Source: an uncultured Bacteroidota bacterium (lineage in GTDB: Bacteria; Bacteroidota; Bacteroidia; Flavobacteriales; Flavobacteriaceae). From it: 64,000 nucleotides of DNA. Position 1 is the first letter of the stretch. Each line of letters opens with the position of its first letter. A model generated the notes under the pieces. The model was not told the DNA's origin, did no database searches, and saw nothing but the letters and a program-made list of their open reading frames with translations. The stretch lies in assembly GCA_913060705.1 (NCBI GenBank), contig CAJXTX010000001.1, positions 1 through 64,000 on the forward strand, in the 5' to 3' direction. The translations under genes were made by a program, and so were the position numbers. Shown here piece after piece: positions 1 to 64,000 of this stretch.

Positions 1-16
1 CTTAAGATCTTAAATT

Positions 17-889
17 ATGGAAAAAAACCAGTCTAAAGCGTTACCTGCGATACTTGGGGTTCTTTTTGTAGCAGCCACTGCTTTCGCTATCAGCCTTTAT
101 ATCAGCGGTAAAAACACTGAAGAGGCTTTAAATGCTGAGAAAACGGCAGTTATTGAAGAATTAGAAGGATTGAAGTCAGATTATGACAAATCGATCCTTG
201 AAAACAATGCCCTAAGCGAGGAGCTTTTAGCTGCAAGAGGAGAAATCGCTAGCTATATCGATTCATTATCTTCTCTTAAAGCAGATGTAGCGACTTTGAT
301 GCGTTTTCGTGGTCAAGTATATCAGCTTCGCAAAGAGCGTGAAACCTTAATGGCTCGTTTGGATTCATTGACAGCAAGCAATGTTGCTCTGAAGTCTTTA
401 AATGACAAAACTCAAGCTGAGTTAGAGCGAGTTGCAGCACTTAACGATTCAATCGTTCAGCAAAATATTATTCTTGAACAAGAAAATAGAATTGCTGCAC
501 AGTTGAAGTTAGAAATGCTTGATGTTCAAGCCGTTCGTGTTAAGAACAATGGAAACTTTAAATCTGTAAAGCGTGCTAAGAGAGCTGATAATTTTAAAGT
601 TTGCTTTACGATTAGAGACAACGCAGTCACCAAAGCCGGAGACAAAAACTTCTTCATTGAAGTGATGGGGCCTGATGGTGCTTTAGTCGGAAATACTGAA
701 TCTGTAACCGTGAACAACCGTACGTTGAATGTGAGTAAGGTTACTGCCTTCTACTATGAAAACCAAACTTTAGATGTTTGCGACTACGTAGAAAACGGAG
801 GGGCTGATTTTGCTAAAGGAAGTTATATGGTAAATGTTTATGACAACGATTTAGAATTGATCGGAACTTCAAAATTCTACTTGAAGTAA
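17..889 (+). CDS. membrane-anchored coiled-coil protein, function unknown
   Basis: A 290-residue protein I do not recognise as a named family. A short polar N-terminus is followed by one hydrophobic segment (about residues 9-29). A long heptad-rich, Glu/Lys/Leu-rich coiled coil covers about 35-165. A globular C-terminal domain (about 170-290) is rich in beta-type sequence and ends with a short Tyr-Leu-Lys tail. This topology suggests an inner-membrane anchor with a periplasmic rod and a C-terminal domain. Coiled-coil proteins of this shape in Bacteroidota are often auto-labelled as chromosome partitioning proteins, but there is no ParA or SMC ATPase motif here. The ATG at base 17 is the first in frame, and only 16 bases precede it in the window. 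The gene converges on fumC across a shared terminator. Confidence 0.8.
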   Translation: MEKNQSKALPAILGVLFVAATAFAISLYISGKNTEEALNAEKTAVIEELEGLKSDYDKSILENNALSEELLAARGEIASYIDSLSSLKADVATLMRFRGQVYQLRKERETLMARLDSLTASNVALKSLNDKTQAELERVAALNDSIVQQNIILEQENRIAAQLKLEMLDVQAVRVKNNGNFKSVKRAKRADNFKVCFTIRDNAVTKAGDKNFFIEVMGPDGALVGNTESVTVNNRTLNVSKVTAFYYENQTLDVCDYVENGGADFAKGSYMVNVYDNDLELIGTSKFYLK

Positions 890-911
890 TTCATAATTAC
901 CTACATCATTT

Positions 912-939
912 AAAAAGGCTCCCATTGGGAGCCTTTTTT
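912..939. terminator. bidirectional intrinsic terminator
   Basis: A perfect 12-bp stem (912-923 with 927-938) has a GGCTCCC/GGGAGCC core and a 3-base loop, flanked by an A run on the left and a T run on the right. It can therefore terminate transcription from both sides. It lies between the convergent coiled-coil gene and fumC. Confidence 0.9.
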
Positions 940-959
940 ATTTGGGTCCATTTCTTGAT

Positions 960-2354
960 TTATAATGAACCCGTCATATCCTCTGGGCGCACCCACATAT
1001 CGTATTCTTCAGCTGTTACGTAGCCTAAACGAATTGCTTCTTCTTTTAAGGTAGTTCCGTTGGCATGAGCCGCATTCGCGATTTCTGCCGCTTTATAATA
1101 ACCAATTTTGGTATTTAAAGCAGTTACGAGCATGAGAGAATTATTGACAAGCTCTTGAATGCGTTTTGTGTTCGGTTCAATTCCGACTGCACAGTGTTCG
1201 TTAAAGCTTAAGGCGGCATCTCCAATGAGCTGAGCAGACTGTAAAAAGTTAGCAGCCATGAGGGGTTTGAAGACATTTAGTTCATAATGCCCTTGAGTTC
1301 CACCGATAGTAATGGCAACATCATTACCCATCACTTGGGCGCAGACCATAGTAAGGGCCTCTGATTGTGTTGGATTAACCTTCCCGGGCATGATTGAGCT
1401 ACCTGGCTCATTGGCCGGGATAATGAGCTCACCTATACCAGATCGAGGTCCTGAAGCCATCATTCGAATGTCGTTTGCGATTTTGTTCAATGAAACTGCT
1501 AGTTGCTTCAAGGAAGAATGCGCTTCTACGATGGCATCATGAGCAGCTAGGGCCTCAAATTTGTTTTGAGCGGTTACAAATGGAAGCCCAGTAAACTTCG
1601 CGATGTAAGCTGCAACTTTTTCGGCATAACCCTTTGGAGTGTTTAATCCTGTTCCAACTGCGGTTCCGCCCAGTGCAAGTTCAGATAAATGGGCTAAGCT
1701 GTTCTGAGCGGCCTTGATTCCGAATTCTAGCTGAGCTACATATCCAGAAAATTCTTGACCTATTGTTAGGGGAGTAGCATCCATTAAGTGGGTTCGACCA
1801 ATTTTTACAACATCCTTGAATGCTTGGCTTTTTTGGTGAAGCGTAGTTTTTAGTGTCTCGACAGCAGGAATACTGTGGCGTACTAACTTATCATAACAGG
1901 CGATGTGCATCGCGGTAGGAAAAGTGTCATTTGAAGATTGTGATTTGTTGACGTCGTCATTCGGACTCAGGGTGCGATCCCCCTGTCCTAAAACCTTTCC
2001 TTCTAGAACATGAGCACGATTGGCTATAACTTCATTGACGTTCATGTTGCTTTGGGTACCAGATCCGGTTTGCCAAATCACTAAAGGAAATTGATCCTTT
2101 AGGTGCCCTTCTAAAAGTTCATCGCAAACTTTTGCAATGAGGTCTCTTTTGTGTTCATCTAATACTCCTAATTCAGCATTGGTATAAGCCGCCGCCTTCT
2201 TAAGGATGGCAAAGCCTCTTATAATTTCGATGGGCATTGATCCGCTAGGACCAATTTTAAAGTTATTGATAGAACGTTGTGTTTGTGCTCCCCAATAGGC
2301 GTCTTGAGGAACTTGAACCTCGCCCATAGTGTCTTTCTCGATTCTGTAGCTCAT
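960..2354 (-). CDS. fumC: class II fumarate hydratase
   Basis: Fumarase C of 464 residues, the usual length, interconverts fumarate and malate in the TCA cycle in the cytoplasm. The fumarase/aspartase signature [11 protein letters not shown] is present at about residues 317-327. The substrate-binding stretches [10 protein letters not shown] (near 97) and [11 protein letters not shown] (near 140) are also intact. Class II enzymes need no iron-sulfur cluster. The ATG start is supported by a -7 promoter element about 17 bases upstream. The gene is monocistronic, closed by the bidirectional terminator. Aspartase is the nearest alternative in the superfamily, but overall sequence and length favour fumarase. 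Confidence 0.97.
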
Positions 2355-2371
2355 AATTCAGATTTGGAATA

Positions 2372-2379
2372 CAAAGATA
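2372..2379 (-). promoter_or_regulatory. -7 promoter element for fumC
   Basis: On the minus strand these bases read TATCTTTG, an exact match to the Bacteroidota TAnnTTTG element, 17 bases before the fumC ATG. I see no clear -33 TTTG at the expected distance. Confidence 0.6.
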
Positions 2380-2420
2380 GCCATCAAAATGCTCTAGCGT
2401 TTTAAAAAACGATCTTCAGG

Positions 2421-2453
2421 TTTGTACTGTACATCGAAATCGACTTATATTCG
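2421..2453 (+). promoter_or_regulatory. candidate promoter for the small membrane protein
   Basis: TTTG at 2421-2424, then 21 bases, then TATATTCG at 2446-2453 (one mismatch to TAnnTTTG). The expected transcription start is around 2458-2461, about 12 bases before the ATG. Confidence 0.5.
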
Positions 2454-2471
2454 TAGCGTAAAAGAAGCAAC

Positions 2472-2642
2472 ATGATTGAGTTCGATCAATATTTAGGATT
2501 TATTGCCTTTCTAACCATTCTTACTATTGGATTTTGGTTGATGATATTTCTTTTGACTTTTGTGATCCCGTATTGGGTAACAGGAAGTCTCATTGAATTC
2601 TTAAAAGAAAAGAAAAAGGAGCGCGAAGCTTCGAAAAGCTAG
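2472..2642 (+). CDS. small single-span membrane protein, function unknown
   Basis: A 56-codon reading frame, MIEFDQYLGF...KEREASKS. It has one strongly hydrophobic segment (about residues 9-36) and a very basic/acidic Lys-Glu tail (about 43-56), as in many small inner-membrane proteins. It fills the only sizeable gap between fumC and the TonB-dependent receptor. A plausible promoter sits upstream and a strong intrinsic terminator begins 23 bases after its stop, so it looks like a complete independent transcription unit. No family is recognised. The alternative is a chance reading frame in a small-RNA gene, since the same promoter and terminator would define a transcript of about 230 bases. 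Confidence 0.65.
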   Translation: MIEFDQYLGFIAFLTILTIGFWLMIFLLTFVIPYWVTGSLIEFLKEKKKEREASKS

Positions 2643-2664
2643 ACCTCCTTTTCCATTAGTATAA

Positions 2665-2692
2665 AAAAAGCCCCGCAGTTGCGGGGCTTTTT
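2665..2692. terminator. bidirectional intrinsic terminator
   Basis: A perfect 12-bp stem (2665-2676 with 2681-2692) with a GCCCCGC/GCGGGGC core, a 4-base loop and flanking A and T runs. It serves the small membrane protein gene from the left and the TonB-dependent receptor gene from the right. Confidence 0.92.
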
Positions 2693-2694
2693 AT

Positions 2695-5226
2695 TTATGG
2701 TGTTCCGAACTCCATTTCTTCTTCACCGCCCATATCTTGACGATTGTTTCTTCTTCGTTGATTATTGTCTTGCTCGTTGAATTGATACCTGAAGGTCAAC
2801 GTGGCTTGACGTTGTCTCCACTGGAATTCACTGTAGGTGGCTACAGTTGCCGTGCGGATATCTGAGATGCGTTTTCTGCTATTGAGCAGGTCGCTTACGT
2901 TAAATGAAATTGAACCTTTGTCTTTTAGAATTTGTTTACTCATAGCGAGGTTTAATGACAAGATCCCCTTATCTGTTCCTTGCGGATTTACAGAGTTTCC
3001 TCTGTAAAAGGCATTGGTTTGAAAATCAATTTTACCAGGCAATGGGAATTGAGCACTCGCTCTTGAAAACCATGTAAAATTATCTGTATCGAAAACTTGT
3101 GAAATAGTTTCACCCTTACTGTTAGTGTAGGTAAAGTCTCCTTCTAAACCTTGTTGGAATAGGTTGAAATTCCACGAGAATCGTACCCCTCTTTTTGGAG
3201 AATATGATGTGGTAAGTTCAGCACCTGTTCTATACTCTGAGGCCAGGTTAATAGGAGAGCGCAATTGCACTGGTACCTCAACGAATCCGCCTTCGGGATT
3301 TTCAATCTGAACCGTTTCACCGGTTTCACGCTGGATGAACTGAAATACCCCTGAAGTCTGGTTGTAATACACCGAAGTATTAAGCGTTAATTTTCCAAAA
3401 CGTTTGAGGTATCCGAAATCAAAGGCATCAGTGTATGCCGGATCTAAGTCAGGGTTACCACTAAATAAATTGGTATTGCTATTTCGTCGAATAAAAGGAT
3501 TAATGAACCATGAGCGAGGTCTTCTTAGGCGCTTGCTATAGCTAAGTGTAAACTGCTCCATTTCTGAGATCTCATATCCTAAGAAAAGTGAAGGGAACCA
3601 GTTTGAATAGATCTTCTCATTTCGACTCTCTTGGGTTTGACTTGTAGAATTAACTTGAATATCAGAGGCTTCCATACGCAATCCACCTAAAACCGAGAAT
3701 TTGTTGAATTTGCTCCCTAACTGCATGTAGGCTGCATTTACATATTCTTTGTATTCTAATTCATTGCTTAGCTCGTTGTTTAATACTAGGGGGCCTCCGT
3801 TTTCTTGCTGTATTTCAAACTCAAAATCGGTATAAAAGTCATTAAAGGTACCGCGATATCCTGCTTCAAATTGTCCTTGTCCTTTCTCACCTAAGGGAAG
3901 TACATAATCAAATTGAAAAAGACGGTTGATTTGAGACTCACCGGTAAAGGTGTATTCTGATGGAACAAAAATTGAAGCGTCTTCATTTACGCTTTCATCG
4001 ATATAGTTGTTTCCTAGTTCTTCGCCGGTAGAGTATTGAAAATCTGCGGTTAATTTATGTCCCGTTTTTTCAAAATCTTTCACAAAGTTTATAGCGTACT
4101 GATAATTGGTGTCTGTTTCGTCACCAGAGTTGATACGCTCTCTAGAAATCGTTGGATCGAAATTCTCATCGAAGTTAAAGAACTGAGTTCTATTGATGTT
4201 CTGTCCTTCTTGAGTTCTATAGAAAAACGTTTGGGTCAGAGAGGTCTTTTCATTAAACAGTAACTCTAGCCCAATATTGGTGTTGAATCCGTCTCGTAAA
4301 CGGTCAGTTCTTCCAATTTCATTTTGGTAACTCAAAACATTTCCAGCCAGATCGTAGTTGGTTTGTTCATTGATTCCGTTACCCGGAGAATTTGTCTTGC
4401 GGTAGGAAGTGTTTGAGAAAAGATTAAATGATTTGCGACGCAAATTGAGATTAAGGTTCCCTCCAGTTCTCTCTGGCGATCCTACGTAGGCAGTGGCTGA
4501 ACCGTTGATACCTTTAGTTTTTTCTTGTCTTAGGATGATATTAATAATACCCGCTGATCCTTCTGCGTCATAGCGCGCTGAGGGGTTGGTGATGATTTCA
4601 ACACGTTCAATAGCATCGGATGGAAGCTGCTGCAAGGCATCAGTACTTAAGCCAGATAGGGCAGAGGGCTTACCGTTGATTAAGATCTGAACACTTCCGT
4701 TTCCGCGTAAGGCAATGTTACCCTCTACATCAACACTTACAGAGGGCACATTGTCTAAAACATCGGTAACTGTACCTCCTTTAACGGTAAGGTCTTGACC
4801 TACGTTATACACCTTTTTGTCTAATCTAAGTTCAACGGTGGTACGTTCTGCTACGAGCTCAACGTTGTCTAGTTGTTCTACATTGGCTTCTAGACTAATC
4901 GTACCGAGGTCGGTTGAGGCTGTAAATTGAACATTGTCTTGAGTGTAAGAAGTGAAGGATATGAATTCAATTCTAACATTGTAGGCTCCAGGAAAGGTTT
5001 CTACGCTGAATTGACCATTCTCATCGGTGATTCCTCCAGTAACACGTTCTGGAAATTGAACGCTTTGCAAAACCAATGTTGCATATTCTAATGGAGTTCC
5101 TGTTTCTTTATCAATGACTTTTCCACTGATTGTTATAGGTTGCATTGCAGGTCTTTGAGAGAATTGCTGTGCGTTGAGCTGTGATATACCTAATAGGGTT
5201 ACAATCAGCAGAGTCAGTCTTTTCAT
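2695..5226 (-). CDS. TonB-dependent outer-membrane receptor, carboxypeptidase-regulatory-like type
   Basis: An 843-residue outer-membrane protein. A signal peptide covers about residues 1-19 (cleavage near LNAQ). A CarboxypepD_reg-like beta-sandwich domain lies at about 32-118, beginning ITISGKVIDKETGTPLEYATL. A plug domain lies at about 145-235, containing TDVLDNVPSVSVD and the inner-loop motif DAEGSAGIINI. The remainder is a beta-barrel of the Bacteroidota OMP_b-brl_3 type with alternating aromatic strands. The C-terminus is an acidic/Gln-Arg-rich extension rather than a terminal aromatic strand. It starts on an ATGA overlap with the upstream secreted protein, so the two are translationally coupled. 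Substrate is unknown: no SusD partner is adjacent, which argues against a glycan SusCD system. Confidence 0.88.
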   Translation of the reverse strand: MKRLTLLIVTLLGISQLNAQQFSQRPAMQPITISGKVIDKETGTPLEYATLVLQSVQFPERVTGGITDENGQFSVETFPGAYNVRIEFISFTSYTQDNVQFTASTDLGTISLEANVEQLDNVELVAERTTVELRLDKKVYNVGQDLTVKGGTVTDVLDNVPSVSVDVEGNIALRGNGSVQILINGKPSALSGLSTDALQQLPSDAIERVEIITNPSARYDAEGSAGIINIILRQEKTKGINGSATAYVGSPERTGGNLNLNLRRKSFNLFSNTSYRKTNSPGNGINEQTNYDLAGNVLSYQNEIGRTDRLRDGFNTNIGLELLFNEKTSLTQTFFYRTQEGQNINRTQFFNFDENFDPTISRERINSGDETDTNYQYAINFVKDFEKTGHKLTADFQYSTGEELGNNYIDESVNEDASIFVPSEYTFTGESQINRLFQFDYVLPLGEKGQGQFEAGYRGTFNDFYTDFEFEIQQENGGPLVLNNELSNELEYKEYVNAAYMQLGSKFNKFSVLGGLRMEASDIQVNSTSQTQESRNEKIYSNWFPSLFLGYEISEMEQFTLSYSKRLRRPRSWFINPFIRRNSNTNLFSGNPDLDPAYTDAFDFGYLKRFGKLTLNTSVYYNQTSGVFQFIQRETGETVQIENPEGGFVEVPVQLRSPINLASEYRTGAELTTSYSPKRGVRFSWNFNLFQQGLEGDFTYTNSKGETISQVFDTDNFTWFSRASAQFPLPGKIDFQTNAFYRGNSVNPQGTDKGILSLNLAMSKQILKDKGSISFNVSDLLNSRKRISDIRTATVATYSEFQWRQRQATLTFRYQFNEQDNNQRRRNNRQDMGGEEEMEFGTP

Positions 5227-5711
5227 GTCTTTGTTTTACGTTTTTTCTTTTTTTCTTTTTTCCGTTTAACTTTTGAGTTACCCTCTTCTTTTAAAGCTTT
5301 TAAATGTTCAAATAAAGCGAGCGGCAACTCGTTTTTGAGCCGGGCATCTTCTATAGATTCAATCTCTTCTAACGCCGTTTTCATTGCGTTGGGTTCAAGA
5401 TTTAAAATTTGAAGTTCAATGCGCTTTTTGGTCGCCTCTAACATTATTGAACGCAAGACCGCTTCTTCAAAAGCATTGATTTCAATGGTTTCTTTAACCC
5501 TGTTCATTGAAAGTTCTACTATATCCTCTGCCGTCAAGGGCTCATCCTCTTGTGTTCGCGACGGAAATTGATTCATTCCTCTCATGGGGTTTCCGTAAGG
5601 GTTTCCCATCATTCCGCCTCGTCCCATCGGCATACCGAACTGGCCAAAACTTTCAAAACACGTAAGCATTACCAATAATGATGCCAAAAAGTAAAATCGA
5701 TTCATATTCAA
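5223..5711 (-). CDS. secreted Met/Gly-rich helical protein, function unknown
   Basis: A 162-residue protein with an N-terminal signal peptide (about 1-22). A short Met/Gly/Pro-rich segment follows (about 24-50: FGMPMGRGG, MMGNPYGNPMRGMNQF). A helical middle region covers 57-143, and the tail is almost entirely Lys/Arg/Glu. It is the first gene of a two-gene unit, and its stop overlaps the start of the TonB-dependent receptor by 4 bases. The Met-rich region could bind metal (for example copper), and the middle may be a short periplasmic helical domain, but both are guesses. I do not recognise a family. It probably works with the receptor downstream. Confidence 0.8.
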   Translation of the reverse strand: MNMNRFYFLASLLVMLTCFESFGQFGMPMGRGGMMGNPYGNPMRGMNQFPSRTQEDEPLTAEDIVELSMNRVKETIEINAFEEAVLRSIMLEATKKRIELQILNLEPNAMKTALEEIESIEDARLKNELPLALFEHLKALKEEGNSKVKRKKEKKKKRKTKT

Positions 5712-5747
5712 GTTGATTTTAACATTTAAAGTTTTATTGAAATACGT

Positions 5748-6849
5748 TTATTCGGCAGTTGATTGCTGCCCATTTACCATGAGATATGCCTTTAAAAAAG
5801 CATCAATATCTCCGTTCATTACGCCTTCAACGTTTGCGGTTTCTTCTCCGCTTCTAACATCCTTAATCAATTTGTAAGGGTGCATGACGTAATTTCTAAT
5901 TTGAGATCCCCATTCAATTTTCATCTTCGCGTCTTCAATTTCTTTTCGAGCCTCCATTTTTCGACGTAATTCGATTTCATAGAGCTGTGATTTCAACATC
6001 TGAAGCGCTCTTGCGCGATTGTCGTGTTGTGAACGCGTCTCTGAACAACTGATCTGAATACCTGTAGGTTTGTGAACAAGTTGCACTTTGGTCTCTACCT
6101 TATTTACATTTTGTCCACCGGCTCCACTTGATCGAGCAGTGGTGATTTCAATATCCGCCGGATTGATTTCTACCTCAATACTTTCGTCGACTAAGGGATA
6201 TACATATACAGATGCGAACGAGGTGTGACGTTTGGCATTGCTATCGAAAGGGGATATGCGCACTAAACGATGCACACCGTTTTCTCCTTTGAGCCATCCG
6301 AAAGCAAAGTCACCTTGAATTTCTAGAGTGACTGTTTTTATGCCAGCCACATCACCCTCTTGATAATTCAGCTCACGAACCGTATATCGCTTTGATTCGG
6401 CCCACATGAGGTACATACGCATGAGCATCGAAGCCCAATCGCAACTCTCTGTTCCACCGGCACCAGCCGTGATTTGAATGACCGCAGAAAGCTCGTCGCC
6501 TTCATCTGAAAGCATATTTTTAAACTCTAAGGCTTCGATAAGGTTAGAAAGCATATCGAGTTTTTGAGCAACTTCTATCTCCTCAACCTCTTTAGCAGAG
6601 AGAAACTCAAGTAAAATTTCTACTTCATCCTTTACCTCAACGGCTTCTTCGTAGTCTTTTACCCACGATTGAAGTCCTTTTAAGACTTTCATATGCTCTT
6701 GGGCTGATTTAGGGTCATCCCAAAAGCCCGGTGCCGCCGATTTTTCTTCTTGATGCTCTATTTCGATTCGCTTGGCATCTATGTCAAAGATACCTCCTTA
6801 ACGCACCGAGGCGATCCATGAGATCCTTGAACTGTTCGTTCTTCGTCAT
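5748..6849 (-). CDS. prfB: peptide chain release factor 2, with programmed +1 frameshift
   Basis: RF2 (366 residues when the frameshift is made) releases peptides at UGA and UAA. The gene is in two frames. Twenty-one codons from the ATG at 6849 lead to an in-frame TGA at 6786-6784. A +1 shift then joins the main frame of 345 residues ending at 5748. The frameshift signal is the classical one: internal AGGAGG, TAT, CTT, TGA, C. The SPF stop-codon recognition motif (in [12 protein letters not shown]) and the catalytic GGQ loop ([11 protein letters not shown]) are both intact. A caller that ignores the shift would give a 314-residue protein beginning at an internal ATG (6692). It is divergent from the metalloprotease gene. 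Confidence 0.96.
6783..6798 (-). promoter_or_regulatory. RF2 programmed frameshift site
   Basis: Read on the minus strand: AGGAGG (6798-6793), TAT, CTT (6789-6787), TGA (6786-6784), C. The Shine-Dalgarno-like hexamer three bases before CTT and the TGA followed by C form the known autoregulatory site. When RF2 is scarce the ribosome slips forward on CTT-T and reads GAC. Confidence 0.95.
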
Positions 6850-6871
6850 TTGTGTTGAATAGTAATTGATG

Positions 6872-6879
6872 CAAAAATA
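6872..6879 (-). promoter_or_regulatory. -7 promoter element for prfB
   Basis: The minus strand reads TATTTTTG, an exact TAnnTTTG match, 22 bases before the prfB ATG at 6849. The -33 element is not clear. It lies in the 91-base divergent region; no equally good element is seen for the plus-strand metalloprotease gene. Confidence 0.6.
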
Positions 6880-6940
6880 GTGACTCTATCAAGAGCTGGT
6901 GAAAAAATCAATAATTTAAGGCCTTCAAAATGTTACCCTC

Positions 6941-9355
6941 ATGAAAAAGCTAATCACTTTACTTTTCGCACTATTAATTACCCTTTCAGGTGCTGCTCAG
7001 GATTTTGAGCACACGAATGGCATGAGAAAGGTTGAAGGTTTTCAGGTATTGTATTTTGACGATGCCGCTGATAAGGTCTATCTCGAGGTCTCTAGATTAA
7101 ATGAAGACTTCTTGCATGTTTCATCCTTGAGCTCAGGGATTGGGAGTAACGATATCGGCTTAGATCGCGGACAACTTGGGCCACAACGTGTGGTTCGTTT
7201 TGAAAAGATGGGGAATCGCATTTATCTGATTCAGCCGAACCTGGATTACAGAGGGTCTTCAACGAACGAGAATGAAATAAAGTCAATCACTCAAGCCTTT
7301 GCCTCATCCGTGCTCTATGGATTCGATGTTGTAGAAGCTCTAGACGACAGGTTTCTCATTGAGATTACCCCATTCTTATTTCAAGACGTTCATGGAGTCG
7401 TTGATCGCTTAGCCTCTAGAGGACAAGGAAACTACAGCTTAGATCGCTCTAAAAGTGCTTTAAATGCCTCTAGAACAAAGTCTTTTGAAAAGAATGTTGA
7501 GATTGATTTGATGTTGACATTCTCCGGAAAGCCAAAGGCGTATGAAATCCGTTCGGTCACCCCAGAGCCAACGCTGGTCACTGTGTACCAGCACCATTCA
7601 TTTATTGAATTGCCTGAATTATCGTCATTTGAACTTCGTGCTTATGATGCACGTTCGGGATCTTATCCTTTTAGTTTTAGCGATTACTCTGCTGCAGTGA
7701 ACGAGCCCATTGATAAGATGTTTATTCGACGTCACCGTTTAGAGAAGAAAGATCCAGAGGCGGAGTTGAGCGAAGCTGTTGAACCTATTGTTTATTATCT
7801 AGATAACGGCACCCCTGAACCTATTCGATCTGCTTTATTAGATGGAGCTAAATGGTGGAATCAGGCTTTCGAGGCAGCAGGGTATAAAGATGCATTCCAG
7901 GTCGAAATTATGCCAGATGATGCAGATCCACTCGATGTGCGTTACAATGTCATTCAGTGGGTACACCGCTCTACCAGAGGATGGAGTTATGGATCATCGG
8001 TTGTCGATCCTAGAACCGGTGAAATTCTAAAAGGACATGTGAGTTTAGGAAGTCTTAGAATTCGTCAGGACTATCTAATTGCACAGGGTTTAATGAATCA
8101 ACCTTATGCTCAACAAACTGAAGCTGAAAAGCAGATGCTTGAGATGGCACTCGCCCGTATTCGACAATTGTCTGCTCATGAGGTAGGACATACCTTGGGC
8201 TTTGCGCACAATTTCGCGGCTAGTACTGTAAATAGAAATTCGGTAATGGATTACCCGCACATGTTTGTATTAGATGCTGAAGGAGATCAACTCAATTTTG
8301 AACAGGCTTATGAAGTAGGAATTGGGGAGTGGGATAAGATATCAGTGGCCTACGCCTACAGTGACTTTCCAGAAGGAACAAATGAAACGGCGGCCCTTAA
8401 TGAGATTTTAGAGCGCTCAAACGCCATGGGATACCGTTATTTAACCGATAGCGATGCGCGTCCTGTTTCTTCAGCAAGTGCAACAGCGCACCTATGGGAT
8501 AATGGGCGTGATGTTGCTTACGAGTTACAGCGAATGTTGTCGCTAAGAGATAAAGTGATCGATCAGTTTTCGATAGACAATATTCCATCCGCTTCGAGTA
8601 TGTCTGAACTTGAAGATGTGTTTGCCCCAGTATACTTTATGCATCGTTACCAGACAGAGGCAGTCGCCAAATTAATTGGAGGTATTCATTACAAGCATGC
8701 CTACAAGGAGAGTTATGAGCCGTGGTTTTTTGTTTCAAAAGAAGAACAGCTGAGTGCCTTAGAAGGGGTATTGCAGACGCTCTCTCCCTATGTGTTGAGT
8801 ATACCTGAAGACAAATTACAACTCTTTGGACCACGCACCTATGGTTATGGACGTACCCGAGAGTCATTTAAGTCAAAAATGGGGGTGGCATTTGATCCGA
8901 TTGCAGCCGCAGAAACGGCCACCGATTTTACCCTCACCTTCTTATTTAACCCTGAGCGGGCCAATCGCGTTGTGTATCAATCTATGTTAGATAAAGAGCA
9001 ATTGGGCTTCCCTGAGTTCTTAAAAATGGTTTTTGAAAAAACACTAAGACAAAAAGCACTCAATGGCTTTGAGGGAATGGTACAAGAGGTCATTCAGTTT
9101 ACGGTGTTAAAACGATTGATGGAGTTGGCCTCTAGCGATGCCGTATATCCTCAAGTTACAGAAGCGATAGTATTCGAAATGATGCGACTTAAAACCTTTT
9201 TAGGAGACCAGCAAGCCGATCCTACCGCAATCTATATGAGAAAAGAAATAGACCGCTTTTTAGGAAATCCGAGAGGGTATAAATCTGATTTAGAAGTAGT
9301 GACTATTCCTGATGGATCTCCAATCGGAATGGACATGATGTGCTCGTTTGAATAA
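6941..9355 (+). CDS. secreted zinc-dependent metalloprotease (DUF5117/DUF4953 type)
   Basis: An 804-residue protein with a clear signal peptide (about 1-19, ending SGAAQ), so it is exported. The first third resembles the DUF5117 region. The catalytic metzincin motif HEVGHTLGFAH is at about residues 413-423, with the three zinc-binding His residues and catalytic Glu414. It is followed by a Met-turn-like SVMDYP near 435-440. Such proteins are common in Bacteroidota and are annotated as zinc-dependent metalloproteases; substrates are unknown. Oligopeptidase B begins only 5 bases after the stop, so the two are probably co-transcribed and may act in sequence on proteins and the resulting peptides. 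This is inference. Confidence 0.9.
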   Translation: MKKLITLLFALLITLSGAAQDFEHTNGMRKVEGFQVLYFDDAADKVYLEVSRLNEDFLHVSSLSSGIGSNDIGLDRGQLGPQRVVRFEKMGNRIYLIQPNLDYRGSSTNENEIKSITQAFASSVLYGFDVVEALDDRFLIEITPFLFQDVHGVVDRLASRGQGNYSLDRSKSALNASRTKSFEKNVEIDLMLTFSGKPKAYEIRSVTPEPTLVTVYQHHSFIELPELSSFELRAYDARSGSYPFSFSDYSAAVNEPIDKMFIRRHRLEKKDPEAELSEAVEPIVYYLDNGTPEPIRSALLDGAKWWNQAFEAAGYKDAFQVEIMPDDADPLDVRYNVIQWVHRSTRGWSYGSSVVDPRTGEILKGHVSLGSLRIRQDYLIAQGLMNQPYAQQTEAEKQMLEMALARIRQLSAHEVGHTLGFAHNFAASTVNRNSVMDYPHMFVLDAEGDQLNFEQAYEVGIGEWDKISVAYAYSDFPEGTNETAALNEILERSNAMGYRYLTDSDARPVSSASATAHLWDNGRDVAYELQRMLSLRDKVIDQFSIDNIPSASSMSELEDVFAPVYFMHRYQTEAVAKLIGGIHYKHAYKESYEPWFFVSKEEQLSALEGVLQTLSPYVLSIPEDKLQLFGPRTYGYGRTRESFKSKMGVAFDPIAAAETATDFTLTFLFNPERANRVVYQSMLDKEQLGFPEFLKMVFEKTLRQKALNGFEGMVQEVIQFTVLKRLMELASSDAVYPQVTEAIVFEMMRLKTFLGDQQADPTAIYMRKEIDRFLGNPRGYKSDLEVVTIPDGSPIGMDMMCSFE

Positions 9356-9360
9356 CTATT

Positions 9361-11424
9361 ATGCCGAAAGAAGATCAAATACATCCGCCTGTTGGGGCGG
9401 AACATCCGTATACGTTAGAAAAACACAACCATTCAAGAGTAGATCCTTATTATTGGCTGCGAGAGCGAGAATCTCCTGAGGTCTTAGCACATTTACAGCA
9501 GGAGAAGGACTATTATGAAAAAGTTACAGCTGGACAGGATGTTCTAAAAGAAACACTGTACAAAGAGATTCGATCGCGCATTAAAGAAGACGATACCACC
9601 TTGCCGGTATTTCGAAATGGGTACTGGTACGAAACGCGCTTTAAGGAGGGGCTAGAGTACCCGATACATGTACGCTATAAAGACTCGAAGCTCAAGAATG
9701 AAGCACAGCTACTTTTTGACGTTAATGCCATGGCAGAGGGGCACGAGTACTATGACCTCAAAGGTATACGTGTAAGTTTCGACAATCAATTTGCGCTGTA
9801 TGCCGAAGATCCTGTTTCTAGAAGGCAATACACGATTGGTGTAAAATCATTGGAAGATGGAATGCTATTACCAGACCGTATTGAGAATACTACGGGTTCG
9901 GGATGCTGGAGTGAAAGTAATGAGGTGTTTTTTTATGTCAAGAAAGACCCAGAAACCCTTCGGGCTTATGCCGTCTACAGGCATGTTATAGGAACTGATT
10001 CGGCAGAGGATGTTTGTGTGTTTTTAGAAGAAGATGAGACTTTTAATGTCGGAGTATATCTGTCTAAAAGTAAAAGGTATATCATCATTGTGTCTGGATC
10101 TACCTTAACAACCGAATATCAAATCCTTTCTTCTTCAGATCCATATGGATCTTTTGCGTTATTTAGCCCAAGGGAGCGCGGATTAGAGTACAGTATTGAT
10201 CATTTTGAAGATCACTTCTATATTCTTACGAATAAGGACGGTGCAACTAATTTTAAATTGATGCGCACTTCAGTCGACCAAACAGCTGCTGCGCATTGGG
10301 AATTGTTTTTAGATCACCGCCCTGACGTTTTGTTAGAGGATTTTGATTGCTTTCGTGAATTCTATGTGTTGGCAGAGCGAGAACGGGGCTTAACACGATT
10401 GCGCATTATTCATTGGGACGGTTCTGATGATTGTTTTATTCCCATTGAAGGTGAAACCTATGTCTGTGACCTCTACGACAATCCTGAGTTTGACACTTCA
10501 GTGATTCGCTATTATGTGAATTCAATGACTGTTCCTGCTAGTGTTTACGCCTATGATGTAAAGGAGAAATCTTCAACACTACTGAAACGCCAGGAGATTA
10601 TTGGAGGATACGATGAAAGTCAGTACGTTTCATCTCGAATTTGGGTTAGCGCTAAAGACGGGGTTAAAATTCCGGTGAGTATAGTAAAACGTAAAGATTG
10701 CAGCGAGCAGGCCCCAACGTTATTATACGCCTATGGATCTTACGGTCACACCGTAGACCCTACCTTTTCGATTTCACGCTTATCCCTATTGGATCGAGGA
10801 TTTGTTTTTGCCATTGCTCACGTGAGAGGATCTCAATATTTAGGTAGGCCTTGGTACGATTCGGGCAAGATGGAGCACAAAAAAAACACCTTCACGGATT
10901 TCATAGCGGTCTCACAGCACCTTATAACTGCGCAGATAGCCCATAAAGACAAACTTTTTGCCATGGGAGGATCTGCTGGCGGCTTGTTAATGGGTGTCAT
11001 CCTCAATGAGGCCCCTCATTTATACAAAGGCGTTATAGCAGCGGTGCCATTTGTCGACGTTGTCACTACAATGCTCGATGATTCCATACCCCTTACTACC
11101 GGGGAGTACGACGAATGGGGTAATCCGAATAAGGAAAAGGAGTACTACACCATGCTCTCGTATTCTCCTTATGATAATGTAAAAACCCAAGCTTATCCTA
11201 ACATTTATGTAAGTACGGGTTTCCATGATTCTCAAGTGCAGTATTGGGAGCCTGCCAAATGGGTATTGAAGCTCAGAAAACATAATACAGCAGACACTAG
11301 AATTCTTCTCGATATTGATTTGTCTGCGGGACACGGAGGAGCGTCGGGCAGGTTTGAGCAATTAAAGGAGATTGCTAAGGAGTATGCCTTTATGATTGAA
11401 CTATCTGAAAATCAGACTATTTAG
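9361..11424 (+). CDS. ptrB: S9 family oligopeptidase B-like serine peptidase
   Basis: A 687-residue prolyl-oligopeptidase-family enzyme. An N-terminal seven-bladed propeller region covers about 70-400, preceded by the VDPYYWLRER motif near residue 27. A C-terminal alpha/beta hydrolase domain has the nucleophile in GGSAGG (Ser538), the acidic residue in the TGFHDSQVQYWEP region, and the catalytic His in AGHGGASGR near the end. The pattern is that of oligopeptidase B (cleavage after Arg/Lys in short peptides) rather than prolyl endopeptidase. No signal peptide is seen, so it is probably cytoplasmic. It follows the metalloprotease gene by 5 bases. Confidence 0.9.
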   Translation: MPKEDQIHPPVGAEHPYTLEKHNHSRVDPYYWLRERESPEVLAHLQQEKDYYEKVTAGQDVLKETLYKEIRSRIKEDDTTLPVFRNGYWYETRFKEGLEYPIHVRYKDSKLKNEAQLLFDVNAMAEGHEYYDLKGIRVSFDNQFALYAEDPVSRRQYTIGVKSLEDGMLLPDRIENTTGSGCWSESNEVFFYVKKDPETLRAYAVYRHVIGTDSAEDVCVFLEEDETFNVGVYLSKSKRYIIIVSGSTLTTEYQILSSSDPYGSFALFSPRERGLEYSIDHFEDHFYILTNKDGATNFKLMRTSVDQTAAAHWELFLDHRPDVLLEDFDCFREFYVLAERERGLTRLRIIHWDGSDDCFIPIEGETYVCDLYDNPEFDTSVIRYYVNSMTVPASVYAYDVKEKSSTLLKRQEIIGGYDESQYVSSRIWVSAKDGVKIPVSIVKRKDCSEQAPTLLYAYGSYGHTVDPTFSISRLSLLDRGFVFAIAHVRGSQYLGRPWYDSGKMEHKKNTFTDFIAVSQHLITAQIAHKDKLFAMGGSAGGLLMGVILNEAPHLYKGVIAAVPFVDVVTTMLDDSIPLTTGEYDEWGNPNKEKEYYTMLSYSPYDNVKTQAYPNIYVSTGFHDSQVQYWEPAKWVLKLRKHNTADTRILLDIDLSAGHGGASGRFEQLKEIAKEYAFMIELSENQTI

Positions 11425-11427
11425 AGT

Positions 11428-12516
11428 TTGAGTATATTTGTCAAAATTTTTGGTTTGTTTCTACCTTTTAGTAAACGAAAAAAAGTTAAAGCGGTTGATT
11501 CTTTCCTTCATTTGGTGGGAAACACCCCTCTATTAAAACTCAATCGTTCTGTTACAGCTGTTCCGGGTGCTGTTTATGCCAAACTTGAATGGTTTAACCC
11601 AGGACAGTCTTCTAAAGATCGAATCGCCCTCCATATTATTGAAAATGCAGAGAAAAAGGGCTTGTTAAAGCCGGGTGACACTGTAGTCGAGACTACCTCT
11701 GGAAATACAGGTTTTAGTTTAGCTATGGCTAGTATGGTCAAGGGTTATAAGTGTATTCTGGCGGTTAGTTCTAAGTCTTCTCAAGATAAAATCGATACGC
11801 TTAAGGCGATGGGTGCTGAGGTGCACGTTTGTCCGGCGCATGTGTCTGCAGAAGATCCTAGATCGTATTACGAAGTAGCCAAGCGCATTCATCAAGAGAC
11901 CCCAAACTCTATTTACATCAATCAGTATTTCAATGCCTTAAACACTGAGGCGCACTATCTTACTACCGGTCCAGAAATTTGGGAACAAACCAATGGGACC
12001 ATAACACATCTCGTAGCATGTAGTGGAACAGGGGGGACTATCTCAGGAACGGCTCGTTTTTTGAAAGAAAAGAACAAGAACATTCAAATCCTTGGAATTG
12101 ATGCCTACGGATCTGTTATCAAAAAGTACCACGAAACCGGAAAGCTTGATGAGAACGAGATCCATCCTTATCGAATAGAAGGATTAGGTAAAAACTTGAT
12201 TCCTACAGCTACCGACTTCGAAAGCATTGATCGTTTTATTAAGGTCACGGATAAAGATGCCGCTCTTAGTGCGCGTTACTTGGCAAAAACCGAAGGCGTA
12301 TTTGCTGGATATACCTCAGGTGCCGCCTTACAGGGTGTTTTGCAATATGCAGAGGAGGGTACTTTTAAGAAGGATAGCGTAATCGTAGTTATTTTTCCAG
12401 ATCACGGATCTAGATACTTGAGCAAGATTTATAATGATCAATGGATGCAAGATCAGGGCTTTACAGAAGAAGAGTCGTTTGAAAGCGCTGCTGAACTCTC
12501 AAAAAGCATCCAATAG
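11428..12516 (+). CDS. PLP-dependent cysteine synthase-family enzyme, candidate cysteate synthase
   Basis: A fold-type II PLP enzyme of up to 362 residues. The PLP lysine is in PGQSSKDR (Lys63), the phosphate/substrate loop is TTSGNTG (about 89-95), and the glycine-rich phosphate cup is [11 protein letters not shown] (about 195). The family makes cysteine or related amino acids by beta-replacement. The next gene encodes an alpha-oxoamine synthase, the partner expected for sulfonolipid synthesis, so cysteate synthase is an attractive reading; plain cysteine synthase or cystathionine beta-synthase remains possible. The start is uncertain. The longest frame opens at a TTG 3 bases after the previous stop, but TATATTTG at 11433-11440 looks like a -7 element inside it. 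If real, a later start such as TTG at 11455 is needed. Confidence 0.85.
11433..11440 (+). promoter_or_regulatory. possible -7 promoter element for the cysteine/cysteate synthase gene
   Basis: TATATTTG is an exact TAnnTTTG match, but it overlaps the first codons of the longest reading frame and no -33 element is clear. Either the gene starts later or the match is chance. Confidence 0.35.
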
Positions 12517-12555
12517 TAGCTAATCTAAAGGTATACAGCATTTAAGTTTTAATCT

Positions 12556-12563
12556 TACTTTTG
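12556..12563 (+). promoter_or_regulatory. -7 promoter element for the alpha-oxoamine synthase gene
   Basis: TACTTTTG is an exact TAnnTTTG match, 33 bases before the ATG at 12597, inside an 80-base intergenic gap. No clear -33 partner is seen. Confidence 0.6.
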
Positions 12564-12596
12564 CCTGTACTTCCACACACATTGATTTAAACTTTT

Positions 12597-13856
12597 ATGA
12601 GAGATTTATTCGATCGTATCATTGAAAATAAAGGTCCATTAGGTAAATGGGCAGAATATGCTGAAGGATACTTTGTCTTTCCAAAACTAGAAGGTCCTAT
12701 TTCGAATAGAATGAAATTTCAGGGGAGAGAAGTGATCACCTGGAGTATAAATGACTATTTAGGGCTGGCAAATCTAGAAGAAGTCAAGGCTGTAGATGCC
12801 GAAGCGGCCAGTACTTATGGTGCAGCCTATCCTATGGGAGCTCGAATGATGAGTGGTCATACGGATGCTCACGAGCAATTGCAAAATGAACTCGCCTCTT
12901 TCGTAAATAAAGAAGCTGCCTATCTCTTAAACTTTGGTTATCAAGGTATTATGTCAGCCGTTGATGCATTAGTAGGTAAGGATGATATCATTGTTTACGA
13001 CGTGGATTGTCATGCCTGTATCATTGATGGTGTCCGCTTACACATGGGTAAACGCTTTACCTTCAAGCACAACGACATTGAAAGTCTTGAAAAAAATCTA
13101 GAGCGCGCCTCTAAATTGGCAGAACAGCAGAATGGTGGGATTCTTGTAATCTCTGAAGGCGTCTTTGGAATGCGTGGAGAGCAAGGAAAACTCAAGGAGA
13201 TCGCTGCCCTCAAAGAAAAATACAACTTCCGTTTCTTGGTTGATGACGCTCACGGTTTTGGAACCTTAGGAGCAACAGGAGCAGGGGCAGGAGAAGAACA
13301 AGGAGTTCAAGATGCCATAGATGTCTACTTTGCCACCTTCGCAAAATCACTTGCCGGAATTGGAGCTTTTCTTGCGGCGGATAAGGAAATCATCGATTAC
13401 CTCAAATACAACCTTCGTTCTCAAATGTTCGCAAAATCTCTTCCAATGATCTATGTGAAGGGTGCATTAAAGCGTTTGGATATGCTTCGCAGCAAGCCCG
13501 AGATCAAGCAGAAGCTTTGGGAAAACGTGAATGCTCTTCAAAATGGTCTTAAAGAGAGAGGTTTTGATATTGGAACGACAACGAGTTGTGTGACTCCGGT
13601 TTATTTGAACGGAAGCATTCCTGAAGCCATGGCTTTAGTAAAAGATCTTAGAGAGAATTACGGTATATTCTGTTCGATTGTAGTATATCCTGTGATTCCT
13701 AAAGGATTAATCTTGTTGAGGATGATACCAACAGCTACTCACACATTAGAGGATGTTGCAATAACCTTAGATGCGTTTTCTTCGATTCGTGAACGTCTTG
13801 AAAACGGTACCTACAAAAGATTGTCAGCCGCAGTTTCTGCCGCGATGAACGAGTAG
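12597..13856 (+). CDS. alpha-oxoamine synthase (serine palmitoyltransferase / cysteate acyltransferase type)
   Basis: A 419-residue fold-type I PLP enzyme of the family that condenses an amino acid with an acyl thioester (Spt, KBL, BioF, HemA and the sulfonolipid enzyme). The PLP-lysine motif FAKSLAG places Lys250. The DDAHGFG motif (about 217) supplies the PLP-interacting Asp and His. The substrate-side motif YPMGARMMSGHT is near 82. The N-terminal extension and the DDAH motif fit the Bacteroidota sphingolipid-type enzymes better than KBL or BioF. Given the preceding cysteine/cysteate-synthase-like gene, the amino acid could be cysteate (giving 3-ketocapnine) rather than serine. Sequence alone does not decide. 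Confidence 0.87.
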   Translation: MRDLFDRIIENKGPLGKWAEYAEGYFVFPKLEGPISNRMKFQGREVITWSINDYLGLANLEEVKAVDAEAASTYGAAYPMGARMMSGHTDAHEQLQNELASFVNKEAAYLLNFGYQGIMSAVDALVGKDDIIVYDVDCHACIIDGVRLHMGKRFTFKHNDIESLEKNLERASKLAEQQNGGILVISEGVFGMRGEQGKLKEIAALKEKYNFRFLVDDAHGFGTLGATGAGAGEEQGVQDAIDVYFATFAKSLAGIGAFLAADKEIIDYLKYNLRSQMFAKSLPMIYVKGALKRLDMLRSKPEIKQKLWENVNALQNGLKERGFDIGTTTSCVTPVYLNGSIPEAMALVKDLRENYGIFCSIVVYPVIPKGLILLRMIPTATHTLEDVAITLDAFSSIRERLENGTYKRLSAAVSAAMNE

Positions 13857-13863
13857 GAATACC

Positions 13864-14982
13864 CTAGATCTCCTTTTTATAGGTTGCCCGTCTTTGAGTA
13901 ACGTACGGGTCAAAGTCCTTCCAAAGGCGTTGTATGGCTATATTGTCTTCTAGCTCCGGTGTTCTGTGTGCTATTTGAACGCCTCTTTTGTCGTATTCCG
14001 TTTTTAAAGAGGCAAAGAGTAGTGATGTTACGCCTTTGTTTTGGTACTCAGGGAGCACCCCAATGAGATAGAGTATGGCCGTTTTAGAATAGCGCTTAGC
14101 CCATAGTAGGTGGAGTATTCCCCACAATGAGAGTTTTCCATTCGCACGCTGCAGGGCTTTTGAAAATGAAGGCATCGTAATTGCAAACGCAATCATTTTA
14201 CCCTCATTATCAAATACAAACTTGATATACTCTGGGTTGATAAAAGTGAGGTACTTCTTTTTAAAATATTCTTTTTGCCGTTCACTTATAGGTACAAAAG
14301 AAGGTAGTTTAGCATACGACTCATTGAACAAGTCAAACATTTGGTCTGCCGCGCTTAACACTTCAGAGGTCTTCTTGAAATTTTGAAGTCTTAATTGATA
14401 CCTTTTTTGAATGAGGTCACTGAATTTCGCTATTTGATTCGCATCGACATTTGAAATCAAAAATTCACTCTCGAGGTATTTTTTTTCAGGCTCTAATCCA
14501 TATTTGATATAGTGTTTTTCATAATACTCGTGATTGTACCACGATATCATTGTACCTATGCGCTCAAACCCTTCCGTTAACACCCCAACCTTATCCATGT
14601 TAGAGAACCCTACAGGGCCTTCAATGAAAGAAAGTTGCTCTTTCTTGCCGATGGCAACTACCTCGTCTAAGAGCGCTTTAGAAACCTCGTAATCGTCAAT
14701 GAAATCGAACCAACCGAAACGCATTTTGGGTACACCTTGTTCATTGATCTCCAGGCGGTTTACGATGGCCGCTATACGTCCAACTATCTTTTGCTCTTTT
14801 TTTGCAATAAAATAACGCGCTTCTGCGTGCTCAAAAACGGGATTGATTTCAGGATCAAAAAAATCTAATTCATCGGCTATAATAGGGGGTACCCAATACT
14901 TATTACCTTTATAGAGTTCAAAAGGAAAACGAATAAAAGTCTCAAGTGCTTTCTTGCCGTGTAATTCTTCAATAGAAATCAT
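13864..14982 (-). CDS. GNAT-like N-acyltransferase, possible ceramide-synthase-type enzyme
   Basis: A 372-residue protein starting at the ATG at 14982; the frame extends to a TTG at 15000, but the ATG is the better start. The N-terminal motif FIRFPFELYKGNKYWVPPI is typical of a large bacterial family with GNAT-like folds. The C-terminal part has a GNAT-like stretch (ILYLIGVLPEYQNKGVTSLLF) matching an acetyl/acyl-CoA binding region. Such genes are often auto-labelled GTP cyclohydrolase, for which there is no support. As I recall, the bacterial ceramide synthase of Caulobacter belongs to a similar family. Convergent placement 7 bases from the alpha-oxoamine synthase fits a role in N-acylating a sphingoid or capnine base, but this is inference. 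Confidence 0.78.
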   Translation of the reverse strand: MISIEELHGKKALETFIRFPFELYKGNKYWVPPIIADELDFFDPEINPVFEHAEARYFIAKKEQKIVGRIAAIVNRLEINEQGVPKMRFGWFDFIDDYEVSKALLDEVVAIGKKEQLSFIEGPVGFSNMDKVGVLTEGFERIGTMISWYNHEYYEKHYIKYGLEPEKKYLESEFLISNVDANQIAKFSDLIQKRYQLRLQNFKKTSEVLSAADQMFDLFNESYAKLPSFVPISERQKEYFKKKYLTFINPEYIKFVFDNEGKMIAFAITMPSFSKALQRANGKLSLWGILHLLWAKRYSKTAILYLIGVLPEYQNKGVTSLLFASLKTEYDKRGVQIAHRTPELEDNIAIQRLWKDFDPYVTQRRATYKKEI

Positions 14983-15031
14983 GCTTCTAAAGTACTTCAA
15001 AATTCAAGAAAGCATAGGCTAAAATCAGAAT

Positions 15032-17443
15032 ATGAAAGAGCAGTTGATAGGTATAGTAAGCTCCTTGCGAATACACCTCCTTGTTGTTTTAGGGTTTGTA
15101 GCCCTCTCTCTGGGATTGTTTTATCCGATCCTTCAAGGCAAGGCTTTATACCAATCTGATATTGCTCAGTATAAAGGAATGTCTCATTTTCGAGACCAAT
15201 CTCGCCTGGATGGAAAGGAATCTTACTGGACCCAGGCCGCTTTTGGTGGAATGCCCACCTATCAACTGGGAGCACACTACAGCTATAATATGCTTAGAGG
15301 AATCGATAAGATTATTCGATTTTTACCTAGGCCGGCCGATTATGTATTTCTCTATCTACTTGGCGCCTATTTGTTTTTAGTATTAATAGGAGTAGGGTAT
15401 AGAGGAGCGGTGATAGGGGCACTCGGATTTGCCCTTGCAACCTACCATTTAATCATCCTAGATGTAGGTCATAACGCTAAGGCACACGCCATAGGATACT
15501 TTCCCTTTGTTTTAGCTGCACTATATGGACTGTTTATGGGTAAACGTAAGATGCTCTGCACTTTAGCGCTTACCTTATTTATCGGCTTAGAGATTTATGC
15601 GAATCATTATCAGATGACCTATTACCTTTTCATGGCCATAGGATTGTTGTGGTTGATTATAGGATGGCAGCGCATGAGAGCACAGCAGATAAGGGATTTT
15701 TCTATCTCCACAGGGATGTTCGTTTTAGCACTCGTATGGGCCATTGCCTTAAATGCAACTTCACTACTAGCTACGAGAGAATACGCATCCTTTAGTACTA
15801 GAGGTGAATCGACATTAACAATAGACCCACAAGGAAACCCGACGCAAGCCATGGATGGTCTTAGCTACGACTATATTACTCAATACAGCTATGGTATTTC
15901 AGAGTCATTAAACCTTTTGTTTCCTAGGTTTGTAGGGGGCGGAAATGCAGAGCCTCTAAAAGAAGACTCGGCACTTTTCCGATTTCTTAGAGCGAATAAC
16001 GTTCCTCGATTATCGGCTCTTGATTTTATAAAGAAAGCCCCATTGTATTGGGGGAGTCAGCCCATCGTTGCAGCGCCTGCCTACCTCGGAATTACCCTTG
16101 TTCTGCTCGCATTCCTAGGTCTATTGTATCTCAATCGTACCTATAGATTAGTGTTCATTTTAATGGGTCTTGTTTTTCTAGCACTCTCTTGGGGAAAGAA
16201 TTTCTCTGCGCTTACTTCTTTGATGATTGAATACGTTCCATTCTACAATAAGTTTAGGGCGGTTTCATCTATTCAAGTAATTCTCTCCTTGCTTGTGCCT
16301 TTACTCGGAGCTTATGGGGTATCTCAGTATCTCAAAGACCCAAAGAAGACGCTCTTGAAACCCTTGTCTATAGGGCTTTTGGTAACGGTTGTATTCGCAA
16401 CTGTATTTGGGATAACAAGTGATTTTACAGGGGCATCGGATAGCTTATATCAAGAAAATTATGGTGAGTCTTTTGTAAGTGCCCTTGTTAAAGACCGCCA
16501 AGATGTTTTTTATGCCGATTTGATACGTTCGGTTGTTCTCGGAGCACTTGTGTTACTCGTTCTTTATACTCAACATATATCTAGAGTGAAGCGAATTAGC
16601 TATGTCCTTATAGGAGCACTAGTGGTCTTCGACTTGGGAGGTGTGGCGAAAAGGTACATAACCCCTGACGATTTTGTAAGTCAAACACGAGTGGATCGCC
16701 CCTTTCAAGCTTCAGCTGTAGATCTGGAACTTCAAAAAGATGGAGCTTATTTCAAAGTATTCAATATTAACGAAGGTTTGAATGGAGCTAGAACCTCCTA
16801 TTTTCACAGATCAATTGGTGGATATCATGCGGCAAAACCCGCCTATATTCAGCATTTCACTGACTATTTAATTTATCAAGATCACCCCGAAGTATTAGAT
16901 ATTCTCAATGTCAAGTATTTGATCACTTCTGATCAAAACGGCGAAGAGATTAGTGTGCCTTATCCAACTACGCTAGGAGCTGCTTGGTTTGTTTCTTCTC
17001 TGTTTGCTGCAGAAAGTGAACAAGAGGCACTTTTGGCTCTAAAAGAACAAGACTACGGTACAGAGGCTTCAGTTTTGGGTGACCTTCCGGCACAAATGAG
17101 TTATAACCAAAGTGCATCTGATTTTATTGAAGTCGTGCATGCTGAGGAGGGTGAAATTGAATACCACTATTCGGCTTCCGAAAAGCGTTTTGCCGTCTTT
17201 TCGGAATGGTATTATACCCCGAGTCCTACAGACTGGGTAATGGAGGTGGATGGTAAGAGCATTCCATTGTATCGCGCTAATTATGCTCTCATGGGGGCAG
17301 AACTTCCTGCAGGCGAACATCAGGTGAAGCTAAGCTTTAGGCCTAGGGTAATTGAACGGGCGGATCTCATCCGCCTTCCAGCCCAGGCGCTATTTTTATT
17401 GATTCTTCTATTAACTCCACTTATGCGATGGAAAAAAGGTTAG
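15032..17443 (+). CDS. YfhO-family polytopic membrane protein
   Basis: An 803-residue integral membrane protein with about 12 hydrophobic segments between residues 12 and 540, then a large soluble C-terminal region (about 550-780) and a last membrane segment ending LLLTPLMRWKKG. The N-terminal half has the YfhO pattern, including LYQSDIAQYKGMSHF and the FGGMPTYQL loop. These are GT-C-like proteins thought to act in cell-envelope glycosylation; in Gram-positives YfhO modifies lipoteichoic acid. Its 3' end overlaps the following glycosyltransferase gene by 16 bases, and the flippase follows, so the three are one operon for making or exporting an envelope glycan or glycolipid. Confidence 0.88.
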   Translation: MKEQLIGIVSSLRIHLLVVLGFVALSLGLFYPILQGKALYQSDIAQYKGMSHFRDQSRLDGKESYWTQAAFGGMPTYQLGAHYSYNMLRGIDKIIRFLPRPADYVFLYLLGAYLFLVLIGVGYRGAVIGALGFALATYHLIILDVGHNAKAHAIGYFPFVLAALYGLFMGKRKMLCTLALTLFIGLEIYANHYQMTYYLFMAIGLLWLIIGWQRMRAQQIRDFSISTGMFVLALVWAIALNATSLLATREYASFSTRGESTLTIDPQGNPTQAMDGLSYDYITQYSYGISESLNLLFPRFVGGGNAEPLKEDSALFRFLRANNVPRLSALDFIKKAPLYWGSQPIVAAPAYLGITLVLLAFLGLLYLNRTYRLVFILMGLVFLALSWGKNFSALTSLMIEYVPFYNKFRAVSSIQVILSLLVPLLGAYGVSQYLKDPKKTLLKPLSIGLLVTVVFATVFGITSDFTGASDSLYQENYGESFVSALVKDRQDVFYADLIRSVVLGALVLLVLYTQHISRVKRISYVLIGALVVFDLGGVAKRYITPDDFVSQTRVDRPFQASAVDLELQKDGAYFKVFNINEGLNGARTSYFHRSIGGYHAAKPAYIQHFTDYLIYQDHPEVLDILNVKYLITSDQNGEEISVPYPTTLGAAWFVSSLFAAESEQEALLALKEQDYGTEASVLGDLPAQMSYNQSASDFIEVVHAEEGEIEYHYSASEKRFAVFSEWYYTPSPTDWVMEVDGKSIPLYRANYALMGAELPAGEHQVKLSFRPRVIERADLIRLPAQALFLLILLLTPLMRWKKG

Positions 17444-18726
17444 AACCAGTAGTGGTAATCGCCTATTATTGGCCACCAGCTGGAGGGCCTGGAGTTCAAA
17501 GATGGCTAGGATTCACAAGATACTTTGCCGAAAATGGACTTAAACCTATCGTTATTGTACCCGAAAACCCCTTTTACCCACAACTGGATGCAAGTTTATC
17601 GGATATCACCATTGAAAAACTTGAGGTGGTAAGGGTGCCTATCATTGAACCTCTAAGATGGGCCGGTCGATTAGGGTTCTCGAATACTAGGGAATACGCA
17701 AAAGGACTCTTGCCTGATCGTCCTAAGGGATTTCTACAAAAGCTTCTGTTTACCATTCGTGGGAGCTTGTTTGTTCCGGATTCACGAGTTTTTTGGGTGA
17801 AGGCCGTTACCCGTGTGGTAAGAAAACTTATGGATGAGCGTTCAGTTGGTGTTTTAATCACTACGGGACCTCCTCATAGCGTTCATTTATCAGGTTTAAA
17901 ATTGGCATCGCAACGAAGAGATCTTAAATGGATTGCCGATTTCAGAGATCCTTGGACTGACATTGGATACCACCGATTACTTCCTATGAGTGGATTTGCT
18001 AAAAGAAGGCATCAACAGCTAGAGGCCCGGGTGATTCAGAAGGCTTCTTTAGTTTTAACCACCACGCAACATCTGGCAAATCATTACAAGAACAAGTACC
18101 GTGTAGCAAGTGAATCCATCACTAATGGATTTTCTGAATGGAATGCTGTAGTGGATGAGGCCACTGAAGAATTTATTCTCCTTCATATAGGTTCGTTATT
18201 TGCCCATCGCAACCCAGAAAAGTTATGGCGTGCCCTCCAGACAATTTCTAAATCAGAGACACAGGTCTCCACCAAGATGAAGCTTTGGTTTCTGGGAGAG
18301 GTAGATGATACGGTTAAAAAATCCTTACGCGCACACGATTTGGAAGAACAATGTTCATTCTTTGGATATGTCGCTAAAGACAAACTTCATGAGTTTACTT
18401 CAAAAGCCTCTTTGCTTTTGCTTGTCGAGGGAGATTCTGATGCCTACGACACGGTTATCCCTGGTAAACTATATGAATATCTTTCGATTCAGGCACCTTT
18501 GATGATTATTGGCCCTGAGAATTGGGAGGTGACTGAGATGGTAAAGGATTATCCTATGGTTCTTTCGCTGTCGCATCATGAAGAAGCGTCCATCATACCT
18601 TTTCTTGAAAGTTGCCGGTCTGCATTCAATCAAGAGCAAAAACCACCGCGTTTAAAAAGAAATGTGGCTCAGTACCAACATAAAGAGCTTACAAAATCAC
18701 TGGCCAAACATATCCATGGCTTATGA
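17428..18726 (+). CDS. GT4-type glycosyltransferase
   Basis: A 432-residue GT-B fold glycosyltransferase. The N-terminal domain begins VVVIAYYWPPAGGPGVQRWLGFTRYF, the pattern of Bacteroidota family-4 enzymes with a glycine-rich loop binding the acceptor. A Rossmann-like C-terminal donor domain follows, with GSLFAHRNPEKLWRAL, FFGYVAKDKLHEF and IPGKLYEYL (E-x7-E-type region near 350). No signal peptide; expected on the cytoplasmic face of the inner membrane. The ATG lies inside the YfhO gene, and its stop overlaps the flippase start by 4 bases (ATGA), so translation is coupled on both sides. Donor and acceptor sugars cannot be predicted. Confidence 0.88.
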   Translation: MEKRLEPVVVIAYYWPPAGGPGVQRWLGFTRYFAENGLKPIVIVPENPFYPQLDASLSDITIEKLEVVRVPIIEPLRWAGRLGFSNTREYAKGLLPDRPKGFLQKLLFTIRGSLFVPDSRVFWVKAVTRVVRKLMDERSVGVLITTGPPHSVHLSGLKLASQRRDLKWIADFRDPWTDIGYHRLLPMSGFAKRRHQQLEARVIQKASLVLTTTQHLANHYKNKYRVASESITNGFSEWNAVVDEATEEFILLHIGSLFAHRNPEKLWRALQTISKSETQVSTKMKLWFLGEVDDTVKKSLRAHDLEEQCSFFGYVAKDKLHEFTSKASLLLLVEGDSDAYDTVIPGKLYEYLSIQAPLMIIGPENWEVTEMVKDYPMVLSLSHHEEASIIPFLESCRSAFNQEQKPPRLKRNVAQYQHKELTKSLAKHIHGL

Positions 18727-20141
18727 GTGACAATCAAGTAAAGCACAATGGACTTCTAATTGCCTTAGGATTTCTCTTGGGGGCAATAAACGTACTTTTT
18801 CTGTACACTCGAGTATTTACTCCTCAAGCCTATGGAACAGTTTCTTTTGTTTTAGCAAGTGCGACACTTATTTTTCCGCTGATCTCTTTGGGTGTTCAAC
18901 AAACCATTATCAGATTCTTCGAAGAAAACGAAGATTCAAGCCGTAAAGGACTGATGGCAAATAGCCTTCAGGTTTTGGCACTTGTGAGTCTACTAGTGTT
19001 CGTTTTGGTGTACGCCTTTGAATCTGAATTCCGAAAGGCTTTAGAAGCAGAAAACAGCCTGTCACGTACAGCACTTTTTTTCATAGCTGCAGTGGGGGTC
19101 TCCATGGCATTTTTCGAGCTTTTCTTTTCATGGGCAAAGGTGCATTACCGATCTACGAGTGGGATTTTCTTGAAAGAAGTGTTTCCGAGAGCTTTGATTA
19201 CACTAGTATTAAGCACCCATTATTGGCTTACTCCGCTTTCCTTAGAAGGATTCATTCAAATAGTAGTTGCGGTTTACGTGATAAGAGCTTTTCTAATGGG
19301 AGTTCGTTCTTATCGATTACTTCCGTTTCATTTCTTTTATGGCCTGCGCCTTCAAAAAAGATGGGTTTATCTGCGCTATGGTGCTTTAGTGGTGATCGGA
19401 AGTGGATTGAGTATGGCGTTCTTAGAAATTGATAAGGTCATGCTTCATAGCCTCAGAAATGCCTCTGATGTGGCCCTGTATACTGTCATTGTTTTTATAG
19501 CCACTACCGTCGCTATCCCGCTTAGGGCCCTTCAACCCGTCTTTAACGCAAAGGCTGCAAAATTTTTGGCTCATGGTCACCGTCATCAGCTTAATGAAGT
19601 GGTTCAGAAGGCTGTGAAGATAAGTCTTGTTCTTGGGGCTTTCATAGCGACTCTTTTGCTGGTGACTGAACCTGTGATGCTCTTTTTCTTACCCATCGCT
19701 TATCATAAAGCCTTCGCTATTTTCTCTATTGTATTATTGTTAAAAATGATTGACAGTGCTTTTTCTCCTGTGGGTATCGTCTTTCAGTATACGCGTTATT
19801 ACAAATGGTATTTGTTGATTAGTGGCTTATTTCTTTTGTCTATGGTTTTTCTAAACCTTTGGTTGATTCCCACCTATGGAATCTATGGGGCCGCTTTGGC
19901 CTCATTTATAGCGGTTACTTTATTTAGCGCTGTTAAGGTAGGATTAGCCTATATCGTTTTAGAGATTCAAGTTCTTTCTCGTGCACATTTTTTGCCGGGA
20001 ATATTGGTGGTATTTCTGATGGCTCTAGAATTCATCCCGGATGCTGTCATTAGTAGCGTCTTCTATTGGGTTGGGTTTGTCCTTTCAGTGCTCTTATTGA
20101 TGCGCTACAAGGTGTTTACCAAATCCTTTTTAAGCCTGTAA
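18723..20141 (+). CDS. Wzx-like oligosaccharide flippase / polysaccharide biosynthesis protein
   Basis: A 472-residue polytopic membrane protein with about 12-14 hydrophobic segments, of the MOP/polysaccharide-synthesis flippase superfamily. The N-terminus (LLIALGFLLGAINVLFLYTR..FTPQAYGTVSFVLA) matches the usual first two helices and the Y-G-T/V motif of Wzx-like proteins. A Glu-Asp-Lys in the middle (FLEIDKVMLHSL) is typical. It likely moves lipid-linked oligosaccharides across the inner membrane, working with the upstream glycosyltransferase and YfhO-like protein. Its last 12 bases overlap the 3' end of uvrA on the other strand, with no terminator between. Confidence 0.88.
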   Translation: MSDNQVKHNGLLIALGFLLGAINVLFLYTRVFTPQAYGTVSFVLASATLIFPLISLGVQQTIIRFFEENEDSSRKGLMANSLQVLALVSLLVFVLVYAFESEFRKALEAENSLSRTALFFIAAVGVSMAFFELFFSWAKVHYRSTSGIFLKEVFPRALITLVLSTHYWLTPLSLEGFIQIVVAVYVIRAFLMGVRSYRLLPFHFFYGLRLQKRWVYLRYGALVVIGSGLSMAFLEIDKVMLHSLRNASDVALYTVIVFIATTVAIPLRALQPVFNAKAAKFLAHGHRHQLNEVVQKAVKISLVLGAFIATLLLVTEPVMLFFLPIAYHKAFAIFSIVLLLKMIDSAFSPVGIVFQYTRYYKWYLLISGLFLLSMVFLNLWLIPTYGIYGAALASFIAVTLFSAVKVGLAYIVLEIQVLSRAHFLPGILVVFLMALEFIPDAVISSVFYWVGFVLSVLLLMRYKVFTKSFLSL

Positions 20142-22898
20142 CAATTTTTCTTTAAGGTAAGGGCCTGTGACGGATTTGTTTGAATTAGCAATTTCCTCTG
20201 GAGTTCCCGTGGCAAGTAAATAGCCTCCCTCAGTGCCTCCTACCGGGCCTAATTCAATAATATGGTCTGCGCCTTTAATTAAATCTAAATGGTGTTCTAT
20301 TAGGATTATGGTATGTCCATTGTCGATGAGTGCATCAAAGGCCTTTTTAAGCGTACGAACATCTTCAAAATGCAAACCTGTAGTGGGTTCGTCGAAGATG
20401 AAAAGAGTGGGAGAACTTTGATTCCCTTTACTCAGGAATGACGCGAGTTTTATACGCTGGGCTTCACCTCCAGACAGGGTTGAAGAGGATTGTCCTAAGG
20501 TGATATAGCCGAGTCCGACCTGGGCGAGAAGGTTTAATTTTTGTGCAATTTTTTCATTTCCGTTTTGATTGAAAAAGAGAATTGCCTCGTCAACCGTTAG
20601 CTGCAACAAATCGTAAATCGAAGTGTTATTCACCCGTACTTCTAATATTTCAGACTTAAATCGTTTACCCTTGCATTCTTCACACTCTAAGACAACATCG
20701 GCCATGAACTGCATTTCAATGGTCACAGTCCCTTCGCCTTTACAGTTTTCACAACGTCCTGCCTCGACATTAAATGAAAAGTGTTTGGGTTGTAGCCCAA
20801 AGACTTTGCTTTGAGGTTGAGCTGCATACAGCGAGCGGATATCATCATAAGCCTTAATATAGGTTACCGGATTTGACCTTGAAGATCTTCCAATGGGATT
20901 CTGATCTACAAACTCAACTGCCTTTATTTTGTGTAGATCACCACTTAGTTCGTCAAGATGTTTGAATCGTCCTTGGTACCCCCCTAAGTGATGTAAAAGA
21001 CCCTGATGTACGACATCTCGAACTAAAGTGCTTTTTCCACTTCCAGAAACTCCTGTTACTGCAGTAATTGCATTTAATGGAATCTGTGCTTCTACATTTT
21101 TAAGGTTGTGAAGGCGAGCTCCTTTAAACGTAATACGATGCTTAGAAATTCTTCTTTTTTGAGGAATTTCAATGTGTTTTTGGTGCGTCAAATACTGTGC
21201 AGTCAACGTATTTAGTTTCGTGAACGATTCATACGAACCTTCACCTACCACATTGCCTCCAAGGGCCCCTGCTAATGGACCTATATCTATGATATGATCT
21301 GCCTCTTTCATGATATCTTCATCATGTTCCACTACAATAACCGTGTTTCCGAGGTCTCTTAGAGATTTAAGAACGCTTATCAAATTTTCAGTATCCTTAG
21401 AGTGTAGTCCTATACTTGGCTCGTCTAGGATATACATAGACCCGACCAAACTACTTCCTACAGAAGTGGCAAGATTTATCCGCTGACTTTCTCCACCGGA
21501 TAGCGTATTGGATTTTCTGTTAAGTGTGAGATAAGATAGTCCTACGCGATTGAGGTACTCTAATCTAGTTTTTAACTCAATGAGTATTCGTTTTGAGACA
21601 GATTGCTGGTAGGGGTTGAGCTGAATAGCATGGACGACCTCAATCAACTGTTTGATAGACATGTTTAATAGATCGGTGATTGCATAGCCATCAACCTTAA
21701 CATAACTAGCCTCCTTTCTAAGTCTATTGCCCTTGCAATTCGGACACTTGGATTTTCCTCTGTATCTAGAGAGTAAAACGCGATTCTGAATCTTGTAGGT
21801 CTTCTCTTCGATCTTCTCAAAAAAGCGATGTATACCTTTAAAAGATGAAGTGCCATTCCAGACCATTTCTTGCTGTTCTTCTGTAAGCTCAAACCAGGGT
21901 TTGTGAATGGGGATGTTGGATTGCGCCGCTCCTTCGATGAGCTGGTCTTTGAATTTCGAGAAGCGTTCGCCGTTCCAAGGAGCAATGGCTCCTTCATAAA
22001 TTGATTTTCTGGTATCAGGAATCACGAGCTCGGGATCGATACCGAGGACATCACCATAACCTTCACAGCGAGGGCAGGCTCCAAAGGGATTATTGGCATT
22101 GAAAAGGTGAATGCTAGGTTCGTCAAAAACGATGCCGTCCCTTTCGAATTTATCGTTGAAAACGGCTTTTGCTTCATCCTCTAAATGGATCACTTCACAC
22201 TGTCCTTGACCCTCATAAAAGGCATTATCAACTGCGGCCGATAGGCGGTTGGTGAAGTCCTCATCATCATGTTGTACCACCACTCGGTCTACCACTAAAC
22301 TAAAATCGTCGTTGAACTCAGCATCAAGTTGATCAATCCGTTTGATCTCTTTGTTTACATAGATACGAGCGTAACCCGCAGCGTTGTATAGTTCTGCTTT
22401 TTTAAGTGGTTCTTGATGCTTGTTTAAAACAATCGGTGCAAGAAGCAAGAGTTTTGTGCCTACAGGCTGTTTTAAGATGTAATCTACTACATCACTTACG
22501 GTGTCTTTTTGAACTTTTTCATTGCTTATTGGAGAAAATGTTTCACCTACTCGAGCGAAAAGCAGTCTGAGATAGTCGTAGATCTCTGTTGTTGAACCGA
22601 CGGTAGAGCGCGGATTCGTGCTATTTACCTTCTGCTCAATGGCAATAGCAGGAGCAATGCCTTGAATGGCATCGACATTAGGTTTATCTAGTTTTCCAAG
22701 AAATTGACGGGCATAACTCGAAAGGCTTTCTACATATCGGCGTTGTCCTTCAGCGTACAGAGTATCAAATGCGAGGGATGATTTACCTGACCCAGAAAGC
22801 CCTGTGATGACAGTTAGTTTATTCCGGGGTATCCGAACATCAATATTTTTTAAGTTGTGTAAGCGAGCGCCTTTAATATAGATTTCGTTTGATTTCAT
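20130..22898 (-). CDS. uvrA: excinuclease ABC subunit A
   Basis: UvrA (922 residues, close to the usual 940) is the damage-sensing ATPase of nucleotide excision repair. There are two ABC modules: Walker [10 protein letters not shown] at about 32-40 and GVSGSGKST in the second half; the LSGGESQR and LSGGEAQR signatures are both present. The zinc-finger cysteines ([28 protein letters not shown] with CEECKGKR) are in place. It starts 2 bases after the end of nth, forming a two-gene DNA-repair operon. Confidence 0.97.
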
Positions 22899-22900
22899 GA

Positions 22901-23560
22901 TTAAGGCTTCGACTTTTTATGGTAAGCTTCTAAGACAGATTTTCTGCCTATTGTCTTTGTAATAGGATCGTTTTCAATGTTCCATCCTCTTGCTGGTGAA
23001 TATTCACGACCGTACCATATGATTTGAAGGTGAAGTTTATTCCATTTTTCTTGTGGAAACAGTCTTTTTGCGTCTCTCTCAGTTTGAACGACATTTTTAC
23101 CCGACGAGAATCCCCAGCGGTACATAAGACGATGTATATGCGTGTCTACCGGAAAAGCGGGTATTCCAAAAGCTTGTGAAACCACCACGCTTGCCGTTTT
23201 GTGTCCCACAGCGGGTAGTTTTTCTAAGGCCTCAATCTCTTGTGGAACCTCTCCATTATACGTATCGATGAGTATTTGAGACAGTCCGTGTATTCCTTTA
23301 GATTTCATAGGTGAAAGGCCTACGGGTTTTATAATCTCACGAATTTCTTCAACAGAAAGCTTGACCATTTCGTAAGGATTGTCTGCTCGAGCAAATAAGA
23401 GAGGAGTGATTTGATTTACTCTGACATCAGTACTTTGAGCAGAGAGTAAAACGGCTATCAAAAGGGTGTAAGGATCTTTGTGATCTAAAGGGATGGGAAC
23501 CTCGGGATACAGTTCATCTAGTTTTTCAATGCAAAAAGATACCTTTTCACTCTTTTTCAT
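22901..23560 (-). CDS. nth: endonuclease III-like DNA glycosylase without iron-sulfur cluster ligands
   Basis: A 219-residue HhH-GPD DNA glycosylase/AP lyase that removes oxidised pyrimidines. The helix-hairpin-helix LPAVGHKTA carries catalytic Lys121 and the PVDTH motif carries catalytic Asp139. The C-terminal region where Nth normally has Cys-x6-Cys-x2-Cys-x5-Cys (binding [4Fe-4S]) instead reads YGREYSPARGWNIENDPITK. The only Cys in the protein is residue 10, so the cluster cannot be bound in the usual way. Flavobacterial homologues, as I recall them, share this loss. First gene of the nth-uvrA operon, divergent from the thiol peroxidase. Confidence 0.93.
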   Translation of the reverse strand: MKKSEKVSFCIEKLDELYPEVPIPLDHKDPYTLLIAVLLSAQSTDVRVNQITPLLFARADNPYEMVKLSVEEIREIIKPVGLSPMKSKGIHGLSQILIDTYNGEVPQEIEALEKLPAVGHKTASVVVSQAFGIPAFPVDTHIHRLMYRWGFSSGKNVVQTERDAKRLFPQEKWNKLHLQIIWYGREYSPARGWNIENDPITKTIGRKSVLEAYHKKSKP

Positions 23561-23577
23561 TTAGCGTAACTTTAAAA

Positions 23578-23585
23578 CAAAAATA
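23578..23585 (-). promoter_or_regulatory. -7 promoter element for nth-uvrA
   Basis: The minus strand reads TATTTTTG, an exact TAnnTTTG match, 17 bases before the nth ATG. The gap to the divergent thiol-peroxidase gene is only 28 bases; TAACTTTA at 23567-23574 (one mismatch) may be the opposite promoter. Confidence 0.6.
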
Positions 23586-23588
23586 ACT

Positions 23589-24050
23589 ATGAATATGCTC
23601 AAAGTAGGGGATAAGGCTCCTGATTTTTCAGTTCTTGACGAAATGTCTAATACGGTAGATTCTAAATCGTTAAAAGGTACCGCATACATTCTTTTTTTCT
23701 ATCCTCGTGCGAATACTCCAGGGTGCACTGCTGAGGCCTGCAGTCTCAGGGACGGTTACGAGGTGCTCAGTGAAAAAGGGTATCGCATTTTTGGGGTAAG
23801 TGAAGACACTCCAAAGAAACAATTGGCTTTCAAAGAGAAATACAATTTTCAGTATCCTTTACTGGCAGATACAGATCACGAGATCATTGATAAGTATGGG
23901 GTATGGGGTCCTAAAAAATTTATGGGTAAAGAATATGAAGGACTTCACAGAACGACATTCGTGATCAATGAAGAGGGTACTATTTCACATGTAATCGAAA
24001 AGGTGAAAACAAAAGATCACGCGAACCAACTCTTAGAGTTGATTGGGTAA
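23589..24050 (+). CDS. bcp: thioredoxin-dependent thiol peroxidase (peroxiredoxin BCP)
   Basis: A 153-residue peroxiredoxin of the Bcp/PrxQ group that reduces hydroperoxides with electrons from thioredoxin. The active-site stretch PRANTPGCTAEACSLRD has the peroxidatic Cys and a resolving Cys five residues later, diagnostic of this class. The conserved Thr and Arg around the active site (TTFVINEEG) are present. The start may be the first or third codon (both Met). The last 18 bases overlap the 3' end of the convergent unknown gene. Confidence 0.95.
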   Translation: MNMLKVGDKAPDFSVLDEMSNTVDSKSLKGTAYILFFYPRANTPGCTAEACSLRDGYEVLSEKGYRIFGVSEDTPKKQLAFKEKYNFQYPLLADTDHEIIDKYGVWGPKKFMGKEYEGLHRTTFVINEEGTISHVIEKVKTKDHANQLLELIG

Positions 24051-25517
24051 CACGTTTTTGTATGGAAACACTTCTTCAGAGATTTTGGTGTCTTTGAAGA
24101 GTTGATTTTTCTTGATAATGTCTGCGATGCCCTCTGGAAGCATAGCCTCCCAACCCGGGGTGTCGTTGGCAATCATCTGTAGGACCTCTCTTGAATAAAT
24201 AGACAAACTGGCTTCATCGTAATCTTCAATATCTGTAAGCTTATTGTTGTGCTTGAAGAATTTATAGAGATCCTTCATTTGCTCACTTACGATAAGATTG
24301 TCGCTATTGATGATGCCTCCTGTATTCGGATCCTTCATCGGATAGAGGTAAACTTGAACATTTTTAAAGAAGAGTTTGCCGAAAGCTTCAAGAATACCAC
24401 CACTTAAGTGACGGTAATATTTCTCGTCAAAAATATCTACTAAACTATTGACACCCATGCTCAAGGCGATGCGGCTTTTGGTGTATTTATCGAAATACTC
24501 CACGAGTTTGTAGTACTCTTTGAATTTCGATATCATCACGATATGCCCTAGAGAGCCAATCAATTCAGCTCTAGCCAAGAAGTCTTTTTCATCAATATCA
24601 CCGTATGCTTTAAGATTTTCTAGGGTGATCTCAAATATGATTTCGGTATTCGCTTTAGCCACCTTAGGAATGGTGCAGAAAAGTTCCTGAGATTTTTCGA
24701 GCATGTCGATATTCACCTTTGTAACGGGTCGAAAACTTCCGCGTAAGGCAAGGATATTCTTTTTATAAAGCAGGGCTGCAGGGAGAATATTATTTCCGTC
24801 TGGGCCAAACATTACCGCCTCGGTCATATCGTTTTTAATCAACTGTAGGCTCATAAGGCGATTGTCAACCTGACTAAAATGCGGTCCTGAGAAGTTAATC
24901 ATATCGATCTCTAAAGTGTCCTTGTCGATATGGTCGTAGAGGTAGCGTAAAAGCTTTTTGGGTTCATGGTGCTTGTAAAATGCACCATAAATAAGATTGA
25001 CACCTACAATACCACAGGTTTCTTGCTGAAGGCGTGCTTCAATTTGTTTGAATCGTACGTGAAGTACGATGCGATTGTACTCCTTTTGATTGGGTTCTAA
25101 TTGAAATTGAATCCCAATCCAACCGTGTCCTTTATAGCGTTTTGAGAAATCAATCGTGGCTACCGTGTTAGCGTAGGTAAAAAAGAGATACTCTGGATTA
25201 TTAGATCGATCTATACGCTCTTCTAAAAGATTCGTCTCGTGGTCGAGCATCTTATTCAAACGTGACTCCGTAACGTACCTTCCGTCTTCTTCGCGTCCGT
25301 AAACCGCATCACTGAACGATTTGTCGTAAGCACTCATGGCCTTTGCAATCGTTCCAGAAGCTCCACCTGCTCTAAAGAAGTGTCGCGCCGTTTCTTGACC
25401 TGCGCCTATTTCTGCGAAGGAGCCGTAGATGTTTTGATTGAGGTTTATACGAAGCGTTTTGTCTTGAATAGAAGGGACTACTTCATACTCGTTCTCTCTA
25501 AAAACAATCTTACTCAT
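24033..25517 (-). CDS. conserved Bacteroidota protein of unknown function
   Basis: A 494-residue cytoplasmic protein with no signal peptide or membrane segment. It is strongly conserved in the Flavobacteriales as I remember the family: DKTLRINLNQNIYGSFAEIGAGQE, RAGGASGTIAKAMSAYDK and GIVGVNLIYGAFY are characteristic. Databases often label it nicotinate-nucleotide adenylyltransferase or even TonB-dependent receptor. Neither is supported: there is no HxGH nucleotidyltransferase motif and no export signal or barrel. It has a -7 promoter element upstream and looks monocistronic. I infer an enzyme-like globular fold from the conserved Gly-rich motifs; the reaction is unknown. Confidence 0.85.
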   Translation of the reverse strand: MSKIVFRENEYEVVPSIQDKTLRINLNQNIYGSFAEIGAGQETARHFFRAGGASGTIAKAMSAYDKSFSDAVYGREEDGRYVTESRLNKMLDHETNLLEERIDRSNNPEYLFFTYANTVATIDFSKRYKGHGWIGIQFQLEPNQKEYNRIVLHVRFKQIEARLQQETCGIVGVNLIYGAFYKHHEPKKLLRYLYDHIDKDTLEIDMINFSGPHFSQVDNRLMSLQLIKNDMTEAVMFGPDGNNILPAALLYKKNILALRGSFRPVTKVNIDMLEKSQELFCTIPKVAKANTEIIFEITLENLKAYGDIDEKDFLARAELIGSLGHIVMISKFKEYYKLVEYFDKYTKSRIALSMGVNSLVDIFDEKYYRHLSGGILEAFGKLFFKNVQVYLYPMKDPNTGGIINSDNLIVSEQMKDLYKFFKHNNKLTDIEDYDEASLSIYSREVLQMIANDTPGWEAMLPEGIADIIKKNQLFKDTKISEEVFPYKNVLPNQL

Positions 25518-25545
25518 AGCACATTTACGGTATTGAATTCCTTTT

Positions 25546-25553
25546 CAAAGGTA
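25546..25553 (-). promoter_or_regulatory. -7 promoter element for the unknown conserved gene
   Basis: The minus strand reads TACCTTTG, an exact TAnnTTTG match, 28 bases before the ATG at 25517, inside an 86-base divergent region. Confidence 0.6.
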
Positions 25554-25603
25554 AGACTTAAGAGCACTAAGTCTCGTTAAAACAACCTATTTTTAACCCA
25601 ATA

Positions 25604-26374
25604 ATGAGCTTAAATTTAACCTTCTTAGGAACGGGCACCTCTCAGGGAATTCCAGTGATAGGAAGTGATCATCCTGTATGCAAGAGTGATGATCCTAGAG
25701 ACAAACGACTCAGAAGTTCAGTTTTGATTTCTTGGGAAAACGGAAACATTGTAATTGATTGCGGACCCGATTTTAGGCAACAGATTTTAAGGAATCCCGT
25801 AGATCATCTGGATGCAGTGTTGTTGACCCATGAACATGCAGATCACACCATGGGTTTAGACGATATCCGTCCCTTTTTCTTTCGACAAGGTGATATTCAT
25901 TTTTACGCCAGCTCTAGAGTGTTTTCATCACTGAGCAAGCGCTTTGATTACATTTTTGATCCGAATTTTAAGTATCCAGGTATTCCTGAAATAACCCAAC
26001 ACTTTATCGAAAAAAACCAATCATTTCAAATCAATGATCTATCGGTGTTACCGGTAGAAGTCGATCATGCCGGAATGCCTGTTTTTGGATTTAGAATGCG
26101 AGACTTGGCCTATGTAACCGACATTAAGTCGATCACATCCGATCAGAAAGAGTTGATTATGGATTGTGAAGTGTTGGTATTGAATGCTTTGCGGCACGAG
26201 CCTCATCATTCTCATTTATCATTAAATGAAGCCATCGCATTAGCCCATGAGCTTCGCGCAAAAAGAACCTATTTTACCCATATTAGCCATACACTTGGAT
26301 TTCATAATGAAATACAAGAGTCATTGCCAGAGCATATGTTTTTGGCCTATGACTCATTAACCGTAACGCTCTAA
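25604..26374 (+). CDS. MBL-fold metal-dependent hydrolase
   Basis: A 256-residue metallo-beta-lactamase-fold hydrolase. The signature LTHEHADHTMGLDD (HxHxDH) supplies the metal ligands, with an upstream FLGTGTSQGIPVIGS strand-loop motif and later His residues (VDHAGMPVFGF and the THISHTLGFH tail). The pattern resembles PhnP-like phosphodiesterases (FLGTGTSxGxPxxxC), with substrate unknown. A two-base gap separates it from the following small gene, so the two are co-transcribed. Confidence 0.9.
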   Translation: MSLNLTFLGTGTSQGIPVIGSDHPVCKSDDPRDKRLRSSVLISWENGNIVIDCGPDFRQQILRNPVDHLDAVLLTHEHADHTMGLDDIRPFFFRQGDIHFYASSRVFSSLSKRFDYIFDPNFKYPGIPEITQHFIEKNQSFQINDLSVLPVEVDHAGMPVFGFRMRDLAYVTDIKSITSDQKELIMDCEVLVLNALRHEPHHSHLSLNEAIALAHELRAKRTYFTHISHTLGFHNEIQESLPEHMFLAYDSLTVTL

Positions 26375-26376
26375 AA

Positions 26377-26580
26377 ATGCTTAAACGCTCAATTTTTCTT
26401 TACCTCTTTGTTTTTACCGCTCTTATCTTATTGTTTCAACTGGTTAATTCTAATAAGACCTTTGAGGCCATGAGTGAAAAAATTGAGCGTCAAGAAAAGA
26501 TAATTAAAGAGCTCAACGAAAAGATTGAGTTCTTAGAAGAGTCGGCCTCTCTAGACGTTAACGCTCAAGAAGGTAATTAG
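26377..26580 (+). CDS. small membrane-anchored coiled-coil protein
   Basis: A 67-residue protein: basic N-terminus, one membrane segment (about 5-24, SIFLYLFVFTALILLFQLV), then a heptad coiled coil (about 28-57) rich in Glu, Lys and Ile, and a short acidic tail. The topology resembles bitopic divisome proteins of the FtsB/FtsL/DivIC type, but it is shorter and no family is recognised. It directly follows the MBL hydrolase, and its last 30 bases overlap the 3' end of the convergent esterase gene, an unusually long overlap. Confidence 0.75.
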   Translation: MLKRSIFLYLFVFTALILLFQLVNSNKTFEAMSEKIERQEKIIKELNEKIEFLEESASLDVNAQEGN

Positions 26581-27180
26581 ATCTTTGAAGTTATCGTAGG
26601 AGACGGTGTGACCAGTAGGGTACTCATGCCACTCCACGTTTAAGCCGTGCTTAAGCAATAGCTCCCTCGTTTCTGTGGCCCATGCAAATGGAATCACGGC
26701 ATCCTCGATACCGTGTGATAAAAAGAACGCAGTATTTTGTTTCCCAATGTTTTCAGCATTTTTCAGCATCTCATGGTTAAGGTAACCGCTTAAACCTATT
26801 ACGCGTTTGAAGAATTCGGGATGGTTTAAGGCTAAAGCTAGACTCAAGATACATCCTTGACTAAAGCCCATCACATCAATATGGTCGAGATGCAGTTTTT
26901 TCTTTTCGGTATCGATGAAATCTTTAATCGCTTTCAGTGATTCACTTGCTTGATCTAGATCGTTAAATTTTTTCTGATTCTCATCAAAGTGTATTGCATA
27001 CCATGCGAACTGCTCGAACCCTAATGAATAAGGTCCTCTAAGTGAAAAAATATGATAATCCTTCGGTAGATGAGGAGCAAACTGAAATAAATCGCTATCA
27101 GAACTCCCGTAACCGTGAATCAAGAAGATTGCCTTGCGGCTTTCTTGTTCTGGCGCTTGATAAAGAAAGGTTAAGCTCAT
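26551..27180 (-). CDS. alpha/beta hydrolase, phospholipase/carboxylesterase family
   Basis: A 209-residue alpha/beta hydrolase of the carboxylesterase type. HGYGSSDSDLFQFA gives the oxyanion-hole region, GFSQG the nucleophile Ser, HGIEDAVIPF the acidic Asp, and GHTVS the catalytic His. No signal peptide, so probably cytoplasmic. Its start immediately follows the dihydroorotase-like gene with no spacer, making it the last gene of the lolD-like operon. Substrate unknown. Confidence 0.88.
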   Translation of the reverse strand: MSLTFLYQAPEQESRKAIFLIHGYGSSDSDLFQFAPHLPKDYHIFSLRGPYSLGFEQFAWYAIHFDENQKKFNDLDQASESLKAIKDFIDTEKKKLHLDHIDVMGFSQGCILSLALALNHPEFFKRVIGLSGYLNHEMLKNAENIGKQNTAFFLSHGIEDAVIPFAWATETRELLLKHGLNVEWHEYPTGHTVSYDNFKDLITFLSVNV

Positions 27181-28425
27181 TTATACGTATAGGGATGCCA
27201 TGAGTTGACCCTTAGAAAATACGCCTACACCCTTATAGGTAAACTCTTGGTTGTGAAAGAGATGTGTTTGATTTTCACGCTCTTGGATACGATGCTTTTG
27301 TGCTTTGAAAAACGAAAGCTGAGCGTTGTTTCCTTCTTTGATTTCTGCTTTCCCTAAGCCGTAGGTGGCATAGGGCCTTTTCAGTAATTCAATGGCTTTT
27401 TCAAGTCCGAAAAGATCACATAATGCAGGAAAAAGAGCATCAAGACTTCTGCTGCCAAAAACAGCATCTGAAAATTCCACATCTTTTTCTTCAACAGAAA
27501 CATTACTATGGTCAGAAGTTACATAATCAATTACCCCGCTAATAAGCGCATTTTTAAGCGCATTTCTCGTTTTTTGGTCGGTAAGCCCAGGCGCGAGTTT
27601 GTATCTAGTATCAAATGCTTGAAGTTCTTTTTCATCATAATACAATAGCCCTACGGTTGTGCTACAACTAAGGTTGAGACCCTCTTTTTTCGCTTTCTTA
27701 ATCAATGGTAGCACCTCTGCAGTTGAAATTCCTGTCAAATGAAGACTTGCATTGGTATAGCGCAACAGTTCAATGCATAACTGTACAGCTAAGTATTCGC
27801 TCAAATCAGGAATTGACTTAAGTCCAAGTGTAAGATTCAATGGACTTTCTCTTAATTGTCCTCCTTTGCACATTGAGGCATCTTGTGGATAGACCACAAT
27901 TTTTCCGTTGAATCCCTTGCTGTACTGAAGTGCAAGCTTCAGAAGGTTTGATTCTACAAGTGGCTTTTTGTAATCATAAAACCCAAGAGCACCAGCCTTT
28001 TGTAAATCATATAATTCCGAAAGTTCGGTTCCTTTAGCGTCTTGCGTTAACGTCCCAAAAGGGTGAACCTGAACTGCGTGATTGCTGAATCCTTTATAAA
28101 AAGACAATGCACTCCCACTATTCGGGAAGGGGAGGGTATGAGGCATTATGCCTAATGTTGTGTATCCACAACTGGCGGCAGCATTCAAATCGTCTATAAA
28201 GCGTCCTTTGGATTCGTATCCGGGTTCGCTGAAATTCACTTCTGGATCGAACCATCCAAAAGAAACATGTAGACCTTTGAGATTTTCTATTGAATCAGAA
28301 GAAAGGGGTTTGATTTTCTTTGCAATCTGTTTGATTTTCCCATCAACCACCCGGATATCAACAACCGTTTGATGTAAGGAATGTGAGGGTTCATACAGTG
28401 TTACAGATTGAAGAAGAGTATCCAC
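27181..28425 (-). CDS. dihydroorotase homologue lacking metal-binding residues
   Basis: A 414-residue member of the amidohydrolase superfamily, similar throughout to class I dihydroorotase. The metal-binding D-x-H-x-H motif that normally precedes the REPG loop is replaced by GWFDPEVNFSEPG. The His normally found in HAED reads YPQDAS. The HVST-type His region reads LTGIST. Only the later TSDH survives. It therefore probably lacks dihydroorotase activity. Similar degenerate copies occur in other flavobacteria as I recall them, where they may act as a structural partner of aspartate transcarbamoylase. Uses a GTG start at 28425, 16 bases after the TIGR02757 gene. Confidence 0.85.
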   Translation of the reverse strand: MDTLLQSVTLYEPSHSLHQTVVDIRVVDGKIKQIAKKIKPLSSDSIENLKGLHVSFGWFDPEVNFSEPGYESKGRFIDDLNAAASCGYTTLGIMPHTLPFPNSGSALSFYKGFSNHAVQVHPFGTLTQDAKGTELSELYDLQKAGALGFYDYKKPLVESNLLKLALQYSKGFNGKIVVYPQDASMCKGGQLRESPLNLTLGLKSIPDLSEYLAVQLCIELLRYTNASLHLTGISTAEVLPLIKKAKKEGLNLSCSTTVGLLYYDEKELQAFDTRYKLAPGLTDQKTRNALKNALISGVIDYVTSDHSNVSVEEKDVEFSDAVFGSRSLDALFPALCDLFGLEKAIELLKRPYATYGLGKAEIKEGNNAQLSFFKAQKHRIQERENQTHLFHNQEFTYKGVGVFSKGQLMASLYV

Positions 28426-28441
28426 AGAATCAAAATAAATC

Positions 28442-29218
28442 CTACAAATCTACAAATTCAAAAGCACCAATCCCAAAAAGAGCGAAATCGTATTTAACGG
28501 GGTCTACAGAATCGAAGGCTCTAAGCTTAGTATCCAATTCGATTAGTGCTTTTAAATCGTTTTGTTTTCGGGTTAACAGCCCCAAAGAACGCGCGACTCG
28601 GCCTGAGTGAACGTCGAGAGGACACGACAGTTGAGAAGACTTGACCTGTTTCCAAATACCTAGATCGACCCCCTTGTTTGCACTTCTAACCATCCATCTC
28701 AAAAAGAGATGAAGTCGCTTTGATGCGCTGGACTTTACTGGATCTGCAAGGTGTTTTCTGGTGCGGACCTCATGAGGAGTTTCGAGTAAAAAGGTCCTCA
28801 AATTAACAATCCCCTTATCTAAGCGAGGTTCTGAAGAGATAAAGAACGACTCTAAACTTGAAACTTTGGTATATGCTCGCTTAAGGCTAGATAAAAAGAA
28901 ATAAAGATCGTTTTCATTAAATGTTCGATGTACAAAGCCTTTACTTAGTTGCTTGAGTTCAATTTCAGTGGCACTGAGGACAACCTTATAGGGTTGGTGG
29001 TCTAATCGTTTGAGCAAATCCATACCACTCTTAATAATAGACGTGCGATTACCCCATGCAATGGTTGCGACTAAAAGTCCTAAGATTTCTTGATCTCTAG
29101 GTTGATCGAGATCGTGAAGTAGGCCCAAGGGATCTGTGTCGAGAAACCCAATGTGTTCATACTGCTCGGCCTTTTCATCGAGGTAGGCCTTGATATCTGT
29201 ATCATTCCATCTCCCCAT
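28442..29218 (-). CDS. TIGR02757 family protein
   Basis: A 258-residue protein of the TIGR02757/DUF2400 family, common in Bacteroidota. Typical features are the DPLGLLHDLDQPRDQEILGLLVATIAWGNR region, HLFLRWMVRSANKGVDLGIW and PLDVHSGRVARSLGLL. The family is distantly related to HhH-GPD DNA glycosylases, but no activity is established to my knowledge. The start overlaps the end of the LolD-like ATPase gene by 17 bases, showing operon structure. Confidence 0.88.
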   Translation of the reverse strand: MGRWNDTDIKAYLDEKAEQYEHIGFLDTDPLGLLHDLDQPRDQEILGLLVATIAWGNRTSIIKSGMDLLKRLDHQPYKVVLSATEIELKQLSKGFVHRTFNENDLYFFLSSLKRAYTKVSSLESFFISSEPRLDKGIVNLRTFLLETPHEVRTRKHLADPVKSSASKRLHLFLRWMVRSANKGVDLGIWKQVKSSQLSCPLDVHSGRVARSLGLLTRKQNDLKALIELDTKLRAFDSVDPVKYDFALFGIGAFEFVDL

Positions 29219-29864
29219 CGCGCAGCACTAGGATTCGATCAGACTTTCGAGCAATTTCATCGTTATGCGTAACTACTAAAAAAGCGCATTTTAATTGGTC
29301 TACCAAGTGGTGAAAAAGATCGTGTAATTGCAAAGCATTTGGAGTGTCAAGATTTCCACTAGGTTCATCTGCTAGCACCATTTTTGGATCGTTGATTAAG
29401 GCTCGTGCAACTGCAATACGTTGTTTTTCTCCACCAGAAAGAGCCTGGGGTTTATGATGTGCACGATGCGTCAAACCTAAAGTCTCTAGAAGTTCATAGG
29501 CATACTCTTGAACCACCTTTTTTGGTTTCTTCATAATAAGCCCTGGTATGCAGATGTTTTCGATTGCAGTAAATTCTTCTAAAAGTCCATGATGCTGAAA
29601 AACAAATCCAATAGATTGATTGCGTAGCTTGGCGAGTTGCTGTTCGCTCAAAGTAAGTAGCGAACTGCCATTGAAATCCAGTGTAGTGTCGGTGCGTTGA
29701 TTCGGTTTCTCAAGTGTGCCTAGTATGTTGAGTAAAGTTGTTTTTCCTGCACCTGAAGGCCCCGTAATTGCTACTATTTCAGAAGAATAAAGTTCTAAAC
29801 TAACATCTTTTAAAATATCAACTTCCTGTTTTGATTTATAAATGTGGGACGCTTTGAGAAGCAT
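29202..29864 (-). CDS. ABC transporter ATPase, LolD-like
   Basis: A 220-residue ABC ATPase starting at MLLKASHIYKS (29864). The frame extends 54 codons further upstream, through the msrA promoter and start, so the shorter form is correct. Walker A GPSGAGKTT, the signature LSGGEKQR, Walker B MVLADEPSG and the switch His in VVTHND are all present. The size and the GFVFQHHGLLEEFTAIENI motif fit the LolD/MacB-type group that exports lipoproteins or other substrates. No permease gene is adjacent, so the partner is elsewhere. First gene of the four-gene operon with TIGR02757, the dihydroorotase-like gene and the esterase. Confidence 0.9.
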   Translation of the reverse strand: MLLKASHIYKSKQEVDILKDVSLELYSSEIVAITGPSGAGKTTLLNILGTLEKPNQRTDTTLDFNGSSLLTLSEQQLAKLRNQSIGFVFQHHGLLEEFTAIENICIPGLIMKKPKKVVQEYAYELLETLGLTHRAHHKPQALSGGEKQRIAVARALINDPKMVLADEPSGNLDTPNALQLHDLFHHLVDQLKCAFLVVTHNDEIARKSDRILVLRDGEME

Positions 29865-29880
29865 ATTCTCTCTATTTTTG
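29853..29880 (+). promoter_or_regulatory. promoter for msrA
   Basis: TTTG at 29853-29856, then 16 bases, then TATTTTTG at 29873-29880 (exact TAnnTTTG). The ATG follows 19 bases later. The opposite strand has TACTTTG at 29889-29883, one base short of a -7 consensus, which could serve the divergent lolD-like gene. Confidence 0.65.
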
Positions 29881-29899
29881 TGCAAAGTACCGAAAGATA

Positions 29900-30439
29900 A
29901 TGAACGACAATCAAATGTTGCTTTTAGCGAGCGGATGCTTTTGGTGTACGGAGGCAGTTTTTTCTGCTCTTGATGGGGTACTAGAAGTGCATTCAGGTTA
30001 TGCCGGAGGGTTTGTGAAAAACCCATGTTATAGAGAAGTTTGCAATGGAACTACGGGTCACGCAGAATGCGTAAAAGTGATTTACGATCCGAAAAAGATT
30101 TCGTTAGAGGTATTGCTGTCCGCCTTTTTCTCAACGCACGATCCTACCACTCTTAATCGTCAGGGATACGATGTGGGTACACAATACCGTAGTGCTCTAT
30201 TCTACACTTCTGAAGATCAAAAGAAGATCATGCAAAATTTTATCGCAGACTTGACAGAAAAGCAAGTATTCTCCGCTCCAATAGTCACAGAGTTGCTACC
30301 CTACAATACTTTCTACGAGGCGGAGCCAGAGCATCATAGGTATTACGAAAGAAATCCTGACATGAGATATTGTGAGGTGATTATCGCGCCAAAACTTGCG
30401 CACCTTAAAGCAGCGTTTAGCGACTATTTAAAGTCTTAA
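29900..30439 (+). CDS. msrA: peptide-methionine (S)-S-oxide reductase A
   Basis: A 179-residue MsrA that repairs oxidised methionine using thioredoxin. The active-site motif GCFWCTEAVF is at about residues 12-21, and GYAGG, GHAECVKV and the YYERNPD region of the family are present. It is transcribed alone from its own promoter, divergent from the lolD-like operon. Confidence 0.96.
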   Translation: MNDNQMLLLASGCFWCTEAVFSALDGVLEVHSGYAGGFVKNPCYREVCNGTTGHAECVKVIYDPKKISLEVLLSAFFSTHDPTTLNRQGYDVGTQYRSALFYTSEDQKKIMQNFIADLTEKQVFSAPIVTELLPYNTFYEAEPEHHRYYERNPDMRYCEVIIAPKLAHLKAAFSDYLKS

Positions 30440-30456
30440 GAGTTGTTATAAAGAAG

Positions 30457-30768
30457 CTAAAGTTTTAGGCCGAAACGTCTTAGCATCTTCTTTTCAAATC
30501 CCCAAAAGAAGTTAAACTGCCCAAAAAGAGCCCCGATTAATACCAATAGTATTTGATACAATGGAAAAATTAGGCCTATCCTAAGTGGCCAGTATACCAT
30601 TGGATGCAGTGCTTCGGGTTCCTCAAAAAGCCAGTGCATGACAGGACCTGCTAAACGAGATGCAGCGGTACCTGTTAATCCGAAAACGATAAAAATAAGG
30701 GTGAACTGAAGGTTAGAGGAAATCCCCCATTTCTTTTTTAATCTTGAGAATAATCGTGGTTTAGACAT
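30457..30768 (-). CDS. DUF6787-like small membrane protein
   Basis: A 103-residue protein with two hydrophobic segments (about 20-42 and 60-86), matching what I recall of the DUF6787 family. The basic N-terminus ends WGISSNLQFTLIFIVFGLTGT, and the C-terminus FFWGFEKKMLRRFG is typical. Function unknown. It overlaps the end of serC by 8 bases and is the last gene of the acyl-CoA reductase-serC unit. Its 3' end faces msrA with a 17-base gap and no terminator. Confidence 0.8.
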   Translation of the reverse strand: MSKPRLFSRLKKKWGISSNLQFTLIFIVFGLTGTAASRLAGPVMHWLFEEPEALHPMVYWPLRIGLIFPLYQILLVLIGALFGQFNFFWGFEKKMLRRFGLKL

Positions 30769-31828
30769 GTGTGTTGACTTCGTCTATAACGTCAGTTAGG
30801 ATTTTTACATTAGATAGTGAAAGCGCATTGTATAGTGAAGCTCTATAGCCCCCTACTAGGCGGTGACCTTTCAGGCCGTGAATATCGTATTTCTTGCAAT
30901 ATGAATCAAAAAGAGCTGCGTGAGAGGCATCTGGAATAGTAAAGGTCACATTCATTGAAGATCTGCTTGAGCGTTCTGCAAAAGGGCTAATCCAATTGTG
31001 TTTTTCAAGGGTAGCGTAAAGCAATGCAGCTTTTTGTTGATTCTCAGAAAAAATAGAATCCAATCCTTGCTCTTTGATCCAGCGTAGATTGAGTAGACTC
31101 GCATAAATTGAAAATACCGTTGGGGTATTTAGCATACTGTCTGCCTTACTATGAGCATTGTAGTCTAAAAATTTGAATCGATCGAGTCCATTCACATGCT
31201 GTAAAAAATCTTTCTTAACCACTACTAGTGTTGTTCCGGCAGGCCCAATATTTTTCTGTGCCCCTGCGTAAATCAGATCAAAGGCAGCGTAATTTCTTGG
31301 CCTTGATAAAATATCCGAACTCATATCGGCTATCATAGGGGTTTCATTGAAACTTGGAAACGCGTCAAATTGAGTTCCGTAAATGGTATTGTTGGAGGTC
31401 AGATGCACATAATCATAAGAGTGCTCAATACTGATCTTTTCGGGAATGGATTTGTACCCATTTTCTTTTGAAGAAGCGATAGTTTCTACGTGACCCACTT
31501 TTTTAGCTTCACTAATGGCCTTTTGACTCCATACCCCTGTATCTACATAAGCGGCAGTGTTACTGAGAAAGTTGTAAGGAACCATAGCGAATTGCTGGCT
31601 GGCACCGCCTTGCAGGTAAAGGGCAGTGTAGGATGACGCATCAAGATTCATTAACTCAAGAACAAGTGATCGCGCTTCTTCCATTACCTCCACAAATGCG
31701 TGAGACCTATGGCTTATTTCTAAAATTGACAATCCAAGTTGATCGTAATCAATGATTGCTTCAGCGGCTAGTTCAAAAACGGATTGAGGTAAAATACAGG
31801 GGCCTGCTCCAAAATTGATTTTCTTCAT
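30761..31828 (-). CDS. serC: phosphoserine aminotransferase
   Basis: A 355-residue PLP enzyme converting 3-phosphohydroxypyruvate to phosphoserine in serine synthesis. The start MKKINFGAGPCILP, the LQGGASQQFAMVP motif and the PLP-lysine context YAGAQKNIGPAG are family hallmarks. It begins immediately after the stop of the acyl-CoA reductase gene, in one operon. In flavobacteria as I recall them, serA often follows serC; here the small DUF6787-like gene follows directly. Confidence 0.96.
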   Translation of the reverse strand: MKKINFGAGPCILPQSVFELAAEAIIDYDQLGLSILEISHRSHAFVEVMEEARSLVLELMNLDASSYTALYLQGGASQQFAMVPYNFLSNTAAYVDTGVWSQKAISEAKKVGHVETIASSKENGYKSIPEKISIEHSYDYVHLTSNNTIYGTQFDAFPSFNETPMIADMSSDILSRPRNYAAFDLIYAGAQKNIGPAGTTLVVVKKDFLQHVNGLDRFKFLDYNAHSKADSMLNTPTVFSIYASLLNLRWIKEQGLDSIFSENQQKAALLYATLEKHNWISPFAERSSRSSMNVTFTIPDASHAALFDSYCKKYDIHGLKGHRLVGGYRASLYNALSLSNVKILTDVIDEVNTHV

Positions 31829-32860
31829 CTATAAATTGGATAAGAAGGTTAGGGTGTCGATTTGATCGGCATAAGTGTCTAGTGTTGGCTGCTGAGAATG
31901 TCCGAAAGGAATCCCGTAGTTGAAGGGACCCACAGCACATTGAATGTCCTCTGAATACGTTTCCGCCCATTTATCGGCCTCTAAACGGTCTTCGATCCAT
32001 TTATAGTGGAGTACACCAATAGGTGAATGTATCGTTTCGTCTTCTACCATTAGAATCGTTTCAGCATCTATAAATTCGGCTTGATTTAATAACAACAAAG
32101 AACGCTGATATTCTACATTGTTCGCATATTTATTGTGTTGCAAAATTTCACTACGAGCTGATAAAACCTTTGTAAGGGCTTTAAGTTCGAATCCTCGTTC
32201 AATAAGAAGTTGTGTGACATTGCGACAGCCTAATCCGAAGTAATCAAAAATATCGTTGGCTAAAAGCTCGAGTGAATGCGTATTAGTGTCTTTTAGCAGC
32301 AGAGCTACACTGTTTCTATTTTTTCGGATAAGGTGTGGATATTTTTTAAAGTAATAATCAAAGTATCTTCCTGAATTATTTGATCCTGTGGCGATAACGG
32401 CATCAAAATCCGCTCCAGGATCAAGTCGAATTTGTAGTGATTGAGTTGATGCACTATCCAAATGATGTATGTGCTCCACCATGAATCGAATCAAAGTGCT
32501 GTCTTTTTGTGAAGGTTTAATAAGGCAATGATGCCCCGAGAGATAGACACTTAACAGATCGTGAAAACCCACTAGGGGAATATTTCCCGCCATAATCAAT
32601 AAAATCCGCTTTTCTTGATGAGGATTTAAGGTATATGGAGTAATCCAATCGAGCAGCTTGTTGGAGGTTAGTTGTTGACTCCAATAGTTTAAAGCCTTAA
32701 GAATGTAATCTGATGTAAACCACTTATTCTCGGCCTCAGCAGTGCGAATAAGTGCCGCCAATGACTCATTTTCTGAAAGGGGAACCTGAAGCAATCGGCC
32801 TAGGGTTTTGCCCAATTGATCAAGCACAGTGATTCTCTTTTGTAAAGCGGTTTCTTGCAT
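31829..32860 (-). CDS. LuxC-like acyl-CoA reductase
   Basis: A 343-residue member of the acyl-CoA reductase (LuxC) family, related to aldehyde dehydrogenases. ILLIMAGNIPLVGFHDLLSVYLSGH, the SQKDSTLIRF nucleotide region, ATGSNNSGRYF and the active-site Cys context FGLGCRNVTQL are characteristic. It should reduce an acyl-CoA to the aldehyde with NADPH, but the physiological substrate is unknown. First gene of the operon with serC; it shares a palindromic promoter element with the divergent ferredoxin gene. Confidence 0.87.
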   Translation of the reverse strand: MQETALQKRITVLDQLGKTLGRLLQVPLSENESLAALIRTAEAENKWFTSDYILKALNYWSQQLTSNKLLDWITPYTLNPHQEKRILLIMAGNIPLVGFHDLLSVYLSGHHCLIKPSQKDSTLIRFMVEHIHHLDSASTQSLQIRLDPGADFDAVIATGSNNSGRYFDYYFKKYPHLIRKNRNSVALLLKDTNTHSLELLANDIFDYFGLGCRNVTQLLIERGFELKALTKVLSARSEILQHNKYANNVEYQRSLLLLNQAEFIDAETILMVEDETIHSPIGVLHYKWIEDRLEADKWAETYSEDIQCAVGPFNYGIPFGHSQQPTLDTYADQIDTLTFLSNL

Positions 32861-32899
32861 TTGTTTTTATCTGAGGTCAGAAGTACTTTTGCAAAAGTA
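32860..32899. promoter_or_regulatory. divergent promoter with shared palindromic -7 element
   Basis: TACTTTTGCAAAAGTA (32884-32899) is a perfect 16-bp palindrome holding an exact TAnnTTTG match on each strand. The plus-strand copy (32884-32891) has TTTG at 32860-32863 with a 20-base spacer and lies 18 bases before the ferredoxin ATG at 32910. The minus-strand copy (32899-32892) lies 31 bases before the acyl-CoA reductase ATG at 32860; its -33 element is not clear. Confidence 0.7.
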
Positions 32900-32909
32900 A
32901 TTAAAGACT

Positions 32910-33263
32910 ATGGCAATCGTTATTACCGATGAGTGTATTAACTGTGGGGCATGCGAACCAGAATGCCCGAATACAGCTATTTACGAAGGTGCAGATTCTT
33001 GGAGATATAGTGATGGCACTAGTTTGAAAGGTTCTGTAGACTTACTCTCTGGCAAAACTATCAATGCGGATGCAGTGAATGAAGCCTTGAACGATGAACT
33101 GTACTATATCGTCCCAGACAAGTGCACAGAATGTATGGGATTTCACGAAGAACCTCAATGTGCTGCCGTATGTCCAGTTGACTGTTGTGTGCCAGATCCA
33201 AATCATGTAGAGACTGAAGCCCAACTTTTGGGTAAGCAACAGTTGATGCATCCTAACTCCTAA
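32910..33263 (+). CDS. 2[4Fe-4S] ferredoxin
   Basis: A 117-residue ferredoxin of the YfhL type. The first cluster motif is [12 protein letters not shown] at about 9-20. The second set includes CTECMGF...[10 protein letters not shown] with an insertion, at about 73-96. The spacer between the two cluster regions is long, as in Bacteroidota homologues. It carries electrons in the cytoplasm to an unknown partner. Divergent from the acyl-CoA reductase, an arrangement I recall as common in flavobacteria and that hints at a functional link. Confidence 0.93.
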
Positions 33264-33272
33264 CCTTAAAAT

Positions 33273-34367
33273 ATGAAAGCAGGCATTGTTGGATTGCCCA
33301 ATGTGGGAAAATCCACCTTATTCAATTGTTTGTCTAATGCGAAAGCACAGAGTGCTAATTTTCCGTTTTGTACCATTGAGCCCAATATTGGGGTAGTCAA
33401 CGTTCCAGATCCTAGATTAAAACAATTAGAGGCTTTGGTTCAACCAGAACGCGTGATACCCGCGACGGTCGAAATCGTTGATATTGCGGGACTGGTAAAA
33501 GGCGCGAGTAAAGGAGAGGGTCTTGGAAATCAGTTTTTAGGAAACATCAGAGAAACAGATGCTATTCTTCATGTTTTGCGCTGTTTTGACAATGACAATA
33601 TCGTTCATGTTGACGGCTCGGTTGATCCCATTCGGGACAAAGAAACGATCGACCTTGAGCTTCAACTCAAAGACCTTGAAACGGTAGAAAAACGACTAGA
33701 TAAAGTTTCGCGTGCAGCAAAAACAGGTAATAAGGAGGCCCAGAACGAAAAAAATACACTGGATAAGATTAGAGAGGCCTTACTTCAAGGAACATCTGTA
33801 AGAGCTGTTGAACTCTCAGATGCTGAGCGTGAAGAGTTTGTCACTCCTCTTCAATTCATTACAGATAAGCCGGTGCTCTATGTTTGCAATGTAGATGAGT
33901 CTTCAGCTAGCGGAACCAATACTCATGTAGAGCGTGTAAAGGAAGCTGTTGCACTAGAAAATGCTCAGGTGCTGGTTTTGGCAGTTGGTTTAGAGGCTGA
34001 TATCGCAGAATTAGAGACGCATGAAGAGCAGCAACTTTTTCTCGAAGATGTAGGCTTAGATGAACCAGGATCAGCTAAACTCATACGTAAGGCCTATGAA
34101 TTGCTCAGACTTGAAACTTACTTTACAGCAGGCAAGAAAGAGGTAAGAGCTTGGACGATTCCTGCGGGTTGCACAGCTCCAGAGGCAGCTGGGGTAATTC
34201 ATACCGATTTTGAAAAAGGCTTTATTAGAGCAGAGGTAATTGCTTTTGATGATTTCATCACTTATCAGAGTGAGCAAAAGGTTAAAGAAGCCGGAAAAAT
34301 GCGTGTCGAAGGAAAAGAATATGTCGTGAAAGACGGAGATGTGATGCATTTTCGTTTTAATGTGTAA
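33273..34367 (+). CDS. ychF: redox-regulated ATPase/GTPase YchF
   Basis: A 364-residue Obg-family P-loop protein. Walker A GLPNVGKSTLFN, the DIAGLVKGASKGEGLGN switch region and the NVDE nucleotide-specificity motif (YVCNVDES, replacing NKxD) identify YchF, which prefers ATP. A C-terminal TGS-like domain covers about 280-364. It starts 9 bases after the ferredoxin gene and is probably co-transcribed. Conserved; linked to ribosome function and stress. Confidence 0.96.
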   Translation: MKAGIVGLPNVGKSTLFNCLSNAKAQSANFPFCTIEPNIGVVNVPDPRLKQLEALVQPERVIPATVEIVDIAGLVKGASKGEGLGNQFLGNIRETDAILHVLRCFDNDNIVHVDGSVDPIRDKETIDLELQLKDLETVEKRLDKVSRAAKTGNKEAQNEKNTLDKIREALLQGTSVRAVELSDAEREEFVTPLQFITDKPVLYVCNVDESSASGTNTHVERVKEAVALENAQVLVLAVGLEADIAELETHEEQQLFLEDVGLDEPGSAKLIRKAYELLRLETYFTAGKKEVRAWTIPAGCTAPEAAGVIHTDFEKGFIRAEVIAFDDFITYQSEQKVKEAGKMRVEGKEYVVKDGDVMHFRFNV

Positions 34368-34466
34368 AACTTCAGTCCGTTTTGTTAATTACTTTAATGG
34401 GAACCCTTTTACTTCAAGGGCTCTGGTCAAGTATATTGCATCTTAGTTTTTTCCCTGACCGTTCTC

Positions 34467-36314
34467 ATGTCGCAAAACACCTACACTGAAGATAATATCC
34501 GTTCTCTGGATTGGCGCGAGCATATTCGTTTGCGTCCGGGTATGTATATCGGTAAACTGGGTGACGGGTCTTCTGCGGATGACGGTATTTACATCCTTTT
34601 AAAAGAAATCATTGATAATAGCATCGATGAGTTTGTAATGGGGGCTGGAAAGACCATTGAAATCACGTTGAACGAAAGACATATGAGTGTTCGCGATTAC
34701 GGTCGCGGAATTCCACTTGGTAAGGTAGTTGATGTGGTGTCAAAAATGAATACAGGGGGTAAATACGACACACGAGCCTTTAAAAAATCGGTGGGGTTAA
34801 ATGGGGTAGGGACCAAAGCGGTAAATGCGCTTTCTAGTAGTTTTAAAGTCTCTTCTTTTAGAGACGGTCAGCGCAAAATCGCTTCTTTTGAACAAGGCGT
34901 GTTGGTTGAGGAGCTTCAAGAAGAAAAACAACAGCGAAGCGGCACGCTTATCGAGTTTGTTCCAGACGCAACCATCTTTAAAAATTATCGCTTTCGAGAC
35001 GAATACGTAGAGCGCATGCTCAAAAATTATGTGTTTCTAAATCCGGGATTGACCATTCAATACAACGGTCAAAAATTCTATTCTGAGAACGGATTGAAGG
35101 ATCTGCTAGAGGATCAGAACTCGAGTGATGATTTCTTATATCCAATAATACACCTAAAGGGAGAGGACATTGAAATTGCAATCACTCATAGTAAATCGCA
35201 ATACAGTGAAGAATATCATTCATTTGTCAATGGTCAGCACACCACCCAAGGAGGTACGCACCAATCTGCCTTTAGAGAAGCGGTAGTAAAGACTATTCGA
35301 GATTTCTACGGAAAAAATTACGATGCCTCAGACATTCGAAAATCTATTATTTCTGCGGTAGCTATTAAGGTGATGGAGCCCGTTTTTGAGAGCCAAACCA
35401 AAACAAAATTAGGGTCTACCGATATGGGTGGAGAGCTTCCAACGGTAAGAACCTATGTCAATGATTTTGTAGGCCATCACTTAGACAACTACCTCCATAA
35501 AAACCCAGAGACGGCAGAGGCTATTCAGCGTAAAATTATTCAAGCAGAACGTGAGCGCAAGGAGCTGTCTGGAATACGTAAGTTGGCAAAAGAGCGCGCC
35601 AAAAAGGCGAGTTTACACAATAAGAAATTACGTGATTGCCGTGTTCACCTTACGGATCTTAAAAACGATAGAAGATTAGAGAGCACCCTTTTTATTACTG
35701 AGGGTGACTCGGCTTCTGGGTCGATTACTAAATCTAGGGATGTGAATACCCAAGCCGTTTTCAGCTTGAGAGGAAAACCTCTTAATTCGTTCGGGATGTC
35801 AAAAAAGATCGTCTACGAGAATGAAGAGTTTAACCTGCTTCAATCGGCTTTAGACATTGAAGAGTCTATAGAAAATCTGCGCTACAACAACATTGTGATT
35901 GCCACAGATGCCGATGTAGATGGAATGCATATTCGCCTTTTGCTTATTACTTTTTTCCTTCAGTTCTTCCCTGAGCTTATCAAAGAAAACCACCTGTATA
36001 TATTGCAGACTCCTTTATTTCGAGTGCGGGACAAAAAGACGACGTATTACTGTTACAGTGAGAAAGAACGTAAGGATGCTCTTCAGGCACTTACCGGAAA
36101 GCCTGAAATTACACGATTTAAGGGACTAGGAGAGATTTCTCCAGACGAATTCAAGCACTTCATAGGAGAAGAAATCCGTCTTGAACCCATACTGTTAGAT
36201 CGAGCAATGAGTATCGATCAATTACTGGATTTCTATATGGGTAAAAATACGCCTGAGCGCCAGGAGTTTGTAATACAGAACCTAAAAGTAGAATTGGACG
36301 TTGCCGATGAGTGA
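34467..36314 (+). CDS. parE: DNA topoisomerase IV subunit B
   Basis: A 615-residue GHKL ATPase subunit. The N-terminal ATP-binding region has [22 protein letters not shown] and [14 protein letters not shown]. The TOPRIM motifs are [11 protein letters not shown] and [11 protein letters not shown]. The C-terminal stretch with [16 protein letters not shown] is typical. It pairs with the overlapping parC-type gene, and gyrase subunits are normally unlinked in this group, so ParE is preferred over GyrB. The 99-base upstream gap holds no convincing -7 element; TAGTTTTT about 20 bases before the ATG is the best partial match. Confidence 0.92.
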
Positions 36315-38895
36315 TGAATCGCTACATAATGCAGAAGAAGCTCAAGAGCTTAACCAGGAGCGTATGATTACCGTAACCGGTATGTACAAAGACTGGTTCT
36401 TAGATTATGCATCTTATGTAATTCTTGAACGTGCCGTACCTGCAATTGAAGACGGATTCAAGCCGGTGCAAAGACGCATCATGCACGCATTGAAAGAGCT
36501 CGATGATGGTCGATACAATAAGGTGGCAAATGTAGTTGGACATACGATGCAATACCATCCACACGGAGATGCCAGTATTTCAGATGCAATGGTTCAAATG
36601 GGTCAAAAAGACCTATTAATTGACACTCAAGGAAACTGGGGGAATATTCTTACAGGAGATAGTGCGGCAGCATCCCGCTACATAGAAGCGCGACTGTCTA
36701 AATTTGCCTTAGAGGTTGTTTTTAGCCCTAAGGTCACTGAGTGGCAAATGTCATATGATGGCAGAAAAAAGGAACCCGTTAATTTACCCGTAAAGTTCCC
36801 TATGTTGCTCGCGCAAGGTGCAGAGGGTATCGCAGTGGGTTTATCGACAAAAATCTTACCACATAACTTTAACGAGCTTATAGATGCCAGTGTTGCTTAT
36901 TTGAACAACCGTTCGTTCACATTGGTTCCAGACTTTCCGACAGGAGGTTTAATAGATGTTGAAAATTACAATAACGGTTTAAGGGGAGGACGCATCAGGG
37001 TGCGTGCCAAAATTGATATTCAAGACAAGAATACCTTGGTAGTTCGAGAAATTCCATTTGGAACCAATACCTCTTCTTTAATTGAATCTATCCTGAAGGC
37101 GAATGAGAAGGGGAAAATCAAAATCAAAAAAATAGAGGACAATACGGCTGAAAATGTAGAAATCCTCATTCATCTTCCTTCAGGTATATCACCTGATAAA
37201 ACATTAGATGCCTTGTATGCATTTACTGGCTGTGAACAATCTATTGCTCCTCTAGCTTGTGTGATTGAAGATAATAAGCCTGCATTCTTAGACGTAAAAA
37301 CCATCTTAAAGCGTTCTACCGATAGAACGGTTGAGCTTTTGAAAGCAGAACTCAATATTCAGCTTCAAGAACTCGAAGAGCAATGGCATTTTGCATCTCT
37401 TGAGCGCATCTTTATAGAGAATAGAATCTATCGCGACATAGAAGAAGAAGAAACCTGGGAGGGCGTTTTAAAGGCAATTAGCAAGGGGTTAGAGCCTCAC
37501 GTGAAAAACCTGAAGAGAGCTGTCACCGAACAGGATATTGAGAAGTTGACAGAGATTCGCATCAAGAGAATTTCTAAGTTCGATATTGACAAAGCGGCCG
37601 CTCTTATCGAGTCTTTAGAGGGTGACATCTTAGAGGTGAAGAGTCACCTAGATAATATCGTTGACTTTGCGATACAGTACTTCAAAGCATTAAAGAAGAA
37701 ATACGGCGAAGGGAAAGAGCGTAAATCAGAAATCAGGGTCTTCGACGCCATAGAAGCCACCAAAGTGGTTATCCGCAACCTTAAGCTCTACATGAACAGA
37801 GAAGAGGGATTCATTGGTACGGGATTGAAAAAAGACGAGTACGTCACAGAGTGCAGTGATATAGACGATGTTATTGTCTTTTTGCAAAACGGAACAATGA
37901 TGGTCACGAAGGTGGATGCTAAGGTTTTTGTAGGAAAGGACATCCTCTATGCTGGGATCTTTAAAAAGAACGATCAGCGGATGGTGTACAATATGATCTA
38001 TAAACTTCCAAAAGGAGGAGCATCATATATTAAGCGCTTTAATGTTACTTCAATCACGCGAGATAAATCGTATAGCCTGGTGGGGGGTGTTGAAGGTGCT
38101 TCAGTGCTCTATTTCTCTGCAAACCCTAACGGAGAAGCAGAGGTTGTAACCGTGTTGTTAAGGCAAACCGGAAGCGTTAAGAAACTTAAATGGGATATAG
38201 ATTTTTCAGATATCCTCATTAAGGGTAGAGCCTCCAAAGGGAATATTGTCTCTAAGTATCCCGTTAAGAGAGTAGAGTTTAAGTCTTCTGGAAAGAGTAC
38301 ACTTAAACCAAGGTCAATTTGGTTCGATGATGTTACTTTAAGGCTCAACACAGATAAACGAGGGCGTTATTTAGGTGATTTCACCTCGAATGATTTATTG
38401 CTCATTGCAACACAAGATGGATTGGTTAAGACGGTTATGCCAGACCTTAGCCTTCACATTGCAGAAAATACGGTTCTGATTGAAAAGTGGATTCCTCAAA
38501 AACCCCTATCAGTAGTTCACTATGATCCTGAACGTGATCGTACTTATATCAAGCGCTTTTTAATTGAACAAGAGGAGAAAGAAGAGTCTGTACTCACTGA
38601 TACCAAAGGGGCTACTTTACTGGCAATACTATCAGATTATCGCCCCTCAATAAGAGTAGAGTTTGTTAAACCAAGGGGCAAAGACGAACTCCCCCCATTA
38701 GAAGTAGATGTTGCTGAATTTATTGCCGTTAAGGGTATCAAAGCAATTGGAAATCAACTCACTACACACAAAATTAAGCAGATCGTTGTAAATGAGCCGC
38801 TTCCCTATGAAGAAGAGGTTGAAGAAACTCCTAACGAGGCGGTAGCAGAAGAGGATAGTGAAGAAACAGAAAACGGTGACCTTCGGTTATTCTAA
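36307..38895 (+). CDS. parC: DNA topoisomerase IV subunit A
   Basis: An 862-residue type IIA topoisomerase A subunit starting at the ATG at 36307, which overlaps the parE stop by 8 bases; a TTG two codons earlier is less likely. The winged-helix/tower region holds the catalytic Tyr in [16 protein letters not shown]. The [16 protein letters not shown] and [10 protein letters not shown] motifs are typical. The C-terminal pinwheel lacks an obvious GyrA box, and the tail is highly acidic ([21 protein letters not shown]). With ParE it decatenates chromosomes. Confidence 0.92.
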
Positions 38896-39267
38896 GGCAC
38901 GAGCATAACCTTTGAGCCGTTTGGTATCTTTTAGCACACCGTATTCAAAAGAATATCCTTCCTCATCAGTACTTAAAATCTTTATGTGAACGGCTTGCTG
39001 TTCGCTGATCGATTTAGGATGTTGATTACGAAGTACAAATTCGCAATCGTTGATCCATTTTACACTTGAAGTATCCGTCTTACCTTCATAAAAATCAATT
39101 TCGTAATCATCGAAGCGTTCAAAAGTGCTTCTCAGCGTATCTCCTTCAACTATAGAGACAAACTCAAAAGAACCTGTTCTATAGGCAGCACAATCCCTTT
39201 CAGGCAAAGAATAACAGCCTGTAAGCGCAAGTATTAATGTTGCGAATCCTATTTTTGTAGCTTTCAT
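38887..39267 (-). CDS. small lipoprotein, function unknown
   Basis: A secreted lipoprotein of about 126 residues. The frame can be extended to an ATG at 39291, but the -7 element at 39281-39288 would lie inside it, so the ATG at 39267 (or 39276) is the likely start. The N-terminus MKATKIGFATLILALTGC is a lipoprotein signal with lipobox LTGC at Cys18. The mature part is beta-rich (GSFEFVSIVEGDTLRSTFERFDDYEIDFYEGKTD and CEFVLRNQH). Its stop overlaps the end of parC by 9 bases. It resembles uncharacterised Bacteroidota lipoproteins that precede M14 peptidase genes. Confidence 0.78.
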   Translation of the reverse strand: MKATKIGFATLILALTGCYSLPERDCAAYRTGSFEFVSIVEGDTLRSTFERFDDYEIDFYEGKTDTSSVKWINDCEFVLRNQHPKSISEQQAVHIKILSTDEEGYSFEYGVLKDTKRLKGYARALE

Positions 39268-39280
39268 TTGTTTCATAGAA

Positions 39281-39288
39281 CAAAGATA
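39281..39288 (-). promoter_or_regulatory. -7 promoter element for the lipoprotein gene
   Basis: The minus strand reads TATCTTTG, an exact TAnnTTTG match, ending 14 bases before the ATG at 39267 and overlapping the codons of the longer frame. This decides the start of the lipoprotein. Confidence 0.6.
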
Positions 39289-39308
39289 CATTCCTAAACC
39301 CTTTTAGA

Positions 39309-40295
39309 ATGACCAAAGCGTTTTCTGTCTTTCCGCATCGATACCTTTCGCAAGACATGCTTATGGAAGCTATTGATCCTGAGTTGGAATGCGTTTCAAT
39401 TGGTCAGTCGGTAGAAGGACGCTCTATTTACTGTTTGCGCCTCGGAACTGGAACTAAAAAGATACTTGCTTGGGCTCAGATGCACGGAAATGAAACTACA
39501 ACCACAAGAGGTCTTTTTGATTTTATTGAGCGTTTAAAAGGCGATCAACAGCTATTGAGTCAATGCAACTTTGCCTTAATACTTCAATTGAATCCGGATG
39601 GTGCCTTTCGCTATACGCGAGTAAATGCCAACGGGGTAGACCTAAATCGCGACGCTATAGATGTTTCTCAGCCCGAGACAAAGGCTTTTATGAATTTTTT
39701 TGAAGGCTTTGCGCCTGATCTTTGCCTCAACCTTCACGATCAAAGAACACGATTTACAGTAGGGACTACAAAAAAAGAAGCGGCACTTTCATTTTTAGCA
39801 CCTTCAGCCGACACTGACAGAACATGGACAAAGGCGCGTTTAGAGGCGGTTAGGATCATTAGTCACGTTTACCGACAGTTCAATCGCTCCGTACAACATC
39901 GAATTGGAAGGTTCGATGATCGTTTCGATCCACAGTGTTTTGGCGATTATCTTACTCAAAAAGGAGTGCCCACCATTTTAGTAGAGGCAGGTCAATGGGG
40001 GAGTGACTATGATCGCGTGATTACCCGTCGCCTGGTTTATGAATCTTTACATCACCTAGTAGATGGTTTTTGTATAGCTCCAATAGAAACGGATGCACTC
40101 GAAACGTATTTGAACATACCAGAAAACACGCAATACGGATACGATGTGGGGTATTTTGATCCGCTTAAGCAGCTCTGGCTTGGGATGCGCTATTCAGAAC
40201 AATTGCAGAATGAAAGGGTGGTATTTGAAGAAGAGGGATATGAAGAACTAGATCCTGCGGCCGATGATTTCTTCTTTTTTCGTGAATTAAAATAA
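39309..40295 (+). CDS. M14-family zinc carboxypeptidase
   Basis: A 328-residue M14 metallopeptidase-like protein. The MHGNETTTTRG motif gives zinc ligands His and Glu. NPDGAFRYTRVNANGVDLNRD contains the DLNRD substrate-binding motif. LNLHDQRTRF provides the third zinc His, and VEAGQWGSDY carries a catalytic Glu. No signal peptide is seen, so it is probably cytoplasmic. In this group it often sits beside an Lrp regulator, as here, but substrate is unknown. Confidence 0.9.
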   Translation: MTKAFSVFPHRYLSQDMLMEAIDPELECVSIGQSVEGRSIYCLRLGTGTKKILAWAQMHGNETTTTRGLFDFIERLKGDQQLLSQCNFALILQLNPDGAFRYTRVNANGVDLNRDAIDVSQPETKAFMNFFEGFAPDLCLNLHDQRTRFTVGTTKKEAALSFLAPSADTDRTWTKARLEAVRIISHVYRQFNRSVQHRIGRFDDRFDPQCFGDYLTQKGVPTILVEAGQWGSDYDRVITRRLVYESLHHLVDGFCIAPIETDALETYLNIPENTQYGYDVGYFDPLKQLWLGMRYSEQLQNERVVFEEEGYEELDPAADDFFFFRELK

Positions 40296-40332
40296 AGTTA
40301 GTAATAGTTTCGATTTTCGAATAATTCTTAAT

Positions 40333-40340
40333 TATTTTTG
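40333..40340 (+). promoter_or_regulatory. -7 promoter element for the Lrp/AsnC gene
   Basis: TATTTTTG is an exact TAnnTTTG match, 55 bases before the ATG at 40396, giving a leader of about 45-50 bases. The leader contains a 12-bp palindrome. Confidence 0.6.
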
Positions 40341-40355
40341 CTTTTCATCGATAAT

Positions 40356-40367
40356 AATTCTAGAATT
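40356..40367. promoter_or_regulatory. palindrome, possible Lrp/AsnC operator
   Basis: AATTCTAGAATT is a perfect 12-bp palindrome just downstream of the promoter and upstream of the Lrp/AsnC-type gene. It is A/T-rich like known Lrp-family operators. Such regulators usually control their own gene, so this is a reasonable candidate operator; the link is inference. Confidence 0.4.
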
Positions 40368-40395
40368 TAGAATAAATACTAATAGAACTGCATTT

Positions 40396-40875
40396 ATGGC
40401 AAAGATTAAACTTGACGAAATAGACCATCAGATTCTTGATATGCTCATTGAAAACACTCGTGTACCTTACACGGATATTGCCAAAAAATTGCTCATATCT
40501 GCTGGAACCGTTCACGTTCGTGTTAAAAAGATGGAGGATGCGGAACTCATTCAAGGTTCTTCATTAACATTGGACTACGTCAAATTAGGATACTCTTTTA
40601 TCGCCTACATAGGCATATACCTAGAAAAGACGCACCAAACGAAATTTGTTTTAGAGCGCCTTGAAGAAATACCTTTCGTAACTGTAGCGCACATCACGAC
40701 AGGCAAGTTCAATATCTTTTGTAAGATTAGAGCTCGAGATACCACTCATGCGAAGAATATCATCTTTAAAATCGACGATATTGATGGTGTGAGCCGCACC
40801 GAGACCATGATTTCTATGGAAGAGTCGATTAATGATAAGAAGCGATTGATGCATAGAATCTTCAACGACATGTAG
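40396..40875 (+). CDS. Lrp/AsnC family transcriptional regulator
   Basis: A 159-residue regulator. The N-terminal winged helix-turn-helix (about 6-60) includes IAKKLLISAGTVHVRVKKMEDAELI. The C-terminal ligand-binding RAM domain (about 68-150) includes FIAYIGIYLEKTH and VAHITTGKFNIFCKIRARD. These proteins form octamers and respond to amino acids. Its last 14 bases overlap the 3' end of aroB. Targets are unknown; the nearby amino-acid dehydrogenase genes are candidates. Confidence 0.93.
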   Translation: MAKIKLDEIDHQILDMLIENTRVPYTDIAKKLLISAGTVHVRVKKMEDAELIQGSSLTLDYVKLGYSFIAYIGIYLEKTHQTKFVLERLEEIPFVTVAHITTGKFNIFCKIRARDTTHAKNIIFKIDDIDGVSRTETMISMEESINDKKRLMHRIFNDM

Positions 40876-41908
40876 ACCTGTCGTAAAAGTCGAAGGCCTC
40901 ATCGATGGCTTTTGCACTGTATTGCACATCATAAATCGCTTCACCAATTCGTTTTAAACCGACGAATTGAATCGCATTTGCTGAGTTCTTTTTATCGTGT
41001 TGTAGAAGAGGAATGATGGCTTTACGATCAGCTTCCGTTAGTTTCGGCAACTCATAGAAGACACACAACATCCTTGTAATTTCGTCGAGTTCATCTTTGG
41101 TTAATGAACCATTGCTGTGCGACAAATAAGCTTCGAGAATCATTCCTAGTGCAATCGCCTCTCCATGAAGTAGTTGTTCTGAGGTTTCTAGAAAATGAGT
41201 CTCTATCGCATGACCTAAAGTGTGGCCAAAATTTAAAATTTTACGCAAACCTTTTTCAGTAGGATCTTGAGTAACGATTTCTATTTTGATGGCCACCGAA
41301 TCTTCAATTAAACGTTCAGGCTTTGAGTGATTCTCAGTAAGATTTCTCCAATGGTCTGAATTGTAGATTAAACCGTGCTTAAACATTTCAGCTACACCAC
41401 TCTTTAAGTTTCGCTGGTCAAGGGTGTTCAAGTAGTGCTGATCTACTAGTGTAGCTACAGGCGAAGAAAATAAGCCGATATGATTTTTAAGTCCCTCAAA
41501 ATCAATTCCTGTTTTTGACCCGGTAGAAGCATCAACCATAGCCAATAATGTAGTGGGGATATTTAAAAAGCGTATTCCTCTTTTATAACAGCTTGCTGCA
41601 AAAGCCCCCATGTCAGTTAAGACTCCACCCCCCAATAATACCATTAAGGCATTTCGATCTGCCTTATGCGCTGTAAGAGTGCTCCAAATGGCAGAACAAC
41701 TTTGAAGATTTTTGTGCAACTCACCAGCTTCGCAGGTGATTTCAACGAAATCTGAATGTCCAAGATGCTTCTTAAATGTTGGTAAACATTTGTTTGAAGT
41801 GTTTGTGTCGGTTAAAACAAACAGCTTTGAAAAACTTAATCTTTCTTTCAAATCGTTCAAATACGACTGAGCTGCTGCATTAAAATAAAGTTCTGGAGGC
41901 TGAATCAT
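40862..41908 (-). CDS. aroB: 3-dehydroquinate synthase
   Basis: A 348-residue enzyme of the shikimate pathway that makes 3-dehydroquinate from DAHP using NAD and a divalent metal. The LLGGGVLTDMGAFAA nucleotide motif, PTTLLAMVDASTGSKTGIDFEGLKN and the metal-binding stretches SGVAEMFKHGLI (Glu), LNFGHTLGHAIE (His) and LHGEAIALGM (His) are all intact. Monocistronic, facing the Lrp gene at its end. Confidence 0.96.
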   Translation of the reverse strand: MIQPPELYFNAAAQSYLNDLKERLSFSKLFVLTDTNTSNKCLPTFKKHLGHSDFVEITCEAGELHKNLQSCSAIWSTLTAHKADRNALMVLLGGGVLTDMGAFAASCYKRGIRFLNIPTTLLAMVDASTGSKTGIDFEGLKNHIGLFSSPVATLVDQHYLNTLDQRNLKSGVAEMFKHGLIYNSDHWRNLTENHSKPERLIEDSVAIKIEIVTQDPTEKGLRKILNFGHTLGHAIETHFLETSEQLLHGEAIALGMILEAYLSHSNGSLTKDELDEITRMLCVFYELPKLTEADRKAIIPLLQHDKKNSANAIQFVGLKRIGEAIYDVQYSAKAIDEAFDFYDRSTCR

Positions 41909-41953
41909 GATTTAAAGATACATTCTCTGCATTATTCCAAGACCCAATTAGGG

Positions 41954-41961
41954 TATATTTG
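41954..41961 (+). promoter_or_regulatory. -7 promoter element for the proline dehydrogenase gene
   Basis: TATATTTG is an exact TAnnTTTG match, 21 bases before the ATG at 41983. It excludes the longer frame that would begin with a TTG at 41959. Confidence 0.6.
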
Positions 41962-41982
41962 CGCAAAAATTGCACATTGAGA

Positions 41983-43146
41983 ATGGATAAGATCATCGAT
42001 TTTCAAAACACCGAAATAGCCTTTGCTTCTAAATCAAATTCGGAACTCATCCGGGCACGCTTTCTTTTTGAAATTCTAAAGAACAAGAGACTGGTTAATT
42101 TTTCGAATAAACTTCTGCAATGGGCCTTGGCTTTAAAACTACCCGTTGAGTGGATTATTAAAGCCACAGTCTTTAAGCATTTTTGTGGAGGAGTATCCTT
42201 AATACACTGTACTCCTTTAGTGGAAAAACTCGGTGAATCTGGGGTTTATGCCATTTTAGATCATTCAGTTGAAGGACAAGATTCAGAGGAGCAGTTTGAT
42301 CAAAATACACGATTGATTCAAGAAGAAATAAAAAATGCCGCATCGAATGAGCAGGTGGCGTTTGCGGTTTTTAAACCTACATCCGTAGGGCGTTTAGAAA
42401 CTTTTGAACTTCTCTCAAAAGATCCAACAGTAGAATCAACTGAATTTAATCGTATTAAAGAGCGCTACTTCTTAATTGGAGAAACCGCTAAAGCATTGAA
42501 ACAACCCATCATGATCGATGCTGAAGAGAGTTGGATGCAAGCATCTGCTGATGAATTGGCGTTAGCCCTCATGGAGCACTTTAATCAAGAAGAAGTGCTT
42601 GTCTACAATACGCTTCAAATGTACTTAGCGGATAGTTACGGACGTTTAGAAGCGTGGATTGAGCGTGCGAAGTCTCGAAACTTTAAGTTAGGCGTAAAGT
42701 TTGTTCGTGGCGCCTACATGGAGAAGGAACGAGCATATGCTAAAAAAATGGGAATTCCTTCTGCAGTATGCATTTCAAAAGACGCGACGGATCAACTATT
42801 TGACAAAGGCGTGGCTCTAGCTTTTGAAAACACGGAACGCGTCTCTATCTTTTTGGGTACACACAATGAAATGAGTACAGAAAAGGCCGCTTCATTAGCC
42901 TTAAAAACCTTTGGCACATTGAATCACCCTAATATTTGGTTTGGACAGCTTCAGGGGATGAGCGATCAGATTACCTATAATTTATCGCACGTGGGAGCGA
43001 GTGTAGCAAAATTGATCCCTTACGGGCCGGTGAAAGAAGTATTACCTTATTTAATTCGTAGAGCTGAAGAAAACACCTCTATTGCTGGTCAAACCGGGCG
43101 TGAGTTGAAGCTGTTAAGAGCCGAACAGAAAAGAAGAAGTTCTTAA
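41983..43146 (+). CDS. proline dehydrogenase
   Basis: A 387-residue FAD-dependent proline dehydrogenase of the monofunctional type; the family folds as a beta/alpha barrel. LDHSVEGQDSEEQFDQ, VFKPTSVGR, MIDAEESWMQ, KFVRGAYMEKERAYAKKMG and GTHNEMS are conserved barrel and substrate-binding elements. The C-terminal YGPVKEVLPYLIRRAEENTS carries the RRxxEN motif binding the proline carboxylate. ATG 41983 is chosen over an upstream TTG because of the promoter. Its last 4 bases overlap the convergent DUF4258-like gene. Confidence 0.92.
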   Translation: MDKIIDFQNTEIAFASKSNSELIRARFLFEILKNKRLVNFSNKLLQWALALKLPVEWIIKATVFKHFCGGVSLIHCTPLVEKLGESGVYAILDHSVEGQDSEEQFDQNTRLIQEEIKNAASNEQVAFAVFKPTSVGRLETFELLSKDPTVESTEFNRIKERYFLIGETAKALKQPIMIDAEESWMQASADELALALMEHFNQEEVLVYNTLQMYLADSYGRLEAWIERAKSRNFKLGVKFVRGAYMEKERAYAKKMGIPSAVCISKDATDQLFDKGVALAFENTERVSIFLGTHNEMSTEKAASLALKTFGTLNHPNIWFGQLQGMSDQITYNLSHVGASVAKLIPYGPVKEVLPYLIRRAEENTSIAGQTGRELKLLRAEQKRRSS

Positions 43147-43487
43147 GGTTGGTAATAGGTAAGATAGGTGTCGCAGCGCTCAAAAACATAGCGTTCTCCT
43201 TCATACTTGACCATATATTGCTTGCACGGCTCTCTTCTAGGATCACTCTCTGAAAAAATAACTTTTCCGTTTAGAAGTACAGGAGCAATTACAGCAGTAT
43301 CTTGAATAGGCCTTAAGGGGGTGTTTCTAAGCTCTTTTAAGACTCTACAATTGGGCAAGTAACAAAACTCCATTCCTTGGCCATTGGTTTTTTTGTCCAC
43401 GATAAAGTTTAAAAATACCATACCAATAGAAAGGCCTATTGAAAAGTATAACAGTCGCTTAAAAAAGGTAGAAAGAGTCAGCTTCAA
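43143..43487 (-). CDS. DUF4258-like membrane-anchored protein
   Basis: A 114-residue protein with one hydrophobic N-terminal segment (about 12-31) and an extracytoplasmic beta-rich domain. CYLPNCRVLKELRNTPL resembles DUF4258-type proteins that I recall next to alanine dehydrogenase in flavobacteria. A TTG start (43487) overlaps the alanine dehydrogenase stop as TTGA; the next Met is at residue 23, inside the membrane segment, so the TTG is likely. Function unknown. Confidence 0.72.
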   Translation of the reverse strand: MKLTLSTFFKRLLYFSIGLSIGMVFLNFIVDKKTNGQGMEFCYLPNCRVLKELRNTPLRPIQDTAVIAPVLLNGKVIFSESDPRREPCKQYMVKYEGERYVFERCDTYLTYYQP

Positions 43488-44677
43488 ATCAAGTAGAGTT
43501 TAAGATCGTGGTACTCAAAATCAAACCAATCCGTAAGGCTTAAGTTTGTTGCTTTCCCTTTGTAGCTATACACTCCTGAAGCTAAATAAGGCTCTTTACT
43601 CATAGCCTCTTCAATAGATCCACCATTAGCCAATTTCATCACAAACGGAGTTAAAAGAGCATTCAAAGCATCAGTAGAACTTTTAGGGTATCTAGAAGGG
43701 ATATTAGGCACTCCGTAATGAATGACGCCATTGTATACCGAAACGGGTTTATCATGAGTCGTGAGTTCCGAAGTCTCTACACATCCACCACTGTCAATTG
43801 AAATATCGATGATCACAGATCCTTCTTGCATCTGATCAACCATTGTGCTCCGTATCACCACAGGCGCACGACGCTCACCAAAAAGAGCCCCGATGACTAC
43901 ATCTGCGGTTTTTAGAGATTCGTAGAGGGCTGCATCGGCGATAAGTTGAGTTGATAATTGTGGAGAGATTTCGAGCTTTGCCTTTCGCAATTTAGAGATA
44001 TCAAGATCGAAGAGTTCAACCGTACTACCTAATGCTTGGGCGGTTCGAGCGGCCACCAAACCGGGTGCAGATGCACCTACAACGACGGTTTTTAAAGGTT
44101 TGACACCACTTATATTTCCGAATAACATCCCTTTTGAATGCGAGGACGACGCCAATAATTCAGCGGCGGTAAGAACAGAGCTTACCCCTGATATTTCACC
44201 GAGGCTCTCCACAAAGGGATAGCTGCCCTGACTTCCTTGAATAAACTCCAGGGCTATAGCAACGATTTGCTTTTTGAATAGCTCCTCAAAAAATCGTTTT
44301 TCTCGCGTTTTTATCTGGAGTGCAGAGATTAAAGTCGCACCTTTTCGTATTACCCTAATCTCATCGAGTGAAGGGGGGTCCACTTTTACAATGATCTGGG
44401 ATTGATAAAGCTCTGTAAGATCTGAGGTGATTTTTGCACCTGCTTCTGCGTAGCTTCTGTCTGAATAACCCGCAGCTATCCCAATTCCAGATTCTACAGT
44501 CACTTGGTGTTGATGTGAAGTAAGAATAGATACGCCATCCGGTGAAATTGGTGCTCTTCGTTCTTGAAGAGATGAAGACTTTGCAAACGAAATGTTTAAA
44601 GCTGAAGAAGACGCTAAAATCGCCAGCCGCTCTTCTTGAGGAATCAACTCTTGTCTAGAAAATGGAGATTTACTCAT
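43484..44677 (-). CDS. ald: alanine dehydrogenase
   Basis: A 397-residue member of the alanine dehydrogenase / transhydrogenase alpha family, catalysing NAD-dependent deamination of alanine to pyruvate. The N-terminal RRAPISPDGVSIL motif, the nucleotide-binding VVVGASAPGLVAARTAQALGS and the IIDISIDSGGCVETS loop are conserved. Length is slightly above that of typical Ald because of an N-terminal extension (residues 1-35), as in Bacteroidota. It is followed by the overlapping DUF4258-like gene. Confidence 0.92.
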   Translation of the reverse strand: MSKSPFSRQELIPQEERLAILASSSALNISFAKSSSLQERRAPISPDGVSILTSHQHQVTVESGIGIAAGYSDRSYAEAGAKITSDLTELYQSQIIVKVDPPSLDEIRVIRKGATLISALQIKTREKRFFEELFKKQIVAIALEFIQGSQGSYPFVESLGEISGVSSVLTAAELLASSSHSKGMLFGNISGVKPLKTVVVGASAPGLVAARTAQALGSTVELFDLDISKLRKAKLEISPQLSTQLIADAALYESLKTADVVIGALFGERRAPVVIRSTMVDQMQEGSVIIDISIDSGGCVETSELTTHDKPVSVYNGVIHYGVPNIPSRYPKSSTDALNALLTPFVMKLANGGSIEEAMSKEPYLASGVYSYKGKATNLSLTDWFDFEYHDLKLYLI

Positions 44678-44696
44678 TTGTTTAGTGCTTGGGCTA

Positions 44697-45134
44697 TTAC
44701 TTTAGAATTACCCTTCTTTTTTCGTTTGAAAGAACTTCTAGATCAACACTATGGTGTTCAGGAAGTCTGAAGCCAAATAAATGTTCAGGCCACTCGATAA
44801 AGATAAACCCATTCTTCTCAAAATACGCCTCAAATCCGAGTTCAAACAGTTCTTCAATGGTTCGAATACGATACAAATCAAAATGAAAGATGTGATGTTC
44901 AGACTGGGTCAAATACGTATTTACAATTGAAAAGGTCGGACTAGAAACTTCGTCGACACTTCCCAATTTTTTGGCCAACGCCTTGATTAAAGTCGTCTTT
45001 CCAGCACCCATTACACCCTCTACTGTTACGACCTTATGCTTCATGTGCCCAACAAGTGTTTCTGCAATCGAGTCGATCGTATTTAAAGTGAATGCATATG
45101 GTGGGTATTCTGAGTCCGATTTGGTTTCTGACAT
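44697..45134 (-). CDS. tsaE: tRNA threonylcarbamoyladenosine biosynthesis ATPase TsaE
   Basis: A 145-residue P-loop protein needed for t6A synthesis at position 37 of tRNA. Walker A GVMGAGKTTLIKAL at about 40-53, SPTFSIVNTYL and the HFDLYRI motif (Walker B region) are characteristic, followed by the EWPEHL motif. It precedes the alanine dehydrogenase gene by 19 bases and may be co-transcribed with it. Divergent from the HD-domain gene. Confidence 0.95.
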   Translation of the reverse strand: MSETKSDSEYPPYAFTLNTIDSIAETLVGHMKHKVVTVEGVMGAGKTTLIKALAKKLGSVDEVSSPTFSIVNTYLTQSEHHIFHFDLYRIRTIEELFELGFEAYFEKNGFIFIEWPEHLFGFRLPEHHSVDLEVLSNEKRRVILK

Positions 45135-45169
45135 ATTCTATGGATCTTTACAGCCCAAATTTAAAGATA

Positions 45170-46396
45170 GTGAGTACGCCTAGAAAGTTAAAGGTTATAA
45201 ACGATCCCGTATATAATGCTGTTCGTATTTCAAGCCCACTCATCTTTGATATTATTAGTCATCCTTATTTTCAAAGGTTAAGACGGATTTCTCAAATGGG
45301 ACTTTCTTATCTCGTTTATCCTGGTGCTCACCATACAAGGTTTCATCATGCATTGGGGGCTATGCACCTCATGGAAAAAGCCATCCGCACGCTTCGAGCT
45401 AAGGGGGTAGCCATTAACGATCAGGAAGAAGAAGGATTATTGATTGCGATATTATTGCACGATATTGGACATGGACCCTTTTCTCATGCTCTAGAATACA
45501 AGCTGATTTATACCCATCATGAAATGTTGACTCTCGCTTTCATGCAAGAGCTTAACAAGGAGTTTAAAGGAGCTCTTAACACAGCCATTGCCATATTTAA
45601 AGGGGAATATCCTCGTGCATTTTTAAATCAGCTCGTTTCAAGTCAATTAGATGTGGATCGTTTGGATTATTTGAAGCGGGATAGTTTTTATGCGGGTGTA
45701 ACTGAAGGAAATATCAACTCAGAACGTTTAATCAATACTTTTTACGTAGTCGATGACCAGCTTGTTATCGAAGAAAAAGGAATTTATTCTGTTGAGAAGT
45801 TTTTAATGGCAAGGCGCTTTATGTATTGGCAAGTCTACCTTCACAAAACAAGCATTGTTGCAGAACTCATGTTGTCAAAAGTTATTGAACGTGCAAGAGA
45901 GTTACTCCTTCAAAAAGATAGAAATTATGTGGCTTCACCACTTGATGGTTTTCTAAATTCGATATCAAAATCTGAAGAATTTGACCTTGAAAGCATTGAT
46001 CTAAATGGGTTTGCGGCATTAGATGATTATGACGTGATCTGTGCTTTAAAGCACTGGAAGCACTCAAATGATTTTGTCTTGTCTTTTTTGAGTTCTTCCA
46101 TTTTGGACCGAACCTTACTCGAAGTCCGGTTCACAGAAGATCCTGTATCTGAGGAACATCTTAAACAAACATTACACCAGGTAGGCCAGCGATTTGGACT
46201 AGACGAACATCAATCTTCTTATCTCGTATATGAGGGAGCGTTATGGAATAGGGCTTATGACGAATCAAAGGAACCTATCCGCATCTTGTTTAGAGATCAG
46301 TCCGTACAGGATTTTATGAAGGCGAGTAAGTATTTGGGAACTCAAGCATTCTCTGCGATACACCGCAAAAACTACCTGTGTTCTCCGGCACTCTAA
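45170..46396 (+). CDS. HD-domain phosphohydrolase, SAMHD1/dGTPase-like
   Basis: A 408-residue HD-superfamily hydrolase. A GTG start at 45170 (V-STPRKLKVINDPVYN) matches the start of flavobacterial homologues as I recall them; longer frames back to 45092 run antisense to the tsaE start. FHHALGAMHLMEKA gives the first His, LLHDIGHGPFSHALE the HD pair, and SQLDVDRLDYLKRDS the last Asp. This arrangement is that of dNTP triphosphohydrolase-like enzymes; the substrate is unproven. Confidence 0.88.
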   Translation: MSTPRKLKVINDPVYNAVRISSPLIFDIISHPYFQRLRRISQMGLSYLVYPGAHHTRFHHALGAMHLMEKAIRTLRAKGVAINDQEEEGLLIAILLHDIGHGPFSHALEYKLIYTHHEMLTLAFMQELNKEFKGALNTAIAIFKGEYPRAFLNQLVSSQLDVDRLDYLKRDSFYAGVTEGNINSERLINTFYVVDDQLVIEEKGIYSVEKFLMARRFMYWQVYLHKTSIVAELMLSKVIERARELLLQKDRNYVASPLDGFLNSISKSEEFDLESIDLNGFAALDDYDVICALKHWKHSNDFVLSFLSSSILDRTLLEVRFTEDPVSEEHLKQTLHQVGQRFGLDEHQSSYLVYEGALWNRAYDESKEPIRILFRDQSVQDFMKASKYLGTQAFSAIHRKNYLCSPAL

Positions 46397-46410
46397 AGCC
46401 TAGAATTGTT

Positions 46411-46418
46411 TAACTTTG
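46411..46418 (+). promoter_or_regulatory. -7 promoter element for lpxD
   Basis: TAACTTTG is an exact TAnnTTTG match, ending only 6 bases before the ATG at 46425. The implied transcript would have almost no leader. No clear -33 element. Confidence 0.55.
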
Positions 46419-46424
46419 CGCTCT

Positions 46425-47459
46425 ATGATTTTCAAGGTTGAACAAATAGCAGAATGGATTGATGCAAAGGTAGTTGGAGACCCTTCTGTTGAAATAGACC
46501 ACTTCTCAGCCATTGAACAAGGAAACCAAAAGGGTTTATCCTTTTTAGCGAATCCGAAATACGAGAATTACTTATATACAACAGAGGCTTCGGCTGTTAT
46601 TGTAGATGAAGGCATAGAACTCAAGCATCCGGTTAAAGCCGTATTGCTAAAGGTCAAAAATCCATATGCCAGTTTCACTGCATTACTACGTATGTACGAA
46701 AAGATGGTAAGGCCAACCTACGAAGGGATTAGTCCGTCTGCGTTCATCCATGAAGAGGCTCATGTAGATGCGAGTTGTTATATTGGAGAAGGTGCCGTTA
46801 TTTCAAAAGGTGCAGTTATTGAAGAGGGTGTAGAAATTCACCCTCAAGTATTTGTTGGTGAGGGTGTTAAAATAGGTCGTCACAGCATTTTATATACGGG
46901 AGCTAAAATATATCATGGTACACAGCTTGGTGAATATGTGATTGTTCACGCCAATGCAGTTTTAGGATCAGATGGTTTCGGGTTTGCTCCAGACGCTGAA
47001 GGGATTTATTCTAAGATTCCGCAATTAGGAAATGTAGTCGTAAAAGATCACGTTGAGATTGGAGCGTGCTGTACGATAGATCGTGCAACCTTTGGTAGCA
47101 CCATAATTGAGGAGGGTGTTAAACTTGATAATCAAGTGCACTTAGCCCATAACGTGACCATTGGAGCACATTCGGCAATCGCTGCTCAAACAGGTATCGC
47201 AGGTTCTACCAAACTAGGAAAGCGTGCTTTGATAGGAGGGCAGGTGGGTATTGTCGGGCACCTCTCCATCGGAAATGATGTTAAGGTTCAGGCACAGACC
47301 GGAATTGCTCGGAATGTTAAGGACAATGAAAAACTACAGGGGACTCCTGCTATTGACTATACGAATTACAACAAGTCCTATGTACTGTTTAAGAATCTTG
47401 CCAAATTAGAGCAACGAATAAGAGAATTAGAGCAACAACTCAAAACACTAGACTCGTGA
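46425..47459 (+). CDS. lpxD: UDP-3-O-acylglucosamine N-acyltransferase
   Basis: A 344-residue acyltransferase of lipid A synthesis that adds a second acyl chain to UDP-3-O-acylglucosamine. An N-terminal uridine-binding domain covers about 1-105. A left-handed beta helix follows, built of hexapeptide repeats (IGEGAVISKGAVIEEGVEI and similar). The catalytic His is in LDNQVHLAHNVTIG, and a C-terminal helix closes the protein. The ATG at 46425 is chosen over a TTG at 46416 that lies in the promoter. It overlaps lpxC-fabZ by 4 bases. Confidence 0.95.
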   Translation: MIFKVEQIAEWIDAKVVGDPSVEIDHFSAIEQGNQKGLSFLANPKYENYLYTTEASAVIVDEGIELKHPVKAVLLKVKNPYASFTALLRMYEKMVRPTYEGISPSAFIHEEAHVDASCYIGEGAVISKGAVIEEGVEIHPQVFVGEGVKIGRHSILYTGAKIYHGTQLGEYVIVHANAVLGSDGFGFAPDAEGIYSKIPQLGNVVVKDHVEIGACCTIDRATFGSTIIEEGVKLDNQVHLAHNVTIGAHSAIAAQTGIAGSTKLGKRALIGGQVGIVGHLSIGNDVKVQAQTGIARNVKDNEKLQGTPAIDYTNYNKSYVLFKNLAKLEQRIRELEQQLKTLDS

Positions 47460-48841
47460 ATCAGAAAACGTTAGCAAAACCCGTTTCTCTGTCTGGAATT
47501 GGGCTACATACCGGAAAAAAGGTGACGATGACCTTTTGTCCTGCAGAACCAAGTACCGGATTTGTTTTTAGACGTATGGATCTTCCTGGATCTCCTGAGG
47601 TTCCGGCGTTATCCAAGTATGTGACACGCACTCAGCGCAGTACAGTTCTAGATAAAGAAGGGGTTGAAATTCATACATCAGAACACGTTTTAGCCGCGCT
47701 TACGGGTCTCGATTACGATAATGCAATTATTGAGTTAGACGCGAGTGAACCTCCAATAATGGATGGTTCAGCCATTGCATTTGTTGAAGCACTTGAAAAA
47801 GCCGGATACGTTGAACAGGATGAGGAGCGAGACATCTATGAGGTTTTAGATCCGATTCATTTTAAAGACGAAAAAACAGGCAGTGAGGTTATTGTTTTAC
47901 CCTCTGATACCTACGAGATTTCTGTGCTCGTTGATTTTGGAACAAACGTTCTAGGTACGCAAAATGCGAGCATGAATTCTTTAAAGGAATTTGCGACCGA
48001 TATTGCTGATGCTAGAACCTTCAGCTTCTTACACGATATAGAAACCCTTTTAGATGAAGGGTTGATCAAAGGAGGAGATCTGAATAATGCGATTGTATAT
48101 GTGGATAAAGAGCTTTCGGACTCAACGTTGGAGAAATTGAAAAAGGCCTTTAACCGTGACGATATTCAGGTAACACCAAACGGGATATTAAACAATCTTG
48201 AGCTAAAGTATTCCAACGAAGCAGCTCGACACAAATTACTGGATGTTATTGGAGATTTAGCACTAGCTGGGACCAAGTTTAAGGGCAGAATTATTGCTTG
48301 TAAGCCCGGTCATTTGGTCAATACAGAGTTCGCTAAACTTCTCCATAAAAAAATTAAGGAAGACCGCCGTATAGGAAGGCCCAAAGTGGATGTAAACGCA
48401 GAGCCTTTAATGGATACTGTGAAGATAATGGAGATCCTACCGCATCGTCCTCCGTTTCTGTTAATCGATAAGATTCTTGAGCTTAGTGATTCTCACGTGG
48501 TTGGCTTAAAAAACGTAACCATGAATGAATCGTTCTTTGTGGGTCACTTTCCTGGAGCTCCAGTGATGCCAGGAGTACTTCAAGTGGAGGCCATGGCGCA
48601 AACGGGAGGTATTTTGGTCTTAAGTACCGTTCCCGACCCTGAAAACTACCTTACATTTTTCATGAAGATGGATAATGTGAGATTTAAACATCAAGTAAAC
48701 CCTGGTGACACACTTGTCTTTAATTGTGAGTTGGTTACCCCCATACGAAGAGGTATCTGTCACATGAGAGCCACAGCTTTTGTAGGAGAGAAGTTGGTTT
48801 CAGAAGCCGAGTTGATGGCTCAAATCGTTAAAACTAAATAA
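47456..48841 (+). CDS. lpxC-fabZ: bifunctional LpxC-FabZ
   Basis: A 461-residue fusion typical of Bacteroidota. Residues about 1-300 are UDP-3-O-acyl-GlcNAc deacetylase LpxC, with the zinc motif HTSEHVLAAL and ARHKLLDVIGDLALAG. Residues about 310-461 are 3-hydroxyacyl-ACP dehydratase FabZ, with LPHRPPFLLIDKI, catalytic His and Glu in GHFPGAPVMPGVLQVEAMAQ. It links lipid A synthesis to fatty acid elongation. Uses a GTG start that overlaps the lpxD stop (GTGA). Confidence 0.97.
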   Translation: MNQKTLAKPVSLSGIGLHTGKKVTMTFCPAEPSTGFVFRRMDLPGSPEVPALSKYVTRTQRSTVLDKEGVEIHTSEHVLAALTGLDYDNAIIELDASEPPIMDGSAIAFVEALEKAGYVEQDEERDIYEVLDPIHFKDEKTGSEVIVLPSDTYEISVLVDFGTNVLGTQNASMNSLKEFATDIADARTFSFLHDIETLLDEGLIKGGDLNNAIVYVDKELSDSTLEKLKKAFNRDDIQVTPNGILNNLELKYSNEAARHKLLDVIGDLALAGTKFKGRIIACKPGHLVNTEFAKLLHKKIKEDRRIGRPKVDVNAEPLMDTVKIMEILPHRPPFLLIDKILELSDSHVVGLKNVTMNESFFVGHFPGAPVMPGVLQVEAMAQTGGILVLSTVPDPENYLTFFMKMDNVRFKHQVNPGDTLVFNCELVTPIRRGICHMRATAFVGEKLVSEAELMAQIVKTK

Positions 48842-48853
48842 GCTCAACTATAT

Positions 48854-49639
48854 ATGAATCAACCTTTAGCCTACGTTCATCCCGGTGCTAAAATTGCCAA
48901 AAACGTAGTAATCGAACCTTTCGCGATGATTCACAATAACGTTGAGATCGGAGAGGGCACATGGATTGGATCGAATGTAACGATCATGGAAGGCGCACGT
49001 ATTGGAAAGAATTGTAATATTTTTCCGGGTTCTGTTATTTCGGCACCCCCACAAGATTTAAAATATAAGGGTGAAGATACGACCACTGAAATAGGGGATT
49101 ACACTACTATTCGAGAGTGTGTTACCATCAACAGAGGCACCACCGATCGCTATAAAACGCAGGTGGGTTCAAATTGTTTGATTATGGCGTATTGCCATAT
49201 CGCTCACGATTGCATTGTATCAGACGGATGTATTTTTAGTAATAATTCAACACTTGCCGGACACGTCGTGGTTGGAAAGAATGTTGTTATGGCAGGTATG
49301 GTTGCAGTCCATCAGTTTGTCTCTATAGGTCACCATGCGTTTGTTACAGGTGGTGCACTTGTGAGAAAGGATGTTCCTCCTTTCGTTAAAGCGGCTCGTG
49401 AACCTCTCTCGTTTGTTGGAGTGAATTCGGTTGGATTAAGACGAAATGGATTCTCTACTGAAAAGGTCCGTGAGATACAGGATATTTATCGCATTCTTTA
49501 CCAAAAGAATTACAATAATACACAAGCAGTTCAAATTCTTGAGGCCGAAATGGAAGCCACCGAAGAACGCGACGAGATCTTGGAATTTATCCGTGCCTCT
49601 AAGCGCGGTATTATGAAAGGCTATTTTAATCACTCATAA
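48854..49639 (+). CDS. lpxA: UDP-N-acetylglucosamine O-acyltransferase
   Basis: A 261-residue LpxA, first enzyme of lipid A synthesis, transferring a 3-hydroxyacyl chain from ACP to UDP-GlcNAc. A left-handed beta helix of hexapeptide repeats (VHPGAKIAKNVVIEPF, IGEGTWIGSNVTIMEGARIG) carries the catalytic His in MAYCHIAHDC. A C-terminal helical domain follows (about 190-261). It follows lpxC-fabZ by 12 bases in the same operon. Confidence 0.96.
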   Translation: MNQPLAYVHPGAKIAKNVVIEPFAMIHNNVEIGEGTWIGSNVTIMEGARIGKNCNIFPGSVISAPPQDLKYKGEDTTTEIGDYTTIRECVTINRGTTDRYKTQVGSNCLIMAYCHIAHDCIVSDGCIFSNNSTLAGHVVVGKNVVMAGMVAVHQFVSIGHHAFVTGGALVRKDVPPFVKAAREPLSFVGVNSVGLRRNGFSTEKVREIQDIYRILYQKNYNNTQAVQILEAEMEATEERDEILEFIRASKRGIMKGYFNHS

Positions 49640-49642
49640 CTT

Positions 49643-50209
49643 ATGGCAAGTACATCAGACATTAGAAAAGGGTTGTGCATTCGATACAACAACGATATTT
49701 ATAAAATCATTGAATTTCTACACGTTAAGCCCGGAAAAGGACCTGCTTTTGTGCGTACAAAACTAAAAAGTGTAACCAACGGTAAAGTTTTAGACAACAC
49801 CTTTTCGGCCGGACACAAGATTGAGGACGTGCGTGTTGAGACCCGTAGCTTTCAATTTCTTTACGCTGAAGGAGACACGTTTCACTTTATGAATACCGAG
49901 GATTACGATCAGATGGAGTTTCAGCGCTCTTTATTAGAAGCCGCAGATCTTTTAAAAGAAGGAGAAGTGGTTTCTGTACTGTTCAGCGCAGAAGACAATA
50001 TGCCTTTGAGTATAGAAATGCCTGCCAGTGTGGTTTTAGAGGTAAGTTCTTCTGAACCAGGCGTTAAAGGGAATACTGCGACGAATGCAACGAAACCAGC
50101 GGTACTCGAAACTGGAGCTCGAATTAATGTGCCCTTGTTTATTAATGAAGGAGACAAGGTAAAAGTAGACACTGAAAAAGGTACCTACATCGAACGCGTT
50201 AAAGAGTAA
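49643..50209 (+). CDS. efp: elongation factor P
   Basis: A 188-residue EF-P that relieves ribosome stalling at polyproline. The three-domain fold starts with a KOW-like domain whose tip loop KPGKGPAFV carries Lys32, the position that is modified in some bacteria; no EpmA-type gene is in the window. The C-terminal OB domain ends VDTEKGTYIERV. Starts 3 bases after lpxA, so it belongs to the same operon. Confidence 0.96.
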   Translation: MASTSDIRKGLCIRYNNDIYKIIEFLHVKPGKGPAFVRTKLKSVTNGKVLDNTFSAGHKIEDVRVETRSFQFLYAEGDTFHFMNTEDYDQMEFQRSLLEAADLLKEGEVVSVLFSAEDNMPLSIEMPASVVLEVSSSEPGVKGNTATNATKPAVLETGARINVPLFINEGDKVKVDTEKGTYIERVKE

Positions 50210-50239
50210 AGAACGCCTTCTCGTTCAAACTATACATCC

Positions 50240-50247
50240 TATTTTTG
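50240..50247 (+). promoter_or_regulatory. -7 promoter element for sucD
   Basis: TATTTTTG is an exact TAnnTTTG match, 16 bases before the sucD ATG at 50264, in a 54-base gap after efp. Confidence 0.6.
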
Positions 50248-50263
50248 CAACAAATTATACAAC

Positions 50264-51136
50264 ATGAGCGTACTCGTTAATAAAGATTCAAAGATTATTG
50301 TACAAGGTTTCACCGGAACCGAAGGTACTTTCCATGCCGAGCAGATGATTGAATATGGATCACCCGTTGTGGGTGGTGTAACTCCCGGAAAAGGAGGTCA
50401 AACACATTTAAACTTGCCCGTTTTTAATACAGTGAGAGATGCTGTAAAAGCGACAGGTGCAGATACCTCAATCCTATTTGTTCCGCCGGCTTTCGCAGCC
50501 GATGCTATCATGGAAGCAGCCAATGCAGGAATCAAAGTCATCATCACTATAACCGAAGGTATTCCCGTTGCCGATATGGTAAAGGTGTACGACTATCTTA
50601 AAAAGCACGACTGCCGTATGATTGGCCCTAACTGTCCTGGAGTAATTACACCAGAAGAGGCTAAAGTTGGTATTATGCCAGGCTTTGTATTCAAGAAAGG
50701 CCGTGTGGGATTGGTATCAAAATCAGGGACACTTACCTACGAAGCAGCAGATCAAGTGGTGCGACAAGGCTTAGGGATTTCAACAGCAATCGGTATTGGT
50801 GGAGATCCGATTATCGGAACCACAACCAAAGAAGCCTTAGAGCTATTGATGAATGACGAAGAAACAGATGCGGTAGTCATGATCGGCGAAATTGGCGGTC
50901 AATTAGAATCAGATGCTGCTCATTGGTATAAAAATAGTGGGATCAAGAAACCCGTTATCGGTTTTATTGCAGGAGAGACTGCCCCTGCAGGTAGAACAAT
51001 GGGACATGCTGGTGCGATTGTAGGCGGAAGTGACGACACGGCTCAAGCCAAAAAGCGCATCATGCGCGAATGTGGAATTCATGTAGTAGATTCTCCTGCT
51101 CTGATTGGGGAAAAGGTTAAAGAAGTTTTATCTTAA
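50264..51136 (+). CDS. sucD: succinate-CoA ligase, alpha subunit
   Basis: A 290-residue alpha subunit of succinyl-CoA synthetase in the TCA cycle. The CoA-binding Rossmann region is FTGTEGTFHAEQMIEYG. The GPNCPGVITP motif and the phosphohistidine loop GRTMGHAGAIVGG are intact. sucC is not in the window, as is common in this group. It has its own promoter and is probably read through into fabG. Confidence 0.97.
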   Translation: MSVLVNKDSKIIVQGFTGTEGTFHAEQMIEYGSPVVGGVTPGKGGQTHLNLPVFNTVRDAVKATGADTSILFVPPAFAADAIMEAANAGIKVIITITEGIPVADMVKVYDYLKKHDCRMIGPNCPGVITPEEAKVGIMPGFVFKKGRVGLVSKSGTLTYEAADQVVRQGLGISTAIGIGGDPIIGTTTKEALELLMNDEETDAVVMIGEIGGQLESDAAHWYKNSGIKKPVIGFIAGETAPAGRTMGHAGAIVGGSDDTAQAKKRIMRECGIHVVDSPALIGEKVKEVLS

Positions 51137-51146
51137 TCTCACGGAT

Positions 51147-51890
51147 ATGCTTTTAAAAGGTAAAACTGCAGTCATAACAGGTGCGAGTAGAGGAATCGGA
51201 AGAGGAATCGCCGAGGTATTTGCGCAAAATGGAGCAAATGTAGCCTTCACCTATAGCTCTAGCGAAAGTAAGGCTTTAGAGCTTGAAAAAGAGCTTTCAT
51301 CCTACGGTGTAAAAGTGAAGTCCTACAAAAGCGATGCAGCAAGTTTTGAAGCTTGCGAGCTATTGGCTAGTGAGGTTACCTCTGACTTCGAAACCGTTGA
51401 TGTTCTTATCAACAATGCAGGTATTACCAGAGACAACCTATTGATGCGCATGTCAGAAGAAGATTTTGACGATGTCATCCGCGTGAACTTAAAGTCGGTG
51501 TTTAACATGACAAAAGCCTTTCAACGCGGATTTCTAAAACAGCGATCTGGGTCGATCATTAATGTTAGTTCAATAGTAGGAGTCAAAGGCAATGCGGGTC
51601 AGGCTAACTATGCAGCTTCAAAAGCAGGGATTATTGGGTTTACCAAATCAATTGCATTAGAGCTAGGGTCTAGAAATATTAGATCTAATGCCATCGCACC
51701 TGGATTTATAGAAACAGAAATGACCGCACAACTTGATGATGCCGTAGTTCAACAATGGAGAGATGGAATTCCACTAAAAAGAGGTGGTACCGTTACAGAT
51801 GTAGCGAATGCCTGCCTATTTTTCGCGTCAGATCTATCTACCTATGTTACGGGACAGGTGCTTCTGGTTGATGGCGGAATGTTAACTTAA
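51147..51890 (+). CDS. fabG: 3-oxoacyl-ACP reductase
   Basis: A 247-residue short-chain dehydrogenase starting MLLKGKTAVITGASRGIGRG. The frame extends upstream into sucD, but this ATG fits the family. The cofactor motif GASRGIG, NNAG, catalytic Ser in VSSIVG and YAASK (Tyr-x3-Lys) are complete. The C-terminal TGQVLLVDGGM is classic FabG. It serves type II fatty acid synthesis and lies 10 bases after sucD. Confidence 0.95.
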   Translation: MLLKGKTAVITGASRGIGRGIAEVFAQNGANVAFTYSSSESKALELEKELSSYGVKVKSYKSDAASFEACELLASEVTSDFETVDVLINNAGITRDNLLMRMSEEDFDDVIRVNLKSVFNMTKAFQRGFLKQRSGSIINVSSIVGVKGNAGQANYAASKAGIIGFTKSIALELGSRNIRSNAIAPGFIETEMTAQLDDAVVQQWRDGIPLKRGGTVTDVANACLFFASDLSTYVTGQVLLVDGGMLT

Positions 51891-51899
51891 ACTATTAGT

Positions 51900-52715
51900 A
51901 TGGAACGATTACCGAAGTATGTATTACCAGGAATCTTAGGCTTCTTTGTCTTAATTATCCTGATTTCTAAATCTGCAATTACCATTGGCTCAGGTCAGGC
52001 GGGAGTATTGTATAGAACTTTTGGTGGTGGGGTAGTCACTGACGAGGGCCCCTTAGGAGAAGGGTTTCATATTGTTGCACCCTGGAACCGTGTCTTTGTT
52101 TACGAGGTACGTCAACAAGAGCTCTTTGAGAAGATGAAGGTGCTTTCTTCGAATGGACTTGAAATTCAAATTGATGCTTCTGCATGGTTTCAGCCAAAGT
52201 ACGAGACCCTAGGAAAGCTCCATCAAGAAAAGAGTGAACAATACGTTAATCGTATTTTACTGCCTGCTATTCGATCAGCAGCACGAAGTGTTGTTGGGCG
52301 CTATACTCCGGAACAACTTTATTCTTCTAAGCGAGATGCCATTCAACAAGAAATATTCACTGAAACTAAAATGATCGTTGACGATCAGTATATTCAATTG
52401 AATGAAATTTTGGTTAGGGATGTCACGCTACCTCCAACCATTCGTGAGGCCATTGAACGTAAGCTAAAACAAGAGCAGGCCGCACTGGAATACGAATTCC
52501 GTCTCGTAACAGCTGAGAAAGAGGCAGAACGTCAGCGTATTGAAGCGAAAGGTAAGGCTGACGCAAACCGTATTCTGAGTGCATCATTAACGGATAAAAT
52601 TTTGCAAGACAAGGGGATTGATGCTACCCTAAAGCTTTCTGAATCTCCAAATAGCAAAGTGGTTGTTGTAGGATCTGGGGATAGTGGTTTGCCTTTAATT
52701 CTTGGGAATAATTAA
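51900..52715 (+). CDS. prohibitin-like SPFH-domain membrane protein
   Basis: A 271-residue protein with an N-terminal membrane segment (about 7-28) and a prohibitin/SPFH domain (about 30-190). This includes GEGFHIVAPWNRVFVYEVRQQELFEKM and LLPAIRSAARSVVGRYTPEQLYSS. A coiled coil (about 195-230) rich in Glu, Arg and Lys follows. These proteins form large membrane assemblies and modulate membrane proteases such as FtsH in other bacteria; the partner here is unknown. It follows fabG by 9 bases, and the histidine attenuator comes next. Confidence 0.9.
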   Translation: MERLPKYVLPGILGFFVLIILISKSAITIGSGQAGVLYRTFGGGVVTDEGPLGEGFHIVAPWNRVFVYEVRQQELFEKMKVLSSNGLEIQIDASAWFQPKYETLGKLHQEKSEQYVNRILLPAIRSAARSVVGRYTPEQLYSSKRDAIQQEIFTETKMIVDDQYIQLNEILVRDVTLPPTIREAIERKLKQEQAALEYEFRLVTAEKEAERQRIEAKGKADANRILSASLTDKILQDKGIDATLKLSESPNSKVVVVGSGDSGLPLILGNN

Positions 52716-52717
52716 AT

Positions 52718-52747
52718 TTTGTAAGTCAAAATAGAAGCTTACTTTTG
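52718..52747 (+). promoter_or_regulatory. promoter of the histidine operon
   Basis: TTTG at 52718-52721, an 18-base spacer, and TACTTTTG at 52740-52747 form the best full Bacteroidota promoter in the window. The leader peptide ATG at 52752 begins 4 bases after the -7 element, so transcription would start at or very near that ATG. Confidence 0.8.
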
Positions 52748-52751
52748 CTTT

Positions 52752-52805
52752 ATGTTTTTAAATCATACACATCACCACGTTTTTTGCTCCGCTCAGACGA
52801 GTTAA
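52752..52805 (+). CDS. his operon leader peptide
   Basis: A 17-codon frame, MFLNHTHHHVFCSAQTS, with four His codons among residues 5-9 (H-T-H-H-H), placed between the promoter and the terminator of the histidine operon. This is the layout of a transcription attenuator: ribosomes slow at the His codons when charged tRNA-His is scarce. The first His codons lie in the left arm of a stem (52765-52777) that can pair with 52806-52818 immediately after the stop codon. It is too short for ordinary gene callers. Confidence 0.88.
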   Translation: MFLNHTHHHVFCSAQTS

Positions 52806-52818
52806 TGGTGTTGTATAT
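52765..52818 (+). promoter_or_regulatory. leader hairpin over the His codons (pause/anti-anti-terminator stem)
   Basis: ATACACATCACCA (52765-52777) can pair with TGGTGTTGTATAT (52806-52818) with 11 of 13 positions matched and a 28-base loop. The left arm covers the His codons; the right arm starts right after the leader stop codon. A ribosome stalled at His would open this stem. The pairing that would then block the terminator is not obvious to me. Confidence 0.6.
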
Positions 52819-52829
52819 TATATTCACTA

Positions 52830-52868
52830 AAGGCCCGTTTGAAGCATTCAATCGGGCCTTAATTTTTT
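52830..52868 (+). terminator. his attenuator terminator
   Basis: AAGGCCCG (52830-52837) pairs with CGGGCCTT (52853-52860). A T-T mismatch and an inner TTGAA/TTCAA stem with GCA loop extend it, and a T run follows (52863-52868). It ends 4 bases before the hisG ATG and so should stop transcription unless relieved. Confidence 0.92.
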
Positions 52869-52872
52869 ACCT

Positions 52873-53730
52873 ATGAGTGAGAGATTAAAAATCGCAATTC
52901 AAAAATCAGGGAGACTGAATGAAGACTCTCTTGCCTTATTGAAAGAGGCTGGCATCTCTTTGTTTAATGGAAAGGACCAGCTAAGAGTTGAGTCGCATAC
53001 GTACCCATTGGAGGTATACTACCTCAGAAACGGAGATATTCCTAATTATTTAAAAGATGGGGTGGTAGACCTGGCTATTATCGGAGAAAATCTTTTGGTG
53101 GAGAAAGGAGATCAAATACCAATCATTGAGCATCTTGGGTTTTCGAAGTGTCGCGTTTCTATTGCTGTCCCTAAAGGAAGTAGTTATACTTCAGTAAATG
53201 AGTTGGACGGTAAACGTATTGCTACCTCTTATCCTAATACAGTTAGAGGATTTCTAACTAAAAACGGTATCGATGCAGACATTCACGTAATCAATGGATC
53301 TGTTGAGATCGCTCCAAATATAGGTTTGTCAGATGCTATCTGTGATATTGTAAGCAGTGGAAGCACACTCTTTAAGAACAACTTAAAAGAGGTCGAAGTA
53401 TTACTAAAAAGCCAAGCCGTTCTTGCCTTGTCTCCGTTGTGTAAGGCAGAAGACCCTCGAATTGTAGACCTTCTTTTTAGACTTAGAGGTGTCTTACGGG
53501 CACGGGGACATAAATATGTACTTATGAACGTTCCAAAGGCCAATCTCGACGCTGTCGTAAAACTCCTTCCAGGAATGCGTAGTCCAAGTGTACTTCCTTT
53601 GGCCGACAAAGATTGGGTCTCAGTGCACACGGTAATTGAAGAAAAGACATTTTGGCAAGTCATTGAAAAGCTCAAGGAAAATGGCGCCGAAGGAATTTTG
53701 GTTAGCAGTATTGAAAAAATGTTCTTGTAA
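52873..53730 (+). CDS. hisG: ATP phosphoribosyltransferase, long form
   Basis: A 285-residue HisG, first enzyme of histidine synthesis, joining ATP and PRPP. Residues about 1-210 are the catalytic periplasmic-binding-like domains (LKIAIQKSGRLNEDS, DIVSSGSTLFKNNL as the PRPP loop region). The C-terminal 75 residues (PSVLPLADKDWVSVHTVIEE) are the regulatory HisG_C domain, so this is the long, histidine-inhibited form that needs no HisZ. Its stop overlaps the hisD-hisC start by one base. Confidence 0.97.
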   Translation: MSERLKIAIQKSGRLNEDSLALLKEAGISLFNGKDQLRVESHTYPLEVYYLRNGDIPNYLKDGVVDLAIIGENLLVEKGDQIPIIEHLGFSKCRVSIAVPKGSSYTSVNELDGKRIATSYPNTVRGFLTKNGIDADIHVINGSVEIAPNIGLSDAICDIVSSGSTLFKNNLKEVEVLLKSQAVLALSPLCKAEDPRIVDLLFRLRGVLRARGHKYVLMNVPKANLDAVVKLLPGMRSPSVLPLADKDWVSVHTVIEEKTFWQVIEKLKENGAEGILVSSIEKMFL

Positions 53731-56069
53731 TGAAGTGTTTTGTTAATCCAGAACAGGAGCGTTGGGACGACTTAATCGAGCGTCCGACACGAGATTATAG
53801 TGAGCTTAATACTCTAGTCGAGGGTGTCTTTCAGGAGGTTGAGCGTCGAGGAGATGAGGCCCTCATTCAATTGGCACTTAAATACGATAAGGTTGAGCTG
53901 TCTGCACTTCGAATTAGTGCTTCAGAAATAGATGGGGCAGACCAAAAACTCTCATCAGAACTAAAAGATGCTATTCAGACTGCAGCAAAAAATATTAGGC
54001 ACTTTCATGAGGCACAACGCACTCCGGAGGTATTTATAGAAACACAAAAGGGTGTTTCATGTTGGCAAAAAAAGACACCTATAGAAAAGGTTGGTATTTA
54101 TATTCCCGGAGGAACAGCTCCTTTGTTTTCTACAGTTTTAATGCTCGCTATCCCAGCCGCCATTGCGGGCTGTGAAGAAATTGTACTCTGCACCCCACAG
54201 CAAGCAGATAGGCCTATTGCTCCTGAAATTTTATATGCCGCAAAGTTATGTGGAGTTTCATCCGTTCACCCTTTAGGCGGAGTTCAAGCTATTGCTGCAA
54301 TGGCTATTGGTACTGAATCTGTTTCTAAAGTTTTCAAGATTTTTGGCCCTGGAAATCAATATGTCACGGCTGCAAAACAGTACGCGGCTCAAAAATGGGC
54401 AGCCATTGATATGCCTGCTGGCCCCAGTGAATTGTTGGTTTATGGAGATGAGACCTCTATACCTTCTTTCATAGCAGCTGACTTATTAAGTCAAGCCGAG
54501 CACGGTTCTGACAGCCAGGTTGTATTGGTTACTACCGATGCTACGCTTTCTGAAAAAGTGAATAAGGAGCTTGAAGTACAGCTTGAATCTCTGAGTCGAA
54601 AAGGGTTCGCTCAAGATGCCTTAGAACATAGCAGAACACTTATTTTCAGTGATACTACGACTGCTGCTGACTTTATCAATTATTATGCACCAGAGCATTA
54701 TATCATTGCTAGTGAGCACCCTGAGGTTATGCTTGATCAGGTAAAGAACGCCGGATCGGTTTTTGTTGGTAATTATACTCCTGAAAGTGCAGGCGATTAT
54801 GCTTCTGGAACGAATCACACATTACCAACCAATGGATTTGCAAGACAATATAGTGGTGTAAACCTAGACAGTTATCTAAAGGCAATAACATTTCAACGCA
54901 TTAGTCCTCAGGGTATTGCAACACTCGGACCTACAATAGAGCAGATGGCTCGAGCTGAATCTTTAACGGCTCATGAAAGAGCTGTCACTAAACGCCTTGA
55001 GTTCCTTAAAGAGGTGCCTGTTCAAGAACAAAAGTTCACCATTAAGGATCGAATTCAACCTCATTTGAGAACGGCAGAAGTTTACAGTTCTGCTAGAGAT
55101 GAATTTAAAAAGGATAGCAAAGACTACATCTGGTTAGATGCAAACGAGAATCCGTTTAATACGGATTACAATCGTTATCCTGATCCGCAACAACTAGTAT
55201 TGAAAGAGAAACTAGCCGAAATATGGAAGGTTGATCTCAGCCAACTCTTCATCGGTAATGGCAGTGACGAGGTACTAGAATTGTTATTTCAGTTGTTTGC
55301 AAGGCCTTCCAAAAGCAATGTTGTAGCCATTGACCCCTCATATGGCATGTATCAAGTCTTAGCAGAAAAATACAACGTTGATTATCGTCGAGTGGGTTTA
55401 AATGAACAATTCGATCTCAGTGCAAAAGAATTGTTACTTAGGGTAGACCCAATGACGGCTATGGTGTTCATCTGTTCACCTAATAATCCAACGGGGAATC
55501 ATTTGGATGTTGAGCAAATTATTCAAGTTATTGAACAAGCCAACACCCTTGTGGTAGTAGATGAAGCTTATGTTGACTTTAGTGAGCGTCCTTCGCTTGT
55601 GCAATTACTAGGGAAGTATTCAAATCTAATCGTGGTACGAACACTTTCTAAGGCCTATGGGTTAGCAGGTGCGCGACTTGGTATAGCAGTAACATCTTCA
55701 GAATTGGTCAATTGGATGAACCGTATTAAACCTCCGTATAATGTAAATACATTGAGTCAAAGGGCTGCTTTAGAACGCCTAAATGCAACAAACGAAGTTG
55801 CTCAAGAAATCGCCTTGCTCAAGGAACAAAGGGATGATTTAATAAAGGCTCTTGAACTATGTCCTTGGGTGTTTAAGGTGTTTCCATCGGATTCTAATTT
55901 TCTATTAGTACGCGTAGATGACGCTAAAACTAGATACAATGAGCTGGTTGAAAAGGGTTTTGTTGTTCGCAATAGAAGCACTCAATTCAACTGCGAGAAT
56001 ACCCTTAGAATTTCAGTCGGAACAGTTGAAGAAAACAAGAACTTAATCTCATATCTAACAGAGAGGTAG
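53730..56069 (+). CDS. hisD-hisC: fused histidinol dehydrogenase / histidinol-phosphate aminotransferase
   Basis: A single 779-residue frame. Residues about 1-430 are HisD: IYIPGGTAPLFSTVLM, FGPGNQYVTAAKQ, QAEHGSDSQV (zinc), and catalytic APEH near Glu322/His323. Residues about 445-779 are HisC: LDANENPF, CSPNNPTGN, VDEAYVDFS and the PLP lysine in TLSKAYGLAGARLG (Lys641). A short linker (about LKEVPVQEQKFTIKDR) joins them with no stop codon. Both active sites look complete. HisC acts two steps and HisD the last two steps of the pathway, separated by HisB phosphatase. In most Bacteroidota the two are separate adjacent genes. Confidence 0.95.
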   Translation: MKCFVNPEQERWDDLIERPTRDYSELNTLVEGVFQEVERRGDEALIQLALKYDKVELSALRISASEIDGADQKLSSELKDAIQTAAKNIRHFHEAQRTPEVFIETQKGVSCWQKKTPIEKVGIYIPGGTAPLFSTVLMLAIPAAIAGCEEIVLCTPQQADRPIAPEILYAAKLCGVSSVHPLGGVQAIAAMAIGTESVSKVFKIFGPGNQYVTAAKQYAAQKWAAIDMPAGPSELLVYGDETSIPSFIAADLLSQAEHGSDSQVVLVTTDATLSEKVNKELEVQLESLSRKGFAQDALEHSRTLIFSDTTTAADFINYYAPEHYIIASEHPEVMLDQVKNAGSVFVGNYTPESAGDYASGTNHTLPTNGFARQYSGVNLDSYLKAITFQRISPQGIATLGPTIEQMARAESLTAHERAVTKRLEFLKEVPVQEQKFTIKDRIQPHLRTAEVYSSARDEFKKDSKDYIWLDANENPFNTDYNRYPDPQQLVLKEKLAEIWKVDLSQLFIGNGSDEVLELLFQLFARPSKSNVVAIDPSYGMYQVLAEKYNVDYRRVGLNEQFDLSAKELLLRVDPMTAMVFICSPNNPTGNHLDVEQIIQVIEQANTLVVVDEAYVDFSERPSLVQLLGKYSNLIVVRTLSKAYGLAGARLGIAVTSSELVNWMNRIKPPYNVNTLSQRAALERLNATNEVAQEIALLKEQRDDLIKALELCPWVFKVFPSDSNFLLVRVDDAKTRYNELVEKGFVVRNRSTQFNCENTLRISVGTVEENKNLISYLTER

Positions 56070-56070
56070 C

Positions 56071-57201
56071 ATGAAAAAAATACTATTTGTTGATCGTGAT
56101 GGCACGTTGATTAAAGAGCCAAAAGACTATCAGGTAGATCACATTGACAAGCTTGAATTTTTAAAGGGAGTTGTGTCGAATCTGAATAAGATTCAACGCC
56201 AACTGGGTTATACGCTTGTAATGATCACAAATCAAGATGGATTGGGTACTTCTAGTTTTCCTGAAGCTGATTTTTGGCCAGCACATAATGCCATGATCCG
56301 GATGTTAGAAAGCGAAGGAGTACATTTTGAGAATGTATATATCGACAAGAGCTTCGCTAAAAATCCATCAGACACCCGTAAACCATCGACTAAGTTGTTA
56401 GAGGGGTATTTAACCCAAGGATTTGATCTAGAAAACAGCTTTGTAATCGGCGATAGGCTCACCGACGTAGAACTAGCCTATAACCTTGGAATTCGTGCAA
56501 TAACGATCAACTTGAATACATTAGGAGATCAAGAAGTAAAAGCGAGTCCGAAGAAGCTAGAAGAAATCATAGTGACCAAAGCAAACGATTGGGGAGCTAT
56601 TTATCTTCAGTTAGCGAGCCTTAGTCGAAAGGTTATTCACCAGCGCACTACAAACGAAACAAAAATTGAAATCGCATTAGATCTTGATAGTAATGATCCG
56701 GCACAGATTGACACCGGAATTGGATTTTTTGATCACATGCTTGAGCAATTGGCTAAACACGCTCAAATTTCGTTGACCTTAACGTGTAAAGGAGACTTGC
56801 ATATCGATGAGCACCATACTGTAGAAGATACCGCGATTGCATTGGGAGAGGCCTTTAAAAAAGCTTTAGGAAATAAGGCCGGAATTGAACGTTATGGGTA
56901 TACCCTCCCAATGGACGATTGCCTCGCTCAAGTGGCGCTCGATTTCGGTGGAAGGCCATGGCTGATGTGGGATGCCAAATTTCAGAGAGAGAAAATAGGA
57001 GAGTTACCCACAGAGATGTTCTTTCATTTTTTCAAATCATTCGCTGATGCCTCAGGAGCCAATCTAAACATAAAGGCTAGTGGTATCAATGAACATCATA
57101 AAATCGAAGCGATCTTCAAGGCTTTCGCTAAATCAGTTAAAATGGCTATACGTAAGGATGTATCACATATGCAATTGCCTAGTACAAAGGGATTGTTATG
57201 A
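56071..57201 (+). CDS. hisB: bifunctional histidinol-phosphatase / imidazoleglycerol-phosphate dehydratase
   Basis: A 376-residue two-domain enzyme. Residues about 1-165 form a HAD phosphatase with VDRDGTLI (Asp8, Asp10), MITNQDGLG and GDRLTDVELA. Residues about 190-376 are IGP dehydratase with metal-binding GFFDHMLEQLAKHA, DEHHTVEDTAIALG and NEHHKIEAIFKAFAK. The zinc-binding Cys/His cluster that E. coli HisB carries is absent here: the region reads IDKSFAKNPSDTRKP. It starts one base after hisD-hisC. Confidence 0.96.
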   Translation: MKKILFVDRDGTLIKEPKDYQVDHIDKLEFLKGVVSNLNKIQRQLGYTLVMITNQDGLGTSSFPEADFWPAHNAMIRMLESEGVHFENVYIDKSFAKNPSDTRKPSTKLLEGYLTQGFDLENSFVIGDRLTDVELAYNLGIRAITINLNTLGDQEVKASPKKLEEIIVTKANDWGAIYLQLASLSRKVIHQRTTNETKIEIALDLDSNDPAQIDTGIGFFDHMLEQLAKHAQISLTLTCKGDLHIDEHHTVEDTAIALGEAFKKALGNKAGIERYGYTLPMDDCLAQVALDFGGRPWLMWDAKFQREKIGELPTEMFFHFFKSFADASGANLNIKASGINEHHKIEAIFKAFAKSVKMAIRKDVSHMQLPSTKGLL

Positions 57202-57785
57202 GAAATGAAGTCGTCATAGTAGACTACGGAGTAGGAAACGTTCAAAGTATCCGTTTTGCTTTGAACCGATTGGGATGTGAAGGTGTGTTAACTTCAGACG
57301 TTCAAACCATTGAAACTGCCAAACACGTTATATTTCCTGGTGTTGGACACGCAGAAGTTGCTGCAAAACAACTTAAGGCCTCAGGCTTAGACAGCGTATT
57401 GAAACAGTTGACTCAACCCGTATTAGGCATCTGTTTAGGAATGCAACTGATGTGTACATCTTCTGAAGAAGGAGACACAACGGGTTTAGGGTTATTTGAC
57501 CTCGAGATTAAGCGATTCGATGAAGGGCTAAAAGTACCTTGCGTAGGATGGAACAAACTTGAGCAACTTAATTCACCCTTATTTACTGGACTAGAGCCTC
57601 AAAATCATGTTTACTTTGTTCATAGCTATTACGCTCCTCTCTCAGAGCAAACAATAGCTGTCGCTAACTATGGGCTGTCTTATAGCGCTGCCTTACAAAA
57701 TGACAATTTTTTTGGGGTGCAATTCCACCCTGAACGAAGTGGAGAGGTTGGAGAACAAATTTTGAAGAACTTTTTAAACCTATGA
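57198..57785 (+). CDS. hisH: imidazole glycerol phosphate synthase, glutaminase subunit
   Basis: A 195-residue class I glutamine amidotransferase that feeds ammonia to HisF. Catalytic Cys79 is in LGICLGMQLM, and His177/Glu179 in VQFHPERSG complete the triad. It overlaps the hisB stop by 4 bases (ATGA) and the hisA start by 4 bases, so translation is tightly coupled. Confidence 0.97.
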   Translation: MRNEVVIVDYGVGNVQSIRFALNRLGCEGVLTSDVQTIETAKHVIFPGVGHAEVAAKQLKASGLDSVLKQLTQPVLGICLGMQLMCTSSEEGDTTGLGLFDLEIKRFDEGLKVPCVGWNKLEQLNSPLFTGLEPQNHVYFVHSYYAPLSEQTIAVANYGLSYSAALQNDNFFGVQFHPERSGEVGEQILKNFLNL

Positions 57786-58510
57786 GAACTATTATTATAC
57801 CAGCAATTGATTTGATTGCGGGTAAATGTGTGCGATTGACGAAAGGCGATTACAGCTCAGCAAAAATTTACGACAACAATCCGGTTGATGTGGCGATGAG
57901 ATTTGAAGATCTCGGCGTAACACACTTACATGTCGTGGATCTTGATGGAGCTCGAGAAAAACACATTGTAAACTATAAGGTCTTAGAGCAACTCGCCTCA
58001 AAGACAAGTATGCGAATAGATTTCGGGGGCGGGGTTCAAAGTAGCGAAGATTTAAAGATTGCTTTTGAAAGCGGTGCTGATCAGGTAACAGGAGGGAGTA
58101 TTGCCGTTAAAAATCCCAAATTATTCGAGCAATGGATTCAAGAGTATTCTTCAGAGCGTATCCTATTAGGAGCTGATTCGCATCACGAGCAAATTGCCGT
58201 TTCAGGTTGGCAGGAGGCTTCCGAATTGAAGGTAGAACCCTTTATTCGCGATTACATTGAGAAAGGAATCCAGACGGTCATTGCTACCGATATAGCAAAG
58301 GATGGGATGTTACAAGGACCCTCATTATCCTTATACGAATCACTAATACAAGCTATTGATCGGCCATGGAATTTGATTGCAAGTGGAGGGGTAAGATCCA
58401 TTGAAGATATTGAATCCTTGAGTCGCATCGGTTGCTACGGAGCCATTGTAGGAAAAGCGATTTACGAAGAAACATTGAAATTGGAAGAAATTAAAAGTTA
58501 CAATTCATAG
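57782..58510 (+). CDS. hisA: ProFAR isomerase
   Basis: A 242-residue beta/alpha barrel isomerase converting ProFAR to PRFAR. The first catalytic Asp is in [18 protein letters not shown] and the second in [16 protein letters not shown]. Phosphate-binding loops FGGGVQS and [12 protein letters not shown] are present. hisF follows by one base. Confidence 0.97.
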
Positions 58511-58511
58511 G

Positions 58512-59267
58512 ATGGTAGCTAAACGCATAATCCCCTGTTTGGATATATTAGGCGGTAGAACTGTGAAAGGCGTGAATTTCGTAGGTCTGAAGGACGCTGG
58601 AGACCCCGTAGTTTTAGCCTCAATGTACAGTGAAAAAGGTGCAGACGAACTCGTTTTCTTAGACATATCAGCAACCGAAGAACAAAGAGATGCTTTCGAA
58701 CCTTTGGTTTATGAAGTAGCCAAGACCCTTTCTATTCCTTTTACGGTAGGGGGAGGGATAAGATCCGTTGAAAAGGTGGGTCGTTTATTGCACCAGGGAG
58801 TTGATAAGGTTTCAGTCAATTCTTCAGCGGTTATGAATCCAGAGTTAGTGAGTCAAATCTCTAATGTTTATGGATCACAATGTCTAGTTGTGGCCATTGA
58901 TGCCAGATTTGAAAACGGAGATTGGTGGGTGTATACGACAGGAGGAAAAAAGAAAACTAATCTTAAACTACTATCCTGGGCTAAAGAATGTGAAGAACGC
59001 GGTGCTGGAGAGATTTTATTTACCTCAATGGACCACGACGGGACAAAGGCAGGTTTTGCAAACGATGTCCTTTCTGAGTTATCGCAATGCTTAAGTATCC
59101 CCATTATTGCCTCTGGAGGAGCTGGCACTATTCAAGATTTTATAAATGTATTTTCAAATGGAAAGGCCGATGCTGCGTTGGCGGCTAGTGTCTTTCATTT
59201 TGAGGAAATTGAGATTCAACAATTAAAACAAGAATTGGCTTCTGCCCATATACCCGTGCGCCTATGA
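58512..59267 (+). CDS. hisF: imidazole glycerol phosphate synthase, cyclase subunit
   Basis: A 251-residue beta/alpha barrel that makes imidazole glycerol phosphate and AICAR with ammonia from His[20 protein letters not shown] carries the first catalytic Asp and [22 protein letters not shown] the second. Phosphate loops VGGGIRS and [12 protein letters not shown] are intact. Overlaps hisIE by 4 bases. Confidence 0.97.
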
Positions 59268-59857
59268 AAACGCCTGATTTTACTAAAAACAACTTGATAC
59301 CTGCGATCATTCAAGACGCGACAACCCGCAATGTCTTAATGCAGGGTTATATGAATGAAGAGGCCTTTCAAAAAACACTTGAATCGAACAAGGTATGGTT
59401 TTACTCCCGTTCTAAACAACGCCTTTGGATGAAGGGAGAAACGAGTGAGAATACCCTTGATTATGTATCGCACCAAATCGATTGTGATGCGGATAGCATC
59501 TTGATTCAAGCCCATCCCAATGGACCGGTATGTCACACAGGAAGTGCCACCTGTTTTAAGGATGAAAATTCCACCGGGCTTCAATTTTTGAACACCCTTA
59601 AAAGTATTATTCAACAACGTCGTCAAAACCCTGACACAAAAAGTTATGTCAGCTCACTTTTCGCCAAGGGCACCAATAAGATCGCACAAAAGGTCGGAGA
59701 GGAGGCTGTAGAAGTAGTTATTGAGGCCAAGGACACGAACGATGAACTGTTCTTAAATGAATCTGCTGATTTGTTATTTCACTATATGATTTTATTGGAG
59801 CAAAAGGGATTTACCTTAGAAGATGTAGTAAAAATCCTTGAAGGACGTCATCGATAA
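59264..59857 (+). CDS. hisIE: bifunctional phosphoribosyl-AMP cyclohydrolase / phosphoribosyl-ATP pyrophosphatase
   Basis: A 197-residue enzyme for steps two and three of histidine synthesis. Residues about 1-105 are the cyclohydrolase ([42 protein letters not shown] with zinc Cys). Residues about 106-197 are the pyrophosphatase ([26 protein letters not shown]). It is the last gene of the seven-gene his operon, which thus covers all steps from PRPP and ATP to histidine. Confidence 0.97.
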
Positions 59858-59873
59858 AAGGCGCGTAATATTG

Positions 59874-59881
59874 TATCTTTA
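59874..59881 (+). promoter_or_regulatory. weak -7 promoter element for the VWA gene
   Basis: TATCTTTA has one mismatch to TAnnTTTG and lies 8 bases before the ATG at 59890. It may give independent expression of the VWA/MoxR pair after the his operon. Confidence 0.35.
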
Positions 59882-59889
59882 ATGGTGCT

Positions 59890-61035
59890 ATGAATTTAAA
59901 CGCTGGGTACCGTTTTACGCTAGGAAACGAACAAAACAAGACTCCATTTGAGCGCCTGTACGATATCTTTCAAGAGCTTATCACCCATACTTCAGGAGAT
60001 GTTGACGAGGCTATAGATTGGCTTCGACAATTGGATCGTGAATACGAGCTCACAGACGAAAACTACACCATTGATGACTTTCTTGAAGATCTTTTAGAAA
60101 AAGGATTTTTAAGAGAAGAGTTAGTTCCATCTGGGGGAGATCCGTCTAATGAGGCAAACGAGGCACAGAAGCGGGCCCTAAAGATGACCGCAAAACTAGA
60201 ACGGGAGCTTCGAAAGAGAGCCTTAGAGCAACTTTTTGGAAATCTTAAACGTAAGAGTGCTGGAAATCATAAAACCTCTGCTATAGGTCAGGGTGATCAA
60301 TACTCTGGAGATGTTCGTGAATTCAGGTTTGGAGATAGTATTGAGCACATCGATATGCAAGCTTCGGTTCAGAACGCTATGAGAAATCATGGGCTCGACT
60401 TGAGCAATATGCAAGAAGACGATTTGGTGATTAAAGAGACTGAACACAAGAGTCAAATGAGTACGGTTCTCATGATCGATATCAGTCACAGTATGATACT
60501 CTATGGTGAGGATCGAATCACCCCAGCGAAGAAAGTGGCCATGGCATTGGCCGAAATGATCACCACCCGCTATCCAAAAGACACGCTAGATATATTGGTA
60601 TTTGGAAACGACGCTTGGCCAATCAAAATTGCAGAACTTCCTTATCTCAATGTTGGACCTTATCACACCAATACTGTAGCCGGATTGGATCTTGCTATGA
60701 AGATCCTTGCGCGAAAAAAACATGCCAACAAACAAATCTTCATGATTACGGATGGTAAGCCAAGTTGCTTGCACTTACCAGATGGATCTTATTATAAAAA
60801 CAGTGCAGGCTTAGACCCTGAAATTGTAGCGCAATGTTACAATCGCGCAAGAAATGCAGCAAAAAATAATATTCAAGTTACCACCTTTATGATCGCACAA
60901 GATCCTTACCTCATGGAGTTTGTGCGAAGTTTTACCGAAGCCAATAAAGGGAAAGCTTTTTACACAGGCCTCGATCATTTAGGAGAAATGATTTTTGAGG
61001 ACTATAATGCGAACCGAAAAAGAAGGATTAAATAA
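59890..61035 (+). CDS. VWA domain protein, CoxE-like
   Basis: A 381-residue protein. The N-terminal 160 residues are helical with a charged segment. A von Willebrand factor A domain (about 195-370) has a complete MIDAS: DISHSM (DxSxS), the Thr in NTVAG and the TDGKPS Asp. No signal peptide, so it is cytoplasmic. Such proteins pair with MoxR-type AAA+ ATPases, as in magnesium chelatase, CoxE/CoxD and related chaperone systems. The ATPase follows by 6 bases. Target complex unknown. Confidence 0.87.
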   Translation: MNLNAGYRFTLGNEQNKTPFERLYDIFQELITHTSGDVDEAIDWLRQLDREYELTDENYTIDDFLEDLLEKGFLREELVPSGGDPSNEANEAQKRALKMTAKLERELRKRALEQLFGNLKRKSAGNHKTSAIGQGDQYSGDVREFRFGDSIEHIDMQASVQNAMRNHGLDLSNMQEDDLVIKETEHKSQMSTVLMIDISHSMILYGEDRITPAKKVAMALAEMITTRYPKDTLDILVFGNDAWPIKIAELPYLNVGPYHTNTVAGLDLAMKILARKKHANKQIFMITDGKPSCLHLPDGSYYKNSAGLDPEIVAQCYNRARNAAKNNIQVTTFMIAQDPYLMEFVRSFTEANKGKAFYTGLDHLGEMIFEDYNANRKRRIK

Positions 61036-61041
61036 TCTGCT

Positions 61042-62493
61042 ATGAAAAAGCCAATGACATTGGGCGCTTTGAAAAGTGCTGGATACGAATATCAGACCAT
61101 TAAAGATGAGTTAAGAAAGAATCTGATTGATCGAATCAAAAATGATAAACCGTTGTTTGAAGGTATTATTGGGTATGAACACTCCGTCATTCCTCAATTA
61201 AAAAGAGCCATTCTTTCAAAGCATAATATTAATCTTCTTGGGCTTCGAGGTCAGGCAAAAACTAGAATCGCACGATTAATGACTGAATTGCTCGATGAAG
61301 AAATTCCTGTGGTAAAAGGTTCTCCTATTAACGACGACCCCCTAAAGCCCATTTCTAAATATGCCGTTGAACTCATCCGTGAAAAAGGAGAGGACACACC
61401 CATTGAATGGCTTCATCGATCAGAGCGTTTTTTTGAGAAACTCGCCACGCCTGATGTAAGTGTAGCTGACCTCATTGGAGACATTGATCCAATTAAGGCC
61501 GCAAACCTTAAACTTTCTTATGCTGATGAAGAGGTAATTCATTACGGAATGGTTCCTAGGGCAAATCGGTGCCTCTTTGTCATTAACGAACTTCCTGATC
61601 TGCAGGCCAGAATTCAGGTAGGGCTCTTTTCAATATTGCAAGAAGGAGAAATTCAAATAAGGGGATTTAAATTAAAAATGCCCCTTGATGTTTCTTTTGT
61701 CTTTACGGCAAACCCAGAGGACTACACTAACAGAGGTAGTATTGTCACTCCATTAAAGGACAGGATCGGATCCCAAATACTCACTCACTATCCGAAAACT
61801 ATTGAAATAGCCAAGGAAATAACACGTCAAGAAGCAAAACCAGCCATTGCAGGACTTCACATTAGTGAAGCGGCTCGCGATTTAATTGAAAGTATAGCTT
61901 TCGAAGCTAGAAAGAGTGAATATGTAGATGCTAAGAGTGGGGTATCTGCTCGACTGAGTATAAGTGCCTTTGAAAATGCAATAAGTGGGGCTGAGTTAAG
62001 AATGCTTCAGAATAATGAGTCTGAATCAAGCCTTAGGGTTCTTGATATCATGAATAGTAATTCGGCCATAACCGGAAAGGTTGAGTTGGTTTATGAAGGA
62101 GAACAAGAGGGGGCTGATTTTGTAGCTCAAGAGTTAATTAAGAAGGCTGTTCTCCATCTTTTTGAACAGCATTTTCCAAAGATTGATAAATTAGAAAAGA
62201 AAGGTGTAGCCACTCCTTACGATTCTCTTTACACCTGGTTCTTTGAAAACGACCCTATTGAATTGTTAGATGATGCTCCCGATGATTTTTACCGAAGTGA
62301 ACTTGATCGAATTAAGCCGTTAGATGAGCTGCTTAAAGAGCACTATCCTGATTGTAGTAAAGAGGAACGGTATTTTTTTAAAGAAATCATCCTCTGGGGA
62401 TTAGTCGCTAAAGATAAACTGAATAGTAGCCGTATCGACGACAAAACATCCTTTAACGACCTCTATAACAGTTATTTTTCAGGTTTAGAGTAA
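61042..62493 (+). CDS. MoxR/magnesium-chelatase-like AAA+ ATPase
   Basis: A 483-residue AAA+ ATPase. Walker A GLRGQAKTR is at about 67-75, and Walker B-like LFVINELPDLQ at about 175. TANPEDYTNRGSIVTPLKDRIG supplies sensor 1 and the arginine-finger region. Its length and N-terminal part differ from typical short MoxR and are nearer the ChlI-like group. It works with the VWA partner just upstream, presumably inserting cofactors or remodelling an unidentified protein. Confidence 0.87.
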   Translation: MKKPMTLGALKSAGYEYQTIKDELRKNLIDRIKNDKPLFEGIIGYEHSVIPQLKRAILSKHNINLLGLRGQAKTRIARLMTELLDEEIPVVKGSPINDDPLKPISKYAVELIREKGEDTPIEWLHRSERFFEKLATPDVSVADLIGDIDPIKAANLKLSYADEEVIHYGMVPRANRCLFVINELPDLQARIQVGLFSILQEGEIQIRGFKLKMPLDVSFVFTANPEDYTNRGSIVTPLKDRIGSQILTHYPKTIEIAKEITRQEAKPAIAGLHISEAARDLIESIAFEARKSEYVDAKSGVSARLSISAFENAISGAELRMLQNNESESSLRVLDIMNSNSAITGKVELVYEGEQEGADFVAQELIKKAVLHLFEQHFPKIDKLEKKGVATPYDSLYTWFFENDPIELLDDAPDDFYRSELDRIKPLDELLKEHYPDCSKEERYFFKEIILWGLVAKDKLNSSRIDDKTSFNDLYNSYFSGLE

Positions 62494-62496
62494 GGT

Positions 62497-62913
62497 TTAG
62501 GCGGATAAAACCTGAGCACTAGTGTCTATGAGCTGTATTTGATCTTTCAATCGTTCAATGAGCAGATTCATCATGCGTTTATTTAAAGAGGAAGAGTCTT
62601 CACTATACGTCTCAAATTCTTCCACAGTGAATTGGCCTATAATCATGCCTTTTAATTTGTTCCTGAATTTTTGATCCCGCTGAATACTGTTTTCGATATA
62701 CTCTAATTTTTTGGGAAGACTCAGTTCGTGAAAAACGCTTTTATGTTTCTTGGTGTAATTTTTGAACGCCGATATAAACAGCTCATTCTGAAGTTTAAGG
62801 ATAGGTCTTAAAGTCGCATTTTGAAAATACTCATCCCTACTCATGTTATCATGAATCTTAGAAGTGGGGATCTGTGGGCGCTGCTGAAGAATTTTTTCAG
62901 AACGTGTTGACAT
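62497..62913 (-). CDS. conserved Bacteroidota protein of unknown function
   Basis: A 138-residue soluble, mostly helical protein conserved in flavobacteria as I recall (motifs SKIHDNMSRDEYFQNATLRPI and GMIIGQFTVEEFETY). It is sometimes labelled glyoxalase, but no metal-binding glyoxalase motif is visible. Convergent with the AAA+ gene with a gap of 3 bases and downstream of the sigma factor gene with a gap of 35. Function unknown. Confidence 0.82.
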   Translation of the reverse strand: MSTRSEKILQQRPQIPTSKIHDNMSRDEYFQNATLRPILKLQNELFISAFKNYTKKHKSVFHELSLPKKLEYIENSIQRDQKFRNKLKGMIIGQFTVEEFETYSEDSSSLNKRMMNLLIERLKDQIQLIDTSAQVLSA

Positions 62914-62948
62914 GATTGGGCAAAATTTAGGTTAAAAGGAGAAACCTC

Positions 62949-63812
62949 TTAATCAAGATAGGATTGCAATAGATCGTTTTTTGCTGATTTTCGAAGTTTG
63001 CGAATAGCTTTTTCTCTTATCTGCCTAACCCTTTCACGCGTCAAATCAAAGGCACTCCCTATTTCATCTAATGTCATTGTAGCGTTCTGGCCTATGCCGT
63101 AATACAAACGAAGGACATCAGCCTCTCTTTCTGACAGTGTATCTAAAACACGGTGAATCTCTGTACTCAGCGATTCATTGATAAGATCATGGTCAGGTTG
63201 GGGCGAAACGTCTGATGACATGACATCATATAGGTTTGAATCTTCTCCTTGCTCGAATGGAGCGTCCATCGAAATGTGTCTTCCGGAATTTTTTAAAGAT
63301 TGTTTTACCTCAGTAACTGTCAATCCAAGCTCTTCTGCAATCTCTTCAGCCGATGGGGGACGTTCATGAGCTTGTTCGAGATATGAAAAGGTCTTATTTA
63401 TTTTATTGATTGAACCAATCTTATTCAAGGGCAGACGTACTACACGAGATTGCTCTGCCAAGGCTTGCAGTATGCTCTGACGAATCCACCAAACGGCATA
63501 AGATATAAACTTAAAACCACGTGTTTCATCGAATCGCTGAGCGGCCTTCACTAGGCCTAGATTTCCTTCATTGATAAGGTCGGGAAGCGTTAAGCCTTGA
63601 TTCTGATATTGTTTAGCTACAGAGACTACAAATCTCAGATTGGCATTTACTAAAATTTCAAGCGCTCTTTGGTCACCCTTCTTTATTTTCTGTGCGAGTT
63701 CAACCTCTTCTTCGGCGGTAATTAAATCGATACGGCTGATATCTTGAAGGTACTTATCTAGCGATTTAGATTCTCTATTCGTGACCTGCTTAACGATTTT
63801 AAGTTGTCTCAT
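62949..63812 (-). CDS. rpoD: RNA polymerase sigma factor RpoD-type
   Basis: A 287-residue primary sigma factor. It starts at [25 protein letters not shown]; a frame reaching 63860 exists, but this start matches the usual Bacteroidota RpoD. Region 2 (about 80-130) includes [43 protein letters not shown]. Regions 3 and 4 follow, with the helix-turn-helix [27 protein letters not shown]. It lacks region 1.1 and is the housekeeping type expected to recognise the TAnnTTTG promoters seen throughout the window. Confidence 0.95.
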
Positions 63813-63942
63813 GGGCTTGAAATTTGAATACATATTACAACCCTTAATAGGCCTAATCAATAGAACCTTGGTTGGTTTATCAAGAAGTTATCACCAAGCG
63901 ATTTATTTGAATAAAGTCATTCGTACTACATCTATTTATGGC

Positions 63943-63950
63943 TATTTTTG
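63943..63950 (+). promoter_or_regulatory. -7 promoter element for the gene at the right edge
   Basis: TATTTTTG is an exact TAnnTTTG match, 20 bases before the ATG at 63971. The divergent rpoD gene has no clear element in the 158-base intergenic region 63813-63970. Confidence 0.55.
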
Positions 63951-63970
63951 CAAAATTAGACCCCTTAAAA

Positions 63971-64000
63971 ATGGCCAACAGCCCATCTAATTCTAAAGAA
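63971..64000 (+). CDS. start of a gene cut by the window edge
   Basis: ATG at 63971 begins MANSPSNSKE and continues past the window with no stop. A consensus -7 promoter element lies 20 bases upstream. Ten codons are too few to identify the product. Confidence 0.5.
   Translation, partial: MANSPSNSKE

Follow-up and report, generated by a model that had tools for sequence, protein, structure and literature searches.

A putative ribosome-mediated attenuator of the his operon in Flavobacteriaceae, with a leader ORF predicted to start at or near the mRNA 5' end

Introduction

In the his attenuator of E. coli and Salmonella the leader, hisL, is a short ORF with a run of His codons that precedes alternative terminator and antiterminator structures ahead of the first his gene (PMC3896937), and in Sinorhizobium meliloti the trpL attenuator RNA (rnTrpL, encoding the peptide peTrpL) begins with the ATG of the leader ORF itself (PMC7298713). 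Closer to the locus studied here, in the same family and before the same gene, the work on F. psychrophilum lists hisG as one of the structured 5' elements that other Flavobacteriaceae genera also have, and reports hints of leader-peptide attenuation upstream of flavobacterial amino-acid operons (PMC9723704). We found no hairpin model, antiterminator or statement on the leader's 5' UTR in parts of the main text of that paper, whose supplements may hold more. An earlier note on the DNA analysed here had tied ribosome-mediated attenuation to Proteobacteria; the outline of a case for flavobacterial hisG and other amino-acid operons was already in print (PMC9723704). A search of the full-text literature, with most subscription journals and supplements outside its scope, returned no description of a leaderless his leader or of the antiterminator described below in Bacteroidota. 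Ribosome-mediated attenuation in Bacteroidetes/Chlorobi was reportedly predicted by comparative analysis by Vitreschak et al. in 2004.

The DNA considered here (the window) is a 64 kb stretch of a 1.6 Mb Flavobacteriaceae genome (G000), and the region of interest lies immediately before its hisG gene. We read this region as an attenuator of the classical type, in which ribosomes would control transcription of the his operon and whose leader ORF would be leaderless or nearly so, a reading drawn from sequence comparison and folding to which we give a probability of about 0.87.

Results

The locus and the relatives compared

The attenuator elements occupy the gap between an SPFH-like gene and hisG, the first gene of a his cluster that extends to 59857 (the his genes other than hisG were recognised from their translations). 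The promoter, 17-codon His leader, stem and terminator described in the earlier note are all present at the coordinates that it gave, and Table 1 lists them with the elements added here. The three closest named relatives by hisG are Flavobacteriaceae MAGs.

Table 1. Coordinates of the features at the hisG locus (positions in the window).
Feature	Position	Strand	Description and basis
SPFH-like gene	ends 52715		36 nt upstream of leader ATG; name from translation
Putative sigma-A promoter, Bacteroidota type	52718..52747	+	TTTG 52718-52721, N18, TACTTTTG 52740-52747
Predicted transcription start	52752	+	A of leader ATG, 0-nt 5' UTR; predicted from box position
Leader ORF MFLNHTHHHVFCSAQTS	52752..52805	+	17 codons, stop TAA (52803-52805)
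1:2 hairpin	52765..52818	+	His-codon region 52765-52777 x post-stop 52806-52818, bulged; sequesters TGGTG
Antiterminator 5' strand (arm 2)	52791..52803	+	GCTCAGACG + GTT, at leader ORF end
TGGTG	52806..52810	+	common to 1:2 hairpin and inner antiterminator stem (x CACTA 52825-52829)
Antiterminator 3' strand (arm 3)	52832..52845	+	5' part of terminator; GGC 52832-52834, CGTTTG 52836-52841, AGC 52843-52845
Intrinsic terminator (3:4 hairpin + T-run)	52830..52868	+	folding, family comparison
hisG	52873..53730	+	first gene of his cluster; ORF list, HisG homology

We compared 190 hisG upstream regions (from 80 named GTDB species, 30 loci and 80 further stretches), of which six were exact duplicates, leaving 184 distinct ones; 13 of the 123 hisG-bearing family genomes lie outside this comparison. 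Exclusion of L038 and L173, whose ORFs were mis-assigned by the script, left 178 loci, and removal of near-duplicates gave the 147 non-redundant family rows of alignment A1. A second, cross-family alignment (A2) has 36 rows picked by eye for divergence: 15 come from other families and 3 from the same genus, one is L081, and the remaining 17 are divergent members of the family. A2 omits L291, L296, L326 and L223, which the script could not delimit, L325, which was delimited but has an insert that splits its arm 2, and L312, L314 and L321 as near-duplicates.

A conserved His leader

The window leader carries four His codons (at 52764, 52770, 52773 and 52776), three of them consecutive. The earlier note had proposed comparison with relatives, and the His-rich frame is indeed kept there, with covarying pairings (below): at least three clustered His codons stand upstream of hisG in 179 of the 184 distinct regions, so that an element before hisG is more than chance. 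Four of the other regions (L036, L043, L099 and L173) have only two His codons, adjacent or nearly so, and the L131 leader runs off the contig edge. The leader of L038 is itself sound (MRNNNTHHHSDTSPQAG). In the family, one group of leader peptides follows the pattern M[RK]NNNTHHHFYTCAQAR and another the pattern MTFIQLHHHHFHTCTQAS.

These conserved clusters also bear on whether the region might be a simple constitutive terminator, or a riboswitch such as a T-box that binds a ligand or tRNA, the His-rich ORF being incidental in either case. A structured 5' element does precede an amino-acid operon here, and T-boxes control his genes in Firmicutes and Actinobacteria (PMC9413887), but an incidental ORF sits badly with the 179/184 count, and the window has no Rfam match at the gathering level. 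At that threshold Rfam release 15 gave 0 matches in the 64 kb, and when matches up to E 10 were admitted the region 52600-53000 gave eight chance-level ones, the best with E 1.3, all far below gathering scores and none of them a T-box. We consider such an element extremely improbable.

The terminator and the hairpin that competes with the antiterminator

RNA folding reproduces both the stem 52765-52777 with 52806-52818 and the terminator that the earlier note had drawn, and the leader-region fold (-29.2 kcal/mol) is well below that of shuffled sequences (-17.6 ± 2.8; z -4.2, with 0 of 200 shuffles as low). The terminator is built of two stems, 52830-52837 x 52853-52860 and 52839-52843 x 52847-52851, after which AATTTTTT runs to 52868. 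It was found in 179 of 180 relatives, the sole miss being the mis-read L173. Across A1 (147 rows) 99.2% of the cells in its pairing are paired, and 21 cells are changed on both sides (0/500 shuffles), in 4 pairs (3/500), the shuffles ignoring the relatedness of the rows. The 1:2 duplex has a z of -2.82 in the window and a family mean of -2.72 when the control is a letter-shuffled post-stop sequence, and reaches p<0.05 in 58.5% of the 147 family rows. Two loci with related leaders of the MYNLIHHTH... type, L030 and L128, have a wholly different terminator sequence, and their antiterminator strand seems to have been altered along with it.

An antiterminator formed by the end of the leader ORF

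The earlier note had seen no obvious antiterminator and had suggested that the mechanism may differ from the usual one. The first statement proved wrong, since the last codons of the leader (52791-52799) pair with the 5' arm of the terminator (52836-52845) and covariation supports this pairing, and the second finds no support, since the window antiterminator (-17.6 kcal/mol in a fold of the transcript as it stands before the 3' terminator arm is made) has bases in common with the 1:2 hairpin, as in the classical layout. In the family arm 2 is about [N]CUCAAGCGAG and its partner in the 5' terminator arm is CCCGUUUGAG. When the 3' terminator arm is omitted, the outer stem of arm 2 with arm 3 is present in the minimum-energy fold of all 147 family segments.

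Standard pairs make up 93.8% of the antiterminator cells in A1, as against 17-52% when the partners are slid by 1-3 columns, and 90.7% in A2, as against 20-50%. Cells changed on both sides number 15 in A1 (0/500 shuffles), in 4 pairs (20/500), and 17 in A2 (0/500), again in 4 pairs (12/500); these values are to be read with shuffles that take no account of relatedness and with arms 2 and 3 that are largely near-invariant. For the inner stem, the spacer of the window is not clearly better than a letter-shuffled spacer (z -0.77), and the family mean z is -1.67. Since TGGTG is also the base of the His-codon hairpin, the 1:2, 2:3 and 3:4 hairpins exclude one another in the classical way. A topologically different arrangement, a pseudoknot in which arm 2 would be present only in the loop of the His hairpin, was considered and rejected, since folds of truncated transcripts show TGGTG to be shared.

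The peptide itself could also act, its conserved tail (AQ-A-R/S) stalling the ribosome or working in trans, as described for peTrpL of S. meliloti. The tail residues are strongly conserved, pN/pS of the leader is 0.48 (codons 2-13 of 64 leaders of 17 codons, by a simple single-difference codon count), and a trans-acting peptide made from a leaderless leader has a precedent (PMC7298713). The tail codons, however, coincide with the antiterminator strand. In five leaders (L046, L060, L073, L135 and L177) a CAG or CAA codon has become TAG or TAA, so that a stop codon lies inside arm 2 and the tail is lost, yet the RNA pairing is retained through a G-U pair; and in G150, G153 and G154, three genomes of the same genus as the window, arm 2 is placed just past the leader stop. 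It is thus the RNA pairing that is kept and not the peptide tail, and we regard action of the peptide itself as very unlikely.

How the switch would operate

A His leader ORF, a terminator, an antiterminator exclusive with it, a competing 1:2 hairpin and a fitting ribosome geometry, the sequence-level marks of an amino-acid attenuator, are all found at this locus, and conservation, codon content, folding and covariation support the histidine attenuator that the earlier note had proposed. As to the geometry, TCAAGCG begins 14 nt after the aligned His codon in 143 of the 147 family rows. With a ribosome footprint of the generally known size, which underlies all spacing and coverage figures given here, this distance means that a ribosome on the last His codon would leave arm 2 free and that one at the stop codon would cover arm 2 and TGGTG.

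The attenuator is envisaged to work as follows. Transcription would start at the A of the leader ATG, and a ribosome would initiate at the 5' end of the mRNA. When charged His-tRNA is ample, the ribosome would reach the stop codon and cover about 52786-52816, including arm 2 and TGGTG, and the terminator would form. When His-tRNA is short, the ribosome would stall on the His codons with its front edge near 52786-52789, masking the His-codon arm of the 1:2 hairpin and leaving arm 2, which begins at 52791, just free; arm 2 could then capture the newly made 5' arm of the terminator, so that the polymerase would continue into hisG. If the leader is not translated at all, the 1:2 hairpin would take up TGGTG and so favour termination, which is the least supported step of the scheme.

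Three folding results count against parts of this scheme. The finished terminator with its flank (-18.8 kcal/mol) has a slight edge in stability over the antiterminator (-17.6), and when arm 2 is free and the whole terminator has been transcribed, the terminator wins the fold; readthrough would accordingly have to rest on the order of synthesis. Moreover, when the polymerase has only just cleared arm 3 and no ribosome is present, folding favours the antiterminator (-17.7) over the 1:2 hairpin, so that equilibrium folding does not support termination as the default without translation.

The promoter box and the predicted transcription start

In F. johnsoniae the TAHHTTTG promoter box spans -12 to -5 and transcription starts 4 or 5 nt further on (PMC6847099), and the -7 box of F. 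psychrophilum likewise occupies -12 to -5 (PMC9723704). Below, d is the number of nt between the -7 box and the leader ATG, and an exact box is TAnnTTTG. At the window CTTT separates TACTTTTG from the ATG, so d is 4, and with the box position of the two flavobacteria transcription is predicted to begin at the A of the ATG, or at the U of the AUG if the box-to-start distance were 5 nt. The his leader ORF is thus probably leaderless, with its start codon at or beside the mRNA 5' end. The near-leaderless leader of the earlier note is upheld in this form, as a prediction from the 4-nt spacing and from the frequency of short spacings among relatives.

The promoter pattern is not significant taken alone: TTTG-N16-20-TAHHTTTG occurs three times in the window where 1.69 occurrences are expected, and TAHHTTTG is found 32 times against 40 expected. 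A generic promoter and terminator scan of the window reported neither a promoter nor a terminator before hisG; it is blind to this kind of promoter because it seeks E. coli-type hexamers, and to this terminator because its stem rule, judging from its description, seems to bar the internal T-T mismatch. Fifteen exact boxes in the window lie at most 70 nt from an ORF of at least 80 codons (ORFs taken by length alone), and only 2 of these have d of 11 or less, the other 13 standing at 16 nt or more; in this window-wide scan, then, short spacing does not look general. The palindrome TACTTTTGCAAAAGTA at 32884-32899 consists of two abutting exact -7 boxes, one on each strand. It lies between a ferredoxin-like gene (32910, + strand) and a gene at 31829-32860 (- strand), an arrangement that suggests a bidirectional promoter with overlapping start sites. 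A second such abutting pair, TATTTTTG on the + strand and TAATTTTG on the - strand, is found at 63943-63958, near the window end.

Among 11 genomes of the same genus, eight have an exact -7 box before the leader ATG, with d=4 in five and d=8 in three. In the other three (G150, G153 and G154; loci L221, L220 and L222) the leader is shorter, for example MSISHIHHIIT, and begins 5 nt past the stop codon of the SPFH-like gene; no -7 box is recognisable before it in G150 and G154, nor in G153 where its partly masked upstream bases are readable. The attenuator may be operon-internal in these genomes, whose HisG proteins are only 59-61% identical to that of the window although they are placed in the same genus.

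Two apparent start-spacing classes in the family

We measured d over the range 3-24 nt in the 178 family leaders. Exactly one exact box is present in 67 of them, and the distances fall into two groups, 41 at d 4-11 (mode 7, with 18 cases) and 26 at d 17-24 (mode 18), with none of the 67 at d 12-16. When one mismatch is allowed, all but one of the 178 leaders have a candidate box, for which the chance expectation is about 2-3 of 178 per distance, and many have two overlapping candidates 7 nt apart, so that the split depends on how ties are settled: 103 near and 74 far if ties go toward the ATG, 79 and 98 if they are settled at random, and 61 and 116 if they go away from the ATG. By an independent scoring 85 leaders counted as near, 39 fell at 12-24 and 54 lay elsewhere. 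The window, having one exact box, is unaffected by the tie rule. These look like two classes with predicted 5' UTRs of 0-7 nt and 13-20 nt, the share of each being uncertain.

These distances also help to weigh a variant in which the attenuator is the same but is not leaderless, its transcript coming from upstream (from another promoter, or by readthrough out of the operon to which the SPFH-like gene belongs) with an ordinary 5' UTR, and the box being accidental or minor. The short gap after the SPFH-like gene, within which the scan reports no terminator, would allow this, as would the leaders placed 5 nt past the SPFH-like stop without a recognisable box in G150, G154 and the readable part of G153, and the chance frequency of the promoter pattern taken alone. 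An accidental box would hardly have been kept at d=4 or d=8 in 8 of 11 same-genus genomes, however, nor would 41 of 67 exact-box leaders be expected at d 4-11 with 18 at a single distance where chance gives about 2-3 of 178 even with one mismatch allowed. An upstream transcript seems unlikely to us, and a start at or beside the leader ATG remains the preferred reading.

The trp leader and other operons

In the same genome, outside the window (G000:C22, L200), a trp leader, MKRKNVSQLWWSPLLSNR, lies 6 nt behind TATATTTG upstream of trpE and is followed by a terminator. A scan of the same genus, without G151, found such a leader at d 5-8 in 10 genomes, three of them with one box mismatch, and found none at the second trpE locus of G154 (L212). 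In the family a Trp leader followed by a terminator stands at trpE in 29 of the 30 loci examined. In 13 of them d is at most 11 and in the other 16 it is 12-21, each group including one leader with a box mismatch; two of the 29 have d=12, and so the gap seen among the exact his boxes is not clean for trp. The sequence surrounding the trp leader stop, TCGTGA or GTGATGA, has a counterpart in the arm or loop of the terminator (TCACGA, TCATCAC), an observation made by eye that one fold supports.

Of 25 genomes, 20 have his and trp in the same distance class (near for both in 9, far for both in 11) and 5 are discordant (Fisher p 0.005, phylogeny ignored). This association is only suggestive, since phylogeny is uncorrected and near calls depend on the tie rule, in at least four cases for his (G001, G011, G018 and G050). 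Before pheA, ilvD, homoserine dehydrogenase and leuA-type genes of the same genus, a scan that required an exact box at d 3-10 and a terminator printed three ORFs, all judged spurious by eye, so that the near-leaderless layout is seen in this genus for his and trp only.

The element beyond the family

Several families, both within the order and in the class Bacteroidia, contain strong matches to a covariance model of the element (R1). At 22 of 27 loci taken from the stronger matches outside the family a His leader is followed by a HisG-like start, as judged from the first residues, and at the other five (L294, L299, L300, L322 and L324) no leader was found by our search pattern. The overall R1 tallies, 99 of 196 genomes of the order (E<=0.01) and 127 of 198 of the class (E<=0.05), were set aside because they are inflated by a terminator-like background near E 0.001.

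Discussion

The window element resembles hisL of E. coli and Salmonella in its plan, but its leader ATG is predicted to lie at the mRNA 5' end, it has four His codons where hisL has seven, its antiterminator strand is contained in the last part of the ORF, and it matches no Rfam family. It shares with trpL of S. meliloti an attenuator RNA that starts at the leader ATG; that system, however, is a Trp leader of an alphaproteobacterium whose 5' end is stated (PMC7298713), whereas in the window it is predicted. The regulatory mechanism itself is textbook, and the near-leaderless start appears to be a reasonable prediction with precedent elsewhere. What is gained is a full hairpin model, supported by covariation, of a Flavobacteriaceae his attenuator that also occurs in several other families of Bacteroidia and is unmatched in Rfam.

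The two start-spacing classes are the one aspect that we single out as deserving experiment. The model predicts in which lineages translation of the leader peptide would begin at the mRNA 5' end. With somewhat less than even confidence, we propose that the his and trp leaders are leaderless mini-mRNAs in a substantial share of Flavobacteriaceae, in which the first ribosome would load without a 5' UTR as the RNA 5' end leaves the polymerase, and would in this way time transcription and translation to one another in a phylum whose translation does not depend on Shine-Dalgarno sequences. In other lineages the same element would have a 5' UTR of 10-20 nt, and lineages seem to switch between these modes with few intermediates, perhaps for both operons together.

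Of the mRNAs of 890 F. psychrophilum CDSs, 5.5% are leaderless (PMC9723704), and 87% of the predicted transcripts of F. johnsoniae have a leader longer than 10 nt (PMC6847099). Since leaderless mRNAs are a small minority in both flavobacteria, a leaderless ORF that is both conserved and regulated, as the his leader may be, would provide a clean natural test of initiation that uses neither Shine-Dalgarno pairing nor a 5' UTR.
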